A stretch of 64,000 bases of DNA from Chlorella sorokiniana (lineage: Eukaryota; Chlorophyta; Trebouxiophyceae; Chlorellales; Chlorellaceae): contig CP084612.1 of assembly GCA_025917655.1 (NCBI GenBank), positions 1,736,001 to 1,800,000 on the forward strand, written 5' to 3'. A program made the position numbers and the translations under genes. The notes under the pieces are model-generated. The model saw only the letters and a program-made list of their open reading frames with translations. It had not been told where the DNA came from and made no database searches. Positions 1-64,000 of the stretch are shown in pieces (position 1 is the first letter of the stretch; each line of letters begins with the position of its first letter).

Positions 1-114
1 GGTGGAAGCACTCTGGCAGGTACACGTCGGGCTGCCAGTCCTGCTTGGGCAACGGGTCGGGCGCCCAGCAGCAGCCCAGGGCCTCGCACGTGGGCCCCTC
101 CACGCCGCGCTCGC
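1..114 (-). CDS. Partial exon with trefoil (P-type)-like motif
   Basis: On the minus strand a splice acceptor (CTGTGCAG) is followed at about position 114 by an open reading frame that runs off the left edge. It contains CEALGCCWAP and, about 20 residues later, ECFH. Paired Cys-Cys-Trp followed by Cys-Phe is the core of the trefoil or P-type domain, a disulfide-rich module found in secreted proteins and in some family 31 glycosidases. Only about 38 residues are visible, so the parent protein cannot be named. The upstream exon could not be located with confidence. The domain match rests on spacing and the CCW/CF residues only. Confidence 0.4.
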
Positions 115-299
115 CTGCACAGGCACCGGCGGGCAAGCCCAGGCTCGCTGTCGCAGTCCATCGCAACCGCTGATGCACCTCTGCTGCTCAGCCCCTGCTG
201 GACGTGCGGCGGCGGCTGCCAGCGGCAGGCCCAGCCGTGCAGTGCGGTTTGCTGTGTGCTGCCGTTGGTCGGTGCATTCACGAACAGTATGATCATGGT

Positions 300-826
300 C
301 CCGCCTTGGGGCAGGCCACGAGTACACCGCCGTGAGGGCCAGGTAAATGTTGCCCACATGTCGCAACACATCTCACCGCACGTCACGCGGGGTCCGGTGG
401 CGCTGCACAGATCAGTTGTTTGGCTGGATGCTAAATACAGGTAGCCCACAGCTACCAGCGCCCGTAGCAGGCTTCCCCGCATGGTGAGCTGTGTGAAAAC
501 CCTCCCCAGCCAAATGGGCGCGCCTCCCGCGCTTTTCCCCGTTCAGGGCCGCAACACAAAGCGATCAGAGACGTCCTTCGGTATTGCTACCTGGTTGACA
601 GGGGTGTGCAGTGCAGCTGCAACTTCTCATGAAATGGGGTATGGGGAACCCTTCAATTGCACGTAACAAATGCGTTCAACCGGCGCCGTCCAGCCAGAGG
701 GGGTCGCTGAACCTTGCCAACCTGGCGCCGTCAAAGATAGCTGGTTGCGTGGCTTCATGTCTGTAGTGAGGCCTTAAATCCAAGTGCTCAGCTCAGAAAA
801 GATGCAGAAACCTTGAAGGCGCTGCT
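300..826. other. Non-coding stretch between two minus-strand genes
   Basis: No reading frame here has a recognisable domain. It holds the 3' end of the IF-3 gene and probably intron or 5' sequence of the trefoil-like gene. It is less GC-rich than its flanks around 480-780. I see no repeat or RNA gene. Confidence 0.5.
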
Positions 827-2827
827 TTAGCGCGCTGCTGGCTGCCGTGCTGGCTGCTGCTCCTGCTGCGCTTTTGCGGCGGTTGCTGCCTTGGCAGCAG
901 CCGCGGGTTCCAGCGGCGCCAGCACCACAGCCCACTGGTTCCTCTGGGGCCGCTGCAGGTGGGACTCGTCCCTCACTTTGCCCAAGTCTGCAATGTGGAG
1001 TTGGCACCACCTTCTCAGCATCAGCACGGCACGGGTACCAGGCGCGGCTCGCTCCCCACGGCGCAGCCCAAGCCGCCAGCACAGCAAAACCGCGACACAG
1101 CGCGGTAAGGGAGGCCCAGCTGCGCTGCATGGTGGCCGTGCGGCCCCGTGGTCCCGCACCTGCCAGCTGACCGATGAGGTACAGAGCCACCTCTCGCCCC
1201 AACGCGATCTGCGGGCCCCCTTGAACGTAACCACCAGCCGCAGCAGGCTGCCCTCCTCCAGGAAGCGACGGGCCTGCAGCAGGGCAGGAGATGCAGGTGG
1301 GAGGAGCCGGCAGGAGCAGTTGCAGCGCTGGCAAGGAAGTTGGACCTTGCTGGGGCAGAACAGCGATCCTTTCCCTCTGCCTCGCCGGACAAGCTGCCTC
1401 GTGCGCGCGATGGTGCTGCAACATTAAGCCCACAGCATCAGGCGCTCAGCACACGCCCCAGGATCACGCCAGGCAGCACTTGGCGGCTGCTCTGCAGCTG
1501 CCCACAGCCGCACTGACCCGCCCGCCAATGCCGTTGTCCCCAGCCTCCCCATCCAGGTCAACATGAGCCCCTCCCTCCTACGCCCACCTGCGCCATCTTC
1601 ACCCCGAGGTCGTGCTCCGCGATCTGGCAGCCGATGCGCACCTCCCGCGCCTGCCCCGCGCGCTGCGCCGCCAGCCGCTGCTTCAGCGCCGCCTTCTCTC
1701 GCTGCTGCGCTCGTACAGCACCTGCAGGCGCAGGCAGGGAGCGGCACCAACCAGCCCAGCAAGCGGTTACGGACGCCGGCCGAGGTGTGGCAAGCCGGAG
1801 ACCCGGGCCGCCGGTGCGTCACGCTCCTCCGACGCACAGCTGCGCGGTCGGCAGGCCGCTGCCATGCACAGCCGTCGGTGCGGCTCCCCGCCATCTGGCA
1901 CAGCCCGCTGGGCGGCCGGCCCACCTTGCTCCACTCCACGAGGCGAGCCACGGGGGGCTCCGCCTTGGGGCTCACCATGACGAGGTCGAGGCCCTGCTGC
2001 TTGGCCAGCCTGCAGGCGAGCACGTGTCCAGCGTTTCGTTTCGTCATCTCTTGATCACGGTCTTATTTGCTGTTGCTCGCTTCTGTGCTTTGTCCGTGTG
2101 TGGCGGCAGCACCGCAGCCAGGACAGCTCAGCACACAGAGCTGCGACGCACAAGCGGGCAGCGCCCCACGGGCGGGCAGGCGGCAGCCCCACCTGAGCGC
2201 CTCCTTGGTGGGTAGCACCTCTGGCTGCCGGGCGTGGTCCGCAGGGAACAGCACCCGCACCTGACAGGCAGCAGGCGACAGGGCAGCAGCGTTGAGAACT
2301 GGCAGGTGTGTGGGCAGGGTAGTGGGAGGCTGGCCAGGAGCGTCGGCACACGCCGCGATGTGGTAGCATGCAACATGGCCTGCCGTACTGAAGCAGCAGC
2401 AGCACAGCGAGCGTCCCTGCAGTGCTTGCCTGCGGCGCTCTGATCTGCTCATTGCGGGCGGGCAGGTTCCGGTCCGGCATGCCGGTCTTCGGCTTGGGCC
2501 TGTAGCCAGACCGCAGCGCATATCCGCGCAGCTGCAAGTGGTGCCACGCAAGCGCTGCTGCACAACCAGTCGCCCTTGCCAGCCCGGCTGGCAGCTGCAG
2601 CGCGTGCTGGTCATGGTGTGCCGCTGCCGCTGCATGGGCGGCGCAGACGTGGTGCAGGCTGCGTGCGTCGGCCCCTGGCAGCAAGCCGCTGGCTGGCACC
2701 TGCTGCGCATCTGAACCCCTGCCCCCGCCTGCTGTAGCTGCGCCTCTGCAAGCGTGGGCCGTAGTGCTGCCAGGCAGCGCTGTCCCTGCTGCCGCGCCGC
2801 GCGCACCAGGCTGCTGCCAACCGCCAT
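827..2827 (-). CDS. Organellar translation initiation factor IF-3
   Basis: Bacterial-type IF-3, which binds the small ribosomal subunit and helps select the start codon. An organelle role is inferred. The N-terminus (MAVGSSLVRAARQQGQR) looks like a transit peptide. Family signatures appear in order over several exons: ARNEQIRAP; PEVLPTKEALR; KQQGLDLVMVSPKAEPPVAR followed by LVEWSK; an REVRIGCQIAEHDLGVK segment; RRFLEEGSLLRLVVTFKG; LGREVALYLIGQLAG; and finally LGKVRDES with an Ala/Gln-rich tail. Between VTFKG and LGREV the frame changes by one base at a run of five G (1216-1220, minus strand); six G would keep it open. The start at 2827 lies only 16 nt after the COX23 stop on the same strand. 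A downstream start in a later exon is possible. Plastid versus mitochondrial targeting cannot be decided from sequence. Confidence 0.85.
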
Positions 2828-2843
2828 GGCTGCTGTGTTCCTG

Positions 2844-3402
2844 CTACCCAAAGAAGCCCTTGCGTTTGGCTATGCGTGCCTCGCGGTCGGCTTCAAACTG
2901 CAGCGCAGCACAAGACAAGCTGCTGTGGGCCCACTGAGGCGGAAGATGGCGGATGTGCATACTTGGATGCCTGGATGGGTGGGGGTGAGTTGAGGGGGGC
3001 CCTACAGCGGAGCGGTGCTTCGTGGCCCCCATGGGCGAGGCAGGTTGCGCACACACCTGATCCTTCTTGCACTTCTTGTACGCGTCAAACGCCTCCTGGC
3101 ACTTGGACTTGTCGTACTGGTTCTTGTCTAGGCCTGCATTGCGCGCAAGTAGCAGTGCCGACAGCAGAGCGCGGAAGTGAGCACCTCGGCTGCAAAACAG
3201 TCAGCTTGCTGGGCTACGCGGCGTTTGATTGCTGGCTCTGATATACGTGATACAAGAACAGCGATTGTGCCAATGCAAGCGGCCCAAGCACAAGGGTTCA
3301 ATAAGCGAGGGAAGCGATAGGCTCACACTTCAGCGAGTGCTGGTATGCCTCGTGACAGGGAGTGTCTGCTATCCGCCTTGTGGTTCCTGCTTGCTGAGAC
3401 AT
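2844..3402 (-). CDS. COX23: COX23-like twin Cx9C mitochondrial protein
   Basis: Three exons (3402-3327, 3133-3057, 2897-2844) with GT-AG introns give a 68-residue protein, in range for the family. The first Cx9C is CHEAYQHSLKC and the second is CQEAFDAYKKC, with LDKNQYDKSK between them. This is the twin-Cx9C (CHCH) layout of COX23/CHCHD7, an intermembrane-space factor imported by the Mia40 route and needed for cytochrome c oxidase assembly. The tail is Arg/Lys-rich and ends KRKGFFG. The start codon at 3402 is the only ATG placed sensibly before the first Cys. The frame is intact across all junctions. COX19-type relatives share the fold, but the DKNxYDKSKC linker favours COX23. Confidence 0.85.
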
Positions 3403-3849
3403 GCCCAAAGGGCCCTGTGCCCAAGTTCCCTTGTGTATCCAGCGAGCACGGCGGCGATGCAGGCTTAGCAGATTTATTTACCTTCTGGAGATACAGATTT
3501 GCATTTAATCAAGCCCGAAGGGAGGATGCTGGGTAGTGCTGGCGCCACGCGTGCGGCCGCCATCAGCGTTGGGCTGCCCTTCATGCCTCTCTCTAGGCAG
3601 CTTGCATTGTCTGTTTTGCACGCAAACCACTTTGGGGAGCTGCTATAACGCCTGAAGTATTCTATTCTGGACAAAGCTTGCGGCACAGTGGCCCCGGCAG
3701 CAGCGAGGCAGCTGCCTAGGGCGGGACGTGGGTGCGACCAAAGGGAGTGCCCCTGCCCTGCTGTGACACATTTCCTGCCGCCTTTGCGCGCGATCGCACT
3801 TTTCTCAATCACTCTCGGCGCTTCTTACGCGATACACGCCCGCTCCGCC
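3403..3849. promoter_or_regulatory. Divergent intergenic region, COX23 / serine protease
   Basis: About 450 bp separate two start codons that point away from each other, so both promoters must lie here. The centre is noticeably more AT-rich than the flanking genes. I could not identify a specific TATA or motif with confidence. Confidence 0.45.
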
Positions 3850-5928
3850 ATGCCCTGGGGGCGCTCACCCTTGCCGCTGGCAGCGGCGCTGCTCCTGTCG
3901 GCGGTTTTGCTGGCCGGCGCGGCTCCAGCACGTGATGTCATAGCCCCACGCATTGTTGGCGGAAGCGCTGTGTCGGGCAACCGCTACCCTTACTCTTGCT
4001 CGCTGCGGACGAGCGCCGGTCAGCACTTTTGCGGCGGCGCGTTGATTGCGCCGCGTGTGGTGCTCACCGGTGAGCGCCCCTCACAAGTGGCTGCTGCCTG
4101 TGAAGCGGCCCCCAGCAGGGCATCAACCTTGTGCACTGCTGTGCGGCCAGGCTTGCTGGTTCGCCGAGCTGCGCACTTTGGTGTTCTTGCTTAGCAACCC
4201 TGCCCCGGCCGGCCCCCTTCCCATGCAGCGGCTCACTGCGTCCAGCCGTCAGCCAACCGCTTCCCCACAGTGCACGTCGGTCGCAGCTATCTGAGCACAG
4301 CAGAGAGCGGCTACGACGTGCGCCGCACCGTCACCACCGCCATCCACGCCAGCTACAACGCCGACACTTCCGCCGCCGACCTCGCCCTGCTGCTGCTCGA
4401 CTCACCCGCCACCAAGGCGCCGGTGGCCCTGGCGGCGGCGCTGCCCACCAACAACACGCCTGTGACTGTGATGGGCTTTGGCACGACCAGCGAGGGCAGC
4501 CCCTACCTGTCGGGTGCGGTGTCCGGGGCAGCGCCAGGTGTCTCAGCGTCTGCTCCAGCCCTGAGCGCCGTCCGCACCTTCTGCCCAGCTCCCAGCTGAG
4601 CCGCTTGACCACACTTTGCCTGCTCCCTCCCTGCCGCAGACACGCTTCAGCACGTCAGCATCCCCTTCCTCGATGCCAACACTTGTTCAGCCATCTACAC
4701 GGCGGGTCAGATGAAGAGCGGCATGGTCTGCGCCGGTGCTCTGGACGGCGGCAAGGACAGGTCGGCTGCGCTGCCATGCACCCTTGGCCCGTCTCTTCCT
4801 GTGATGGGGGCCTAGCAAACACCAAATATCGCGCTCACCGTGGCCCCCTCACCCCACACGCCTGTGCTGCAGCTGCCAGGGCGACAGCGGTGGTCCCCTG
4901 GTGCTGCCCTCTGCCGGAGGCAACCCAGCGCTCGACGCCCAAATCGCATCACCAGCTGGGGCTACGGCTGCGCAAGGGCGGGGCTGCCCGGCGTATACAT
5001 GAGCATCCCCTTCTTCCGCGGATGGATCGACGGCTATCTGCAGAGCTGGGGTGCTGCACCGCCTCCCGCCCGCTCCCCGCCGCCCCCTCCCCCACCCGCT
5101 CCCCGCCGCCACCCGTGCGCTCGCCGCCACCACCTCCGCCCACCCGCTCTCCCCCGCCCCCTCCCCACGGCCGTCCCCCCGCCCCCACGGCCCTCTCCGC
5201 CGCCCCCACGGCCCTCTCCGCCGCCCCCGCCCCCAAAGCTCGTTCCCAGCCCGCCGCCGCCAGTGGCTCAGACCTACACGGACCCCTGTGCTTGCGCTGA
5301 GGATGGCGTGTCGGCGGGCATCGCCACCGGGCGCCGAGGGTGCCGGCAGCATGGCCGGCCCGTCGATCGCACCTGGCACTGCATGGTAAGAAGGGTCTGG
5401 GGTGCCCCAGCTCCTGTCGGCCATATGATATCCACTCAGCAGCACTCCTTTTGTCTTCAACCCAACCCCTCCCACCCCCTCTCCCCATGAGCAGACCGTG
5501 GGCGGGCTGCAATGTCCCACCGCGCTGCCCTCGGGAGCCTTCCCCGGCGCCGCCTACCTGCTGTGTGGCCGTGACGCCCGGCCACGCGCAGCCCGCCGCC
5601 CCCCGCCGTGCCCAGCCCGCCGCCTCCAGTGGTTGTGGTGCCGCCCGTCGTGCTGACAGAGGGGCCTGGGAGGTCAGCAACGGCTCCCAGCGAGACGAAA
5701 CACAGCCAGACAGCGGCAGCGCGCCGCCGCGGCCTGCAGGTGCGCGGCCGACGGCGTCAGCGGCGGTGTGGCCACCGGCAGGCGGGGCTGCGCCATGCAC
5801 GGCTTCCCCTCCAACCGCATCTTCCACTGCTACATCCTCGACCCAGCGCTGTGCGACGCCCGGGCGTGACCTACAGCGAGAGCTTCCAGGGAGCTGCCTG
5901 GAAGCAGTGCCGCAGCAACAGCGACTAG
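3850..5928 (+). CDS. Secreted trypsin-like serine protease with Pro-rich linker and two Cys-rich domains
   Basis: Begins with a signal peptide (MPWGRSPLPLAAALLLSAVLL), then RIVGGSAV, the activation site of S1 proteases. The catalytic His is in AAHC, rebuilt across the 4070-4228 intron. The Asp is in ADLALLLLD and the Ser in CQGDSGGPLV, also spliced. ITSWGYGC and GVYMSI complete the protease fold. A (P)n/SPPPP linker follows, typical of algal wall or extracellular proteins. Two related Cys-rich domains close the protein. Each carries DGVS(A/G)G, ATGRRGC and HC, and the first is split by an intron near 5395. Conserved frame is broken by one base near 4946 (before ITSWG) and near 5865, so the exact C-terminus (stop 5926-5928) is inferred. 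Probably an extracellular endopeptidase; substrate unknown. Confidence 0.85.
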
Positions 5929-6172
5929 GGCCGAGGTTGACGGGGGCGTGGTGGTGCCGGCCTCTTCCGCGCCTGGCTTGACGGTTGACGGCGATGCCAA
6001 CAAGAAGTCGTTGCACGAAAAATCGTTGTAAGCAGAAGGAACAGACAAGCGAAAGAAAAAGTTAGCAAAAGAGGTGGGGGGACTCCCGACGGGTCAGCAG
6101 GGTGAGCACAAGCGCAGCGCACAGGGGGAGAGGGAAGCAAGCCAGGAAGGGCGCAGGTGCCGAGCCGGCAGC

Positions 6173-6823
6173 TCACTGGCCGCCGTCCGCGGCGCCCTCG
6201 GCTGCAAAGCCATACTGCGCAGCCCACGGCTGCACCGTTGCCCAGCGCCGCATCTGGTTCAGCTGCACCAGCTCGTTGCTGAAGTGGCAGGCAAAGAGGA
6301 GGTGGTTGCGGGGCTGGATGGCCCACGCGAAGCGCATGAAGAGCGCGAGTAGACGCACATGGCGGCGGTCATGTTGCGGCTGATCGCCTCCGGCGGCTTT
6401 GTCATTGTGTCGGTGAGGCCCTGCGGGAGGATAGCGGCGAATTGGTGGGGTGGGTTTTGAGGTGCGAGGAGCAGGGTGTCCATTCTGACTGCTGGCCACC
6501 GCGGCAACGGGAACCAGAGCCGCGGCGAGGCACGGCACCCCTCAGCACGCGTCTGGCTGTCAAGGCCCTCACCGCAATCACAAAGCCCCAGTTTGCCAGT
6601 GGTCCATAGAAGTGCACCGTCTGCAGTGGGAAAGGGGTGAGTTCAGGGGAGGGCGACTGGGCTGGCGGGGCGGTGGCAGCAGGAGCGGCGGGTCGGGGAA
6701 CGACGGCGCCATGGGGGCGTGTATGCATACGTGATCGCTCGCTATCACCTTTGGCCCTGTGGGAGAGTTCACCCAAGCGGCAAACCTAGAGGCCAGGGTG
6801 GTGCTCTGCTTGGCGGCCGCCAT
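6173..6823 (-). CDS. MPC1: Mitochondrial pyruvate carrier subunit 1
   Basis: Small inner-membrane protein that, with MPC2, imports pyruvate into the matrix. Three exons are visible: about 6823-6749 (ends SPTGPK), about 6620-6573 ([16 protein letters not shown]) and 6420-6173. The last exon holds [31 protein letters not shown] and [12 protein letters not shown], all diagnostic of MPC1. One base appears to be missing near 6345, between CVYS and LFMRF, where the family is continuous. The C-terminal tail after RRW is about 20 residues, Ala/Gly-rich. The gene is divergent from the 2H-like gene and convergent with the protease. Confidence 0.88.
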
Positions 6824-7127
6824 GGCTGCTGGCTACGTGCTAAATGATAGGGCGGGAGGGTTGTGCCGCCATGAGCGACGTACAGGGCGAAACCTGCGCG
6901 GGAGGCCTCACATCGCAGCAGGCTCCTCACAACGCAGCACGCAGACGAACAGCGTTTGAAGCCCCCGGCCCCATCAAGTGCAGATCCAACGTGAACCAAC
7001 ATGCCAACACCCAGTAAATCATGAATGGCGCGTGAACAACCGCGCTTGCGCTTCAGTATGCAGGCGCTGAAAAGGAGCCGCAGTGTGACGGCACCGCTGC
7101 TCTCTCCGAAAGTTTACAAGCGTAGAG
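6824..7127. promoter_or_regulatory. Divergent intergenic region, MPC1 / 2H-like gene
   Basis: About 300 bp between two outward-facing starts. It must carry both promoters. No clear core element or repeat was recognised. Confidence 0.4.
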
Positions 7128-9720
7128 ATGGTCGATCGCGACAAGGAGTGCTATGCTGGGCGCTCGTTCTGCTCGGGATTGGGCTGGGTAAGCGCTGCAA
7201 GGGCTCGTCGTTGACGCCGTTCCTGCCCGCTCCTGTCACGCCATCACTTTGGGCTTCTATGTCTTTCATGAAGATGCAGTGAATGGTTGACACGTTTTCG
7301 TCACGTGGTCCCATTGCAGTGGGATTCCTGCAGTTGAGTTCCTTTGAGGGCCGCCTGCATATGGACCTGCACCGGCGCCGCCTCAGCGATGCCGACGGCG
7401 GCAGCAGCAGCAGCAGCAGCAGCGGAGAGGCGGGCAGCCTTTTGGGTAGCGAGGCGCAAGGCCCCGTACGCCATCGCAGGCCTGCGTGGCACAGCTTGAG
7501 GCCAGCGGGGTGCTGGCCGGCGCAGACGGGCTGCGCCTGTCGGCCAAGCAGCGGCAGCAGCGCGCGGAGGCGCGGCGGCCGCGCCGCTTCCGCTTCAAGT
7601 CGCATCAGGAGCTGGATCGAGAGGCGGCGGAGGACAGGGCGGCCAGCGTGGCAGCCGAGGCCCTGGAGGCGCAGCAGGCACGGCGGCAGCTGTATGACGG
7701 CATGGAGCAAGCGCTGCAGGAGACAGGCCTTGCGCTGGGTGCGCCGCAGCGACCTGGCCGCCCTCGCTGCTCCCGCCCAACTCCCGCCAGCTGCGCGACT
7801 GAGCGGGCAGTGGTCCTGCTGCCAAGGCCGTTCCCCTCGTTACTACTCAAATTTCAACTGCCGCAGAGGGGTTGGCCGCCTGCCCTGCTCCGGCGTGCAG
7901 CGAGCCTGATGCCGCGCTTTCCCTCCTTCCTCTGCAGCCTCGAGCACCACCCAGGGCATGGCCTTGGGGGACATGTTCAAAGTGGAGGACGGCAAGCTGC
8001 AGCCGGTGGTGCAGGCGAGCGCTGCTGCGGCGCCGGGCGCGAGCGGTGGCTTGCGCTGCGCCCAGCCCAGCCGGACGGCTCGTGCCGCCCTAACTCATGG
8101 CGAGACAGTGTGGTGTGCCGTGGTGCTGTGCAGGTGCTGAGCATCGCGGTGCGGGCCATTGTGATGCCGCTGCTGGACCAGCCAGCAGCGCTGTGAGTAA
8201 CGAAGGGGGGGTGGAGGGTGTATGTGGTGTGTGGGTGTGTGGGTGTGGGTGGGGGGATCGCGGGGTTTTGGGGGGCAGACCTCTCGTTGTGAGATCTGCC
8301 GCCTGGACGCCCCCACCAAAGTAACACACCTCTCTTGATACACACTCACGAGCCCCTCGCTCGTGGCTGGCCTTGCAGGCGCCTGGCTGGCGCGGTCGAC
8401 CGGCACCTGGAGCCGCTGCTGCCGCCAGCCGGCATCTGGAAGCAGCACCACCGCCTGTACCACTCCACCATCTATCACGCATCCACGCACACGGTGAGGG
8501 GCGGTGCCGGGCGGTACCGTCGGCATGCAGGCGACCGAGCAGCCACGGTACCGCTCGATGCTTGCCCTGTTTCCACACCCACACCGCAGCATCCTGCCGC
8601 GCTATCCTGCTGCTCTGGCTCCTGTCTTGCTGGCGTGTGGGCCTTCCACCGCTTCCACCCACCACTGATCCCCAAAGCCTGGGTACTGCCATGTGTCGCC
8701 ACCGCCGCCTGCCTTGGAGCATCATTTTTCACCGCACCCAAACCATACATCACAAATTTTGCTGCTGTGTCTCCCGTGTGCAGGATCCGGTGTATGCGGC
8801 GCCGAGGGATGTGGACATGGAGGAGTACCAGATCAAAGATGTGGGCGAGCGCGCCTGCCCCCTCCACTTGACTCTGGAGCGCGTGGCGGCCACCCCCGGC
8901 GGCACCGTCGTTGCGTGCTGGCAGGCGCGCGTGCTGGACGGCTGCAATTGGCCCTGTCGGCCGACGCTTTTGGGGAGGGGGGATGCAGGAAGCTGGCAGG
9001 GAGGTGGACTGCAATGGCTGCACTTTTGCCTGTTGTTAGGCCGCTCATGAGAATGGCTCCGCAACTGCTGGTCCGTTCCCACATGCGCCGCCCCCTGCAG
9101 ATCGCAAACGGCACCGACGTATCGCAGCTGCGGGCGTGGCTCCGGGAGGCTCTGCCCCAAGCCAGCCGGCGGCAGGTGGTGACGGACCAAGCCATCCTAC
9201 ACACCACGCTGGCCCGCATCGTGGCGCCGCCGACGGCGGCGGCGGGCGGCGGCGAGGGCGCGGCGCTGGAGGCGGGGCGCGTGCTGCAGGCTGCCGTCGA
9301 CAAGATGACGGCAGAGCTGTGCGGGCTGCGCACCACGATAGACAAGCTGTGGTGAGGGCCCGCGCCGCACCCCGCGATGCTGGGCGCTGCTGCTGGCGCT
9401 GACAGCCGTGGGGCAAGAAGTCTGCTGCCGCAGGGGAGCCGCGTGGCCTCCAGCGTCGCTGCTCGCAGGGCAGGACCCTGCTGCTGCCTGCGGCAAACCC
9501 GTGGTCAGGCCGGCGGCCCCCTTCCCCTGATCCCCTGCCCACCTTCTGTCATCGAAATTGGGTGTTGGTGCCTCTCCCCCAAACCCCGCACCCACATCCA
9601 CACTCACCCCCACCCCCACATGCACACAACAGGTTTGTGGAGGAGTATGAGAAGCTGGCCCTGGCCCTGCGCGGCTCCTACCGCGAGCGCGCCATCCCGC
9701 TGGAGTGCCAGCCGCCCTGA
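7128..9720 (+). CDS. Unrecognised protein with two HxTL motifs (2H-phosphoesterase-like)
   Basis: Exon 1 starts MVDRDKECYAGRSFCSG. Later exons hold a Ser-rich run near 7400, a charged helical stretch (LSAKQRQQRAEARRPRRF), MALGDMFKVEDGKLQPVV, then GIWKQHHRLYHSTIYHAS. The C-terminal half has LHLTLERV and, about 100 residues on, LHTTLARIV. Paired H-x-[ST]-hydrophobic motifs at roughly this spacing are the hallmark of the 2H phosphoesterase fold, which acts on cyclic phosphates or RNA ends. The last exons give LWFVEEYEKLALALRG and end ECQPP at 9718-9720, with an intron between W and F. A one-base frame change near 7479 is likely. I recognise similarity in style to an uncharacterised plant protein but cannot name it; the enzymatic role is an inference. 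Confidence 0.6.
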
Positions 9721-9950
9721 TGTAAACCCCAGACAGCCTGCCAGTGGCGCTGCCCGCCGCCCCCACCCCTGCAGCCTCACTGCCTGCTGTCGCTTGCTCC
9801 GGTAGCCGGCGCATCATTTAACTTTAGGCATTCACTGATGCAAAGGAACACAGCTATTGGCACGACAGCCTGCATGGGCAACAGCAGAGGGAGCGGCGGG
9901 GAGAGATGACCGCCAGGCGGATGCGCGGCGAGGAAACAGACGACCGACGG

Positions 9951-10748
9951 TCAGTGCTTCTTCTTTTTCTTCTTGTGGAACTGGTTAGCTCCCGCCAGCG
10001 GGTTGTTTCGCTTGGCCTGGCCTGCAGACAGGAACAGGATGCTGGCGGCGATCACCATGTGCAGCCGCCAGCCTCAGGAGCCCAAAGCTGCCGACCCGGC
10101 CCACCAGGCGTGAGTGCGTCAGGCAGCCAGAGTTTGCATCAGTCCCCAGGCGACAGCACGCACCCTTTATTATGCCCTTGGTTGCCGCCAGCCGCTGCTT
10201 ACGCAGCTTCTTCAGCAGCTTGCCAGGGTTGCCGCTGGTGCCCCTGCAGGGCGTGGCACAGAGCGTGGCATGCAGCGTGTGACCAATGCCAGCAACGTAT
10301 GGCATTCCGCGAGTGACAGCCAAGGTGCCGGCAGGCACAACAGTACCACGGCTCACTCTGCTTGCCCATCCACCGCCATTGCTGCATCGCCGTGCTGGAC
10401 TACATCCATGCCGGCCGGGCCGCCGTCGTCGCCGCCGCCCTGACCGCCGTCCTTTTGCTCAAAGGGACGCGGCGCAGCTAACACTGCCTGCATCACCTCC
10501 TGCCTATTGTTCTCAGCCTCTGCCTGCCACGGAGCCTGCACCACACTCTCCCTGCAGGCGTGGCGAATCGGGACATAAAAGCCAAGGTCTTGTTTACCTT
10601 GCCAGCGCGCTATCGCCAGCCTAATCTGCAACTTGCTGAAGGCCGCAAGGCACCCCAAAACCATGCCCACTAGTGCCTGATCCTGTGGAAACTGCTGTAA
10701 CGGGCAGTGGCCAGCCTCAAGCCGCGACTGCCATGCATGTTTGTTCAT
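9951..10748 (-). CDS. Small lysine-rich basic protein, unrecognised
   Basis: Three pieces join in frame by GT-AG splicing. The first is an acidic, Gly/Asp-rich N-terminus that ends MAVDGQAE. A middle exon reads GTSGNPGKLLKKLRKQ then RLAATKGIIKG. The last exon reads QAKRNNPLAGANQF followed by HKKKKKKH and a stop at 9951. The product is strongly basic at its C-terminus and has no membrane segment. An acidic head with a Lys-rich tail is common in nucleolar or ribosome-assembly factors, but I do not recognise the family. The upstream limit (10748) is the longest open frame; the true start may be nearer 10500. Confidence 0.55.
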
Positions 10749-11136
10749 GGCTCACCGTCTGAGCGTGCGATACCGCCGCTTGCTTTTGGAGCGAAGTCCC
10801 TTTGCCATGCTAGTTGTCGTAGCTCTACTGAAGCAGCCGCCGCCACTTTGAGAAAGTGAAAAGGTGAGTGCAAAGGCTGGGGGTATTCACAGTTGCCTGT
10901 GAAAATAGTTGTCCGAAAGGGCATCGAATAGAGTTGACTTGCCCCCGCAAGGTGTCTGGGCGCCCCTGCTTTGGATGCTATGGACAAGGTGGAGACGTTT
11001 GGGCAAGCCCGTGGGATCTCTAGAAATGTTAAATTGTGCTGATTTGATCAGTTGGTTACACTCCTCTCCCCGACAGCATCAAATAGCCTCGGTTTGCCGT
11101 GTTGCGTCAGCTGTTGCCCTCCATTAGGCGCCTTCA
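10749..11136. promoter_or_regulatory. Divergent intergenic region
   Basis: About 390 bp between the start of the basic protein (-) and the signal peptidase (+), with AT-rich segments. No recognisable gene or repeat. Confidence 0.4.
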
Positions 11137-12245
11137 TGGGCTTTTGGCAGCGTTATAGCTATAAGAACAGCATTCTTTTAGCCGACTTAGTGGACAAGGC
11201 GGCTTACTTCGCTAAAGCAGCTGCTGCCATTTTACATAGTGCGGGAGAACTTCGTAGAGTTCACCGTGGTGGGTTGATGCGATCCAAACATCCATGGATG
11301 GCTGGTTGCAGTGATGCCGCAGACCTCAGCCCAGCCTTGACGTGCTGCAACGGCGCCGCCTTCAGGCGGCTTTGCAGAGCCTGGCATTCGGTCCAACGCT
11401 CCGGCCAGCATGCTGCTAGCATCATTGTCGGCACCCCATCTGCGCTCGTGCAACCACTTAGAATGCTCTTCCCCGATCTGCGCTCGCCGCCGCGTCGCTG
11501 TGCAGTGCGTGGGCCCATCCATGATGCCCACCTTCAACCCTCGCGGCGACATCGCCCTGCTAGAGCACGTCTCCGTGTGGAGCGGCCGCGTGGCGGCAGG
11601 AGACGTGGTGCTAGCGCGCAGCGTTCAGAACCCGCGGCACATGGTCTGCAAGCGTGTGCTTGGGCTGGAGGGGGACACAGGTGGGGGGTGGGGAGCGCCA
11701 TCTGCTGGGAAAGCCCTCAGAGCAGCAGCCGTGGAAACTGCTGTTGGCCGCCTGCTGACTCAGACTGCCCACCCACCGCTTTTTACCTCTCCAGTGTACG
11801 TGCCGAGCAGCACCCGTCTCGGGCTGGGCCGGACGGTGACCGTGCCGCGCGGCCACGTCTGGCTGCAGGTGCGACCTGCACCCCCCACCTGCTCCTGCTG
11901 GAAAGTCTCGCGTTGACCTCTGCTGATACCTGTGGTGAAGCGGCAACGGCCTGTTACCAGCTGCTTGCGGAGTGGCTGTCCTGTAGCCAGCCTCGGTCAC
12001 CGCTGCGGCTGATGGCCCCCTCCCTTTGCTGTGATCAGGGTGACAATTTCAACAACTCCACCGATTCGCGGCACTACGGCCCCGTGCCGTACGCCCTGCT
12101 GCGAGGCAGAGTGTTCCTCAAGGTGTGGCCTCCCTGGGAGGCGGGCTGGGTGGAGAGCCGGCTGCCGCCCTGGCAGGATGAGCAGCTGCAGCGGCAGCGA
12201 CGGCAGGAGCAGCTGGAGCAGCAGCAGCAAGGCCCGCCACGGTAG
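11137..12245 (+). CDS. Mitochondrial inner membrane protease subunit 1-like (S26 signal peptidase)
   Basis: Membrane-bound Ser/Lys endopeptidase that removes sorting signals from proteins in the intermembrane space. The catalytic Ser is in VGPSMMPTFNPRGDI. The Lys is in HMVCKRVLGLEGD, about 35-40 residues on. The C-terminal box reads GDNFNNSTDSRHYGPVP, the GDNxxxSxDSRxxGP signature of IMP1. Splices at GDT/VYVP (intron from 11681) and LQ/GDNFN (intron ending about 12039) are clean and the frame is intact. The N-terminal exon from MGFWQRYSYKNS is the likeliest start but is not certain. An unusual Gln/Arg-rich tail (about 25 residues) follows the conserved region. Confidence 0.82.
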
Positions 12246-12495
12246 CAGGCCGCCTGTAGGCCCCCATGTTCCTCTGAACTGAGTTTTCCTCCGTGCTACT
12301 GTACAATGCCATGCAATGCTTGCGCACCTCCTGCTGGGTGATGCAATGTGCCGAGCGGGGCGCTTGGCACGGCGGCAGTGTGGGGCAGCTGCTTTCTGTG
12401 GCCATGCATGCGGCCGTTTGCCTCGTCGTAAAGCTACAATCGCAATTTTACAGCACATACGACCTGTCACCCTTCCTAGGCGCAGTCCTTTTGCG

Positions 12496-14170
12496 ATGGC
12501 CGCTGGCTGTTTCAGCAGAGTCGCTTCCATCCACGCCGCTTTCCTCCCCGTTGCGAGCTTCAGATATAGCTGCATAAGCAAGCATGTGCATACCCGGGAA
12601 GACCGCTTTGCGCACGGCCTGCCGCCACCGCCGGCACCTCACCGCTGGCTGAGCCTGCGCCCAAGTTTGCAGCGCTGCCAGCCGAGCAGCAGCGGCAGGT
12701 TGATGCCTACTTGGACCTATTGCTGGATTGGAACCAGCGAATGAACCTTACCGGTCGGTGATGCTGCAGGCAGGCCGGGCGCTGACGGCTGCCGCCTGCC
12801 CCCTTGCTGCCCGCCCGCGACGTCCACCTCACTCGGTTTGGAACCCCTCTGCTGAGTGCAGCCGTCACAGACCGGGAAGAGGCTTACGAGCGGCACGTCA
12901 ACGACAGCCTGGCGCTGTTGCCGGCACTGGACCGCTGCCTTGCTGCACAGCAGCAGGCGGCGGTGTCGCAGCGGGGCAGCCAGCCACCGGCATCGCAGCG
13001 CGCTGGCGAGGATGAGTGGGACCGTGGCGGAGAGCGCCTCAGCAGCAGCAGCAGCAGCAGCAGCAGAGGCGGCGGCGGTGGGCTCAGTGGTCAGGCGGCG
13101 GGGCCCGCAGGAGCTGAAGCGGCAGGCGCAGCAGCAGGGGCAGCAACAGCGGCGCGGCTCATCGACGTCGGCTCCGGTGCCGGCCTGCCAGGGCTGATCC
13201 TTGCCATCGCCCGGCCGGACTGGGAGGTCACCCTGTTGGACTCGCTGCAGGTGGGCCGCGCTTCCGGCTTGCACGGCAGCATCCCAGTCTGGCTGTCTGG
13301 CAAGCCAGGTCTTTCAAGAATCATGCAGTGGCACCCGCCCATTGCTCATCCGCAGTGCATGCCGTGCTCACCCTCCCTGCCCGCGTTTGCACGCGATGCA
13401 GAAGCGGTGCAAGTTTGTGGAGGCCGCAGTGGCGGATGTCGGCCTGGCCAACGTGCGGGTCCGTTGGGGCCGTGCCGAGGATGCAGGCGAGCTGGCGCGG
13501 GAGGCAGCGGGCGTTCAGGGGGAAGCAGCGGGCATTCAGGGGGGCAGCGGCGTTCAGGGGGAGGCAGCGGGCGTTCAGGGGGCGTCTTGTGATTGGACCT
13601 GCGGTTTCCTGCCAGCTGCCTGCACTCTCTCGTGCTCTTGTGGGTCATCGGCCTGGCGCCCTGAGCTCAGCACCCGCCGCCTGCCCCCGCCAGCAGGCCA
13701 GGACCCCTCTCTGCGGCAGCAGCACGACGTCGCCATCGCCCGCGCCGTGGCCGAGCTGAGGGTGCTGGCTGAGCTGTGCCTGCCGCTGGTGCGCCCGGGC
13801 GGGCACTGGGTGGCGGCCAAGGGCGCTGCGCCTGCGGCCGAGGTGGCGGCGGCGGGGCCCGCGCTGGGCCGGCTGGGCGGCAAGCTGCTGGGAGTGGAGG
13901 AGGTGGATTCTGGTGAGGGCGGCGCTGTTTGCAGGCCACGGCAGTGGGCTGGGAGTGGCAGCCCATGGTACATGCATCAGCCTGCTCCGCCGCCACGCAG
14001 CCCTCACGGGTGCCCAACAAAGCGCCGCCGCCGCCTGCTGTGCTCGTTGCCTCCCTGCTCTGTGCAGAGAGCCCCGAGGGCCGGCGCACCGCGGTGGTGG
14101 TGTTGAAGGCCAAGGGCACGCCAGCGCAGTTCCCCGCAAGCCTGGGGTGCCTGGCAAGAAGCCGCTGTGA
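12496..14170 (+). CDS. rsmG: RsmG (GidB) 16S rRNA m7G methyltransferase, organellar
   Basis: SAM-dependent enzyme that methylates a guanine in the 530 loop of small-subunit rRNA; here presumably plastid or mitochondrial. The start at 12496 gives a basic transit-like N-terminus. Then come YLDLLLDWNQRMNLTAVTD (spliced at 12754-12861), RHVNDSLALLPALD, the SAM site RLIDVGSGAGLPGLILAIA, KRCKFVEAAVADVGL, HDVAIARAVAELRVLAELC, WVAAKG and a C-terminal PGVPGKKPL. The family is about 210 residues. This one is longer because of a Ser/Gly/Ala-rich insert before the SAM site and an EAAGVQG repeat after it. One base seems to be missing near 12637 and in the C run at 14132-14135; both restore family sequence. 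Confidence 0.88.
13500..13585 (+). repeat. In-frame 21-bp minisatellite in RsmG
   Basis: Four imperfect copies of a ~21-bp unit code for EAAGVQG, EAAGIQG, a shortened GSGVQG and EAAGVQG. Copy three is 18 bp, so the frame is kept. It sits in a loop region between conserved methyltransferase motifs and near an intron donor, so part may be intronic. Confidence 0.75.
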
Positions 14171-14862
14171 GCGCCGCCCGCGGGTGCGGTGGTTGGCGCC
14201 GGGCGCCTGCGTGCAGGATTCAGATGTAGGCGCTGCACTGCTGGGCGCGACGCGCGTACTGTGCTGTAACGCGAGCTGTTTCCACGGCCATCAGGTGACT
14301 AAATGGAGGGTTCCAGAGCTGGGCTCCTGCCTATCAGGGCCACGCTGGCAGCCTAACCGTGCGCAGCGTCGGCATGGCGGCACTTGGGCGGCGTTGCTCA
14401 CCAATCGTCCGCATCTTCCACCGTTATTTACGTATTTAACTTGTTCTTTGATGGGTTTAGTCAGCGGCCAACTCTGGGGTTTCGCTGACTTCTCTCTTGC
14501 GCCACCCCACCTCAAGCGGCCCCTGAAGTAATACTACCCTTTCACTGATATTCACGCACTGCGACAGCTTTGGAGCGAAGGGGCGGCCGCGACCATGTTT
14601 CGATCGCGTTGTTGTCATACCCCCTTTGTTGGGACTGCTTGCAGCCTCCCAGCTTTCGGACAAGCACATGGCGCGATAAGGCCGTTTCATGGGGTGGTAT
14701 TGAGGCCAGGAAGAGCGGCTGGGTGCGGCCTTGGCAGCCTGGTGTGGTGGGCGCGCCACGGCTCGGCGGCGGCGCTGCCGCCGACTGGGCGGCTGTGCAG
14801 GCGTCTGCGCTGCTCAGCCCGTCTGACGTCCAGCAGGGATAGCCTGGATGAGGAACACGCGG
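14171..14862. other. Intergenic / 5' region of the Ca2+-ATPase gene
   Basis: No supported coding region. The segment 14400-14540 is AT-richer and could hold the ATPase promoter. Start choice for the ATPase is uncertain, so part may be 5' coding sequence. Confidence 0.4.
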
Positions 14863-17800
14863 AGATGCGGCCCCAGCAGCTGCCGGAGACCGGCGGCAGC
14901 CCTGCGCTGGTCCCAAGGGGGCGCAGCAGCGCCCCACGCAGCGAGCGCCGCCGACGGCTTCCGCAGGCAACTGTCAGAATCTCGCAGCTCCCCTTGCAGC
15001 GGCATCTGTGCCGGCAGATGCTGCCATTGCGCCGCGCCAGCTCAGCGTGCGCGAGCTGCAGCGCCTGACGCAGCTGCATGCCGAGGATGCTTACCGCTGC
15101 GGCGTAGTGTCCTCCCCGCTGACCTGGCCGCCTGCCTGGGCACAGACCTGGCGCAAGGGCTCTGCGAAAGCCAGGCGAGGCACCCCTCGTTTCTATTGGC
15201 CGCCCCTCCCTCTTCTTGCCTCCTGCCACGCACTGCTGCACTGCTGCCCTCTTCCCTGCATGGCCGTCTTGCTGACCACCGGCAGGGCACCGCACGGGGC
15301 GAGCTGCCCGCAGCCCTGCCGATCGCACAGCGCTCAAGAGAATCCGCCGCGGTCTCCCCGCCCTGCAGGACGCGTTCGAGGTGCGGGCGGAGCGGTACGG
15401 CCGCAACACGGTACCGCCGCCGCGGGAGGCCACCTTCCTGGAGCTGGTGGGCGAGGCGCTGCAGGATTTCACGGTACTGGTGCTGCTGGCGGCGGGCGGC
15501 CTGTCTCTGGGGCTGGAGGCAGCCGTGCACAGCGGCGGCAGCGCCGGCGAACCCAGCTGGATCGAGGGGGCCAGCATCCTGGCGGCGGGTGCGGCGCCGC
15601 CAGCGCTGCCGGCCTGCCTGTGCGGGCGCGCCCTGCCCCTGCGCTTTTCTTGAGCCGGAAACTCGATCAGCTGCGCTCGCGCTTTGGTCTAGCGATGAAA
15701 CACCCCCGTACTGCTTGTTGTTGCTTTCGGCGCTGCCTCCCGCAGCTCCCAACGCGGGCCCTGCTCGCCTGTGATTGTGGTACGCCCCTCCCCCAAACAA
15801 CAACAACAACAACAGCCACATCAATCACATTCATCGCGCTCCACCCCCTCCCCCTGCAGTGTCGCTGGTGGTGTTGGTCACCGCCGGCAACAACTACCAG
15901 AAGGAGCGGCAGTTCCGAGTGCTTCAGGCGGCGGCGGCGGATGTGCAGGTGGGTGTGTGGGTGTGGGTGTGGGTGTGGGCGGGGTTCTGTCAGGGGCTCT
16001 GTCAGGGGTCTGTCAGAAGGGGTCTGAGGGAGGGCTCTGTCAGAAGGGCCCACAGCAGCAGCAGCAGCAGCGGCAGTCCTTGTGCTGGAAGAGCCTGCCA
16101 TGCATGCCAAGCAATTCGGGCGGGCGGCTGGGAGGTTGGGCAGCTGCCCTGTTCCCCGGCCGCCGCGGCTGACGGCCCTGCCGCGCCGCCGCCCTGGCTC
16201 GGCAGGTGCGGGCGGTGCGCGGCGGGCGGGAGCTGGCTGTGCCCGTGAGCGAGGTGTTGGTGGGAGACCTGCTGCTGCTGGAGGCCGGAGACATCCTTTG
16301 TGCGGACGGGCTGCTGGTGTCCGGCAGCGACGTCAAGTGCGTTGGCAGCGGGCGATGCTGCATGGCCGGCTTCTTTTGCTGTGTGGGAAGGAGCCTGGGG
16401 CTTGGGCGCCGGGGCTGGCCTGCACACATGAGCGTTGAGGGGGCGGGAAGGGGTTGGGCACTAGGTGCTTTGCGGGTGTAAGCGTTGCCGGGACGCTTGA
16501 GCGGCCGGCGCACGAGGCACTCAGTCGATCGTGTGTTGCGAGCAGGCGCCCACAAAGCACAGGTTGTCCCCGCCAAGCGCGGCTCTTTCCTTTCTTGTCC
16601 TGTCCTGGCGCAGAGTGGACGAGTCGCACCTGACCGGGGAAGCAGACGACGTGTCCAAGGATCCGGCCGCCGCCCCGTCCCTCCTGGGCGGCTCCAGGGT
16701 CCTGTCGGGCGCCGGCCGCATGCTGGTCACCGCTGTGGGCGCCGCTCTCAGTCGGGCGCCATCGCAGAGATGGTGGCGCGCGGCAGCGGCGGCCCGCGGC
16801 GGCGCCCGCCCGCGGCGCTCGAGGCTGGCGGGGGCGCTGGGGCGGGGCTGCGGGAGGAGACGCTGCTGCAGCGCAAGCTGGCAGAGTACGCGGCCACCAT
16901 TGGGCGCTTTGGGCTGGGCGCCGCCGCGCTGGCCACCGCCGCCATGGCGGCACGGTTCAGGTGGGGCGTGCGGCCGCGCCTGCCTCGCTCTTGCTTGCTC
17001 CTCGCCGCCTGCGTGAGCTCTGACCCTGTTTGTCTGGCGTGCTGTGCCGCGGCCGCAGTGTGGAGACTTTCTTCCTGGCGGGGCAGCCCTGGGACTGGGC
17101 CTACCTGCAGGATTACCTGCGCTTCTTCATCACCGGGGTCACCATCCTGGTGAGCGAAAAAAAAAGTCACTGCTGGCAGAGGGCCGCTCGGCAAGCCGCA
17201 GCGCAGTCTTCGCAAGCCACGCAAACAACCAGCACTCCCCAACCAGCTGGATGCGTGCCGGTCTGCATCAGGCTACAGCTAGCCCCCAACCACTCACACC
17301 TGCGCTTTGCACACCTGCGCCGCCGCCCCCACAGGTGGTGGCGGTGCCCGAGGGCCTGCCCCTCGCCGTCACCATCGCCCTGGCCTTCTCCGTGCGCCGC
17401 ATGCTGGCCGACAACAACCTGGTGCGCCGCCAACAGCTTCTTGTGTGTTTTGAGCATCTCTGTGTGTGATCCACCAAGAAAAGGCAGCAACGTGTGATCA
17501 ACCAAGAATGCACGGCTCGGCACGGCCCTGTGGGTCAACGCAGCGCCGCTGGAGCATTGGAGCATCCCCTGGCCCGCTGGTCCAACACAACCGCCTGCCC
17601 TGCCGCCGCAGGTGCGCCACCTCAGCGCCGCCGAGACGATGGGCACCGCCACGGTCGTGTGCAGCGACAAGACGGGTGCGATGCGCGGCTGCTGTCTGCT
17701 GGGTGGGCTGCCTGCTCTATGTCGGGGACTGTTCTCCATCAGGAAACTTGCAGTGGCGGCCGCTGGGTGTCAGGGATGTGGTGGCAAGGCAGGCACACCG

Positions 17801-20800
17801 CAGGGAATGGGGTGGGCAACACCGCTTGGCATCAAAGGGTCACGCCGCGCGGGGCTCTGCAGCTTCCTCCTGGCAGAGGCGGCGGGCACGACGTGTTGCA
17901 GCCTGCAGTGCCCTGGCCATGCTTGCATCGCATGCGCAGCTATGCCTGCATGCTAGCCGGCGCAGGCACCTCGCACATTCAATCACGATCACATTGGCGC
18001 CTTGCTGTGCTGCCGCAGGCACCTCACCCAGAACGACATGGTCGTCAGCCGGCTGTGGCTGGCGGGGCAGCTAGTCCCCGACGTCAAACGCCACATGCGG
18101 CGGCAGCAGCGCCCGGGGCCAGCACGCAGCAGCTGCGGCTGCCCGCTGCCGACGCCCTGCCGAGCGGCAGTGGCCCGCCGGCAGCACAGAGCGGCGGCGG
18201 CGGTTCCACAGACGCGCTGCCCCCTGTCGGAGCTTCTGGCCCTGCCCGCAGCTGGTGCAGCATCAGCCGGGGCTGACGGCGGCACCGGGGACGGCGCCGC
18301 CGCTGGGCCGCGTGCGGGCGACGAGCCCTGCCAGGACCCCCTGCAGCTGCTTGTGGAGTCTGCGGCGCTCAACTCCACCGCCAGCATCATCCAAGAGCCA
18401 GATGGTGCGTTCCACCTCGCTGCCCCTCCACCCTTGCTCCCAAAAAGAAACATGAACAGACATCAGCACACTGTCTTCCGCTGCCGACTGCTGCGCTCTC
18501 GTGCCCCTCTCCCGGCGCCGCCGCCCATTCGCGCACCCCTCTGTGCTGCCTCGCCCCCAGGCACCACGAGCCGCGTCGGCAACCGAACCGAGACGGCGCT
18601 GCTGGAGCTGGCGGCGGCGCTGGGCGGGCAGCCGGAGCGCCTGCGGTCTGCTCGGCGCCAGCTGGCGCGCGTCGCCTTCTCCTCCGAACGCAAGCGCATG
18701 ACCACGGCGGCGCTGGCCCCGGCGGCAGGTGCGCCGCAGCTGCTGCTGCTGCCACACCCTGCGCCGAGCTGCTTCCGCTGGGTCTTGCTGAATGAGCTGG
18801 TTGCGCTGTCGTGAGTATCAACCCCCGTTTGGCTCACCGTTCAGTTCTCGGTTACCCGCCGGCCTACAGCAGTGCTTGCCTGCCTGCCCCCCTCCCCATT
18901 GCCTGTCTGTTTGCGTTCCAACTTCCCCCCGCCCGCCCCTCCCACCGCTCCTACCCACCTTCCCCCCACCCGTCCTGCGCAGCCCTGATTGCAATGGAAG
19001 CCCTGCCGTGTGCCGCATCTACACTAAGGGCGCCCCGAAATAGTGCTGGAGCGCTGCAGCCACGTGCTGGGCCCTGACGGCCGCCGGCAGCCCCTGCCAG
19101 ACGAGCAGAAGCGCCAGCTGCTGGCCGGCTTCGCGCACGGCGGGCAGCGGTGGGCGGGGGGGAGGGCGGCTGTAAGCCCAACGCCTTATGCCAAGCGGCT
19201 TGCAACAGTGCCCGGTCTGGCCTCGAGCGGCTTTCTGAAACGTGGCACGGCCTGCCCACTGGCTGCCAGCACCTTCCATCCTCACCCCACGCCCCCACCT
19301 GCCCCCCGCCCGTTGTTGCAGCGTGCTGTGCCTGGCCTATCGCGACGTCGGCCTGCCGGCAGAAGCGGCGTTCCGTCCCGGCGGCGACCACAGCGAGCCC
19401 AGCGGGGGCAGCGGCAGCGAGGAGAGCGACGGGGGCGGGATGGCGGCAGCAGGCCTTAGCACCTGGCTGGCTGACAGCCCCACCCAGCTGAACGCTTGGC
19501 TGAGCGGGTGAGCTGTGCATATCTGTGGGCGGGGGGTGTGGAGATGCGCTGAGCGCCAGGCCGGGGCTGCAGCTGGGATGCGCAGGCACCCTTGCTGAGC
19601 TGGCGCTGGCCCCTACCAGCCTGGCGGGGCATGCCGCTGCAGACAGTCGGCCAGCGTCACGCTTCTGCACCCCCTGTGCCCCACCTTTGCAGCGGCAGCA
19701 GCGACGACGAAGCTGGCCGCGACAGCGGGGCCTCCTTGGCTGACTGCTTGGAGAGCGAGCTCACCTTGGTGCGCTCTGGCTGCTATTCTTCGGGCTTTGC
19801 TGTGTGCGTGTGTGGGTGGTGGGTGGAGAAAGGGCTGGATCTGGGGCAGGCGAAGGCGGGTGGGGTCAGCTTTGGCAGGGTGGGGCGCCACCATGCCAGG
19901 GATGCCTGCTTGGCAGCTGGCCTGTGGGCGTGTTGCTGGCACCGCTGAGCTCCCGCGCTCCTCCCATGCTGCTTGCACTGGTGGCGGTCTGCGCCCCGCC
20001 CTGCCCTTGCTGCGGGGCCCCGTCTGCGCCGCGCTTCTTGCGTGCGTGTGCTGGCCACTTGCTTTTCCTTCTCTCTCCTGCACGTGCCTCGCTTGCAACT
20101 GCTGCTGCTTGTCGATGCGCCCCCCCCCCCCCCGGGCAGCTGGCGCTGGTGGGCATCGAGGACCCGCTCCGGGCTGAGGCTCCCGCCGCCATCCGGCAGT
20201 GCCAGGCCTCCGGCATCACGGTCAAAATGCTGACGGGTGGGTGGGGGCGGGAAGTGCCCGTGTGTGTGGCTGTGTGGGTGTATGTGCGCTGCTGGTATGT
20301 GGAGGATGGGTTGCGGTGCGAGCCAGCGGTGGGATGGGAGCCCCCAATGCACAGCCTCGCCGCCTGGCGGTGCCCCCCGCCCCCTGCAGGCGACAACGTG
20401 GACACCGCCACCGCCATCGCCCGAGAGTGCGGCATCCTGCCGCCGCTGGCCGCCGCGGCGCCCGCGGCCGCGGGGCAGGGCGCGGTCGTCGCTGCCGACG
20501 GCTGGACCGCTGGAGGGGGCCCTGCCGGAGGGGGCTGTCATGGAGGGGCGGGAGTTCCGGCAGAGGGTGCTGCGCCCGACGGCTCGCTGGATGCAGCCGC
20601 CTTTCTGGAGCTGTGGCCGCGCCTGCGGGTGCTGGCGCGCTGCACGCCCGCAGACAAGTACACAATCGTGACAGGTGCTGCGCCGCCGCCGCCCTCGCTC
20701 GCGGGGTCGCCAGCTTGCCCTGCTGCCTGCCTGCTGGGGCTGCAGCTGGGGACGGTGGTCTCCCCTGTCTCTAGCGGGTCATCAGGGCTGCCGCACCACG

Positions 20801-23583
20801 CTATGGCGCCCGAGCTTCGCTGGTTCTGCTGCTCAGCACATCCGACAGCCGGCACTGGGGTCCCCACCCCCGCCACACCATACCACACACAATCACACCA
20901 CCACCCCCGCCAGCGAAGGTTGGCCTTCAAAGACCTCCACCCATGCGCTCACCCATCCACCCCACGCCTCACACCCGCAGGCGTGCGCAGCCTGACGGAC
21001 GACGTGGTGGCCGTGACTGGCGACGGCACCAACGACGCGCCCGCGCTGCGCGCCGCCAACGTCGGCTTCGCCATGGCCGCGGGTGGGGCGCCTGGCTCGC
21101 TGCCATGGGCACCTGCCCTGCTGCCTCGCCTGGAGACTCTGCACGGGGTGACCTTCCCTCCTCAGCACACAATGCAGCCACCCATGAACCCCCACTCCCA
21201 CCTGCATGCCGACCCGGTACCCTGACTGTCGTTGCCCCCACCCCAAACCTCCTCCGGTTCCACCAGGCACCGCCACAGCGCGCGAGGCAGCCGACATTGT
21301 GCTGCTGGACAACAACTTTGCGTCCATCGTGTCGGCGGTGCTGTGGGGGCGCAACGTGTACGCCAACATCACCCGCTTCCTGCAGGTGGGTGTGTGTGGG
21401 GGGTGAAGGGTATGTGTGTGTGGGTGTGTGGGTGGGTGGGGGGGGGGGGGAGATGTGATGGGCATGATGGCGGCGCATGCAGTTTATGGTGTCGGGGTGG
21501 GTGGGCCGGGGTGCACATCAGCCTGGCGAGCGTCACCAGTGGCCGGCGCTGCTGGCTGATCTGGCGGGTGATGCTGCTTGCCCTCCACGATTGGTCTGGC
21601 TGCTGCCGAGCCGTCCCCGCGGTCGCCGCTTCGCCGTGCTTTCCATTCCCACCTGCAGTTCCAGCTGACCATCAACCTGGTTGCGGTGGCGACAGCGGTG
21701 ACGGGGGCAGTGGTGGCGGCGGAGTCGCCTCTCACGGCCGTGCAGGCGAGGCGCTGCTGCTGGTGCATTGTCCGTTTATGTTCGCTCACTTGGTTGGAGT
21801 CGGCCCAGACCTGCCGCACACCCTCCCCCTTGCCTGGTTGTACTGCCTGGGCGGGCCCGCACGCACACTCGACCCCACCCCCACCCCCAACACGCGATGT
21901 CTAGCACACGCGCACCACACGAGCCCCTGCTTCCTCCCCACCTGTTCCCAGCTGTGCAGCCCCCTATGCACGCGCCCCCAACCTCCACCACCACTGCTGC
22001 TCATGCCCGACCACTGCCACTCATCCCCAACTGCTGCCCCCTCCCCACCACCGAGCAGATGCTGTGGGTGAACATGATCATGGACTCCCTGGCCTCGCTG
22101 GCGCTGGCCACGGAGCCGCCGGACTCCCGTCTCCTCGCCATCCCGCCCTTCTCCCGGGGTGCGTGCCGCTCACGCCGCCGCCGAACATTGCCGCACGTGC
22201 CTGGGGGCCAGAGAGCCGCGCCGCGGGTTCCTGCCCTCCCATCTCTGCCCCCCATTATCCTTTTCCAGTGCGCCCGCCGCAGCAGGAGCCTCCCCGTGGC
22301 CTGGCTGCCTTGCTGTGCCTCCCAGCTGAGCAAAAGCCCCGCTGCCCTGGTTCCGCCGCACCCCCGTTTTCACGCAGAGCACGAGTTTGTGGACCCCCGC
22401 ACCCCCACCGTGAAGCACATCGCCGGCCAGGCCGCCTACCAGCTGGCCGTCATGTACACCCTCGTCTTCCACGCCCCCGCCCTGCTGGGCATCCCGGGTG
22501 CGCTGCCCAGGCGCAAGCCGTGCCAGCTGGGGTGTGTGCACAGCTGCGCAGCCAGGGGCTGAACTATCCGCCTGGTTGGAAGGGCGAGAAGGCATCCCTC
22601 TGAGTGTGGGCAACCCCCTGTTGCAGACCACTCCGCGGTGGCGGGCCCCTCGGAGCACTACACGCTTGTCTTCAACGCCTTTGTGTTCATGCAGGTGGGT
22701 GGGGGTGGGGGGTGGGGGGCGGGGCGCGTTGAGGTTACGGGGGAGATGATTGCGCCTGTGTTGCGGCGGAGCGGCAGGAACGCGTGCGAGCGCCTTGCAA
22801 GGCATGGCTGCCAGCGCAACGTGCCACATAGCTGCCTGTGTTCCTCCTGCCTGCAACGCTGTGTGTGGCCTCCGCACCCGCTGCCGCGCAGCTCTTCAAC
22901 CAGCTCAACTCTCGCAAGATCCTCGACTCCACCCACGTGTGGGAGGGGCTCGGCCAGGCGCGCTGGTTCCAGGGCATCCTCGGCTGCGAGCTGCTGCTGC
23001 AAGTCCTCATCATACAGGCACGCACTCGCGCATGCGCTGCCTGCCGCCAAAGGCATGCGGCTCAAGCATTTGCGGCGCGAAGCTGCAGCCACCGAAAGCC
23101 TTCAACCCGGGGCTCGCCGTGCGATGTGCCGATGCCCGGCGCCCGCTGCGCCCTGCCGCACCGCAGTCACTCGCTCCCGGCCCCCTGCTTTGGCTGCAGT
23201 ATGGTGGCGAGTGGTTCAACACGCACCCGCTGGACGTGCGGGAGTGGGCGGTGTGCGTGGGCTTGGGCGCCGCCTCTCTGCTGCTGAGGGAGGTTCTGAT
23301 CCGCATCCCGTACGGAAGGTGAGCCTGGAGGGGGAAGGGAGGGGCGGAAGGATCGGTTGGTCGATCTGAGGGCTTGCCTGCTTCTTCGTGTCCACCTGCC
23401 GCCTGGACACATGTCTGTGTCCGGGCCCAACCCTTGGGGCCGCCGCCGCCGCTGCCGTGTTGCTGCTCGCCTTCCTATGTGCCCACTCCAGCCTCCCCGC
23501 TGCGCAAAACTGCCGTACCTGTTCTTCACGTCCCACTTGATGGCGGGCTGCCTGTGCCGCAGGTACCCCAACTTTGACGCCTA
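14863..23583 (+). CDS. Type IIB (PMCA-like) P-type Ca2+-ATPase
   Basis: Pump that exports Ca2+ across the plasma or vacuolar membrane. The many-exon gene shows, in order: [25 protein letters not shown]1 near 15470; a [19 protein letters not shown] segment; [45 protein letters not shown] (the PEGLP Ca2+ site in M4); CSDKTG then LTQNDM (phosphorylated Asp); [17 protein letters not shown] then [83 protein letters not shown]; and [18 protein letters not shown]. It ends RYPNFDA at 23583. Single bases appear missing near 15117, 16744, 18022, 19037 and 20577, each inside a conserved motif. The start is uncertain. I did not see a clear calmodulin-binding helix. Confidence 0.9.
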
Positions 23584-24429
23584 GCCCACTGGGCCCCAGG
23601 CCCCCCACCCCCGCGGTGCTGCTCAGGTATCTGCAGCTGCATTCGCACGCCGTGCTGTGCCTCCTGGAAGCACCTTGATGTGGAAGGTTCTGCTGCAATT
23701 CTGTACTGCCATGCATGCGCGCTACCCTGCGGACCCCCGTGCCGCGAAGCTGGTGGTTCCTTGTGAAGTGACTGGTGAGGGTCTCCTTTTTCCCTTCAGA
23801 CCATCTGTTGATAGGGCAAGGACAGCGTGCCTGCCATGATTTCCCTTCCTGAAGCTCCCCTCCATCACCTCGTCCCTGGCCAGTTTTCCTTCCCAAGGCA
23901 ATTAAGTTAAGCAGTTTCCGCCGGCAATATTATCTAATGCCCCTGCCGCATGCTTTTCACGAGCGTGAGCGCTATGAGATCACATACCTTATCACGCCCG
24001 AACACCTTCTTTGACCCTTTCAACAAAGCCAGGCCGGCATGCGCATGCAAGTCCTTCTCACAAGCCAACCCCGCGCACATCAACCGTCGCTGCAGCTGCC
24101 ATACATGTCACTGTCACGTTGCATGCCCACGCCGGTAATCAGCAACAATACACTGCCAATGCATCCATTTGGCTGTAACATTAATCCCTTGCCTGTCTTC
24201 CGATTCCATTGTCGGCGGCAGGATGTACCGCTGTACCACTAGGGAAAACGTTTTAGAGCTTTCCTGGCAAAGCAGTGAGAAAAATATTCTTCGTACTCCA
24301 GCGATCTACCAGGCCTGCACTATTTCCAGCGGCATGCGGGCAACAAAATCTCGCAGCTTTGTTGGTGCTCGTTGTGGCCTCCCCAGCCCGCTCTGCAGCA
24401 ACAAGTGAGCTACGTGACGCCCGATGTCG
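23584..24429. other. Intergenic, no gene seen
   Basis: About 850 bp with lower GC than its flanks, especially 23900-24300. It holds the 3' end of the ATPase and the promoter of the next gene. No repeat or RNA gene was recognised. Confidence 0.45.
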
Positions 24430-26390
24430 TATGATTGAGCGCATTAGGACTGCCGTGCACTTTGCTGCTGCAGCCGCGCTGGCGGTGCGCGTCTGCCACG
24501 CGTCGCAGCAAACCCGCCTTCTGTGCCCACATCCTATGGCCAGCCCTTCCTTCTGGTTCAAGGTACCCCCGAATATATGCCTTGCTCGCAGCCTTGGCAG
24601 CCGTGGCATGCCGCGCCGCCACGCTGCGCCGCGGCCAGCGCCCGCCCAGAGCGAACGGTGGACATGGAGGCGGCGGCGGCGGCGGAGCGCAGCCCATGGG
24701 GCCTGGGCTACCAGCTGAACGAGCGGTACCTGCTGTGGAACGACTCCGCGCAGCGTCAGCTCATCCTCATCTGGGTGGCGCAGCAGGTGAGCGAGCAGCA
24801 TGTGCTGCGAGAGGCGGGCAGAGCGCGTCGGCGGGCAGCGCGGTGCGGTGTGGAGGCCGCAGCGAGTGTGTGCAGGCGCCAAGCCAGCTTCACTGCCGTG
24901 CGACCCTCCTCCCTGAATCCTGCTCCCTTCTGCTGGGATGGCCACCACATTGATTGCAATCGTGATTCCTCTCCCCAGCTGGACATCACCCTGGCTGAGC
25001 TGGAGGGGCGGGTGGCTGAGCTGGCGCTGCTGCTGCCCGACCTGGCGGCCAAGCTGGACAGGCTTCAAGTAAGCGGGGGGCTGAGTGCGGGCATGTCATG
25101 CGTGCATGTGCTGAAGGGGTTGGGTGCACATTGGGCGGGGCCCGCCAGCTGGGCAGGCTGCCAGATGAGCGGTGCGGCAGGGAGGGGGGCAGGTGACGCT
25201 GGAGAGGCCGAGGCCCAGGGTTGCCCACGCACGAGATGAGGCCTGGCGACCAGCCTTCCAAGCCAGCAACCCCGCCGACCACCACACACACATGCGTGAC
25301 ACCCCAGCCCCACCCGTGCAGGCCAAGCTGGTGCTGGAGCTGGTGCGGGACCCGCCGGCGACAACGCAACACATCCTGGAGCTGCGGGCGGCGCTGCCGT
25401 CGATCAACCTCAGCGCTTTGCTGGCGCAGTACCCCTGGTGAGTTTTTTTGGTTAGGGGCTGGCATGTGCCAGGCGCCTTTCTTTGCTTGTGCCCGGACTG
25501 GCTGGCTCGTTTCCATGGCTGGCAACCCCGCGCTTCAACCAGCCTGCTGCTGCAAGCCGCAAGCTGGGGGTGGGAGTGTGCACCCTGCAGTCTTGGCCTG
25601 ACCTACCCCCCCCCCCCGCCCCTTAACGCCCCCGTTCCCACCTACACCGCTTGAAGGATGCTGACGCGGCTGTCAGCTGAGGAGGTGCGCGCTGCGCTGG
25701 GGCGGCTGCGCGCCACGCTGGGCCTGGAGGTTGACTTGGAGCGGCTGGTGGGCGCGGAGCCGATGCTGCTGGTGGCGGATGTGGATGCGGTGAGGCTGCT
25801 GGCTGGCATGGCACGCTGCAGTGAGTGAACTCGACCCTCCGCGTCCCCTTCTGTTTCCATTGTTAGTACTGTTTTGGGGTGGGTCCCCCATTCAAGTAAC
25901 TCAAAGCTGGGCAGGCTGTCAGCTCTGTTCCGGAGTCAATTGCTTCACTTCTCTTCTTCCTGCTGGCCCCGTTCTCCGTCAGGTCACCAATACCCCCACG
26001 CGCCCATGTGCAGGTGCTGGCAGAGCTGCAGCGGCTGCTGCCGGGCAGGGATCCTGTGGCCGTGCTGTTGGCCGACCCCTCAGCCTGCCTGGACATGCAG
26101 GTGTGGCTAGCGCTGCTGGCTCTGTCGGTACTCCTGCTGCGTACAGCGCAGCCGAATGCGCTGGGGAATGCGTCTCCGAACAGTAGCAGGACTGGGCGGG
26201 CTGGAGAGGCGCCAGCGCAGCTCGCCAGTTACTCTGTGCTTGGCTGCAGGCCACCCCTTGCACGCACGGTTGGTTGTGCTGGCGGCGTGCCCCGCGCCGC
26301 GTTGCTGAGCAGCTACAGTGCGACCCCCGCCGCCGAGTGATCGCAGAGCGCAGGGCTCAAGGGGAGTTTGGAGGTGGACGATGGCATTAG
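24430..26390 (+). CDS. Leucine-rich helical-repeat protein, unrecognised (probably organellar)
   Basis: Exons about 24600-24786, 24979-25068, 25322-25437, 25657-25789, 26014-26100 and 26250-26390 join in frame. They give WGLGYQLNERYLLWND, LDITLAELEGRVAELALLL, KLVLELVRDPPATTQHI, LRAALPSINLSALLAQYPW, LSAEEVRAALGRLRATL, VDLERLVGAEPMLLVADVDA and VLAELQRLLPGRDPVAVLL. The repeated pattern L..LR..LP..d...Ll...P.LL recalls mTERF-like and other helical-hairpin repeats of plastid and mitochondrial proteins. It is not a clear mTERF match. The N-terminal exon, possibly from MIERIRTAVHFAAAAALAV at 24430, would serve as a targeting peptide. Function is unknown. Confidence 0.6.
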
Positions 26391-26941
26391 ATCCGCTTGA
26401 GATTGGGCCGCCTGCCAGGAGTTGTATATGAGCGAGTACAAGACACAAAGTCCAGGCTCCAACTGTGGCAACCACAAGAACTATGGTCGTGGGTGCTGCG
26501 GGCTGTTTCCTGCAGTGTTGAACGTTGCGGCGGGTGAGTGTAGTTCAGCCGATTGCAATTGCTAGCCGAAATCTGTAACAGCAAGCAGTATTATATCCCT
26601 CACTGGGCAGCCATTGGCTGCCTGAGTGTGTTACTGTCCAGCCCAACTCTACCAGCTGGCGGGGGAGGGGAAAAGCGCTGCCGCCATCACCTTCAGGGGC
26701 CGCCTGACGGCCCTTGATACCGTCCTGCTGGCTGCCATTCTAGATTTGATCCACATACAGGCAGTTAACCGCGTCCTGGGCATGCAATGAAGGCATGACG
26801 CCTGCCCTGCCGTGACAGCGCGGCGCGTGCGAGAAGTTCATCCACGCATCAGCCTCCAACTCTGCCAGCTACCCACCATTCCTCGCTGTGTTAATTGCCT
26901 TTGAGCACTCCCACATCACCCGTCAAACGTAGCCAGACGTC
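26391..26941. promoter_or_regulatory. Upstream region of the FAS1 gene
   Basis: About 550 bp without a supported gene. The ATG at 26942 begins a signal peptide, so this stretch should hold its promoter. No specific element was recognised. Confidence 0.4.
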
Positions 26942-28428
26942 ATGAAGTTCACCGCGGTGCTACTGGCCGGCCTGGCCATCTTCGCCGCCTCGGCAAGTGA
27001 GTTCGATCAGTACTCCCGCCATATATTCGGCGCCTGCAAGCCATATCGTGTCTGTCCGACCGAACCACCTTTGCATCTTAAGGCCAACCCCGCCCACGGG
27101 AGCGCCTCTTTGCTCGCAATACCCTGTGCGACGGTCTTATCAACTTCCTTGAGGCCAATTTTGACGGGAATCCGGCCGGCTGCTGGTGTTTCTGGACGGG
27201 CCGCCATGTGCTGCATGCCGCCGCGCAGCTCCACCCCTGGTTGCCGCTTGGCCAGGAGCACTGCACCCCTGCGCCTGCCCTCAACGCTTGCGCCTGCGAT
27301 CCCATTTTCCCCGCAGGTGCACTTGACTACAGCGAGGTGGGTGGCTACGAGTGGGACAGCGTCGTGGACCTGGTGGTCGGCAAGAACGACACCACCGCCC
27401 TGGAGAACCTCGTCGTCAGCAGCGGCCTCGTGGACACCTTTGCCGGTGAGCAGGATGCGAGAAACAGCGCCCTGCTCGTGTGTGGTCAGTTTGTGCAGGA
27501 CCGGGAGGGTTCACAACCTCTCCCCGTGCCGCCTGCCTCGCCCATCACCTCCCAGCGCCCAGCTCCCCCGGCTTCCCCACCAGCTGCGCATGCTCCCGAC
27601 GCCGCACCGGCGCGTGCTGCTTCGCCCTCGCCCCTGCCCTGTGCAGCTGCCTGCCTGTCACGCCAACGTGCTGTCTGCCTTGCCCCTGCGAGCTGACGCC
27701 TCCGCCTCCTCCCCCTGCCTGCAGCCGTGACCAACGAGACCGCCACCGTGTTCATCCCCATCGACCCCTTCCTGGGCGAGGCCCTGGAGACCGTGGGTGA
27801 CGTCGACGTGGTGAGCCCTCCCGTCCACCGCCGCCCGCATGGCAGTAAAGCTTCGCTCTGCTCTGTCCACCGCCGCCCGCATGGCTCCACACCCTCTTAG
27901 TCTGTAGCAGTGCCCCCCAGCATCGGCTGCCGCGCTGGCCTGCCCCGCTGCCTGCCCCCTGCCAGCTGGCGCCATCCGACCCTGGCTTGCTTGCCGTGCT
28001 CCCTGCCCCTCCTGCGCAGGACACCCTGGTCCAGGTGCTTTCCTACCACGTGGTGCCCGGCCAGGCCCTGCTGCTGGGTGACCTGCAGGACGGCGATGTG
28101 CTGCAGACCCTGGTGCCCGGCCCTGAGGGCCAGCTGGAGGTGCGCCCAGCCAGGGCGGTGGAAGCGCGTGGCGGCTTAGACCATGTAGAAAGCATGCGGC
28201 CGGTGCTGTGACTGGCAACCAGGGGCCTCACCGCCGGCGGGCTCCCTTGATGCTCTGCAGGTCCAGTTTGGCGAGTTTGCGACCAAGCCCAGCCTGATCA
28301 CCACCTCCGGCCAGACCGTCCCCATCTACCAGTACAACATCCAGGCCGGCAACGTGATTGTGCACACCATCAAGGGCCTGCTGCAGCCCGGCACCCAGAC
28401 CTTCGCACCTGCGCCCACCGCGGCCTGA
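26942..28428 (+). CDS. Secreted single-domain fasciclin (FAS1) protein
   Basis: Five exons: 26942-26996, 27317-27445, 27725-27810, 28020-28139 and 28261-28428, all GT-AG and in frame. The signal peptide is MKFTAVLLAGLAIFAASA. The FAS1 fold shows the first conserved block as ATVFIPIDPFLGEAL, the central YHVVPGQALLLGDL, and the second block as NIQAGNVIVHTIKGLLQP. FAS1 proteins act in adhesion and in the wall or extracellular matrix of algae. The mature protein is only about 160 residues. It lacks a clear GPI signal or arabinogalactan region, so it is probably freely secreted or apoplastic. There is no sign of frame damage here, in contrast to many neighbours. Confidence 0.88.
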
Positions 28429-29189
28429 GCGCCCCCTTTCCGGCGTCCGTCCCAGAGCTGCATGGGCCGCGTGTCATGGCTGACATTTCGCCTGTGCGCG
28501 CGCCCCCTCCTGCGCTGTTTTTGTTCGTTCATGCGTGATCCGTTCATACAGATTCTTAGCAATGCTGATTACTATGGGATCCGCATTGTGGTCCACATGA
28601 ATAGCTTGTAAAGGAGCCATGTGCGATGTTGAACATTAGCGCATCATCAGCGCAATGGGCGGCTGCTGCCGGTTTTGGTGCATGCCCCCTTCCGCCAGGC
28701 TAGGCCCCGTCCCTCTCCACCTCCATCAATACCCTTTCTCTCTTTGGACTGCTGCACAGGCTGCATGGGTGAATCCAGAGCAGCACATGGCTGCGGCACA
28801 GCGCTTATGTCTGCGCGGCAGCTTGCCGCCTGCCTGCTGTGGTGAACTTGCACATGCAAGCTCAAGGGGGACACCTGTGCCCTGCACTTCCCTCCTCCTA
28901 CCAGCACCTTGTTCTGTACAGCCAGCCGTTACAGATCAGGCATTCAACCATCAAACGTTGCACAGGCAGCTGTTGTGTCGGGAACCCAAGAGCCTGAGGC
29001 CTATCAAACCGGCCAGACAGTGAAGAAAGGCAGTTCTGAGCACACACAATGTCCTGCAACACATGAATGAAGTCTCAGGTAGAACAAAAGGAGAGCTGGG
29101 AGATTACGCACACCATCAAGCTCAAAAAGGTAATGTCCCGTTGCTTGGTTCACTAGTGGCACTTCTGCGCACAAAGGGGCACACATGCG
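28429..29189. other. Convergent intergenic region
   Basis: Lies between the ends of the FAS1 gene (+) and the PSI-like gene (-). It contains only 3' sequence as far as I can see. Short open frames have no recognisable content. Confidence 0.45.
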
Positions 29190-32100
29190 CTACCTACCTG
29201 CCAGGCCGCATGCACACGGCACCGACCATCGCAGACACAATGCAGGGGCTTGACAAATAAGGTTCAGGTCACTGTTCTGGGTTCTTGGCTGGGCAGGCCA
29301 GCTTGGCGTGGGAGGGTCAGTTTGGGCGGCAGCGCGCTGCTCAAGCCTGGTTGCCGGGAGCGCCTCCTTGGGGAGCTTGCAATGGAACACGTCTGTCGGT
29401 AGGGCAGAGGCAGCAGCGCGCACGTGGCTGCCGAGCATGCAAGCACGGCGTGGCAGGAGGCGGCATCGGCACCAAGCAGGGCGCTCGGGGCTGGCTGGCA
29501 AGAGCCAGCATCCGGCCCCGGTCTGGTGCTGCCAGCGGTCCACAGCTCAGCAGAGCGCATCCTACAAGGCGGGGCAAGCAGCATGCGGCAGACTGGCGGC
29601 AGCGGCACTCACGAGGTGGCAGCGCCTGCGCGATGTCCACGCCAAAGCACCTGCAACACGAGGGGCGGGCGAGGCAGCCATGAAGGGCAGCGGCCACACC
29701 ACGGCATGCTGCGCACGGCATGCTTGCCCATGCGTGGCACACAGGGCGTTGCAGGCGTGGCAGCCACACGCCGTTCCCAGCCAGGCCCAGCTGGCAGCTT
29801 GCGGCAGGCTCACAGGGGCTTGGGGCCCGCCTCGTCGCCCTCCACGAAGCACGGCGCGCACTCCTTGTGCACAGCGCACTCCGCTGCGGCAAAGGCCTCG
29901 CACGGCACCCAGGGCTGGGCCCCGCGGGCGCCCTCCTCCTCCTCCTCGCCCTCCTCCTCCTGGCTGGAAGCAGCGCCTTGCACAGCGGCGCCGCGCTTCA
30001 CCTTGCACTCAAACACGACTGCGGGGAAGCGTAGGGAGCATGAGGGTGTGGAAGGAGGGCGGTGACTTGCGCAGCGGATCAAATAGCACACTGGGCAGGC
30101 CTTTTCGGACATGCCCAAGCTGCAGAGAGGGGCCGCATACAGCCACTCACAGGGCGGCAGCTTGGCGGCGACGGAGGGGCGGAAGCAGAGGTCCACGCCG
30201 CTGGCCTTTTCAGTGCACAGGGAGCAGCGGTCGTCGTTCTTCTTGCACTGGGTGGGGCCGTAGGACTCGCAGACGTCCCAGGGGGCGGGCTGGGGCTTGT
30301 TGCTGCCCTGCTCGCCTGCCAGCTCAGCCACCAGCTCAGCAACAAGGGCGGGCTCGGCGGCGGCAGCGCCGCGCAGCAGCAGCGTCGGGCCCGCCTCGGG
30401 CTTGGGCAGCTTGCAGTGGAAGATGGAGGCAGGCAGGAACTTGGCCACCGTAGGGGAGAAGCACCTGCAGTGGCAGGCAGCAAGAGGGAGCGCATGACTC
30501 TCGATTGACAAATAAAACATATAGATGTGCCTCCGGTGCCGCTGGTGCGGCCTGCCAGCCCTTCTGAGACACAGGCTGGGCTGGCTGCTGCCAGCCACTC
30601 AACCCCAAACCTGCAACGCCCGCCCCGCTCACATCGGCTTGGCCGGCTTGCCCTCCTTGCCCTCCACAGTGCAGCGTGCACACACTGCGCGGTGGGCGGC
30701 GCACTCGGTCTCGTTGAACGACTCGCAGGGCAGCCACTTGGGCTTTGTGCCCAAGTCAACAGCCTGCTGCGCCTCGGTGCCCTCCTCGACAGCGCCGGCT
30801 TCGGCGTCAACAGGAGCGGCGTCCTTGCCGGCGTCGCCCTTGGGCAGCTTGCAGTGGAAGATGAAGGGCGGCAGCTTCTTGGCGATCTCGAGGCCGAAGC
30901 ACCTGCAGGCAGACGCCGCAGTTGTTGGGGGCCAAAGGGAGGCGTCTGTAGACGACCGAGCAGCACGGGGGCGACTCTTGGGCCAGCACGTTGACAGGGG
31001 GTGCGGGGGGTGCTCGCTGCTCAGCAAGCGGCAGGTGGCGGCTCACATGGGCTTGGCGCCCTTCTTCTTGCCCTCCACGGTGCACAGCGCGCACTCCGTG
31101 CTGTGCGCCTTGCACTCTGTCGCGTTGAAGGCCTCGCAGGCTGTCCAGGGCTCCGGCTTCGGCTTCTTGCCAGCAGCAGCGGCACCATCCGCTGCAACCT
31201 CCCCTTCACCCCGGAGCAGTCGAAACGACTGCGGCAGGCAGCGGGTAGAGATGGGCGGTGAGTGAGGCACTGAGTGAAGTTGCTTGCTGCAGAGCTCATG
31301 CCAATGCACAGGCATGCACGGGCATGCACAGAGCAGGGAGCCAGCGGGCAGCGCAGGAGCGCAAGCAGCGTGCTCACAGGGCGGCAGCTTGGCGGCGACG
31401 GAGGGGCGGAAGCAGAGGTCCACGCCGCTGGCCTTTTCAGTGCACAGGGAGCAGCGGTCGTCGTTCTTCTTGCACTGGGCGGGGCCGTAGGACTCGCAGA
31501 CCTCCCAGGGGGCGGGCTGGGGCTTGTCCTCAGGCTCGGCAGACAGAGGGCCGGAGCGGCGTCCGCCTACTTGTGCAGCCTTGACGTCGGAACACTTGAA
31601 GATGACTGCATGGTGGGTGAGGTGGGAACGGAAGCTGCGTGCTCACGTCTTGCCCCCTGCCTGCAGCTGCGGCGGCACGCGGCACGCTGGGGCGGCATGG
31701 GCAGCAGCGTGCTCAATTTCGCTGCTGTCACTCACAGGGCGGCAGCTTGGCGGCGACGGAGGGGCGGAAGCAGAGGTCCACGCCGCTGGCCTTGTCAGTG
31801 CACAGGGAGCAGCGGTCGTCATTCTTCTTGCACTGGGCGGGACCGTAGGACTCGCAGACGTCCCAGGGGGTGGGCTGGGGCTTCTTGTCAACCGTGACAG
31901 TGCGAATCACCGGGGGGCTCTGGCTCTGGGATGCCAGAACATTCAAATATGACTGCATATGCGGAGGAATGAAGCAGGAGACGGAGGGGATGGGTGAATG
32001 CTGCAGCAAGAGGTGCATGGCGGCGGCGCGCAAGGCGTCCCGCCCGATGCTGCCCGTGTTTGTGAGCTATCCTTCCAGGCCCCGGCAGGTAACACGACTC

Positions 32101-32325
32101 ACAAGGAGGGATGACCTCGGCGATCTCATGCTCAAGGCAAACTTTCACGTCCGGCAGGAACTGGTTTTGGCACAGGGAGCACTGGTCCGACCGAGCTTCG
32201 CACTCCGTGGCGCTGAGCGCTTCGCAGGCGTTGGAGAACTTGGGTTTCATCACATCGATACGGAAGGGGAACGCGGCAGAGCAGCATAGCGGCAGAGCCG
32301 CCAGCAGAAGGATGGCCGCCCTCAT
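29190..32325 (-). CDS. Secreted protein of tandem PSI-like Cys-rich modules
   Basis: Signal peptide MRAAILLLAALPLCCSA at 32325, then about seven copies of one module. Each reads roughly [VI]FxC, a variable acidic or Ala-rich spacer, CE.(6).EC, (6)C..C, (9-15)C and ends LPP. Examples are CESYGPAQCKK, CSLCTDKASGVDLC and VAAKLPP. The spacing C-x8-C-x6-C-x2-C resembles PSI (plexin/semaphorin/integrin) or related extracellular domains. Intron junctions checked between modules are phase 1 (after LPP), so exons can be duplicated without frame change. Three exons are almost identical (30140-30300, 31378-31535, 31737-31892). One-base frame changes appear near 31203 and 31224. The last exon begins VFHCKLPKE; the exact stop (29190 or about 29264) is uncertain. 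Role is unknown; extracellular ligand or metal binding is possible. Confidence 0.7.
31378..31892 (-). repeat. Near-identical duplicated exons in the PSI-like gene
   Basis: A block of about 155 bp at 31378-31535 recurs at 31737-31892 and again at 30140-30300, all on the minus strand. By eye the copies differ at only a few positions each, while the introns and the acidic spacers between them differ strongly. Identity limited to exons suggests recent duplication or gene conversion. Confidence 0.8.
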
Positions 32326-32681
32326 CAGGCTCACGCCGACAGGGAGGGTAGCGGAGGAAACGGCGCTGCACGGTATCGATGGAAGGTCAGCAAACCCGCG
32401 CGGAAGGGTTTGCAAGGGGAGAGATGAATGGGGGTAGGGCACGGGGCGGCGTGACATGGACTTTGGGGCGGTCGGCTGAAAAAATCGGCGACTCAAATCG
32501 AGTTTATGCAAGAGAAGCTAATTATAGAGAAGGTGCTCGGGATTGGCTGGCAGGATTTGGGTCGCGGGGGAGGGTTGACAGGGTACAGCTGGCGAAGGCC
32601 TACTTGTCCAGCTCCAGCTCCCTTTCTGCAGCTCGGGGATAAAATGAAGAGGTAGGCAGATGCAGGATGCAAAATTCAATG
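32326..32681. promoter_or_regulatory. Upstream region of the PSI-like gene
   Basis: Lies between the start codon at 32325 and the 3' end of tRNA-Leu. It must include the promoter of the minus-strand gene. No clear core motif was seen. A run of four A at 32671-32674 is the tRNA terminator on the minus strand. Confidence 0.4.
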
Positions 32682-32799
32682 TGACAGCGGTAGGGTTCGA
32701 ACCTACGCCCCCTTTCGAGGAGAGGAAACCACAAGCTTGGTGTGGAAGGATGCAAACAATCCTTGAGTCCTCCGCCTTAGACCACTCGGCCACGCTGCC
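32682..32799 (-). tRNA. tRNA-Leu(CAA) with intron
   Basis: On the minus strand, acceptor GGCAGCG (32799-32793) pairs with CGCTGTC near the 3' end, with one G-U pair. The D-arm begins GCCGAGTGGTCTAAGGC, the A-box type of class II tRNAs. The anticodon stem GAGGA is followed by the loop CTCAAG with anticodon CAA at 32765-32763. An intron of about 32 nt follows position 37, then TCCTC closes the stem. The long variable arm (TCCTCGAAAGGGGG) supports Leu. The T-arm is GTAGG-TTCGAAC-CCTAC. A TTTT terminator follows within 12 nt. CCA is not encoded, as expected for a nuclear gene. Confidence 0.9.
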
Positions 32800-32955
32800 T
32801 GACCGGCCCGGGATTTCGAAACGGTCCGACGACAGAAGCATCGTAACGTTCGATACCTATCGTCGAGTTCCATTTCGGGAGGGGCCGTGAGAGCACCAGA
32901 TAACTTTTATCAACAAAATATATAGCCAAAACACAAATTTCGGCACAAGAAAAAT

Positions 32956-33605
32956 GTTGCGGCCTCCCCCACTCCCTGACGCCTAGCGCCTGATCCCAGG
33001 GCTTGTGCCCCGCCCGCCCTGCTGGGCCTGCCCCGCAGGGCGGCCCTGCCCCTCGTCCCCATCTCGTTCCTTTACAGTTGGTCCCCTCTGCTCCTCTCCC
33101 GCCTGACCCGCCGCATGACGCTTCAGTGTCCCCCGCCTGCCCCTGTGTCGTTTCCGCCCGCCCGTCTGGCCGCCTCCCGGCTACTGTGCCTTCATCGCAT
33201 GGCTGTCAGCGGCCTGCTGCCGCCTTGTTGCGGGACCCTGCCTTCCCCCTTTCCATCCCCATTCTGACCCGTGCTGGCGGCCTGCGGTGGCGTGCGATGG
33301 TGCCCACATGCGTAACCGGCGCCCGCCTCCCCGCCTTCCTGTGTCTGCTGCCTCGCTGGCGGTGCTTTGGGTGTGCTCCTAGGCGCCCTCCGCTCCCCCA
33401 CCGCACTTAGCGCCCGATCCCCGGCTTGCGCCGGTGCTTACACCCCTGCCCGCCCGCCCGCCTGCGATGCTTAGATGTTGTACCGGAGCTAGTAGGATGC
33501 ACTGCTGTGTCCCCAGCGCGTTACTGCGCCTGGGCTCTGTAGCAGGTAAGTCAACTTGCCCCGTCAGACTTGTATTCACGCCATACCGTGTAGCAACCCG
33601 AGCAA
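32956..33605 (+). mobile_element. 5'-truncated LINE copy (3' UTR only)
   Basis: Closely similar to the 3' untranslated end of the long LINE (about 42034-42640). Both share GCGGCCTCCCCC, GCCTAGCGCCTGATCCCAGG, many internal blocks and the terminal block ending in AAGTCAA. No coding sequence is present. Such 5'-truncated copies are the usual product of incomplete target-primed reverse transcription. It begins about 160 bp upstream of the 5' end of tRNA-Leu. Confidence 0.8.
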
Positions 33606-35190
33606 TAGCAGCAGCAAAGGTCGCATGGGTCTCCAATTAGAGAGTATCAGTACATCAGTGGCGCCACTTGCCCTCCGCTGTGCCCGATCCCCGGCGGCTG
33701 CAGATGCCTGCATCCCCACGCACCCTAAGGCAATGCAAGCCGCGATGCGCCGCCGGCCCAGCACCTCGCAAGCAATCAGCGGATTTGCACGGCCATTGTG
33801 CCTAGCTGGGTGCAACACTGCGACGACTGCACCAGGGGGTGTAGGGGGCGCGGGATGAGCGAAGGGCGGGGAGGGGGAAGATGGGCGTCACATGCTGGGG
33901 CAACTGCCCACCGCCGCAAGCGCTAACGAATCTGGGCGGCACCAGGCGATCGGCGTTCTGCACCAGCTGCCCTGCAGGCATTTCTGACACGCGTGTGGCC
34001 CAGTAGTGCTCCCGAGGGACGTGGTGTGAAGCTTTGCGCTCCCCCGCAACGGTGAGGCAGGCACGGCTGCACACCAGGTGTTGCACGAGCACTACTGGGC
34101 CGCCTGCGTATCAGCCATGCATACAGGGCAGCTGAAGCAAAACGCCGACCGCTTGGTGCTGCCCTTATCCGCTTAGGTGCGGCAGCGCCAGCAGCTGTCA
34201 ACAGCTGCGCCCGATTGAGGCAAGCACTGCAGGCCAGCAACCTTGCCGCCTCCCCCATGCTGCCGTGCAGCAGCCCTGCCCTCGGCCGCTTCCTGGCATT
34301 GCCGCCGGTGTGGGTGGGGTCCTGGGGGCGTTCAGCGGGGAGCGGCTGCCGGGCAGGCACTGGCTGCGGGGCAGGCACTGGCTGCTCAGCAGGGCCGGCT
34401 GCCCGCCGCTCCCCGTTGCCCAGCACGCCGCCCGGCAGCGCGAGGGCCGAGGACAAGGCAAGCAGGGGGCCTGCTCGTCGGCCATGTACCGCAGCAGCTG
34501 CCCTGCCACGTGGGCCTCCGCCTCGCCTGCAGGCAGCAAGGAAGGTGAGCGGCGTCATGCCGCTGCAGGCAGGGCGAGGGGCGGCAGCCGGGCTCGGTGC
34601 GCAGCGGCTGCCCCAGTCAAGCTATGAGCGTAAAGTGAGTCAACGAGGGTTCGCACTTGGTGCCAAGGCGCCCAGACCAGCAGAGCCGATCACCCAGTCC
34701 CGCTGTGCCGTGGCCAGCAAACTTGCCAGACTGCGGGCGGCCCCACCTGGATGACCACGGATCCATGCGATAAGATGGCGGCCGCCATGCCTGAAAGGCC
34801 ACCTTCCGAAAGGCGAGCAGGGGTGGGGGATGGGGGGCCAGGCTGCGGGCTGTGGGAGCACATCTGAGCGAGGCGCCAAATCGGTAGCCGAGCAGCGAGC
34901 AAGACGGCAGCGAGCCGAGGCACCCGCCATCGCGCGCCAGGCTGGAGGCGCAAGTCCGCTGCACAAGTTTGCTGAGAAGAGCCTGCTGTGAGCGGCTGGA
35001 TGCCTTGTGGTTTTGACAGTGGCGCGATGCACTTGTTTGGACCGGGAGCATAGCCAATGTGTCAACAGGCAGCCATGCCTTGTCAACAGCGGCTTTATGG
35101 CCGCCACGGCCCAGCATCCACGTTTTTTGCCCACCTGGCCGTGCCGCTAACATCCTGGCACCTTGGTGTGGTCGCTGAAGGTCAGAAACC
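33606..35190. other. Gene-poor stretch in the insertion zone
   Basis: About 1.6 kb with open frames on both strands but none I can assign. A minus-strand frame across 33923-34558 is long (211 codons) and Arg/Ala/Pro-rich, as chance frames are at this GC content. A ~15-bp inverted repeat (CAGTAGTGCTC near 34001 and GAGCACTACTG near 34088) is present. No domain, RNA gene or element was recognised. Confidence 0.35.
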
Positions 35191-35191
35191 C

Positions 35192-35310
35192 AAAAAAATT
35201 CATAAGACCGTTGCGACTACCGACTGCGCCAACGGAGCAAATTTTTGATGCTCCGTACGGGGCTCGAACCCGTGACCTACGGCTTGCTCATGCCATAAGA
35301 ACTTCAAATC
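35192..35310 (-). tRNA. Circularly permuted tRNA-Ile(UAU) gene
   Basis: On the minus strand the 3' half comes first: AAGCCGT (anticodon stem, from 35285), AGGTC, T-arm ACGGG-TTCGAGC-CCCGT, acceptor ACGGAGC and discriminator A at 35249. After a 10-nt AT-rich spacer (35248-35239) the 5' half follows. It has acceptor GCTCCGT (35238-35232), TG, D-arm GCGCAGTCGGTAGTCGC, then AACGGT and loop CTTATG with anticodon TAT at 35204-35202. A T7 run (35198-35192) then ends it. Joined in tRNA order, the acceptor stem has 7 perfect pairs, the T stem 5, and the anticodon stem ACGGT/GCCGT 4 plus one U-G. Leader CATGAG (35293-35288) can pair with CTTATG, next to a 3-nt CAA bulge, as in a relaxed bulge-helix-bulge splice site. 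Position 37 (A or G) depends on the exact cut. The D stem has an extra T. Confidence 0.85.
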
Positions 35311-35406
35311 CGGTTCATTTGGAGTTCGGGCAGACTTTCCTCCCGGTTCTTAATTTTTATCGGTACAGTATCGTCTAGGTTGTTTTGACGCCCCCAAAAA
35401 ACCCCT

Positions 35407-35497
35407 GTGTCGTTGGCCGCGACGTTAAATAAGGAGCTGGACCGTCTGCGACGCCTCCACGAGGTCGCGGGTTCGAATCCCGGCCGAGATACTAGCT
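35407..35497 (+). ncRNA. tRNA-derived sequence with B-box (pseudo-tRNA or SINE head)
   Basis: GCGGG-TTCGAAT-CCCGG at about 35466-35482 is a good T-arm with an RNA polymerase III B-box (GGTTCGAATCC). It is preceded by AGGTC, a normal variable loop. Upstream sequence (TTGGCCGCGACGTTAAAT) resembles a degraded A-box. A full cloverleaf cannot be folded: no ATCTCGG is present to pair with the 3' CCGAGAT. I therefore read it as a tRNA relic or the head of a tRNA-derived SINE. The body would be 35498-35650 and the tail the ACACAACAACAACAAC stretch near 35667. Confidence 0.4.
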
Positions 35498-35688
35498 GGG
35501 AAGGCCGGTACTTTCCGGTGGGCCCGATTGCCACAGAGTTGGCCTGTGCCCCTTCTTCGGGATCGAGCGTTCCTGGCGGTGCTTGCAATACGGAGCTGCT
35601 TGGCTTGCTTGCTTTCCCTATCAGGCTGGATCTAGAGGTTCGTTACCGAACCGCCACGTCCTGTAACACACAACAACAACAACCCCTG

Positions 35689-35689
<1 letters not shown>

Positions 35690-35726
<37 letters not shown>

Positions 35727-35733
35727 CTTTTTT
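35690..35733. repeat. T37 homopolymer run
   Basis: Thirty-seven T (35690-35726), one C, then six T. This is by far the longest homopolymer in a GC-rich window. It could be a minus-strand poly(A) tail of a retrocopy, or a strong pol III terminator after the tRNA-like unit. It also marks the left edge of the LINE. Confidence 0.8.
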
Positions 35734-37679
35734 GCCGAATTCGCCGACAGTCCCCGGACCGCCCCGCACCGCCCCTACTACCTTCCTGAAGGCCCCATGG
35801 GCCCCCAATCGTCTGGTTTGCGCCCCCGGGGGCTTCCTCGGGGGCGACTGGCCAACCTGCAGCGCGGGGCCCTCCGCCCGGCGCCCTTCGGGGCGATTGG
35901 GCTGCAGGTGCTCCCCGCATCGGGTTGCATGGCTCGGCGCCCCGAGCGCGGCCTCGCGATCTCGATCCCCAAGTCCGACGCGTTCAGGTACCCGACACCC
36001 CTCACCTCAGTCACATGGCCCTCCGGGTTGTCGTGCCCGACTACCTCAGCCACGGGGAAGCCCTGGAGCGCCTGAGGGCAGCCGCCGAGCCGACAGTCCT
36101 GGGCCTCCTGGGTAACACCGCCCAGCCCAGCTCCTCCTCCGCACCAGAGGCCGTCATTTCCCTGCCACGCACCATCTCAGACAACGGGACAGCCACGGCG
36201 CACATCTTCGTGCCGACGTCTGTCTTCACCCAGCTCCTGGGCCAGCCCGGCTCTGGCGCGCAGCTCAGCGTGCAGCTGCTGGCTCCCTGGCCGCCTGCAT
36301 CCCCCGCCACCCTGCTCGATTTCAGCCGCCTCCAGTTTCAGACTGCCAGCCTGCGTGGCGTCCCGGGCGCTCTGCCTGGCGCGGTGGCTGCCCAAGCCAT
36401 CCGTGCCGCCTACCCTTGCGTGGTCAGCGCAGCGCGCAAGCAGCTGCCCGGCGGCCTGCTCTCTGATCTTTGCCATCACCATCTCCCTGGACCGGGACGA
36501 CCTCCCTCGCACCTTCCCCATCGAGGTGGACGGACGGGGGAGCACACCGTCGTCGTCGACCGCGACCCTTTGCGCCAGCGGCTGGCTGGCGCACCTGGCG
36601 GTGCTCCCGCTGCCCCCCCCCCCTGGCGCAGCTGGCGGTGCCCCCGCAGCAGCCACTCCTCTCCAGGCGCAGCTGGCGCTGCTGCCCCCGCCCCCACCTG
36701 GCGCGGCAGGCGCTGCCCCCGCTGCCCCCACCTCCCCTCCTGGCGCAGCCGGCGGTACCGCCGCTGCCCTCCCCTTCCCGCCGTGGCGGCAGCGGCTGCC
36801 TCCCCCGGGGCTGCTGTCGTGGACGGTGCAGCTGCTGACTCAGCCGGCACTGGCGACGAGCGTGTGCGTGGTGGCGTGGGCCGCGCTCTGCGCATCGGCA
36901 GTGGGAGGGCTGGCGCGCGGCGCGCTGCCATCCGGGCTGGCCCCATCATCTCCAAGCCCCGCCGTGTCTTGCCTGGCCAGTCAGCCGCTGGCCCCGGCCC
37001 CGGCCCCAGCCCCCGCCCCAGCCCCAATCGCTTTGCGGTGCTGGTGGGCGGGGAGTCCATGGATGCCGACGTGGAGGAGCTGGCGGAGGCAGCCGTTGCC
37101 GCCGCCGCTGCAGCTGCGCCTGCCGCGGGTGCTGCCTGCAGCGCTGCGCCCCCTCTGTGCGACGGCCCCCACCCCCGCGGAGCTGCAGCCTGAGGACGCC
37201 ATGGACGCCATTGCTGAGGAGGCGCCGGCTGCTGGCGAGGCCCAGCCCCTCAGCGCAGCGCCTGCCCAGCCGCAGCCCTCCGCCTCGACGGCCGCCAGCT
37301 CCGACGGGGGCAGCCTGGGCAGCGGCGGCAGCGGGCCGTTTGGGGCGCGTGGCTTTGACGCCATGGTCGGCCGCCTCGCCGAGGAGCGCCAGCAGGAGGT
37401 GGCGGCGGCCGAGCTGGCCACCATCCCCGACAGCCCCAGCGGCGGCGGCGATCTGCAGGGCGGCCTCGCCGGGCGGGGACGCAGGCGCCCCTCTGGCTGC
37501 CCGGCGGCAGCTGCTGTGGACGAGGCCGCCGCCAGCCCCCCTCCGACCCCCCCTCCCTCTCCCTCTCCCTCGCCTGGCGCTGACGGCCCCCTGCGGGCCC
37601 GCGCCGCTCCCTGCGCATCGCCGCTGCCGCCGAGCGGCGCGGCCACACCGCGTGATGCCGCCGGGGACGAGGCCCTCGC

Positions 37680-40600
37680 GGCCCTCGCTGCGCGTCGGCA
37701 GCGTCAACCTGCGGGGCCTGGCTGTGCCGGGGCGGCTGCACGCTGCCGCCGCCCGCTGGCGCGCCGCCCGCTACGACGTCGTGTTCCTGCAGGAGCACCA
37801 CCTCACCTCCCACCTCCACGACCGAGCCACCCTCGCCGCCCTGTCGTCGCTCGGGTGGAAGGCCTACGTCGCCTTCTCCACGCCTGGGGCCTCCGGCTGC
37901 CCCCGGGCGGGACTGCAGTGCTCATCCGCCGCGCCCTCCTTGCCAGCGGGGAGCTGTCTGCGCCCGCGGCCCAGCTCTGCCCCCGCGGCCGGTTCACCGC
38001 CGTCTCAGCCTCCTGGTCAGGCCACCGCCTCCACCTCTGCAGCGTCTACCTGCCCAATGAGCCCAGCGCCCGCTGCACCTACATCCAGTCCAGCCTCGGA
38101 CCGCTGGCAGCGGCCGCCGCTGCTGCCTCCAGGCAGCTGGTGTGGGGCGGCGACTTCAATTTCACACCTGATCCCCACCTCGACCGCCGCTACCTGAGCC
38201 GCACTCCCCTGCGGCGGTCCACCTGCCGCGGCGACGCATCCTCCCTCTCCGCCTTCTCCCTCTTCCTCCCCAGCCTGGTGGACGTCTGGCGCGGGCGCCA
38301 CCCCCACCGGCGCGCCTTCACCTACTCCAACGGCGCCGTGTTTGGCCGCCTGGACCGCATCTACGTCTCCCGCCCGCTTGCGCCCTACGCCACCAGCGCC
38401 ACCGTAGTGCGCGCCCCGTCGCCGACCACAACCCCGTCTCCCTCTCCATCCTGGGCACCCGGCCCCCTGGCGTCGGCCGCCAGCGCCGCCGCCTCCGCCT
38501 CGGCTTCCTCTCCTGCCCCGCTCTGTCCTCGCAGCTGCGGGACTGGCTGGCAGCCTTGGCGCCCCCGGAGGACCCTGCTGCCTTCATCCAGTGGTGGCCC
38601 AGGTTCCAGCGCGCCCTCTACATCTTCTGCCGCCGCCTGCACCGCGCCAGCCGTGAGCTGGGCCCCGCGCCGCCACCGCCCTTGCTGCCCTGGAGGCAGC
38701 TGCTCAGCGGTGGGAGGCTGGGGACGACGGCGCCCTGCCAGAGCTTGCCGCAGCGCACGAGGCGTGGCGGCGGGCAGCCCACTCGGCTGGCATCGCCGAG
38801 GCCACCCAGTTGCGCCGCTACACCTGGCTGCATTGCGGCGAGCGGCCCAACCCCTCCACCTCCCGGCAGCTGCAGCCTGCCCGGCATGTTACCACCATCC
38901 CTGCGCTGCGAGGTTCCGGCGGCGCCTTGCACACCGGCCCCTCAGCCGCTGCGGTGGCGGTGCAGGCAGCCGCGGCCATTTCTGCAGCGCCCACCACCTC
39001 TGCCGCCGCCCAGGATGAGGTCAGCGCAGCGGTGCGCAGTGGCCGCCGCCTCACCGAGCTGCAGGCAGCTTCCCTGGGCGAGGCTGCCTTCTCTGCCGAG
39101 GAGGTGCTGCGCGCCATGCGGCGCGTCAAGCCGGGCAAGTCGCCTGGCCTGGACGGCGTCCCCCGACCTGTACCGCCACTTCCGCACCGCCTTTGCCCCC
39201 TCTTCTCCCGCCTCTTCACCGCCATTGCCTCCACCGGCCAGCTGCCGCGCTCATTCCATGAGGGGCTCATCACCTTCCTCTTCAAGGCTGGCGACCGCGC
39301 TGACCCCGCCTGCTACCGCCCCATCACCCTGCTCGGCGCCGACTATCGCCTCTATGCGCTTGTGCTGGCCCGCCGCCCTGGGCCCTGCCTCGCCTCCGTC
39401 ATCGACCCAGAGCAGGTTGCCTTTGTGCCCGGCCGCCGCATCGGCGACAACATCATGGCCCTGCAGCTCCTCCCCACCTCCTCCGCCGTGCGGGCCGCTG
39501 GGCGCTGGCGGCCTTCTGCGACTTCCGCAAGGCCTACGACACCATCGACCGCTCCTTCCTCTTCCGCATCATGGCGGACCTGGGCGTCGGCGAGGGCTTC
39601 CTCTCCCTGGTCCGCCCCCTCCTCCACGGCACCCGCGCCCGAGCCCTGGTCAGCGGCTTCATCTCCTCTCCCCGCCGACTTCCTGGCAGGCGTGCGCCAG
39701 GGCTGCCCGCTGGCCCCGCTGCTCTACCTGTTTGTCGCCCAGGCCCTGCTTGCCTTCCTGCGCCAGCGTGGCGTTGGCCTGCGCGACCTCCTGCCCGGCT
39801 CCCCCTCACCACCACCACCGGCTGCTATGCTGACGACGCGCACATCCTGTTGGACTCTCCAGCCCAGCTGCCCGCCTTCCTGGGCGCCATGGACACCTTT
39901 GGCGACGCCACCGGGCAGCGCCTCAACCCCTCCAAAACGCAGCTGCTCCCCTCGGCGCCGTGCCCGCCGACGTGGAAGCGGCGCTGCCACCTCCCGCGGC
40001 GCGCCGCGGCCTGCGCGTCGTCTCCTCCGTCACCGCCCTCGGCATCCCCTTTGCCAACGGCGAGCCGCCCGCAGCCGCCACCGCCGCCACCTGGGCCTCC
40101 CTGCTGGCCCGGGTGGAGACCGTGTACGCCCGCATCGCCCGCCTTGGCCTCTCCGTCTTCGGGCGGGCCTTTGCCAGCGCCCGGCTATGGCGTGCCGAAG
40201 CTCCTCTATCACTCCGAGTTCCTGGGCCACCCCCGCCGCCATCGCTGACCGCCTTGCACGCATCACGGCGCGCCTTGTGGATCGCAGCCAGGGCCCCTCC
40301 GCCACGCAGCGGCGCTTTGCCGGCCTGCACCGCGACGTCCTGCCTGGGCGGCCTGCTGACGGCGGCTTTGGGGCGCTGCCCTGGCTCCTCCACATCTCGG
40401 CCCGCCATGCCAGCTGGGCGGCCCGCCTCCTCACCTCCCCTCCGCCTCCCCTCACACACCTCGCAGGGCGGCGGCCCCTCCCCCAGACCCGCCACCTCCC
40501 TTGCCTCCCCTTCCGCCGCTCCCGGCCGCCGCCCCCGCCCCCCGCCTCCCGACGCACCGGCCCCTCCGGAGGAGCGGCTCCCGCCCTGGGTGGCGCTGGC

Positions 40601-41940
40601 GTATGAGCTGCTTGACGGCCTGCCGCCAGCAGGCCTGCTGTTCTGGCCCATCCAGCAGCCCCTGCCGGCGTCGCTCGCCCACCTGCCGCCGCCCCTCCTC
40701 CGCCTGCGGGCAGCCCTCGCCTCCTTGCCACCCCCAGCCGACCTGGCGCCCCAGCAGCTCCGGCCCGGCCCCTGGTGCCTCTCCCTGCCCCTGTGGGGCA
40801 ACCCCTTCCTGGTCTCAGCAGCCCACCCCGCCGGCCTGGACCACGCCTTCACCGACTTCCTGGCAGCAGGGGTGGGCACCCTCGGGCGCGCGCTCGCTGT
40901 TGCGCGGGCTGTGGCGGCAGCGCCCACGCAGGCGGCTTACGTCAGCCTGGTGCGCCACCCGCTCTTGGCCTCCTCCCCGGCGTTTGCACAGCGCCACGTG
41001 GCGGCGGAGCGCCTCGCAGCCCTGCTGGCGGCGGTCCCCGCTGCTTGGGTAGCGGCAGCGCGCGCCGCCGCTGCTGCCGCGGCCCCACCGCAGCCGCCCT
41101 CCCCCGCCCACGTCCTCCACACCCTCCTCCTCCCTCGCCTGGCCTGGCGGCTGCCCGCCGGCCGGCCCGTCAGCTTCGCGCGCGGCTCACCGTGCGCTCA
41201 GCCACCGCGCTGCTGGCGGCGCCAGCTGCCCAACAGCGTGCCAGCCTCCACCTTGCCCCCTTTGCGGCGCTCGCCACCGCCGGCAGCCCCCTTCCCCTTC
41301 CCACCTCCCCGAGCTCCAGGCTGCCATGCGCCGGCTGTGGCACCTGCCCTGGGAGAATGGGCGGAAGGAGGTGTTCTGGCGGCTGGCCTACGATGCCCTC
41401 CCCACCGCAGCCCGCCTGCACCGCGACCAGCCGTGCGAGTGCGGCGCAGGCCCCCGCCCAGACCGCCACCACCACTTCTGGGCATGCCCGGTGGCGCAGG
41501 CCGTTGTCGCCGTTGTCCAGGCGGCGCTGGCGGCCGCGCGCCCCCTGCAGAGCAGCCTGCCCCCTTTTGCCGGCCAACATCTGGCTGGCCCGCGCCCGCC
41601 CGGCCTTGACGCCGGGGTGTGGGGGTGGTCTGCCTGGCGGCTGTCGAAGCCATGGACCGTGGCCGGCGTTCTCTGGCTGCGGCGGCGCTGCGGCGCCGGA
41701 GCGAGCAGCAGCAGCAGCAGCAGCAGCAGCCCCGCCTCGTCCAGCGCTCACTTGACGGCTTCCTGCGGCAGCCCCGGCCTCCTGAGCCCCCTGGCGCGGC
41801 GGCTTCGGCCGCCGCCAGCCGGGAGCCCCCGCCCCCCCGCGAGCCGGCGGCGCCCCGGCGCCGCTGCCTCAGCCCCCCACAGGCCCCCTCCCAGCCGCCT
41901 GCCGGTCGGCGGTCGGTGCGTTTTGGTCTCTCCTTGCTGA
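37680..41940 (+). CDS. LINE endonuclease-reverse transcriptase region
   Basis: The endonuclease shows VGSVNLRGLA at the start, YDVVFLQEHHL, WGGDFNFTPDPHLDR (catalytic Asp/Asn) and AFTYSNGAVFGRLDRIYV. The reverse transcriptase follows with VKPGKSPGLDGV, FLFKAGDRADPACYRPITLL, AFVPGRRIGDNI, AFCDFRKAYDTIDRSFLF (first Asp), VRQGCPLAPLLYLFVAQAL and YADDAHILL (the YxDD box; reconstructed frame). Near 41430 a CECGAGPRPDRHHHFWACP motif matches the zf-RVT type C-C-H-C knuckle seen after RT in plant LINEs. About 8 frame changes are visible between domains. No RNase H domain was recognised. Product, if made, nicks DNA and copies the element RNA at the target. Confidence 0.85.
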
Positions 41941-42650
41941 TTTTCATGCCCTGGACCTGGCGCCTGCCGCTTGGCTTGGCCGCATCCCCACCACACACCC
42001 CTTCTTTTTCACAGACAGTGGCCGCCTGCAGTTGCGGCCTCCCCCGCTCCCTGATGCCTAGCGCCTGATCCCAGGGCCTGTGCCCCGCCCGCCCTGCTGG
42101 GCCTGCGGGGCGGCCCTGCCCCTCGTCCCCGTCTCGTTCCTTTACAGTTGGTCCCCTCTGCTGCTCTCCTGCCTGACCCGCTGCATGACGCTTCAGTGTC
42201 CCCTGCCTGCCCTGTGTCGTTTCCGCCCGCCCGTCTGGCCGCCTCCCGGCTACTGTGCCGGGCGGGCTGCGTCGCATGGCTGTCAGCGGCCTGCTGCTGC
42301 CTTGCTGCGGGGCCCCACCTTCCCCCTTTCCATTCCCATTCTGACCCGTGCTGGCGGCCCTGCGGTTGCGTGCGATGGTGCCCACATGCGTAACCGGCGC
42401 CCTGCCTCCCCGCCTTCCTGTGTCTGCTGCTTCGCTGGCGGCGCTTTGGGTGTGCTCCCAGGCGCCCTCCGCTCCCCTGCCGCCCTCTGCGCCCGATCCC
42501 CGGCATGCGCCGGTGCTTACGCCCTGCCCGCCCGCCCGCCTGCGATGCTTAGATGTTGTACCGGAGCTAGTGGGATGCTCTGCTGTGTGTCCCCAGCGCG
42601 TTACCGCGCCTGGTCTCTGTAACAGTCAAGTCAAGTCAAGTCAATCTGCG

Positions 42651-42925
42651 CCTTCCTGTTACTCTTGCTTCGCTGGCGGCGCTCTGGGTGTGCCCTCAGG
42701 CTCCCTCCGCTCCCCTGCCGCCCTCTGCGTCCAATCCTCCAGCTTGCGCCGGTGCTTACATTCCTGCCCACCCGCCAGCGATGCTTAGCCGTTGCACCAG
42801 AGTTAGTGGGATGCACTGCGATGCGTCTCCAACGCATTACCACGCCTGGTCTCTGTAACAGTCAAGTCAATCTGCGGCATCTGTACTGACGCCAAGCAGT
42901 GCAACACCCCAAGCAGCAATATTTA
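42651..42925 (+). repeat. Second copy of the LINE 3' end
   Basis: Matches 42411-42640, with shared GCTTCGCTGGCGGCGCT, CTTAC, GATGCTTAG, GGGATGC and a final GTCAAGTCAATCTGCGG. Divergence is clearly higher than between this LINE and the copy at 32956. Either a nested, older truncated insertion or an old internal duplication of the 3' UTR. Confidence 0.75.
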
Positions 42926-43017
42926 CCCTGACGTCAAGACTGCCCGAGGACTGCTGCAACAGATGCCGGCTACTTGACACCCGTCCAGGCAGCCATCAAA
43001 GCGAAGAGTGTGCAACA

Positions 43018-45110
43018 TCAATGTGTAAAGCTCATGCTGGATGATGCAGTGTCGCTGGAGCCCTGCCGCTGCATGCTTGCCGTGGGCGCAGGCTCTTGGG
43101 CTGCTTGTTGCTGCCGTCCGACGTCTCCCGCCTCCCAATCATCTGCATGCGCATGTGACTGCCCACGCGCCTCGTCGTCCTCCGGCTGGCAGCCTGGCTG
43201 CAGCGCCTCAGCTGCCACGTACGACGGCAGAACGCCGAGCACGGGTGGCGGGCGCAGCTGGCACGCCACCCAGGCGCGCAGCTGCGCCACCTCGCCCGCT
43301 GCCAGTCGCCGACCGTACGCCTCGACCCGCCGCACGGCATGGTACCACTGCATGGGATGATGTAGGGAGGCACCAGCTGCTACTGATCATGCCTGCAGGG
43401 TGGAGGCAGGCAGCAACAGGTACCCCCCACGGGCGGGCGAAAAGAGCACAGCCGCCACGGGGCCCGTGCAATCTGCCCAGCATCGGCGCAGCCAGCCACT
43501 GTCCCTTTCAAAAGTTATTGGAATGTGCGCGGGGTGCGCAGGATCTTGACCCCCCGCCTCGAGCCAGCACAAACCCAAAGTCTATCTGACCCGAGCATGA
43601 CGCCCACCCGCCCACCTGCATGTCCTCCAGCTGCTGCTGTCGCTTGCCGTGCAGGTTGACGCGCAGGTAGCGCCCCAAGGGGAGGTCGGCGGGCAGCGGG
43701 AAGCGTTGCACCGCGTCTGCATTGTAGGCTCAAGGGTGGGGTGGTGTGTGTATGTGTGTGGGCGTGGGGGAAGAGGGGATGGGCAACGGGATGCCTGCCC
43801 CGCAGGTTGTTTGTGAGCCAGCCCACCAACATCTCGCCCGGGACTGGAGCAGCGGATCAGACAAGGGAACCAACAATGCGCAGACAAGGTGAGCAACAAG
43901 GCAGGTGTCGCTCAGCGCTCGCGGCAGGGGCCGCTGCGGGCGCACCCGTAGCTGCCACCGGGTACTTGATGGACGGCGGCGCCAGGCTCCAGGGCGACGG
44001 TCCCGCCTGGAAGCTGACGTGGCTGGGTGGGTAGACCGGCTCCCCAAACTGCCAGGGGGTGGGCGAGCCGCGGGCGCCAAGAGCGCAGTCAGCCGACAGC
44101 GGCGGCGGCAGGAGCGTGGCGTCGCCAGCGATTGCAGCAGCCCCGCGCTTCGCATGCAGCCGGCCCGCACCCTGCGAACACCTGGTAGTACGCCCGGAAC
44201 ACCGCCAGGTGGACCTCTCGCAGGAGGCACAGCGGCGACCTGCAGCAGCGACGGCCGCACACGTGACATGGGCGCCACATGACCCAGGGGGCGCTGGCGG
44301 CCACCTTAGCAGCCGCTGCACAGGTGCATGCAGGGTGCGTCGTCCCTTGGGGCCCAAAGCGGCCTTTGCCGCCAAACCCCTCTGAGCCCAGGCGCTGAAT
44401 CCAGCCGCCTGTTCCACTGCCGCCCGCCCCCTGCCCCCTGCCAGCGGCCTCACTTGAGCTTGTACAGGAGATACTCCACGGCGTCGGGGCCAGGGGACCC
44501 CGTGCTGCTCCAGAACGTCTCCCCGTCGTCCTCCAGCGTGCACCCTGGTGTGTGTGTGTGTGTGTGTGTGTGTGTTGGGGGGGACAACAGTTGTGGTTGC
44601 GCAGCGCGTGTAGAAAGCAGAAAGAGGAGCTGGGGAGGGGCTCCGCTGCCCGTCAGACACACGCCCACCCACGTGCGCAAACCCGCAAAGCTTGCATCCA
44701 AGCCCGCCCGGCCCCCCCCCGCTGCGGCGCACCCACTGCCTGCTGCGGGTTGTCGGTGCTGGAGGCCTCCACGCTCGCCAGCAGCAGCGGCTCCAGGCCG
44801 GCGCAAACCCCCTCCTCGGCTGGGAACTGTGGCTCCTCCCGCTCGCCCTCGTCGCAGAAGGCGAAGCCGCGCCCGACCAGCACCTGCAGGCGGGGTGGGG
44901 GGCCGTGCCAGCGCCAGCGGTCGGGCGCAGACCGCCGACCGCAACCACTTGGCACAGGCTGTCCTGCGCTGCAACACTGTTCAAGCCTCTCTGTGCACAC
45001 GATCGTAAAGCCTTGAAGGGGGCGGCACCTGTCTGAAGGCGCGCATGAGACCAGCCCGAGCGGGCAAAAACTCCTCCATGAACTCTTCCGCCGGCGCGAC
45101 GCTGCACAAA
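43018..45110 (-). CDS. F-box-type protein with plant At4g00755-like C-terminal region
   Basis: Minus-strand exons give EEFMEEFLPARAGLMRAFRQ, VLVGRGFAFCDEGEREEPQF, then DDGETFWSSTGSPGPDAVEYL, LREVHLAVFRAYYQ, GEPVYPPSHVSFQAG, IKYPVAAT, AVQRFPLPADLPLGRYLRVN, LHGKRQQQLEDMQ and WYHAVRRVEAYGRRL. The series FWSSTGS, a lipocalin/jelly-roll-like EPVYPP..V.F, FPLP and YLRV.L.GK.Q.Q matches the conserved C-terminal region of plant F-box proteins of the At4g00755 type, which resembles a galactose-binding fold. The F-box itself would lie N-terminal; I could not place it with confidence, and the start is undefined. A poorly conserved, Gln/Ala-rich tail ends at 43018. Probably a substrate receptor of an SCF ubiquitin ligase, if the F-box is present. 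Confidence 0.6.
44547..44575. repeat. (TG)n microsatellite in an intron of the F-box-type gene
   Basis: A pure TG run of about 26 bp. On the gene's strand it is a CA run directly upstream of the acceptor leading to GCTLEDDGETFWSS. Confidence 0.9.
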
Positions 45111-45281
45111 CAGAGTGACCGATCTCCAGCCTTCGGATGCAACCAGGGAAGGCTACAAGGCAGCCATGCGCTCTGCCAACGTCAGCACTGCATCGGAAGT
45201 TGTCCTTCAAATCACTGCAGCTGTCGTGCATTGCCATCCTGTGCCCAGTTTTCAGCCCTGGCTGGGCATGGCGCAGCTGTG

Positions 45282-46890
45282 ATGAACGGCGTGCAGGTGG
45301 TGCTCTTCTCCACCTCGAGTGCAGGCACTCTGAAAGTGAAGTCTGACATCGGCCGCATCAAGAACCTGCTGGATGCAAAGAGGGTCCAATATGAAGAGGT
45401 GCGCGGGGAACGCGATCAGTCGCCTTCAAGCCGGGAGGTGCTTGGGCAGCCTGTAGCTGCTCTCAACCAGGCTGCGCGCCGGCCTGAGTCAGGGGATCGT
45501 ACATGTCGAGCGCCCATGCGTCGCCAGGCCGGCCTTCTCCTGCCGCCGCTGCCGCCACCGGCTGCAGCCCTCCCCCCCGCTGCAGCGTGCTGCTTTGCCC
45601 ACTGTTGCAGCCCATCGCTGCAGCCGACCCCGCGCTTCTTGCTGCCCCCCCCCCCCCGCCCCCACCCCCACCCCCCACCCCCACCCCACCCCACCCAACC
45701 CCCACCCACCCACACAGGTGGACCTTGCCATGGAGCCGCACCGGCGTGAGGCCATGCTGGGTGGCAGCGAGGGCGTGAGGAGCCTGCCGCAGGTGCACGT
45801 CAACGGGCGGTTCATCGGCAGCGCCGACGAGCTGCAGGAGCTGGAGGACTGGGGAGCTGTCCGCCATCCTCCGCGGCCTCTCCCCCGAGGAAGGCGGCGG
45901 CGGCTGCGGCGGCGGCGGCGGCGGCGGGCCTGGCCTCCACCGCCGCCGAGCAGCTGCTCCCTGCTGCCGCGGCGCGCCGCTGGCAGCCGCCCGGGCGTGG
46001 CGGCCGTCGCCGCGGCGGCTGCATCCACGCAGCCTGACGCCCCGCAGGCTGGGTTGCCTGCTGCGCAGGCCGAGGGCGAGGCTGTCCTGGCTGCGCCTGG
46101 GCCGTCGCCTGCCCCACCGGAATCGGACGAGCCAGCGGCACCCTCGCCACGCCCTGCCGAGCCGGCTGCAGAGAAGGCGCAGCCTGCGGCAGAGCCTGCG
46201 GAGGAGGCAGAGGACCGGGCTCTTGCCTGCCAGGTGGCGGCGGCCGCTTGCGCTGCCGTGCTAGCCGCCGAGGCCGCCGCGGAGGCAGAGGCGGATCGAG
46301 AGCGAGCGACAGCGGCGGCAGAGCTGGCGGCGGCGGCGGTGGCGGGCGCCCTCGCAGCCGCGCAGGCGGATGCCAGCCGGGCGACCGCCGAGGAGCGGCT
46401 GGCGGCGGCTGTCGCGGCTGCTTTTGAGCCCGAGGCGCTGGCGGCGGCGCAGCGCCCGCCCGTAGCCGCTCTCGCAGGGCAGGAGCAGCAGCCAGAGCAG
46501 GTGGCGGCGGCTGCTGGTGTGCAAGGCGCTGCGGCTGCGGCCAGCCTGGCCCCAGCCGCGGGCTCCGTCACCCCGCGCAGCCAGCGGCGCGCCGCCGCCG
46601 CGCGCAGCGCTGCGGCGGCAGCCGCCGTCGCCGCCATCCAAGCGAGCGCGGCGGACATCATAGACCGCGCGCTGCGGGCGGCGCAGCGGCTGGAAAGCGG
46701 CGCTCAGACGCCGCGGGAGGGCCAGGAGAACGCGCGCCGGCCAGCCCGCGGCGGCGCGCCCCAAGCCGTCGCTTGTGGCGCTGCAGATGGCGGCGGCGGA
46801 GCTGCCCTCCCGGACGCCGACCAGGCCCACCTCATCTGTTCCCCCATCAGGCTGCGGCCGGAGCTGCCGCAGCTGGCGGGGAGGCGCTAG
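45282..46890 (+). CDS. SH3BGR/glutaredoxin-like domain with long Ala-rich tail
   Basis: Exon 1 (45282-45398) codes for MNGVQVVLFSTSSAGTLKV and IGRIKNLLDAKRVQYEE. Exon 2 (from 45719) gives VDLAMEPHRREAML, LPQVHVNGRFIGSADELQEL and EDWG. This is the thioredoxin-like fold of SH3BGR-like proteins: ββα, then LPQVF.ng..iG..de..el. The redox CxxC is absent (SAGT instead), as in that family. After a one-base gap in a G run (45851-45854) the domain ends ELSAILRGLSPEE. A ~330-residue Ala/Glu/Arg-rich region follows, likely helical or coiled coil, with further uncertain frame in its first part. It ends at 46890, 155 nt before the JMJD5 start. Function of the tail is unknown. Confidence 0.7.
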
Positions 46891-47045
46891 AGGCGCCCGG
46901 GGCACGCGGGGCGGGCAAGGCGCGCCCCCAGCTGCCGCTGCACGCCGCAGACCCAGCGGCGGCGGCAGCGAGCCCAGCGTCTGGGCTCCTCAAGGGCTTA
47001 GACAACAGTAGCAGACCAGTAGACCACAGTTTTGAACTAGCAGCA

Positions 47046-49583
47046 ATGGCGGGCACTGCAGCAGAGCCTGCGGTGGATTGGCAGGAAGTGACCGCTGCAC
47101 TCCTCGGCAGCGGCGAGTGGTGCCAGCTGTGCTCGGACCTGGCAGCGCTGCGCGGCGGCCCCGCTGTGGCGGCGCTGCTGCGCCGCGCAGCGGCCGCGCT
47201 CTGCGCTGCGTCAGCTGCCAGCGAGGGCAGCGCTGGCCCCTCCCACGGCGCCTGCCCCCGCAGCGCCGCCCGGCTGGCAGAGGCGGTGCAGCAGGTAGCT
47301 TGGGAGAAGCTGCACACGGGGGACTGGCACGCGGTGCCGCTGACCTGGCGGGACGCCTACGCCGCCGCCTGCGTGCTGGCTGCCGCCGCGGGCCTGCCCG
47401 CCCCCGCAGCAGACCTCGCCGCTGCCGCCGACGCAGCCTCCTCCGTCGCGCCGGCACGGCCCCTCAGCGACGTCGCCGCTGCCTCACCAGCAGGCGCTGC
47501 GGAGGGTGCAGCAGGGGCGGAAGCAGCGCGAGGCGCAGGCCAGGCGGCGGAGCTGGGGCGGGCGGGGGCCGCGCTGTGGCACCTCGACATGGCCGCCATC
47601 ATGGGCGGCCCCTGCTGCGCCCCCTGCTGGATGCCCTCATCGCCGCCCTGCAGGCGCGCTGGCAGCAGCTGCATGCGGCGGCGGCCGCTGCCGCTGGTGC
47701 TGGCACTGCCGCTGCGGCGGCGCCACAGGCTGAAGCAGCTGGGGAGCAGTCACCTGGGGCGCTTGAGCCGGGGATTGCAGCGGATGCAGCTGCAGAGGAG
47801 GGCGATGGCGGGGAGGGCGGCCGCGCCGCCAAGCGGGCGCGCTGCGCGGCCGACAGCTGCCAGGCGGGGAGGTGCGGCGCTGCCGCCGTGGTCGCTGGGG
47901 CCGCGGGGACGCCCGTGGCTTCCGCCCAGCTTCCCTCCCTGGAAGCGTTTTGGCGGGACTACATGGCACCTGGCACACCCCTGGTCATCAGCGGTGAGCA
48001 GCAGCTGCGCCTGTCTCAAATCCTTCCTTTCTCCTTTGAATGTGTTCACGTTGAGGATTTGCTTCAGCTGGGGCTGCTTTGCTGCACATGCCGCAGCGGC
48101 AGGCCCTCCGCTGAGGCGGCTCGCCGCCTGCCAGCCCCGCACCAGCGCGCCGGCGTTGCCCACCGTCACCGCTTCCCTCACCACCGCCACCGCCAACCAC
48201 CGCTCCGTCATTTCCCGCAGGCGCGATGGAGGACTGGCCTGCGCTGCTGCGCTGGACCGACCCAGCCTACCTGGTGTCGCTGGCTGGGCCCCGCACCGTG
48301 CCAGTCGAGGTGGGTGGTGCCCCCGCAGGCTGCGCCCCTGCCTAGGGGGAGGCGCTGCGCACGCTGGCGGCCAGGCTGCGGGCCTTGAAACGCTCCAAGC
48401 TGCGGACGCACCCACACCCGGAACGTGTGTGTTTCTTTCTGCAGCCCGAGTGCAGCCCAAGGGTCTTACGCCCCTACTGCCTTGACTCAATCTGCAATAT
48501 CCCAACCCTCCTCCAACCCATGCATGCAGGTCGGCGAGCACTACCTTGCTGAGGGCTGGGGCCAGCGGCTGATGACCCTGCAGCGCTTTGTGCAGGCCCA
48601 CATCCTGGGCGGCGGCGGCGGCGGCCAGCAACCGCGGCAGCAGGGGGAGGCGGAGCGCGCGGCGGCAGCGAGGGGAGGAGACTGAGCAGCAGGATGAGCA
48701 GCAGGAGCAGCGGCAGCAGCGCGGCTACCTGGCCCAGCACCCGCTCTTCGAGCAGATCCCCGCGCTGGCGGGCGACATCCGAGAGCCCCCTACTGCTGCC
48801 TGGGCGAGGGCGAGGTGCAGAGCGTGAACGCGTGGTTCGGCCCCGCCGGCACGGTGCGCTGCCCGTGTGCATGTGTGTGTGTGTGTTGTGTGTGTGGGTG
48901 TGTTTGAGGGGACTGCGTCCGCCCTGCCAGCTCCCTGCGCAGCTGCTTTCGGCGGTGCTGTTGGCGGCTTGCCTATGAGTACCTGCTCAGCGGCGTGCTG
49001 CGCTTCCTTCTCCCCTGCACATCCCCGGACCCACCCACAACACCCCCACGCTCTTGCACCCCGGCAGGTCACCCCCTGCACACCGACCCGCACGCCAACC
49101 TGCTGTGCCAGGCGGTGGGGCGCAAGTACGTGCGGCTGTACAGCCCTGCCTGCACCGCCGCCATGTACCCGCACGCCGAGGGCATGCACACCAACACCGC
49201 CGCGGTGGATGCCGACGCGCCCGACCCCCAGAGATTCCCCCTCTTTGCAGAGGCGCCGTTCCAGGGTGGGTGCGGCGGCCGCGGGCAGGCTTTACTGCAG
49301 GCTTGCATGTGTGTCTGGGGCGGCTGTCGGGCGCCCAGCGGCTTCGAGATGCTCCGTGGGACTTGCAGGGGAGGGGCTGCGTGACACGATCCGGGCCGTG
49401 CTTGCCGAAGCGAGTTGGTTCGGTCCTGCTGCCCCTGCACCCTCACACCACACAACCCCTTCCCTTCCACAAACAACAGACTGCGTGCTGGAGGCCGGCC
49501 AGATGCTGTTCATCCCGCCAGGCTGGTGGCACTACGTGCGCAGCACCACCGTCAGCTTCTCGGTCAGCTTCTGGTGGCGCTGA
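47046..49583 (+). CDS. JMJD5: JMJD5/KDM8-type JmjC dioxygenase
   Basis: Fe(II)/2-oxoglutarate oxygenase; relatives hydroxylate Arg residues or are reported as histone demethylases or proteases. The N-terminal part is helical ([38 protein letters not shown]). Then [66 protein letters not shown] and [13 protein letters not shown] lead to the JmjC core. [14 protein letters not shown] carries the HxD iron ligands, KYVRLYSP follows, and [18 protein letters not shown] holds the second His. It ends SFSVSFWWR at 49583, the usual end of this family. Bases seem missing in C runs at 47609-47612 and 48786-48790; the low-complexity Gln/Glu stretch near 48680 also changes frame. Confidence 0.88.
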
Positions 49584-49971
49584 GCCGCCTGGCCGCCCAC
49601 CGCGCACCGCTCGCGCCCCGCCCGCTGTCCCCGCGCTTTCTTCCTAGCCCAGAGGGGCCTGCCCCATTGATCGACGTACATAATTCATTCTAGATAGCCC
49701 CACATGCCTGTTGCCTGGCATGATCTGCTCTTTGCTGGCCTGCTCCCCAGCCTTCCCTCTTGTCGCATGGCTGCCAGTTCCCAAGCTGAGCAGGATGAAT
49801 GATGTAAATGTTGCTCTTCCCAAAGAACGTTGGCAGCATGGCAGTGCGGAGAGGACAGGGGGCCAGCTTTGTGGATGGACCTGCTGGTGTGGATCCCACA
49901 CATCGGTCCAAGCAAGGCAGGGCCCGTTGGCGGCAAGGCCGCTTCCAAGTGCTGCGCAAGGTGGAGCGGTT
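49584..49971. other. Convergent 3' region
   Basis: Lies between the stop of JMJD5 (+) and the stop of the membrane protein gene (-). No gene or repeat is recognised here. Confidence 0.45.
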
Positions 49972-52523
49972 TCAAGTGCCCTGCGCGGCGGCCGTGACGC
50001 GCAGCAGCACGCCCGCCAGGCTGCAGGCAATTGCGGCCACCAGAGCGATGGGGCTGCTGAGGCCGTGCACCGCTGCCTCGGTGACCACTGCGGGGGTGGG
50101 GGTGCGGGGGGGGGAGGCGGTGCCGAGCGGGGTGAGGAGGGGTCCGTAGGCAGCCTGGGGAAGCAGCTCAAGCTGCCCACGCTTGCACGGCCACTGCCAT
50201 TGCAAGCTGAATCCAGCCCAATCCCCCTTTCCCAGCATATACGCACACATGCCAATGCCGGGCATCCCATCCCAGCTCCCACCCCGTTTTTGTAAGCGAG
50301 AGAACTGCCCCACCCCTTTAAAATCACCCCCGCCCCCGCCTGCCCACACCCACCTGTGCCCAGCGGCCCGGCCGCCACCAGCGCCGCGTGCGCCTGGCGC
50401 GTGAGCCCCCGAGATGAGCAGCCCTGTGGCCACCGCCACGGCCATGGCCAGGCAGGACAGCAGTATCATGGTCACCGCCGGCACCGACAGGTCGTGGTCA
50501 ACCTGCACCAAGAGTTGGGGGTGGGAGGGGTGAGGTGTGTGTGCGTGTGTGTGCGTGTGTGTGTGTGTGTGTGCGTGTGTGTGCGTGTGTGTGTGTGGGT
50601 GGGTGGGTGGGTGGGTGGGGGGGGTTGTATCTGGATCATGTTGTGCGAGTGAAGCGGCTGAGCAGCGGGAAAGGCGCTGCCCCCACTCATTGGGCAGCAA
50701 GCGATGCGGGTTTGCGGCATAGTGCGCCATCGGCAGCCGTCGCGGCTTCAGCCGGGTTTGCTGCCGCCCGCTGGGGTCCCCACCCCGCTCCATCCTGCAA
50801 TCCGGCTTCCCCCAAAGAGCGGTACCAGCTGCTGCCCCCAGCCGCACAACACAGACACGCACCAGCTGCCGTCCCTCTCCCAGCAGCAGCCCCAGCAGGA
50901 GGCAGGGAGCAAGCGGCAGCGCGTGCGCCGCCGCCGCCAGGCTGGCGCAGTCCAGCGCCGCCTCCGCCTCCGCCAGCTGCGCCGCCAGGGCTGCACCGCC
51001 CCCGCCGCCGCCGCCGCCGCCGCGAGGTCGGGCGCTGCCGCAGCTGCGCCCAGGCGGCGGCGGCGGCTCCGCCGCCGTCCAGCACAGCAGGGCCAGCAGG
51101 CCCAGCAGCCCCGGGGACTGAGCCAGCAGCGCCGACGCTGCAGGGGGCGGCAGCTGCGGCGCTCAGAAGGCGGCAGCTGCGGCGCTCAGAAGGCGGCAGC
51201 GCTGTTCAGGGGGCAGGCCTCGTAGTGGGCCCTGCAGGGCCACTTGCCCGCCGCAAAGTAGAGAGGGGTGAGCCTGCCGCACCCCATGCATGCCTGAACC
51301 GGATGCTGCAGCGTGCTGAAGGTTGAGCTGAGAGGTGCTGAACCGCTGATCAAGCGAACAGACAGCAGAGCCAGAGGGAAGACCCCCCCATCCCCTACCC
51401 ACCACCCCCAGCAGCACCCACCCGTGCACCCCAGCACGACGCTCAGCGCCACCACGCGGCCGCCCGCGGGCCGCCGCCCGCTCAGCAGCAGCTCCAGGGC
51501 GGATCGCAGGAGGTGCGGCGCCGCCACGTTCCAGCACAGCACGGGGAAGACGGCGGCGTGGCAGAGGGCCCACAGCAGCGCGAGGGCCTGGCAGGCGCCG
51601 AGCACCGCCGCGCGCCGCGCCGCCCTGCAGAGTGCGCAGCGAGGGCGGCCGCAGCTGCAGCAGGCCCTGCCCCGCCAGCAGCCACAGCAGCAAAACCACC
51701 GGCAGGTAGTGCAGCGCCAGGAGGAAGGCGGGGGCACGCAGCGCACCCAGCGCGGACTGCAGGGCGAGGGTGTGGGGTGGGGTGAGGGCGGGTGGGGGGC
51801 AGCGGCGCAAGCGATGCTCCTCAACAGTGCCGCAATTATAGGCAGCCCGGCGCCGGATGGCCAGGCAGGCAGTAAGCGGAGCAGCCAGACCGCAACAATC
51901 GGCGGCGCGGCCAGTGAGCAGCGCAGCGAAATGCTTTCAGCGCTGTGCAGCACCCGCACGGGCGTGTTCACCAGGCCAGGCAGGTTCAGCACCCACCTTC
52001 ATGAAGACCAGCTGCACCGCCTGCGCCGCCACAAACACGGTGCCCAGCACGTACGTCCGCGCCCCCTCTATCACCGCGCCTGCCTGGAGGAAGTCTTCGT
52101 CAAAGGTGGTGAGCGGCAGGCGCTGCTGCGCGGCCGCGGGGAGCGGCGGCGGCGCCGCCGCCGCCGCTCGCGCCAGGCGCCGACGACTTGGCTGCCGCCA
52201 GCAGGTCGCGGCCCTTGCTCTGGTGCAGCACCTTGGCAAAGTAAGCCTCCCGGCTGCGACCAGGGGCGGGCAAGAGCTTGTTGGACGGCGAGACGACGCA
52301 ACTGGTAGGGTGGCGGCGACGGCGGCAGGTGGATGCTCGCTGCCCACCGGGTCATGCGTTCAGCGACGCAATTCCCCGGGTAGTCGGTGCAAAAAGCAGT
52401 CCTGCCTCAAGCAACCGGCAACCTGGCTGCGAACATACCCGCTTTCAGCCGCTGCCGCCGCTCTTCCTCTGCAGACAGCTCTGGAGCTTTACCCGGCTTG
52501 GGCAAGTGCTCCGGGTCTGCCAT
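49972..52523 (-). CDS. Multispanning membrane protein, unrecognised
   Basis: Start MADPEHLPKPGKAPELSAEE at 52523, a charged, cytosolic-looking N-terminus, then AYFAKVLHQSKGRDLLAAAK and TTFDEDFLQAGAVIEGAR. Hydrophobic segments follow over several exons: TYVLGTVFVAAQAVQLVFM, FLLALHYLPVVLLLWLLAG, ALALLWALCHAAVFPVL, LLAQSPGLLGLLALLCW, AAAHALPLAACSLLLGLLLG, AVTMILLSCLAMAVAVATGLL and ALVAAIACSLAGVLLRV, ending AAAQGT at 49972. That makes about seven membrane segments. A frame change is likely near 51630. I do not recognise the family. The introns hold long TG/CA tracts. Confidence 0.6.
50536..50615. repeat. TG microsatellite in an intron
   Basis: About 80 bp of (TG)n with CG interruptions, ending in GGGT repeats on the plus strand. 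In the minus-strand gene it reads as a CA-rich tract about 30 nt upstream of the acceptor that precedes VDHDLSVPAVTM. Confidence 0.85.
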
Positions 52524-52937
52524 CCCGGCCGTGCCCGCTTCTCCCTCCGATCGGCTACCTGCCCCCAAGTATTTCGCTCCTCTGAGCTTTGTTGCGTCAC
52601 AATGACATGCCGCAGGCCGCCGTAATGCTGGCTGACCGCCAAGAACGCAGGCTCGCAGCCTCACCCGCCGCCGCAGCGCTCCCAGCATGCCGTTCTGTTC
52701 ACCGCAGCAGATGGGCGCCTGTAGCACATAGACCCTGGCCAGTCCGTCACACCTCCACATGCATCCGATCAAGAGCTAGAAGACTCAAAGAGTCAAGAGG
52801 GTCACAAAATGATTTGCAGCGAAGGAAGTAACAAACGAAACAAGCCCGCAGGGATGCAGCGGGTTGGCCAGGGCACAAGCTGCACTGTGAACAATCTGCA
52901 CACAGTCAACAAGTCGGGTCATGGCACCGTCAATATG
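52524..52937. other. Intergenic region
   Basis: Holds the promoter of the membrane protein gene (-) and the 3' end of the ankyrin gene (-). AT content rises near 52770-52930. No feature was recognised. Confidence 0.4.
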
Positions 52938-54137
52938 TCATTGTCGAAGCAGCGCGCCCGCACGCATCAGCGCTGCAGGCACCGAGGGCAGCCGGGCCGC
53001 CGCCGCTGGCGCCCGCTCGGGTGCGCTCGCAGGCGCTGGCTGTGGCACGGCGGGAGCCGCCGCTCGTGCCGCCTGGCGCAGCGACAGGCGCCACGCCCGC
53101 GCGATCAGCGGGAGGATGCTGTCGCCGCTGCCGCCGCTCGCCGTCTCGGGCGTGGCGGGGCCGTCGCCGCCCGGGGACATGAGTGCTCGCAGCAGCTCTG
53201 CGCTGGGCTCGCCGCCGCCTCGCTCCAGCGCCAGCAGGAGGGGCGGGTCGCCCTGCCGGTTGACCGCCTGCGGGTCCGCGCCGCCAGCCAGCAGCGCGCG
53301 GGAGGCGGCAGCCGCCGCGCCGCTGCCGCTCGCGTCGCTGCCCGCGACGGCGTGCAGCGGCGTGTTGCCGGCCCGGTCCCGCGCATGCACATCAGCCCCC
53401 GCCGCCAGCAGCGCCTTCACCGCCGCTGCGGCGCGCCGCCGCCCTTATTGCTGTCCACGTAATGCAGCGGCTGCTCCCCATACGCGTCCCTGGCCCCTAC
53501 GTCGGCCCCGGCCGCCAGCAGCGCCGCGATGGCGGCGGCGGCGGCTGCGGGGTCCCGGTTGGTGGCCGCCCAGTGCAGCGCCGTCGCGCCGCGGCCGTTG
53601 GTCGCCCCACATCCGCGCCCGCGGCCAGCAGCGCTGTGATGGCTGCCGGTGCTGCCGCCGCGGAGTGATAGTTGTCCGCCGCCCAGTGCAGCGGCTGGCT
53701 GCCGTTGGCGTCGGGGCGGCGATGTCGGCGCCGGCCGCAACCAGCGCGGCGACGGCTGCGGCTGCGGCGCCGCCGCTCGCGTTCCACGCCGCATAGTGTA
53801 TGGCCTGCCGCCGCTGGCTGGCGCTGGGCGCCGCCACGTCGGCGCCAGCGTCCACCAGCGCGCGAATGGCGGCGGCGGCGGCGCCGCCGTTGCGGTTGTA
53901 CCCGGCAGCTAGGTGCAGCGGCAGGCGGCCGTACTCGTCAGCCTGGTTCACGTCTGCACCAGCAGCCAGCGCTGCGTAGAGGGCCGCCAGGCACGCGTGC
54001 TTGTCATCCAGCTGCACAGCGCGGTGCAGCGGCGCCGCCGCCAGCGGCTGCACGGCCGGCGGCGTGGCCTCCCTCTGCGCCTGCAGCGCACAGCTTGTGT
54101 GCAGCGATGAGGCATCCCATCGATCGAGTACCGGCAT
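52938..54137 (-). CDS. Ankyrin-repeat protein
   Basis: Start MPVLDRWDASSLHTSCALQA at 54137; a longer N-terminus is possible. About seven ankyrin repeats follow, in a variant with an Ala-rich first helix: PLHRAVQLDDKHACLAALYA, GADVNQADEYGRLPLHLAAG, QAIHYAAWNASGGAAAAAVA, DANGSQPLHWAADNYHSAAA, GRGATALHWAATNRDPAAAA, DAYGEQPLHYVDSNKGGG, HARDRAGNTPLHAVAGSDAS, then QAVNRQGDPPLLLALERGGG. Each repeat keeps the TPLH-like turn. The repeat pattern runs through three apparent one-base gaps near 53715, 53606 and 53433. The C-terminus is Ala/Pro-rich and ends at 52938. Ankyrin repeats mediate protein binding; partner and role are unknown. No other domain is seen. Confidence 0.8.
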
Positions 54138-54920
54138 GATACGCTGTCGATGGCTGAGCTTGGGGGTCGCGGTGCGCAGCTGCCGCGGCGGTTGGGCAGC
54201 TGCGGGCACCACTCGCCGAGTCGGCGGCAGCAGGACAAGCAGTGGCCGGGTGGGAGCCGCGGCGTCCCGTTTGCGGGAAGTGGGGCATCCACTAACACAA
54301 TGTCGACAATCCGACTCACTCTGGATGCATCCCTTTGCTGAGACAGCGAAGGCTTAGCGGCCTGCCTCCCGACAGCTGTTGTGCGAGCATTAGAGGGGCG
54401 AAGAGCCATCTTCAGTACATGAGCCAATCATAAATATCCAAAGAAATCGAAAAACCTTTACTAGTGGGCTCCCAAGCGGTACAGGGAGTGTACCCAGTGC
54501 ACAGATTCCGAGCGCAGCGGGGTGAGGCCTGCAGATCGATTTGACTTCGAGAACGCGCGCAGTCAACAAGGCTCACTTCCTGGATCTCTTAACGAGCACT
54601 GTGGTGGCCCCAACCGAAAGTCTTGCGCCAGCTGAGTCGGCGCTTTTCTGCCACTCCCAACGCGCATGCTTGGCTTCAGTGAGTCAAGCATACAATTTCA
54701 CATAATCAGTGTATCTATTGATGATACAAATGTTGCATGAAGCCTTGCAGATAGCACAAGTTGGTGGGGGCGTAGCTGAGGCGCCTCAACACAAAGCCAT
54801 GCCACTGACGAGCAGCGCAAAACGCAACAGTTTAAAGGGGGCTCCTGCCATGTGGGTTGTATAGACGGCGACAGGTACCAAGCCGACGCAGGCAGTCCTG
54901 CTGCAAGTGGATATGCAGGT
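54138..54920. other. Intergenic region, ankyrin gene / CDK8 gene
   Basis: About 780 bp. It includes the promoter of the ankyrin gene and 3' sequence of the kinase. The stretch 54420-54740 is AT-richer than its flanks. No further gene was recognised. Confidence 0.4.
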
Positions 54921-57105
54921 TCAATTAAAATGCCGCAACACAGGTGCGCCATGACGGCGGAACCGCCAGGTGCTGCCGCAGCCGCCGCTACTGGCACGGC
55001 TCACCGCGCGCTGCGGGTGCGCGACCGCCTGCCGCCCGTGCTGCCCCGCAAACACCGACTCGGGGCTGGGCAGCGGGTCGGAGCGGAACCAGTCGTGCTG
55101 CAGCGCGGCGGCGGCGGTGACGCGGGCGGAGGGGTCCAGGCTCAGCATGCTCAGCAGCAAGTCCAGCACCTGGTCGGGCTTGGGGAAGGACCTGCGGGGA
55201 AGCTGGGTGCTCGGGCTGCTAAGGAACACCAACCTATGCAACTTGAGTGCAGGGGTGGAGCGTGGGGTTGGCGCACGGCACGCGCAGCCATTGCGATGCT
55301 TAGCCTTGCCGCAGGTTGCCAGCAGCGCCCCAGCGGTAGGGTACCCTCACCCAATCAACACCATCACCCAAGCAGCCCGGCGGCCCCAGCGCACCTCAGC
55401 AGCGGGCTGTTCTCCCAGAGCAGCTGCTTCAGGTTGATGGAGCCGTGCTCGGGCGGCGCTGGCGGCAGCCCCCGTGTCCTCCCGCCAGTGCCGCAAGTGC
55501 TCCACCCCTGGCCATTCGGCCTGGCTGCCGGGGTGGCCCAGTCCGCAGAATATCCTGCAGGGCGGGGGCGCAGGGAAGGGGAGGGGGGATCAGCAACCAA
55601 CTCCAATCGACTGAGTGTAGCATGTCATCACAGCACATCATCACAACATCGTTCCAGGGCTGGCACCACAGAGGCGTGCGTGCATCCCCCCACCCACCCC
55701 ACCTGTTCAGCTGGTCGTCCTGGAACACGTCCTGAGCTCCCTTGCGCTCCTCACCCTGCACATGCACCGCCCAGCAGGCGCACCCAGGCCAGCCACGGCT
55801 GGAAGTCAGGCATGAGCGCGTTGTGGCAGTTGTAGCGGTTGTAGCAGGCGCCTAGCCAGGCGCCCCAGCTGGCAGGCGCCCGCTGGCAGGCACGGCCGCG
55901 CTGCCTCCCCTGCGGCCGGCCCGACCAGCCTGGCAGCATCGCTCGGCGGCCCGGCGCTGCGTCGCCCGCGGCGGCACCATGCGCCCCAGCCCTCAGCTGC
56001 ATCCGCACCGTTGAAGCAGGCGGCCCCGCTTTGGCTCGCCCAAAGACGCGACCCTCACAAAACACCTCGGCAGCATGCTAGGAGGTGAGCGGGTGTGTGC
56101 CCCGGGCCCCACCTGGAAGAGCGGTCGCAGCAGCAGCAGCTCCGCCATGATGCAGCCGACGGCCCACACATCCACCGCCCCCGTGTAGTGCTTGGCGTCC
56201 AGCAGCAGCTCGGGGCGCGGTACCTGCGGCGGCGCACGCAGAGGTGCACGGGGCGCGGCAGAGGGTGAGGCGTAGGCAGCGCCGCTCGGCCCAGCAGCGC
56301 ATGCGCGGGGGTGGGGGGCTGCAGGCGGACAGCGGCCCGCGCGGAGCAGGGGCCAGCCAAGGCAGCTGCCCGAGAAGCAGGCAGGCTGCCCCCAATGCAT
56401 CAAACCAACAATGAGCTCACCAGATGGTCACCACCACGCCGTTGCTGCACAGAGGCTCCAGCGGCTGACGCACCGAGCGGGCCAACCCAAAATCTGGGGC
56501 ACTCACCAGCAGGAAGGGGCAGGCAGCAAGGGGAGATGAGGAGTCACTGACCATCCACGGGCGCCCGGCCCAAAGCCGGCGCAGCCCACCGCGGCCTCAA
56601 TCTTGGCGCCACGGCTCAACAGTGCAGCCTGTGCACTCGCGTGCCCGCTATTCACGCGGACAGCTTGCAGAGGCGGTAGCGCGGCTCACCCGCGATTTTG
56701 AGGCGGCCCTGCTCCAGCAGCACGTTAGAGGGCTTCAGGTCGCGATGCAGGATCCAGTTGTCGTGCAGGTGGGCCACACCCGCCAGCAGCTGCAGGGTCG
56801 AAGGGCAGGTGAGTGTGTGTTGGCGGTGGCGTTGGGTGGGGCTGTGGGGGAGGGCAAAGGTGTGGCGGGCGCATGCTCTGGGCGTGGCTGTGGCAGGCTC
56901 GTGCACTTGGGCTGTGCAACCTCGAGCCCAAGCCCACATAGTGCAGCGCCGAGGGCAGTCTGCTGTGGCCCTCAGCAGGGCCGGCAGGGCAGCACCATCG
57001 CTGACGCCCACCCAGGAGTGTGCCTGCAGTGCTAGGCCTGCTTAGCGCCACATGCGGGCACAACCACCCCACCCACAGACACCCTTGCCGCGCGCGCCGC
57101 CCCCC

Positions 57106-57144
<39 letters not shown>

Positions 57145-58251
57145 ACACCCCCACCTGGTACATGGCGCTCTTGAAGACGTGGGGCAGCATGGCGGTGCCG
57201 CGCTCCCGGTGGTGCTTGATCACGTCGTACAGGTCTGCTGGGGGGAACAGCGTGGTACGGGGCAGCGTGATATGCGTATGTATGCTAGTTTGTGGGCGTA
57301 TGTGTAGATTGCGGAGGTTTGTAGGCGCGGTGGGCGGATGTGGGTGTGCGTGCATGCGTGTGTCAGTGCGGCTGAGCGCGAGCGGCAGCAGGAGCGACGG
57401 CAGGAATGCCCAGGAGCAGCGGGAGGGGAGCGAGGCCGCGAGCGCAGCGGCGGCCAGCCGGCGACCGGCTCGTTGGTGGGAACTGGGAGGAAGCAGGCCG
57501 CAGAGGCCAGCAGCGGCCAGCAGGGAGTGGCGGCGGCGGCGGCGAGCGGCGCACCCGTCTCGGCGTAAGGGAAGGCGAGGCAGAGGGAGAGGTCGGGGAC
57601 GTGCATGTGGAGGGCCTCGAGCGAAACGACGTTGGGGTGGCCCAGCGCCTTCAGCAGCATCACCTCACGCAGCGCGGTGGCGCACACCCCCTCGTGCTCC
57701 TTCTGCACACGCGGTGGCGACAAGGTGTTCCAAGGTGAGGGGAAGGCGAAGACGTGGAAAGGGGAGGGGCAGGCGGCAGCGGCTGGACGGCCGCAGACTA
57801 AGCGAGGGCAAGGCGGGCAGGCTGTGCTGCCTGCCCGCAGAGCGACGTCAGCTGCTGCAGCGGCGGCCATACGCGCATGCCTGCGGTGGCTTCATGTGCT
57901 TCAAGGCCAGGTAGCGGCCGGGTTGGGAGGGGTGACGTGCCAGGTACACACGGCCAAAGGTCCCCTGCGCTGTCATGGCGGGGAACAGGTGAGAGCCACT
58001 CGGCGGGAGTGCCTCATAAAAAGCCAGCGAGCTACAGCGGTCAATGACAGAACCAGGAAAATAATCATGTTATGCAGAATAGATTTTTGCATGCGAACAC
58101 CACCTCTCCAATGATGCCCAGCACATCGTAGCCCTTTTGCAGCAGCAGCGGCGGCACCCCCGCCACTATAGCGCCGCCGCCGCCGCTGGCTGGGACTGAA
58201 CCCCGGCTGGCTGCTGATTTGAGGGCGGTGCCGCGGTCTGTTGACCTCCAT
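54921..58251 (-). CDS. CDK8: CDK8/CDKE-type cyclin-dependent kinase (Mediator kinase module)
   Basis: Start [18 protein letters not shown] at 58251, then [11 protein letters not shown] joined to [13 protein letters not shown] (Gly loop) and LALKHMK (catalytic Lys). [20 protein letters not shown] is the cyclin-binding helix. Then come [59 protein letters not shown] (spliced), VVVTIWYRAP then [33 protein letters not shown] and [15 protein letters not shown]. The later part has [38 protein letters not shown] and ends [32 protein letters not shown] and [12 protein letters not shown] single out CDK8/CDKE among CDKs. One base appears missing in the YRAPE motif (G run at 56212-56215). Partner should be cyclin C. 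Confidence 0.88.
57108..57155. repeat. (CA)n microsatellite in a CDK8 intron
   Basis: On the gene's strand this reads GTGGGGGTGTGGG followed by a TG run, directly after the donor that ends the KSAMYQ exon. Confidence 0.9.
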
Positions 58252-58790
58252 TGGTGTGCTGCGAGCCTCCAAACCGGCTACGGCCAGCCGGCACAACCTT
58301 TGGGCGACCATCTCAAGCCTGCCGCGCCGCTTTACTATTTGCTGGATCCAGATGTCGTACTACATTGATCGCTACTTTTGTGAACCGTCCACGAGCTACA
58401 GAAAACTAGAGAACAGGGTTTGCGTTCTCGGGCCGGCGTGCAGCAGCGGGGGTGGGAGCCCTGGGTAAGTCGATATGAACTTCAGACGCCCATTGGGTGT
58501 AACAAACATGCGTTTGAAATTTTGATGGCGGCAGCCGACATCAGCACCACCCCACCGCCTCGCCTTGCTTAGCATGCAGACGCACAGCTCTTACATTGCA
58601 GGGCACCAACTTGCCAAAGGAATTCAATGCAGCATATTCTTATAACAGATATTAGTGTATGCAGGCATAAACATGCTCCTAGAAGATGCATTCTGTGTGC
58701 TACCAGTCACCCTGGCAGCAAGCGTCATATGATCATGCATGCACGCTATCGTACGTACAATGGAGGGCATTGCCTGCATGGTGCCATGTG
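58252..58790. other. Upstream of CDK8, AT-richer, no gene
   Basis: Contains the CDK8 promoter. From about 58300 to the inverted repeat at 58795 the GC content falls. Nothing coding is supported. Confidence 0.45.
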
Positions 58791-58794
58791 TGCC

Positions 58795-59405
58795 AAAAAG
58801 CTGAGTGGCCAGTTTGCGCACCATGTTGGTGGTTTATACGGACCCTCCTCCCAGCTGGGAGAGCACCGGGGTAACGGCGGTGCTCTTCTTGGCCTCTGAG
58901 GCCACGTTGGCCTCCATCTCTGCCGTCGCCTGCTGGCGGCGTGCAGCGCTCTCCGCTGCCTTCCTACCAGCGGGGTTGACCCGGCATCGGTCCGCTGCTT
59001 GCGCAGCGACGCCAGCAGCTCCTCGCTGCCCTTCGCATGGCTTGCCTGCACAGTGCCTCGGAGGCTCACGGTGTGCCAAAACTGCGGATGCATCAGGCAT
59101 CGATATCGAAGTTTTGGCACACCGTGAGCCTCCGAGGCACTGTGCAGGCAAGCCAAGCGAAGGGCAGCGAGGAGCTGCTGGCGTCGCTGCGGAAGCAGAA
59201 AACCGACGCGGGGTCAACCCCGCTGGTAGGAAGGCAGCGGAGAGCGCTGCACGCCGCCAGCAGGCGACGGCAGAGATGGAGGCCAACGTGGCCTCTGGCC
59301 TGAAAAAGAGCACAGCCGTCAACGCGGTGCTCTCCCAGCTGGGAGGAGCCTCCGTTCACACCACCAACATGGTGCGCAAACTGGCCACAAAGCTGTACGC
59401 AGCCA
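58795..59405. repeat. Long inverted repeat, ~280-bp arms
   Basis: Left arm about 58795-59085, right arm about 59115-59405, with a ~30-nt centre holding ATCGATATCGAT. Landmarks: GGCCAGTTTGCGCACCATG (left) against CATGGTGCGCAAACTGGCC (right); CCCAGCTGGGAG near 58850 and 59335; and CACGGTGTGCCAAAACT against AGTTTTGGCACACCGTG next to the centre. By eye the arms match at roughly nine of ten positions. Both arms, read outward from the centre, keep the same open frame, with NPAGRKAAESAARRQQATAE then MEANVAS. They are therefore two copies of one sequence, placed head to head. A transcript across it would form a long hairpin. Confidence 0.85.
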
Positions 59406-60290
59406 GGGGACCATGCACACATTGTCCTCTGCTGTGAGTGCGGCCGTGTGTTTGTTCAGCCCCGTCATGTATAAAGCTGCGATGTAAACCCGGCAAACCT
59501 CACTTGGCAGACCTCCTCACAGTGGCAGTGGTTGGCCAGCATCTCGGGTAGCAGCAGGATGTGGGGCCCTGGAATAAAAGGGATTCGGTGGCAAGCACTT
59601 GAAAGTTTGGGACTCGCTCAAACTCAGCAGAACAGAGCGCGGTGGGATGGGAATGGTGCAAGCGCTGCACTGCTGCCGACCGAGCACAGTCCGTACCCAT
59701 CTGGCATGCTGCCCCTGCTAGCGACAGGCATGGTGCTGCTTGCTGCCACGGAGCATTGCCTGCAGCAGTGGCTCACCTGCTCAAGCGGGCCCTGCTCCAC
59801 GCCGTCTGCACAGGTGGCACAACTGTATTCAGCAGCCTGCAGAGATGGTGCACCAAGCCTGTTGTGAATTGAAAGGCATGAGCAGGCACGCATTGCAGGA
59901 AGTGCATTAATGCAACAACAGCAGTAACAGCAACAGGCATATAGCAGGGGTGGGTGTGGTGGTGTGTGGTGTGGGTGGGTGGGGGTGGGGTGGGGTGTGC
60001 GGGGCATTTATTTAGGTATTTTTGTAAAAGATAAAAGAGGCACGCACACTTGTTTGATTCTGCCGCTTGCCCAGACAGCCAGCAGGCCCAGCCAGCCTGC
60101 CTGTGTTGACGGACACAATGCCTTGAGCGCTCCCAGACTGGCGTGGCTGTCACGTGTAGCTGTGCCTGTAGTCGCAGTCAGGGCAGAGGGGGCATCGATG
60201 TGAAAAGGATGTAAACATGCCCAATCTGCAGCCAGAGAGGTGCCGCCCAGGGCTTTGTTGCTGCTTCGCTGATACCCTGCTGTCTCCATA
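59406..60290. other. Repeat-zone spacer with GT tract
   Basis: No gene is supported. A G/T-rich tract is present at 59945-60005 (GGTGTGGTGTGGGTGGG type). The rest is mixed-composition sequence. Confidence 0.45.
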
Positions 60291-60582
60291 CAGCCGCCCC
60301 CTCCTTCAACGTCAGCAACCCGCTGCCACAGCGCTCACCGCTAGAAAACCCACGTCTGATGCCCCTGTGCCGCAACGCACCACCCAGGTCAGACAGGCGC
60401 AGATCCTGCGTGGGTCTCATCAGCCTGCGGGTGTGCGGCTGCTTGGCATGCACCGCACCCTGTGTCCCATGGTGTCTTCCCGTCCCATGGTGTCTTCGAC
60501 CATGGTGATGTTGGCAGGCTTCACATTGCCATGCACTGTGCCCTTTCAGCAGTTGAGCAGACCCATCTGCTTGGCCAGGCAA
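60291..60582 (-). pseudogene. Protein kinase fragment, copy 1
   Basis: The minus strand reads GLLNC, a stop, KGTVHGNVKPANITMVEDTM and then DLRLSDLGGALRHRG. This is the catalytic-loop region of a kinase (HxDxKxxN, here HGNVKPAN) followed by the SDLGGA segment that resembles SDFGLA. The catalytic Asp is replaced by Asn and a stop interrupts the frame. No other kinase subdomain is visible, so it is a fragment. Confidence 0.6.
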
Positions 60583-60710
60583 ATGATGAGGGGGCCCAGC
60601 AGAGGGGGCGAGCTAAACTGCCGCGAGGGCATAGCTCATGGCGACGTGAAGAGTGCGAACATCACGATGGTCGAAGACACCATGGGACACAAGGTGAGGG
60701 CATGAGCCGG
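60583..60710 (+). pseudogene. Protein kinase fragment, copy 2 (opposite strand)
   Basis: The plus strand reads LNCREGIAHGDVKSANITMV then EDTMGHKVRA. It is the same catalytic-loop sequence as copy 1 but with HGDVKSAN, so the catalytic Asp is kept. The two copies face each other across about 130 bp. No flanking kinase domain is present. Confidence 0.6.
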
Positions 60711-60984
60711 CCAATCAGATACAGATGCTGCGTGCGCTAAATTTCATGATGCCCAACTGCGCTGTTGAGCTAGCTGTGCCGCCGCTGCAGCCGCCAGCCG
60801 GCAGATACGCACAAACCCCAACAGCAGGCTCTTAGCTGTAAAGCCACTGCGGTCTCACAGCTCTGCCACACCCGATCATCACGGGCAGAGGCCGGGCAGA
60901 GGCCGCACAAGGTCGGTTCCAAGATCACGAAAACGCCGCCCGACCTGCCCCAGGCCGTGACGCAACCCGCGCTAAGAGAATATT

Positions 60985-61200
60985 CAATTGCACAATAGCG
61001 CATTGCGGAGCCTGCAGCTCCAACAAGGAAGATCATCCCGGGCGCACCTGATGGCACCATACGTCAGCTGCCCGACAACTGCGCCGCCCCTGCAGCCGCC
61101 GTGCCGCTCACACATTGCTGGCGGCAGATTCCTTCTCAATGGAAGCCGCCCTGGCCGCATTGTGCTGCCTGCAGCACTCGCAGGCACCACATCAGTTGCA
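60985..61200. repeat. Diverged relic monomer of the 171-bp repeat
   Basis: The stretch from about 61108 (CACACATTGCTGGCGGCAGA) shares CACACAT, GCGGCAGA, GCCGCATTG and CTGCCTGCAGCA in order and spacing with the array starting at 62081. Divergence is much greater than among array copies. It is probably an older edge copy; a weaker partial copy lies at about 61000. Confidence 0.65.
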
Positions 61201-62040
61201 GTAGGTGCCAGCGCTGCCTGTGGTGGAAAGGCGAGGGCGGCGGCGGTGCCGCTGGTCGGCGGTCGCTTCGTGCCCGAGGTGCCCGCTGGGCTTGCGTCTG
61301 CGATTGCTTGCTCACTGGTTTACCCTTTTCCTTGCCAACTGGTCTTCTGGAGCGTAGGGCAGGGACTGATGCATCCTGCATGCACCCCGCGTGGCTGTGG
61401 TGTGGCGGTGAGTGCCGCTGTCACCGCCATGCTGCAGGTGCAAATTTGCTGAGCTGCCTGTAATATGACCGAGTTTCCAGCAGTGTGCTTGCCTCCATAT
61501 CTGTTGTGCTTATGTAAAAGTGCTGCTGAGGACTCCCTGGGTGTGCGTTCAGTGCTGCCTGTGGTTGCAAAAGCGTGGGCGGCAGCGGTGAGGCTGGTGG
61601 GCGGTGCGCTTGCTGCCTGACGACCCGCTGCGCTTGCGTCTGCACCTGCCTGCCTGCTGACAAGCCCCATTCCCTGGCCACCCAATTTCCCTGAGCGCAG
61701 GGCACTGACTGCACATCTATGAGCAGACGCGTCCGTACGGCATGCGCTGCTGCGTGGTCGGCAGTTTTTGGCTCTTTACACACTTGCCCCTAAACATTGT
61801 TTGCCCTGCTAAAAATGATTCTGCTCCATACATATACATGTAAGCCATTTTCACCATGTTGGTTGGTTGACAGCTACATCAAGTGAGAATCTGTATATTC
61901 TGGCCAGCCCTGTGTGAATCAAATCTTGTTCTTCCGCCACGCTGGCTCTTCTCCGATGCTGCCGATGGTGCTGGGCTCGTCCTCGGAATCAGTCCAGCTG
62001 TAGCAAAATGGCAGGCTCCGCGCCGCCTCCACGCTGCTGA
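61201..62040. other. Spacer before the tandem array
   Basis: No gene supported. The GTGGTGGAAAGGCGAGGGCGG-like region near 61220 has a weaker echo near 61555, suggesting old duplication. The part from about 61780 to 61930 is AT-richer. Confidence 0.4.
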
Positions 62041-62059
62041 ACACGGCGTGCATGGTGGC

Positions 62060-64000
62060 ATGCCACACTGTCTCCCCCAGCGGCAGAAATCTTCTATACC
62101 ACTCGCCCGGGCCGCATTGCACTGCCTGCAGCATTCCCAGAGAACGCAAGGCCACCCACAGATCTGCCCAAGCAGCACTGGTTGCACCTCGGATCCGTCG
62201 CTGAGAGCTGGCGCCGCCGCTGCCACCGCCCAACCGCGCACACATCGCCAGCGGCAGAAATCTTCTATACCACTCGCCCGGGCCGCATTGCACTGCCTGC
62301 AGCATTCCCAGAGAACGCAGGGCCACCCACAAATCTGCCCAAGCAGCACTGGTTGGACCTCGGATCCGTCGCTGAGAGCTGGCGCCCCGCTGCCACCGCC
62401 CTGCCGCGCACACATCGCCAGCGGCAGAAATCTTCTATACCACTCGGCCGGGCCGCATTGCACTGCCTGCAGCATTCCCAGAGAACGCAACGCCACCCAC
62501 AAATCTGCCCAAGCAGCACTGGTTGCACCTCGGATCCGTCGCTGAGAGCTGGCGCCCCGCTGCCACCGCCCTGCCGCGCACACATCGCCAGCGGCAGAAA
62601 TCTTCTATACCACTCGCCCGGGCCGCATTGCACTGCCTGCAGCATTCCCAGAGAACGCAACGCCACCCACAGATCTGCCCATGCAGCACTGGTTGCACCT
62701 CGGATCCGTCGCTTACAGCTGGCGCCGCCGCTGCCACCGCCCTGCCGCGCACACATCGCCAGCGGCAGAAATCTTCTATACCACTCGCCCGGGCCGCATT
62801 GCACTGCCTGCAGCATTCCCAGAGAACGCAGGGCCACCCACAGATCTGCCCAAGCAGCACTGGTTGCACCTCGGATCCGTCGCTGAGAGCTGGCGCCGCC
62901 GCTGCCGCGCACACATCGCCAGCGGCAGAAATCTTCTATACCACTCGCCCGGGCCGCAATGCACTGCCTGCAGCATTCCCAGAGAACGCAACGCCACCCA
63001 CAAATCTGCCCAAGCAGCACTGGTTGCACCTCGGATCCGTCGCTGAGAGCTGGCGCCCCCGCTGCCACCGCCCTGCCGCGCACACATCGCCAGCGGCAGA
63101 AATCTTCTATACCACTCGCCCGGGCCGCATTGCACAGCCTGCAGCATTCCCAGAGAACGCAACGCCACCCACAGATCTGCCCATGCAGCACTGGTTGCAC
63201 CTCGGATCCGTCGCTTACAGCTGGCGCCGCCGCTGCCACCGCCCTGCCGCGCACACATCGCCAGCGGCAGAAATCTTCTATACCACTCGCCCGGGCCGCA
63301 TTGCACTGCCTGCAGCATTCCCAGAGAACGCAGGGCCACCCACAGATCTGCCCAAGCAGCACTGGTTGCACCTCGGATCCGTCGCTGAGAGATGGCGCCG
63401 CCGCTGCCACCGCCCTGCCGCGCACACATCGCCAGCGGCAGAAATCTTCTATACCACTCGGCCGGGCCGCATTGCACTGCCTGCAGCATTCCCAGAGAAC
63501 GCAACGCCACCCACAAATCTGCCCAAGCAGCACTGGTTCCACCTCGGATCCGTCGCTTACAGCTGGCGCCCCCGCTGCCACCGCCCTGCCGCGCACACAT
63601 CGCCAGCAGCAGAAATCTTCTATACCACTCGGCCGGGCCGCATTGCACTGCCTGCAGCATTCCCAGAGAACGCAGGGCCACCCACAGATCTGCCCAAGCA
63701 GCACTGGTTGCACCTCGGATCCGTCGCTGAGAGAGGGCGCCGCCGCTGCCACCGCCCTGCCGCGCACACATCGCCAGCGGCAGAAATCTTCTATACCACT
63801 CGCCCGGGCCGCATTGCACGGCCTGCAGCATTCCCAGAGAACGCAGCGCCACCCACAAATCTGCCCAAGCAGCACTGGTTGCACCTCGGATCCGTCGCTT
63901 ACAGCTGGCGCCGCCGCTGCCACCGCCCTGCCGCGCACACATCGCCAGCGGCAGAAATCTTCTATACCACTCGCCCGGGCCGCATTGCACGGCCTGCAGC
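62060..64000. repeat. Tandem array, 171-bp unit, 12 copies to the window edge
   Basis: The landmark CGGCAGAAATCTTCTATACC starts at 62081, 62252, 62422, 62592, 62763, 62923, 63094, 63265, 63436, 63607 (CAGCAG variant), 63778 and 63949. Spacing is 170-171 bp, except one 160-bp unit with an 11-bp loss at about 62897. Most units carry a BamHI-type GGATCC. 171 is divisible by 3, so a 57-residue pattern repeats without a stop on the minus strand (AAWADLWVALRSLGMLQAVQ) and long frames exist on plus. Two successive triplets of units share the same variant series, a local three-unit higher-order repeat. The array runs past 64000. It may be a satellite (subtelomeric or centromeric) or a repetitive coding exon; I favour satellite. 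Confidence 0.92.

Follow-up and report, generated by a model that had tools for sequence, protein, structure and literature searches.

A probable circularly permuted tRNA-Ile(UAU) gene in Chlorella sorokiniana and the retroelements upstream of permuted and ordinary tRNA genes

Described permuted tRNA genes and the Chlorella locus

Circularly permuted tRNA genes are known from red algae, prasinophytes, nucleomorphs and one archaeon, and since 2025 also from the green alga Auxenochlorella (PMC3978253; PMC12633428). In prasinophytes (Ostreococcus, Micromonas) and chlorarachniophyte nucleomorphs they are of type II and resemble the locus described here in having the 3' half first, a junction mostly at 37/38, a short spacer and an hBH splice signal, and their permuted sets include Arg(TCT) and Ser(AGA), as does the set reported below (PMC3978253; PMC4494063). 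The 37/38 junction is the commonest one in other green algae according to Table 1 of Soma 2014, which lists 34 permuted genes, with neither an Ile(UAU) nor a core-chlorophyte nuclear gene among them (PMC3978253). The red alga Cyanidioschyzon merolae shares with our genome the inverted halves and a permuted Thr(CGT), and the circular RNA intermediate has been demonstrated there; its junctions lie at four positions, whereas the junction is 37/38 in six of the six well-formed permuted loci found here (PMC3978253). Its Ile(UAU) gene carries three introns, in contrast to the permuted arrangement in Chlorella (PMC9602550).

A further described case is Auxenochlorella UTEX 250-A (Craig 2025), which belongs to the same family, Chlorellaceae, and in which the halves are likewise reversed and the genes escape ordinary tRNA finders (PMC12633428; PMC12636532). 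The identities of its permuted tRNAs are given in supplementary Figure S1 (PMC12633428). The first-pass annotation proposed that an Ile(UAU) gene in a Chlorella-like genome would extend the permuted class; this holds for the amino acid, as judged by the 2014 table, and probably for the species, but not for the lineage, because permuted genes of Chlorellaceae are already in print.

The newer part, if it holds, is a retroelement footprint, while the permuted gene itself joins a known class. The available portions of the Auxenochlorella account name no link with retroelements, whereas in Chlorella such elements adjoin permuted genes (PMC12633428; PMC12636532), and the sections seen of the literature on permuted tRNAs and on retroelements at tRNA genes contain no link between retroelement insertion and permuted genes. 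A parallel exists in Dictyostelium, where the non-LTR element TRE5-A likewise inserts within a short interval ahead of tRNA genes and is thought to locate Pol III complexes; it lies about 47 bp upstream, as against 61-151 bp in Chlorella, where permuted genes bear an element too (PMC5391098). How tRNA genes with swapped internal promoter boxes are transcribed is treated as unsettled in Soma 2014 (PMC3978253). A single genome here offers permuted genes of several amino acids, ordinary genes for comparison and a decayed copy, and the retroelements may mark where initiation complexes sit.

Structure and detection of the Ile(UAU) locus

The locus lies on the minus strand of a 64,000-nucleotide stretch of the C. 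sorokiniana genome (the window), in the order leader, 3' half, 10-nt spacer, 5' half, AA and T7 (Table 1). From its sequence we consider it very probable that a working tRNA-Ile(UAU) gene of the nuclear genome is encoded here, circularly permuted and of type II (junction 37/38). Unlike in a conventional gene, the 3' half precedes the 5' half. When the halves were swapped, ARAGORN returned a 74-nt tRNA-Ile(tat), and it gave tRNA-Ile(tat) again when the 141-nt stretch was treated as a circle with introns allowed. In genomic order, ARAGORN found no tRNA at the locus, and Rfam at gathering scores reported only the tRNA-Leu(CAA) gene of Table 1 as a tRNA, as is expected of a permuted gene. The inverted halves, the 10-nt spacer, the anticodon UAU and the observation that the inverted ordering alone yields a tRNA had all been proposed beforehand and were confirmed. 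The 3' half had been placed at 35285-35249; its end at 35249 stands, and its start moves by one base to 35284, as the 37/38 junction places it.

Table 1. Positions of the permuted tRNA-Ile(UAU) gene, its neighbours in the window, and the further permuted loci (C3 to C6 are other contigs of the same genome).
Feature	Position	Strand	Basis, score or remark
Conventional tRNA-Leu(CAA), 39-nt intron; nearest ordinary tRNA gene, separate from the permuted gene	32682..32799	-	Rfam and ARAGORN
Trailer AA and T7 (T7 = 35198-35192), Pol III-type terminator	35192..35200	-	Sequence
Predicted 5' splice site	35201/35200	-	
5' half, tRNA-Ile(UAU), nt 1-37, 38 bases: acceptor GCTCCGT, D arm, anticodon 5' stem ACGGT, loop CTTATG with anticodon TAT	35201..35238	-	ARAGORN on rejoined halves and covariance model
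Intervening spacer TCAAAAATTT, 10 nt, linking nt 73 to nt 1	35239..35248	-	
3' half, tRNA-Ile(UAU), nt 38-73: A38, anticodon 3' stem GCCGT, variable loop, T arm ACGGG-TTCGAGC-CCCGT, acceptor ACGGAGC, discriminator A	35249..35284	-	ARAGORN on rejoined halves and covariance model
Predicted 3' splice site	35285/35284	-	
Leader CATGAGCA	35285..35292	-	CATGAG (35292-35287) pairs with CTTATG (nt 32-37)
TATA-like AT-rich GATAAAAATTAAG, proposed TFIIIB/TBP site	35349..35361	-	77 nt upstream of the 3' half
SINE-like element, 275 bp, tRNA-like head (A- and B-box-like) facing the permuted gene, (CAA)n tail	35409..35683	+	
Non-LTR retrotransposon (LINE)	35684..42640	+	Approximate start; truncated copies indicate the 3' end (about 42640)
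Permuted Ser(AGA)	C3		Structure scan; spacer 36 nt
Permuted Arg(UCU)	C4		70.5 bits; spacer 12 nt
Permuted Gly(UCC)	C5		54.0 bits; spacer 14 nt
Permuted Gly, decayed copy	C5:1703110-1703310		At C5:1703206; 30.4 bits
Permuted Thr(CGU), two inverted copies	C6:2288500-2293190		73.2 bits each; spacer 28 nt in both

The locus was also recovered by a covariance model trained on 17 type I nuclear tRNAs from this genome; each had been permuted artificially at 37/38 and given an N spacer, and the target was left out. The held-out model scored it at 68.7 bits (E 2.4e-19 in the window), and the next match reached 15.3 bits. A strict scan for B box, acceptor and A box matched once in the window, at the Ile locus, against none in 200 Markov-simulated windows; the tRNA patterns scanned in viral contigs gave 0 matches.

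In the rejoined halves, the acceptor (7/7) and T (5/5) stems pair completely, as does the anticodon stem (5/5, one U-G), in agreement with the first-pass annotation. The D stem pairs at three of four positions, with a C13-U22 mismatch, and G stands at 21 where A is usual (our own numbering). As anticipated, CATGAG of the leader pairs with CTTATG around the anticodon, in a helix of 6 bp with one G-U (duplex -5.3 kcal/mol) beside a 3-nt bulge CA|A (CA plus A38), which gives a splice signal of the hBH type; of a BHB motif at this junction the 3' side alone is clear, and no second bulge stands out. The T7 run after the 5' half is likewise present, preceded by AA. The longest T run of the spacer is 3, so no terminator lies between the halves. 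Just before its pairing segment, the leader contains TCTTATG, the sequence with which the 5' half ends; this 7-base match could be left over from a tandem-duplicated ancestor, of which it is only suggestive; tandem duplication is one published scenario for the origin of permuted tRNA genes (Soma 2014, PMC3978253).

Since the halves stand in reversed order, the transcript would have to be circularized and cut again before it can function. Pol III would start upstream at the TATA-like site and transcribe leader, 3' half, spacer, 5' half and trailer. The tRNA-splicing endonuclease would cleave at the two predicted splice sites, tRNA ligase would link nt 37 to nt 38 to give a circular RNA, and RNase P and tRNase Z would excise the spacer at the acceptor end, after which CCA would be added. 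These processing steps, from endonuclease cleavage and ligation to a circle to spacer removal and CCA addition, are carried over from work reviewed in Soma 2014 (PMC3978253). The precursor fold required for splicing is predicted at -28.7 kcal/mol, 6.6 higher than the predicted minimum (-35.3 kcal/mol), and the junction helix has a pairing probability of 0.12-0.15; 7 of 21 canonical mature tRNAs likewise lack a closed three-hairpin minimum fold. A B-block TFIIIC search gave one match of 20.6 bits (cut-off 22). Averaged AT profiles peak near -75 upstream of permuted genes and near -35 upstream of canonical ones, and the peak position shows no significant shift between the permuted loci and 30 canonical genes (p 0.31 with six loci, 0.20 without Thr copy b).

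Elsewhere in the window, several adjacent frames at 29810-32508 (minus strand) repeat a cysteine-rich motif like CESYGPTQCKKNDDRCSLC; they are perhaps exons of one repeat protein.

Further permuted loci and alternative readings

At least five further well-formed permuted loci were found, for Arg(UCU), Gly(UCC), Ser(AGA) and, in two copies, Thr(CGU). ARAGORN called all six joined permuted sequences with the stated anticodons. The Ser(AGA) locus scored only 16.6 bits under the permuted covariance model, probably owing to the length of its variable arm and to its spacer. Of the two Thr copies, only copy a has the TATA-like site upstream, and a decayed Gly copy without the anticodon arm lies 18 kb from the intact Gly(UCC) locus.

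These loci were identified by applying the permuted model to selected loci, by a structure scan and by inspection by eye, and the inventory is a lower bound. The pattern GGTTCGANNCC occurs at 232 places in the genome, and part of the first 100 was examined. GGTTCGARYCC (71 places), GGTTCGATCCC (9), GGTTCGATTCCD (8) and GGTTCGATTCCCB (6) were examined at all their places on C1-C13 except one in an array on C4, and for GGTTCAANYCC (129 places) a Ser gene alone was examined. Judging by their length and tRNA density, C1-C13 are probably nuclear contigs and C14-C15 organellar. A protein search made to place the alga returned four proteins with 7-9% query coverage; the one with a name comes from Parachlorella kessleri (90% identity), which points to Chlorellaceae. 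On C4, the region 2292500-2360600 contains tandem arrays with a unit of about 270 bp, each unit with a B-box-like GGTTCGATTCC; by eye, part of this unit recurs on C12 beside a zinc-knuckle-like reading frame.

A check set out in the first-pass annotation was the presence of a conventional tRNA-Ile(UAU) elsewhere, and our searches of the same genome found none. With a 131-base query of the locus, the sole match was the locus itself, in a search whose first pass may overlook repeats. When the initial 20 bases of the 5' half were searched with as many as 3 mismatches allowed, seven places matched, the Ile locus alone exactly; the other six carry 3 mismatches each, compared with 15 matches for a control, and were judged by mismatch count alone. 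An ARAGORN call of Ile(tat) at C8:1532359 was rejected as a substitute gene: its long variable arm and intron, as read from the sequence, make it a class II Leu(UAA). The permuted Ile(UAU) gene thus appears, on these searches, to be single-copy, and standard tRNA finders miss it in a chlorellacean alga.

The alternative that survives best, improbable as we judge it, is a permuted-tRNA pseudogene, which would have arisen by tandem duplication and loss and would now be untranscribed or unprocessed, with AUA read by another tRNA. The D-arm deviations of the Ile locus would agree with decay, as would the decayed or doubtful permuted copies in the genome, namely the Gly copy without an anticodon arm and Thr copy b without a TATA-like site. 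However, the acceptor, T and anticodon stems, the terminator and the splice pairing are all intact, the substitute Ile(UAU) that such a pseudogene would call for was not found in the own-genome searches, and the score of the Ile locus falls within the range of canonical genes, which were scored under a different model of their own.

In a second reading, the locus encodes a regulatory or structural RNA that resembles a tRNA in permuted order, comparable to the tRNA-like module of bacterial Y RNA. Among the Rfam models tried in genomic order, YrlA (bacterial Y RNA-like) covers the locus, aligning to 35184-35303 with 20.7 bits. The tRNA-like module of YrlA is itself in permuted order, which probably explains the alignment. 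The score is far under the gathering score of 69, the Ile locus yields a complete tRNA whose anticodon is TAT, and the sister loci bear other anticodons; we therefore regard this reading as very improbable. An artefact by which one ordinary gene with an intron was misassembled or rearranged, which the first-pass annotation had named as a possible refutation, has logical possibility alone in its favour and is hardly credible, because five other well-formed permuted loci stand on four other contigs, with spacers of 36 nt on C3, 12 nt on C4, 14 nt on C5 and 28 nt on C6.

Retroelements upstream of permuted and ordinary tRNA genes

The SINE-like element has its near edge 124 bp from the Ile 3' half, on the upstream side, and the LINE follows it. 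The LINE encodes an endonuclease domain (PF03372, 30.4 bits), and its match to reverse transcriptase (RVT_1) is below the cut-off; a protein search with the endonuclease returned 11 proteins, of which the only one with a species name is from Chlamydomonas reinhardtii (34%). The SINE head at 35409 was itself considered as a permuted or ordinary tRNA gene and rejected, as it scores 15.3 bits, has many broken pairs and is repeated elsewhere. The genome holds at least 13 matches to the SINE and at least 23 to the LINE. Further SINE copies lie upstream of canonical tRNA genes, and by their coordinates 14 of 23 LINE matches are less than 5 kb from a tRNA gene found in the genome, the Pro gene on C1 having been found by inspecting beside a LINE.

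Among 16 distinct canonical genes in 3-kb loci, which include the doubtful call Leu(GAG), 10 have an element edge no more than 160 bp upstream (61-151 bp), and in eight of these 10 the element is oriented opposite to the gene; of the remaining six, three have an edge farther off (637-884 bp) and three have none. At loci without a called tRNA, any element match within 3 kb was seen in 3 of 35 (33 distinct places), and a Gly-like 3' half is present in one of the three. Of another eight canonical genes, examined in strips 100-200 bp upstream, two showed the element. The permuted genes have an edge within 160 bp upstream in four of six cases: Ile (124 bp), Ser (103 bp), Arg (126 bp) and Gly (128 bp), the Arg element being a 60-bp remnant with 83% identity. 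Both Thr(CGU) copies lack an element in the 190-205 bp upstream that were examined; copy a has a LINE at a distance of 1.8 kb.

These data suggest that the LINE of this green alga is probably a non-LTR retrotransposon that targets tRNA genes. The presence of retroelements upstream of permuted genes suggests that Pol III complexes form there despite the swapped A and B boxes, and that they may assemble on permuted genes as on ordinary tRNA genes. We lean slightly towards a fuller proposal, in which the LINE and its SINE partner home in on Pol III initiation complexes and integrate upstream of permuted as of ordinary tRNA genes. At permuted genes they would do so about 40 bp farther from the coding start, as a longer leader is required in the permuted precursor, and the insertions would be a natural footprint of TFIIIB and Pol III at permuted genes with swapped A and B boxes. 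The median edge distance is 125 bp for permuted genes and 80.5 bp for 14 canonical genes (Mann-Whitney p 0.022), a value that is only indicative because the 14 include Arg CCG, Ala AGC, Pro and Ala CGC, added for their visible element, and omit genes without one.

The neighbourhoods of four truncated LINE copies contained an older LINE end in two cases, an ordinary Pro gene in one and neither in one. Upstream of tRNA genes, copies of the LINE and of the tRNA-headed SINE mostly stand head to head with the gene and are often 5'-truncated or stacked.
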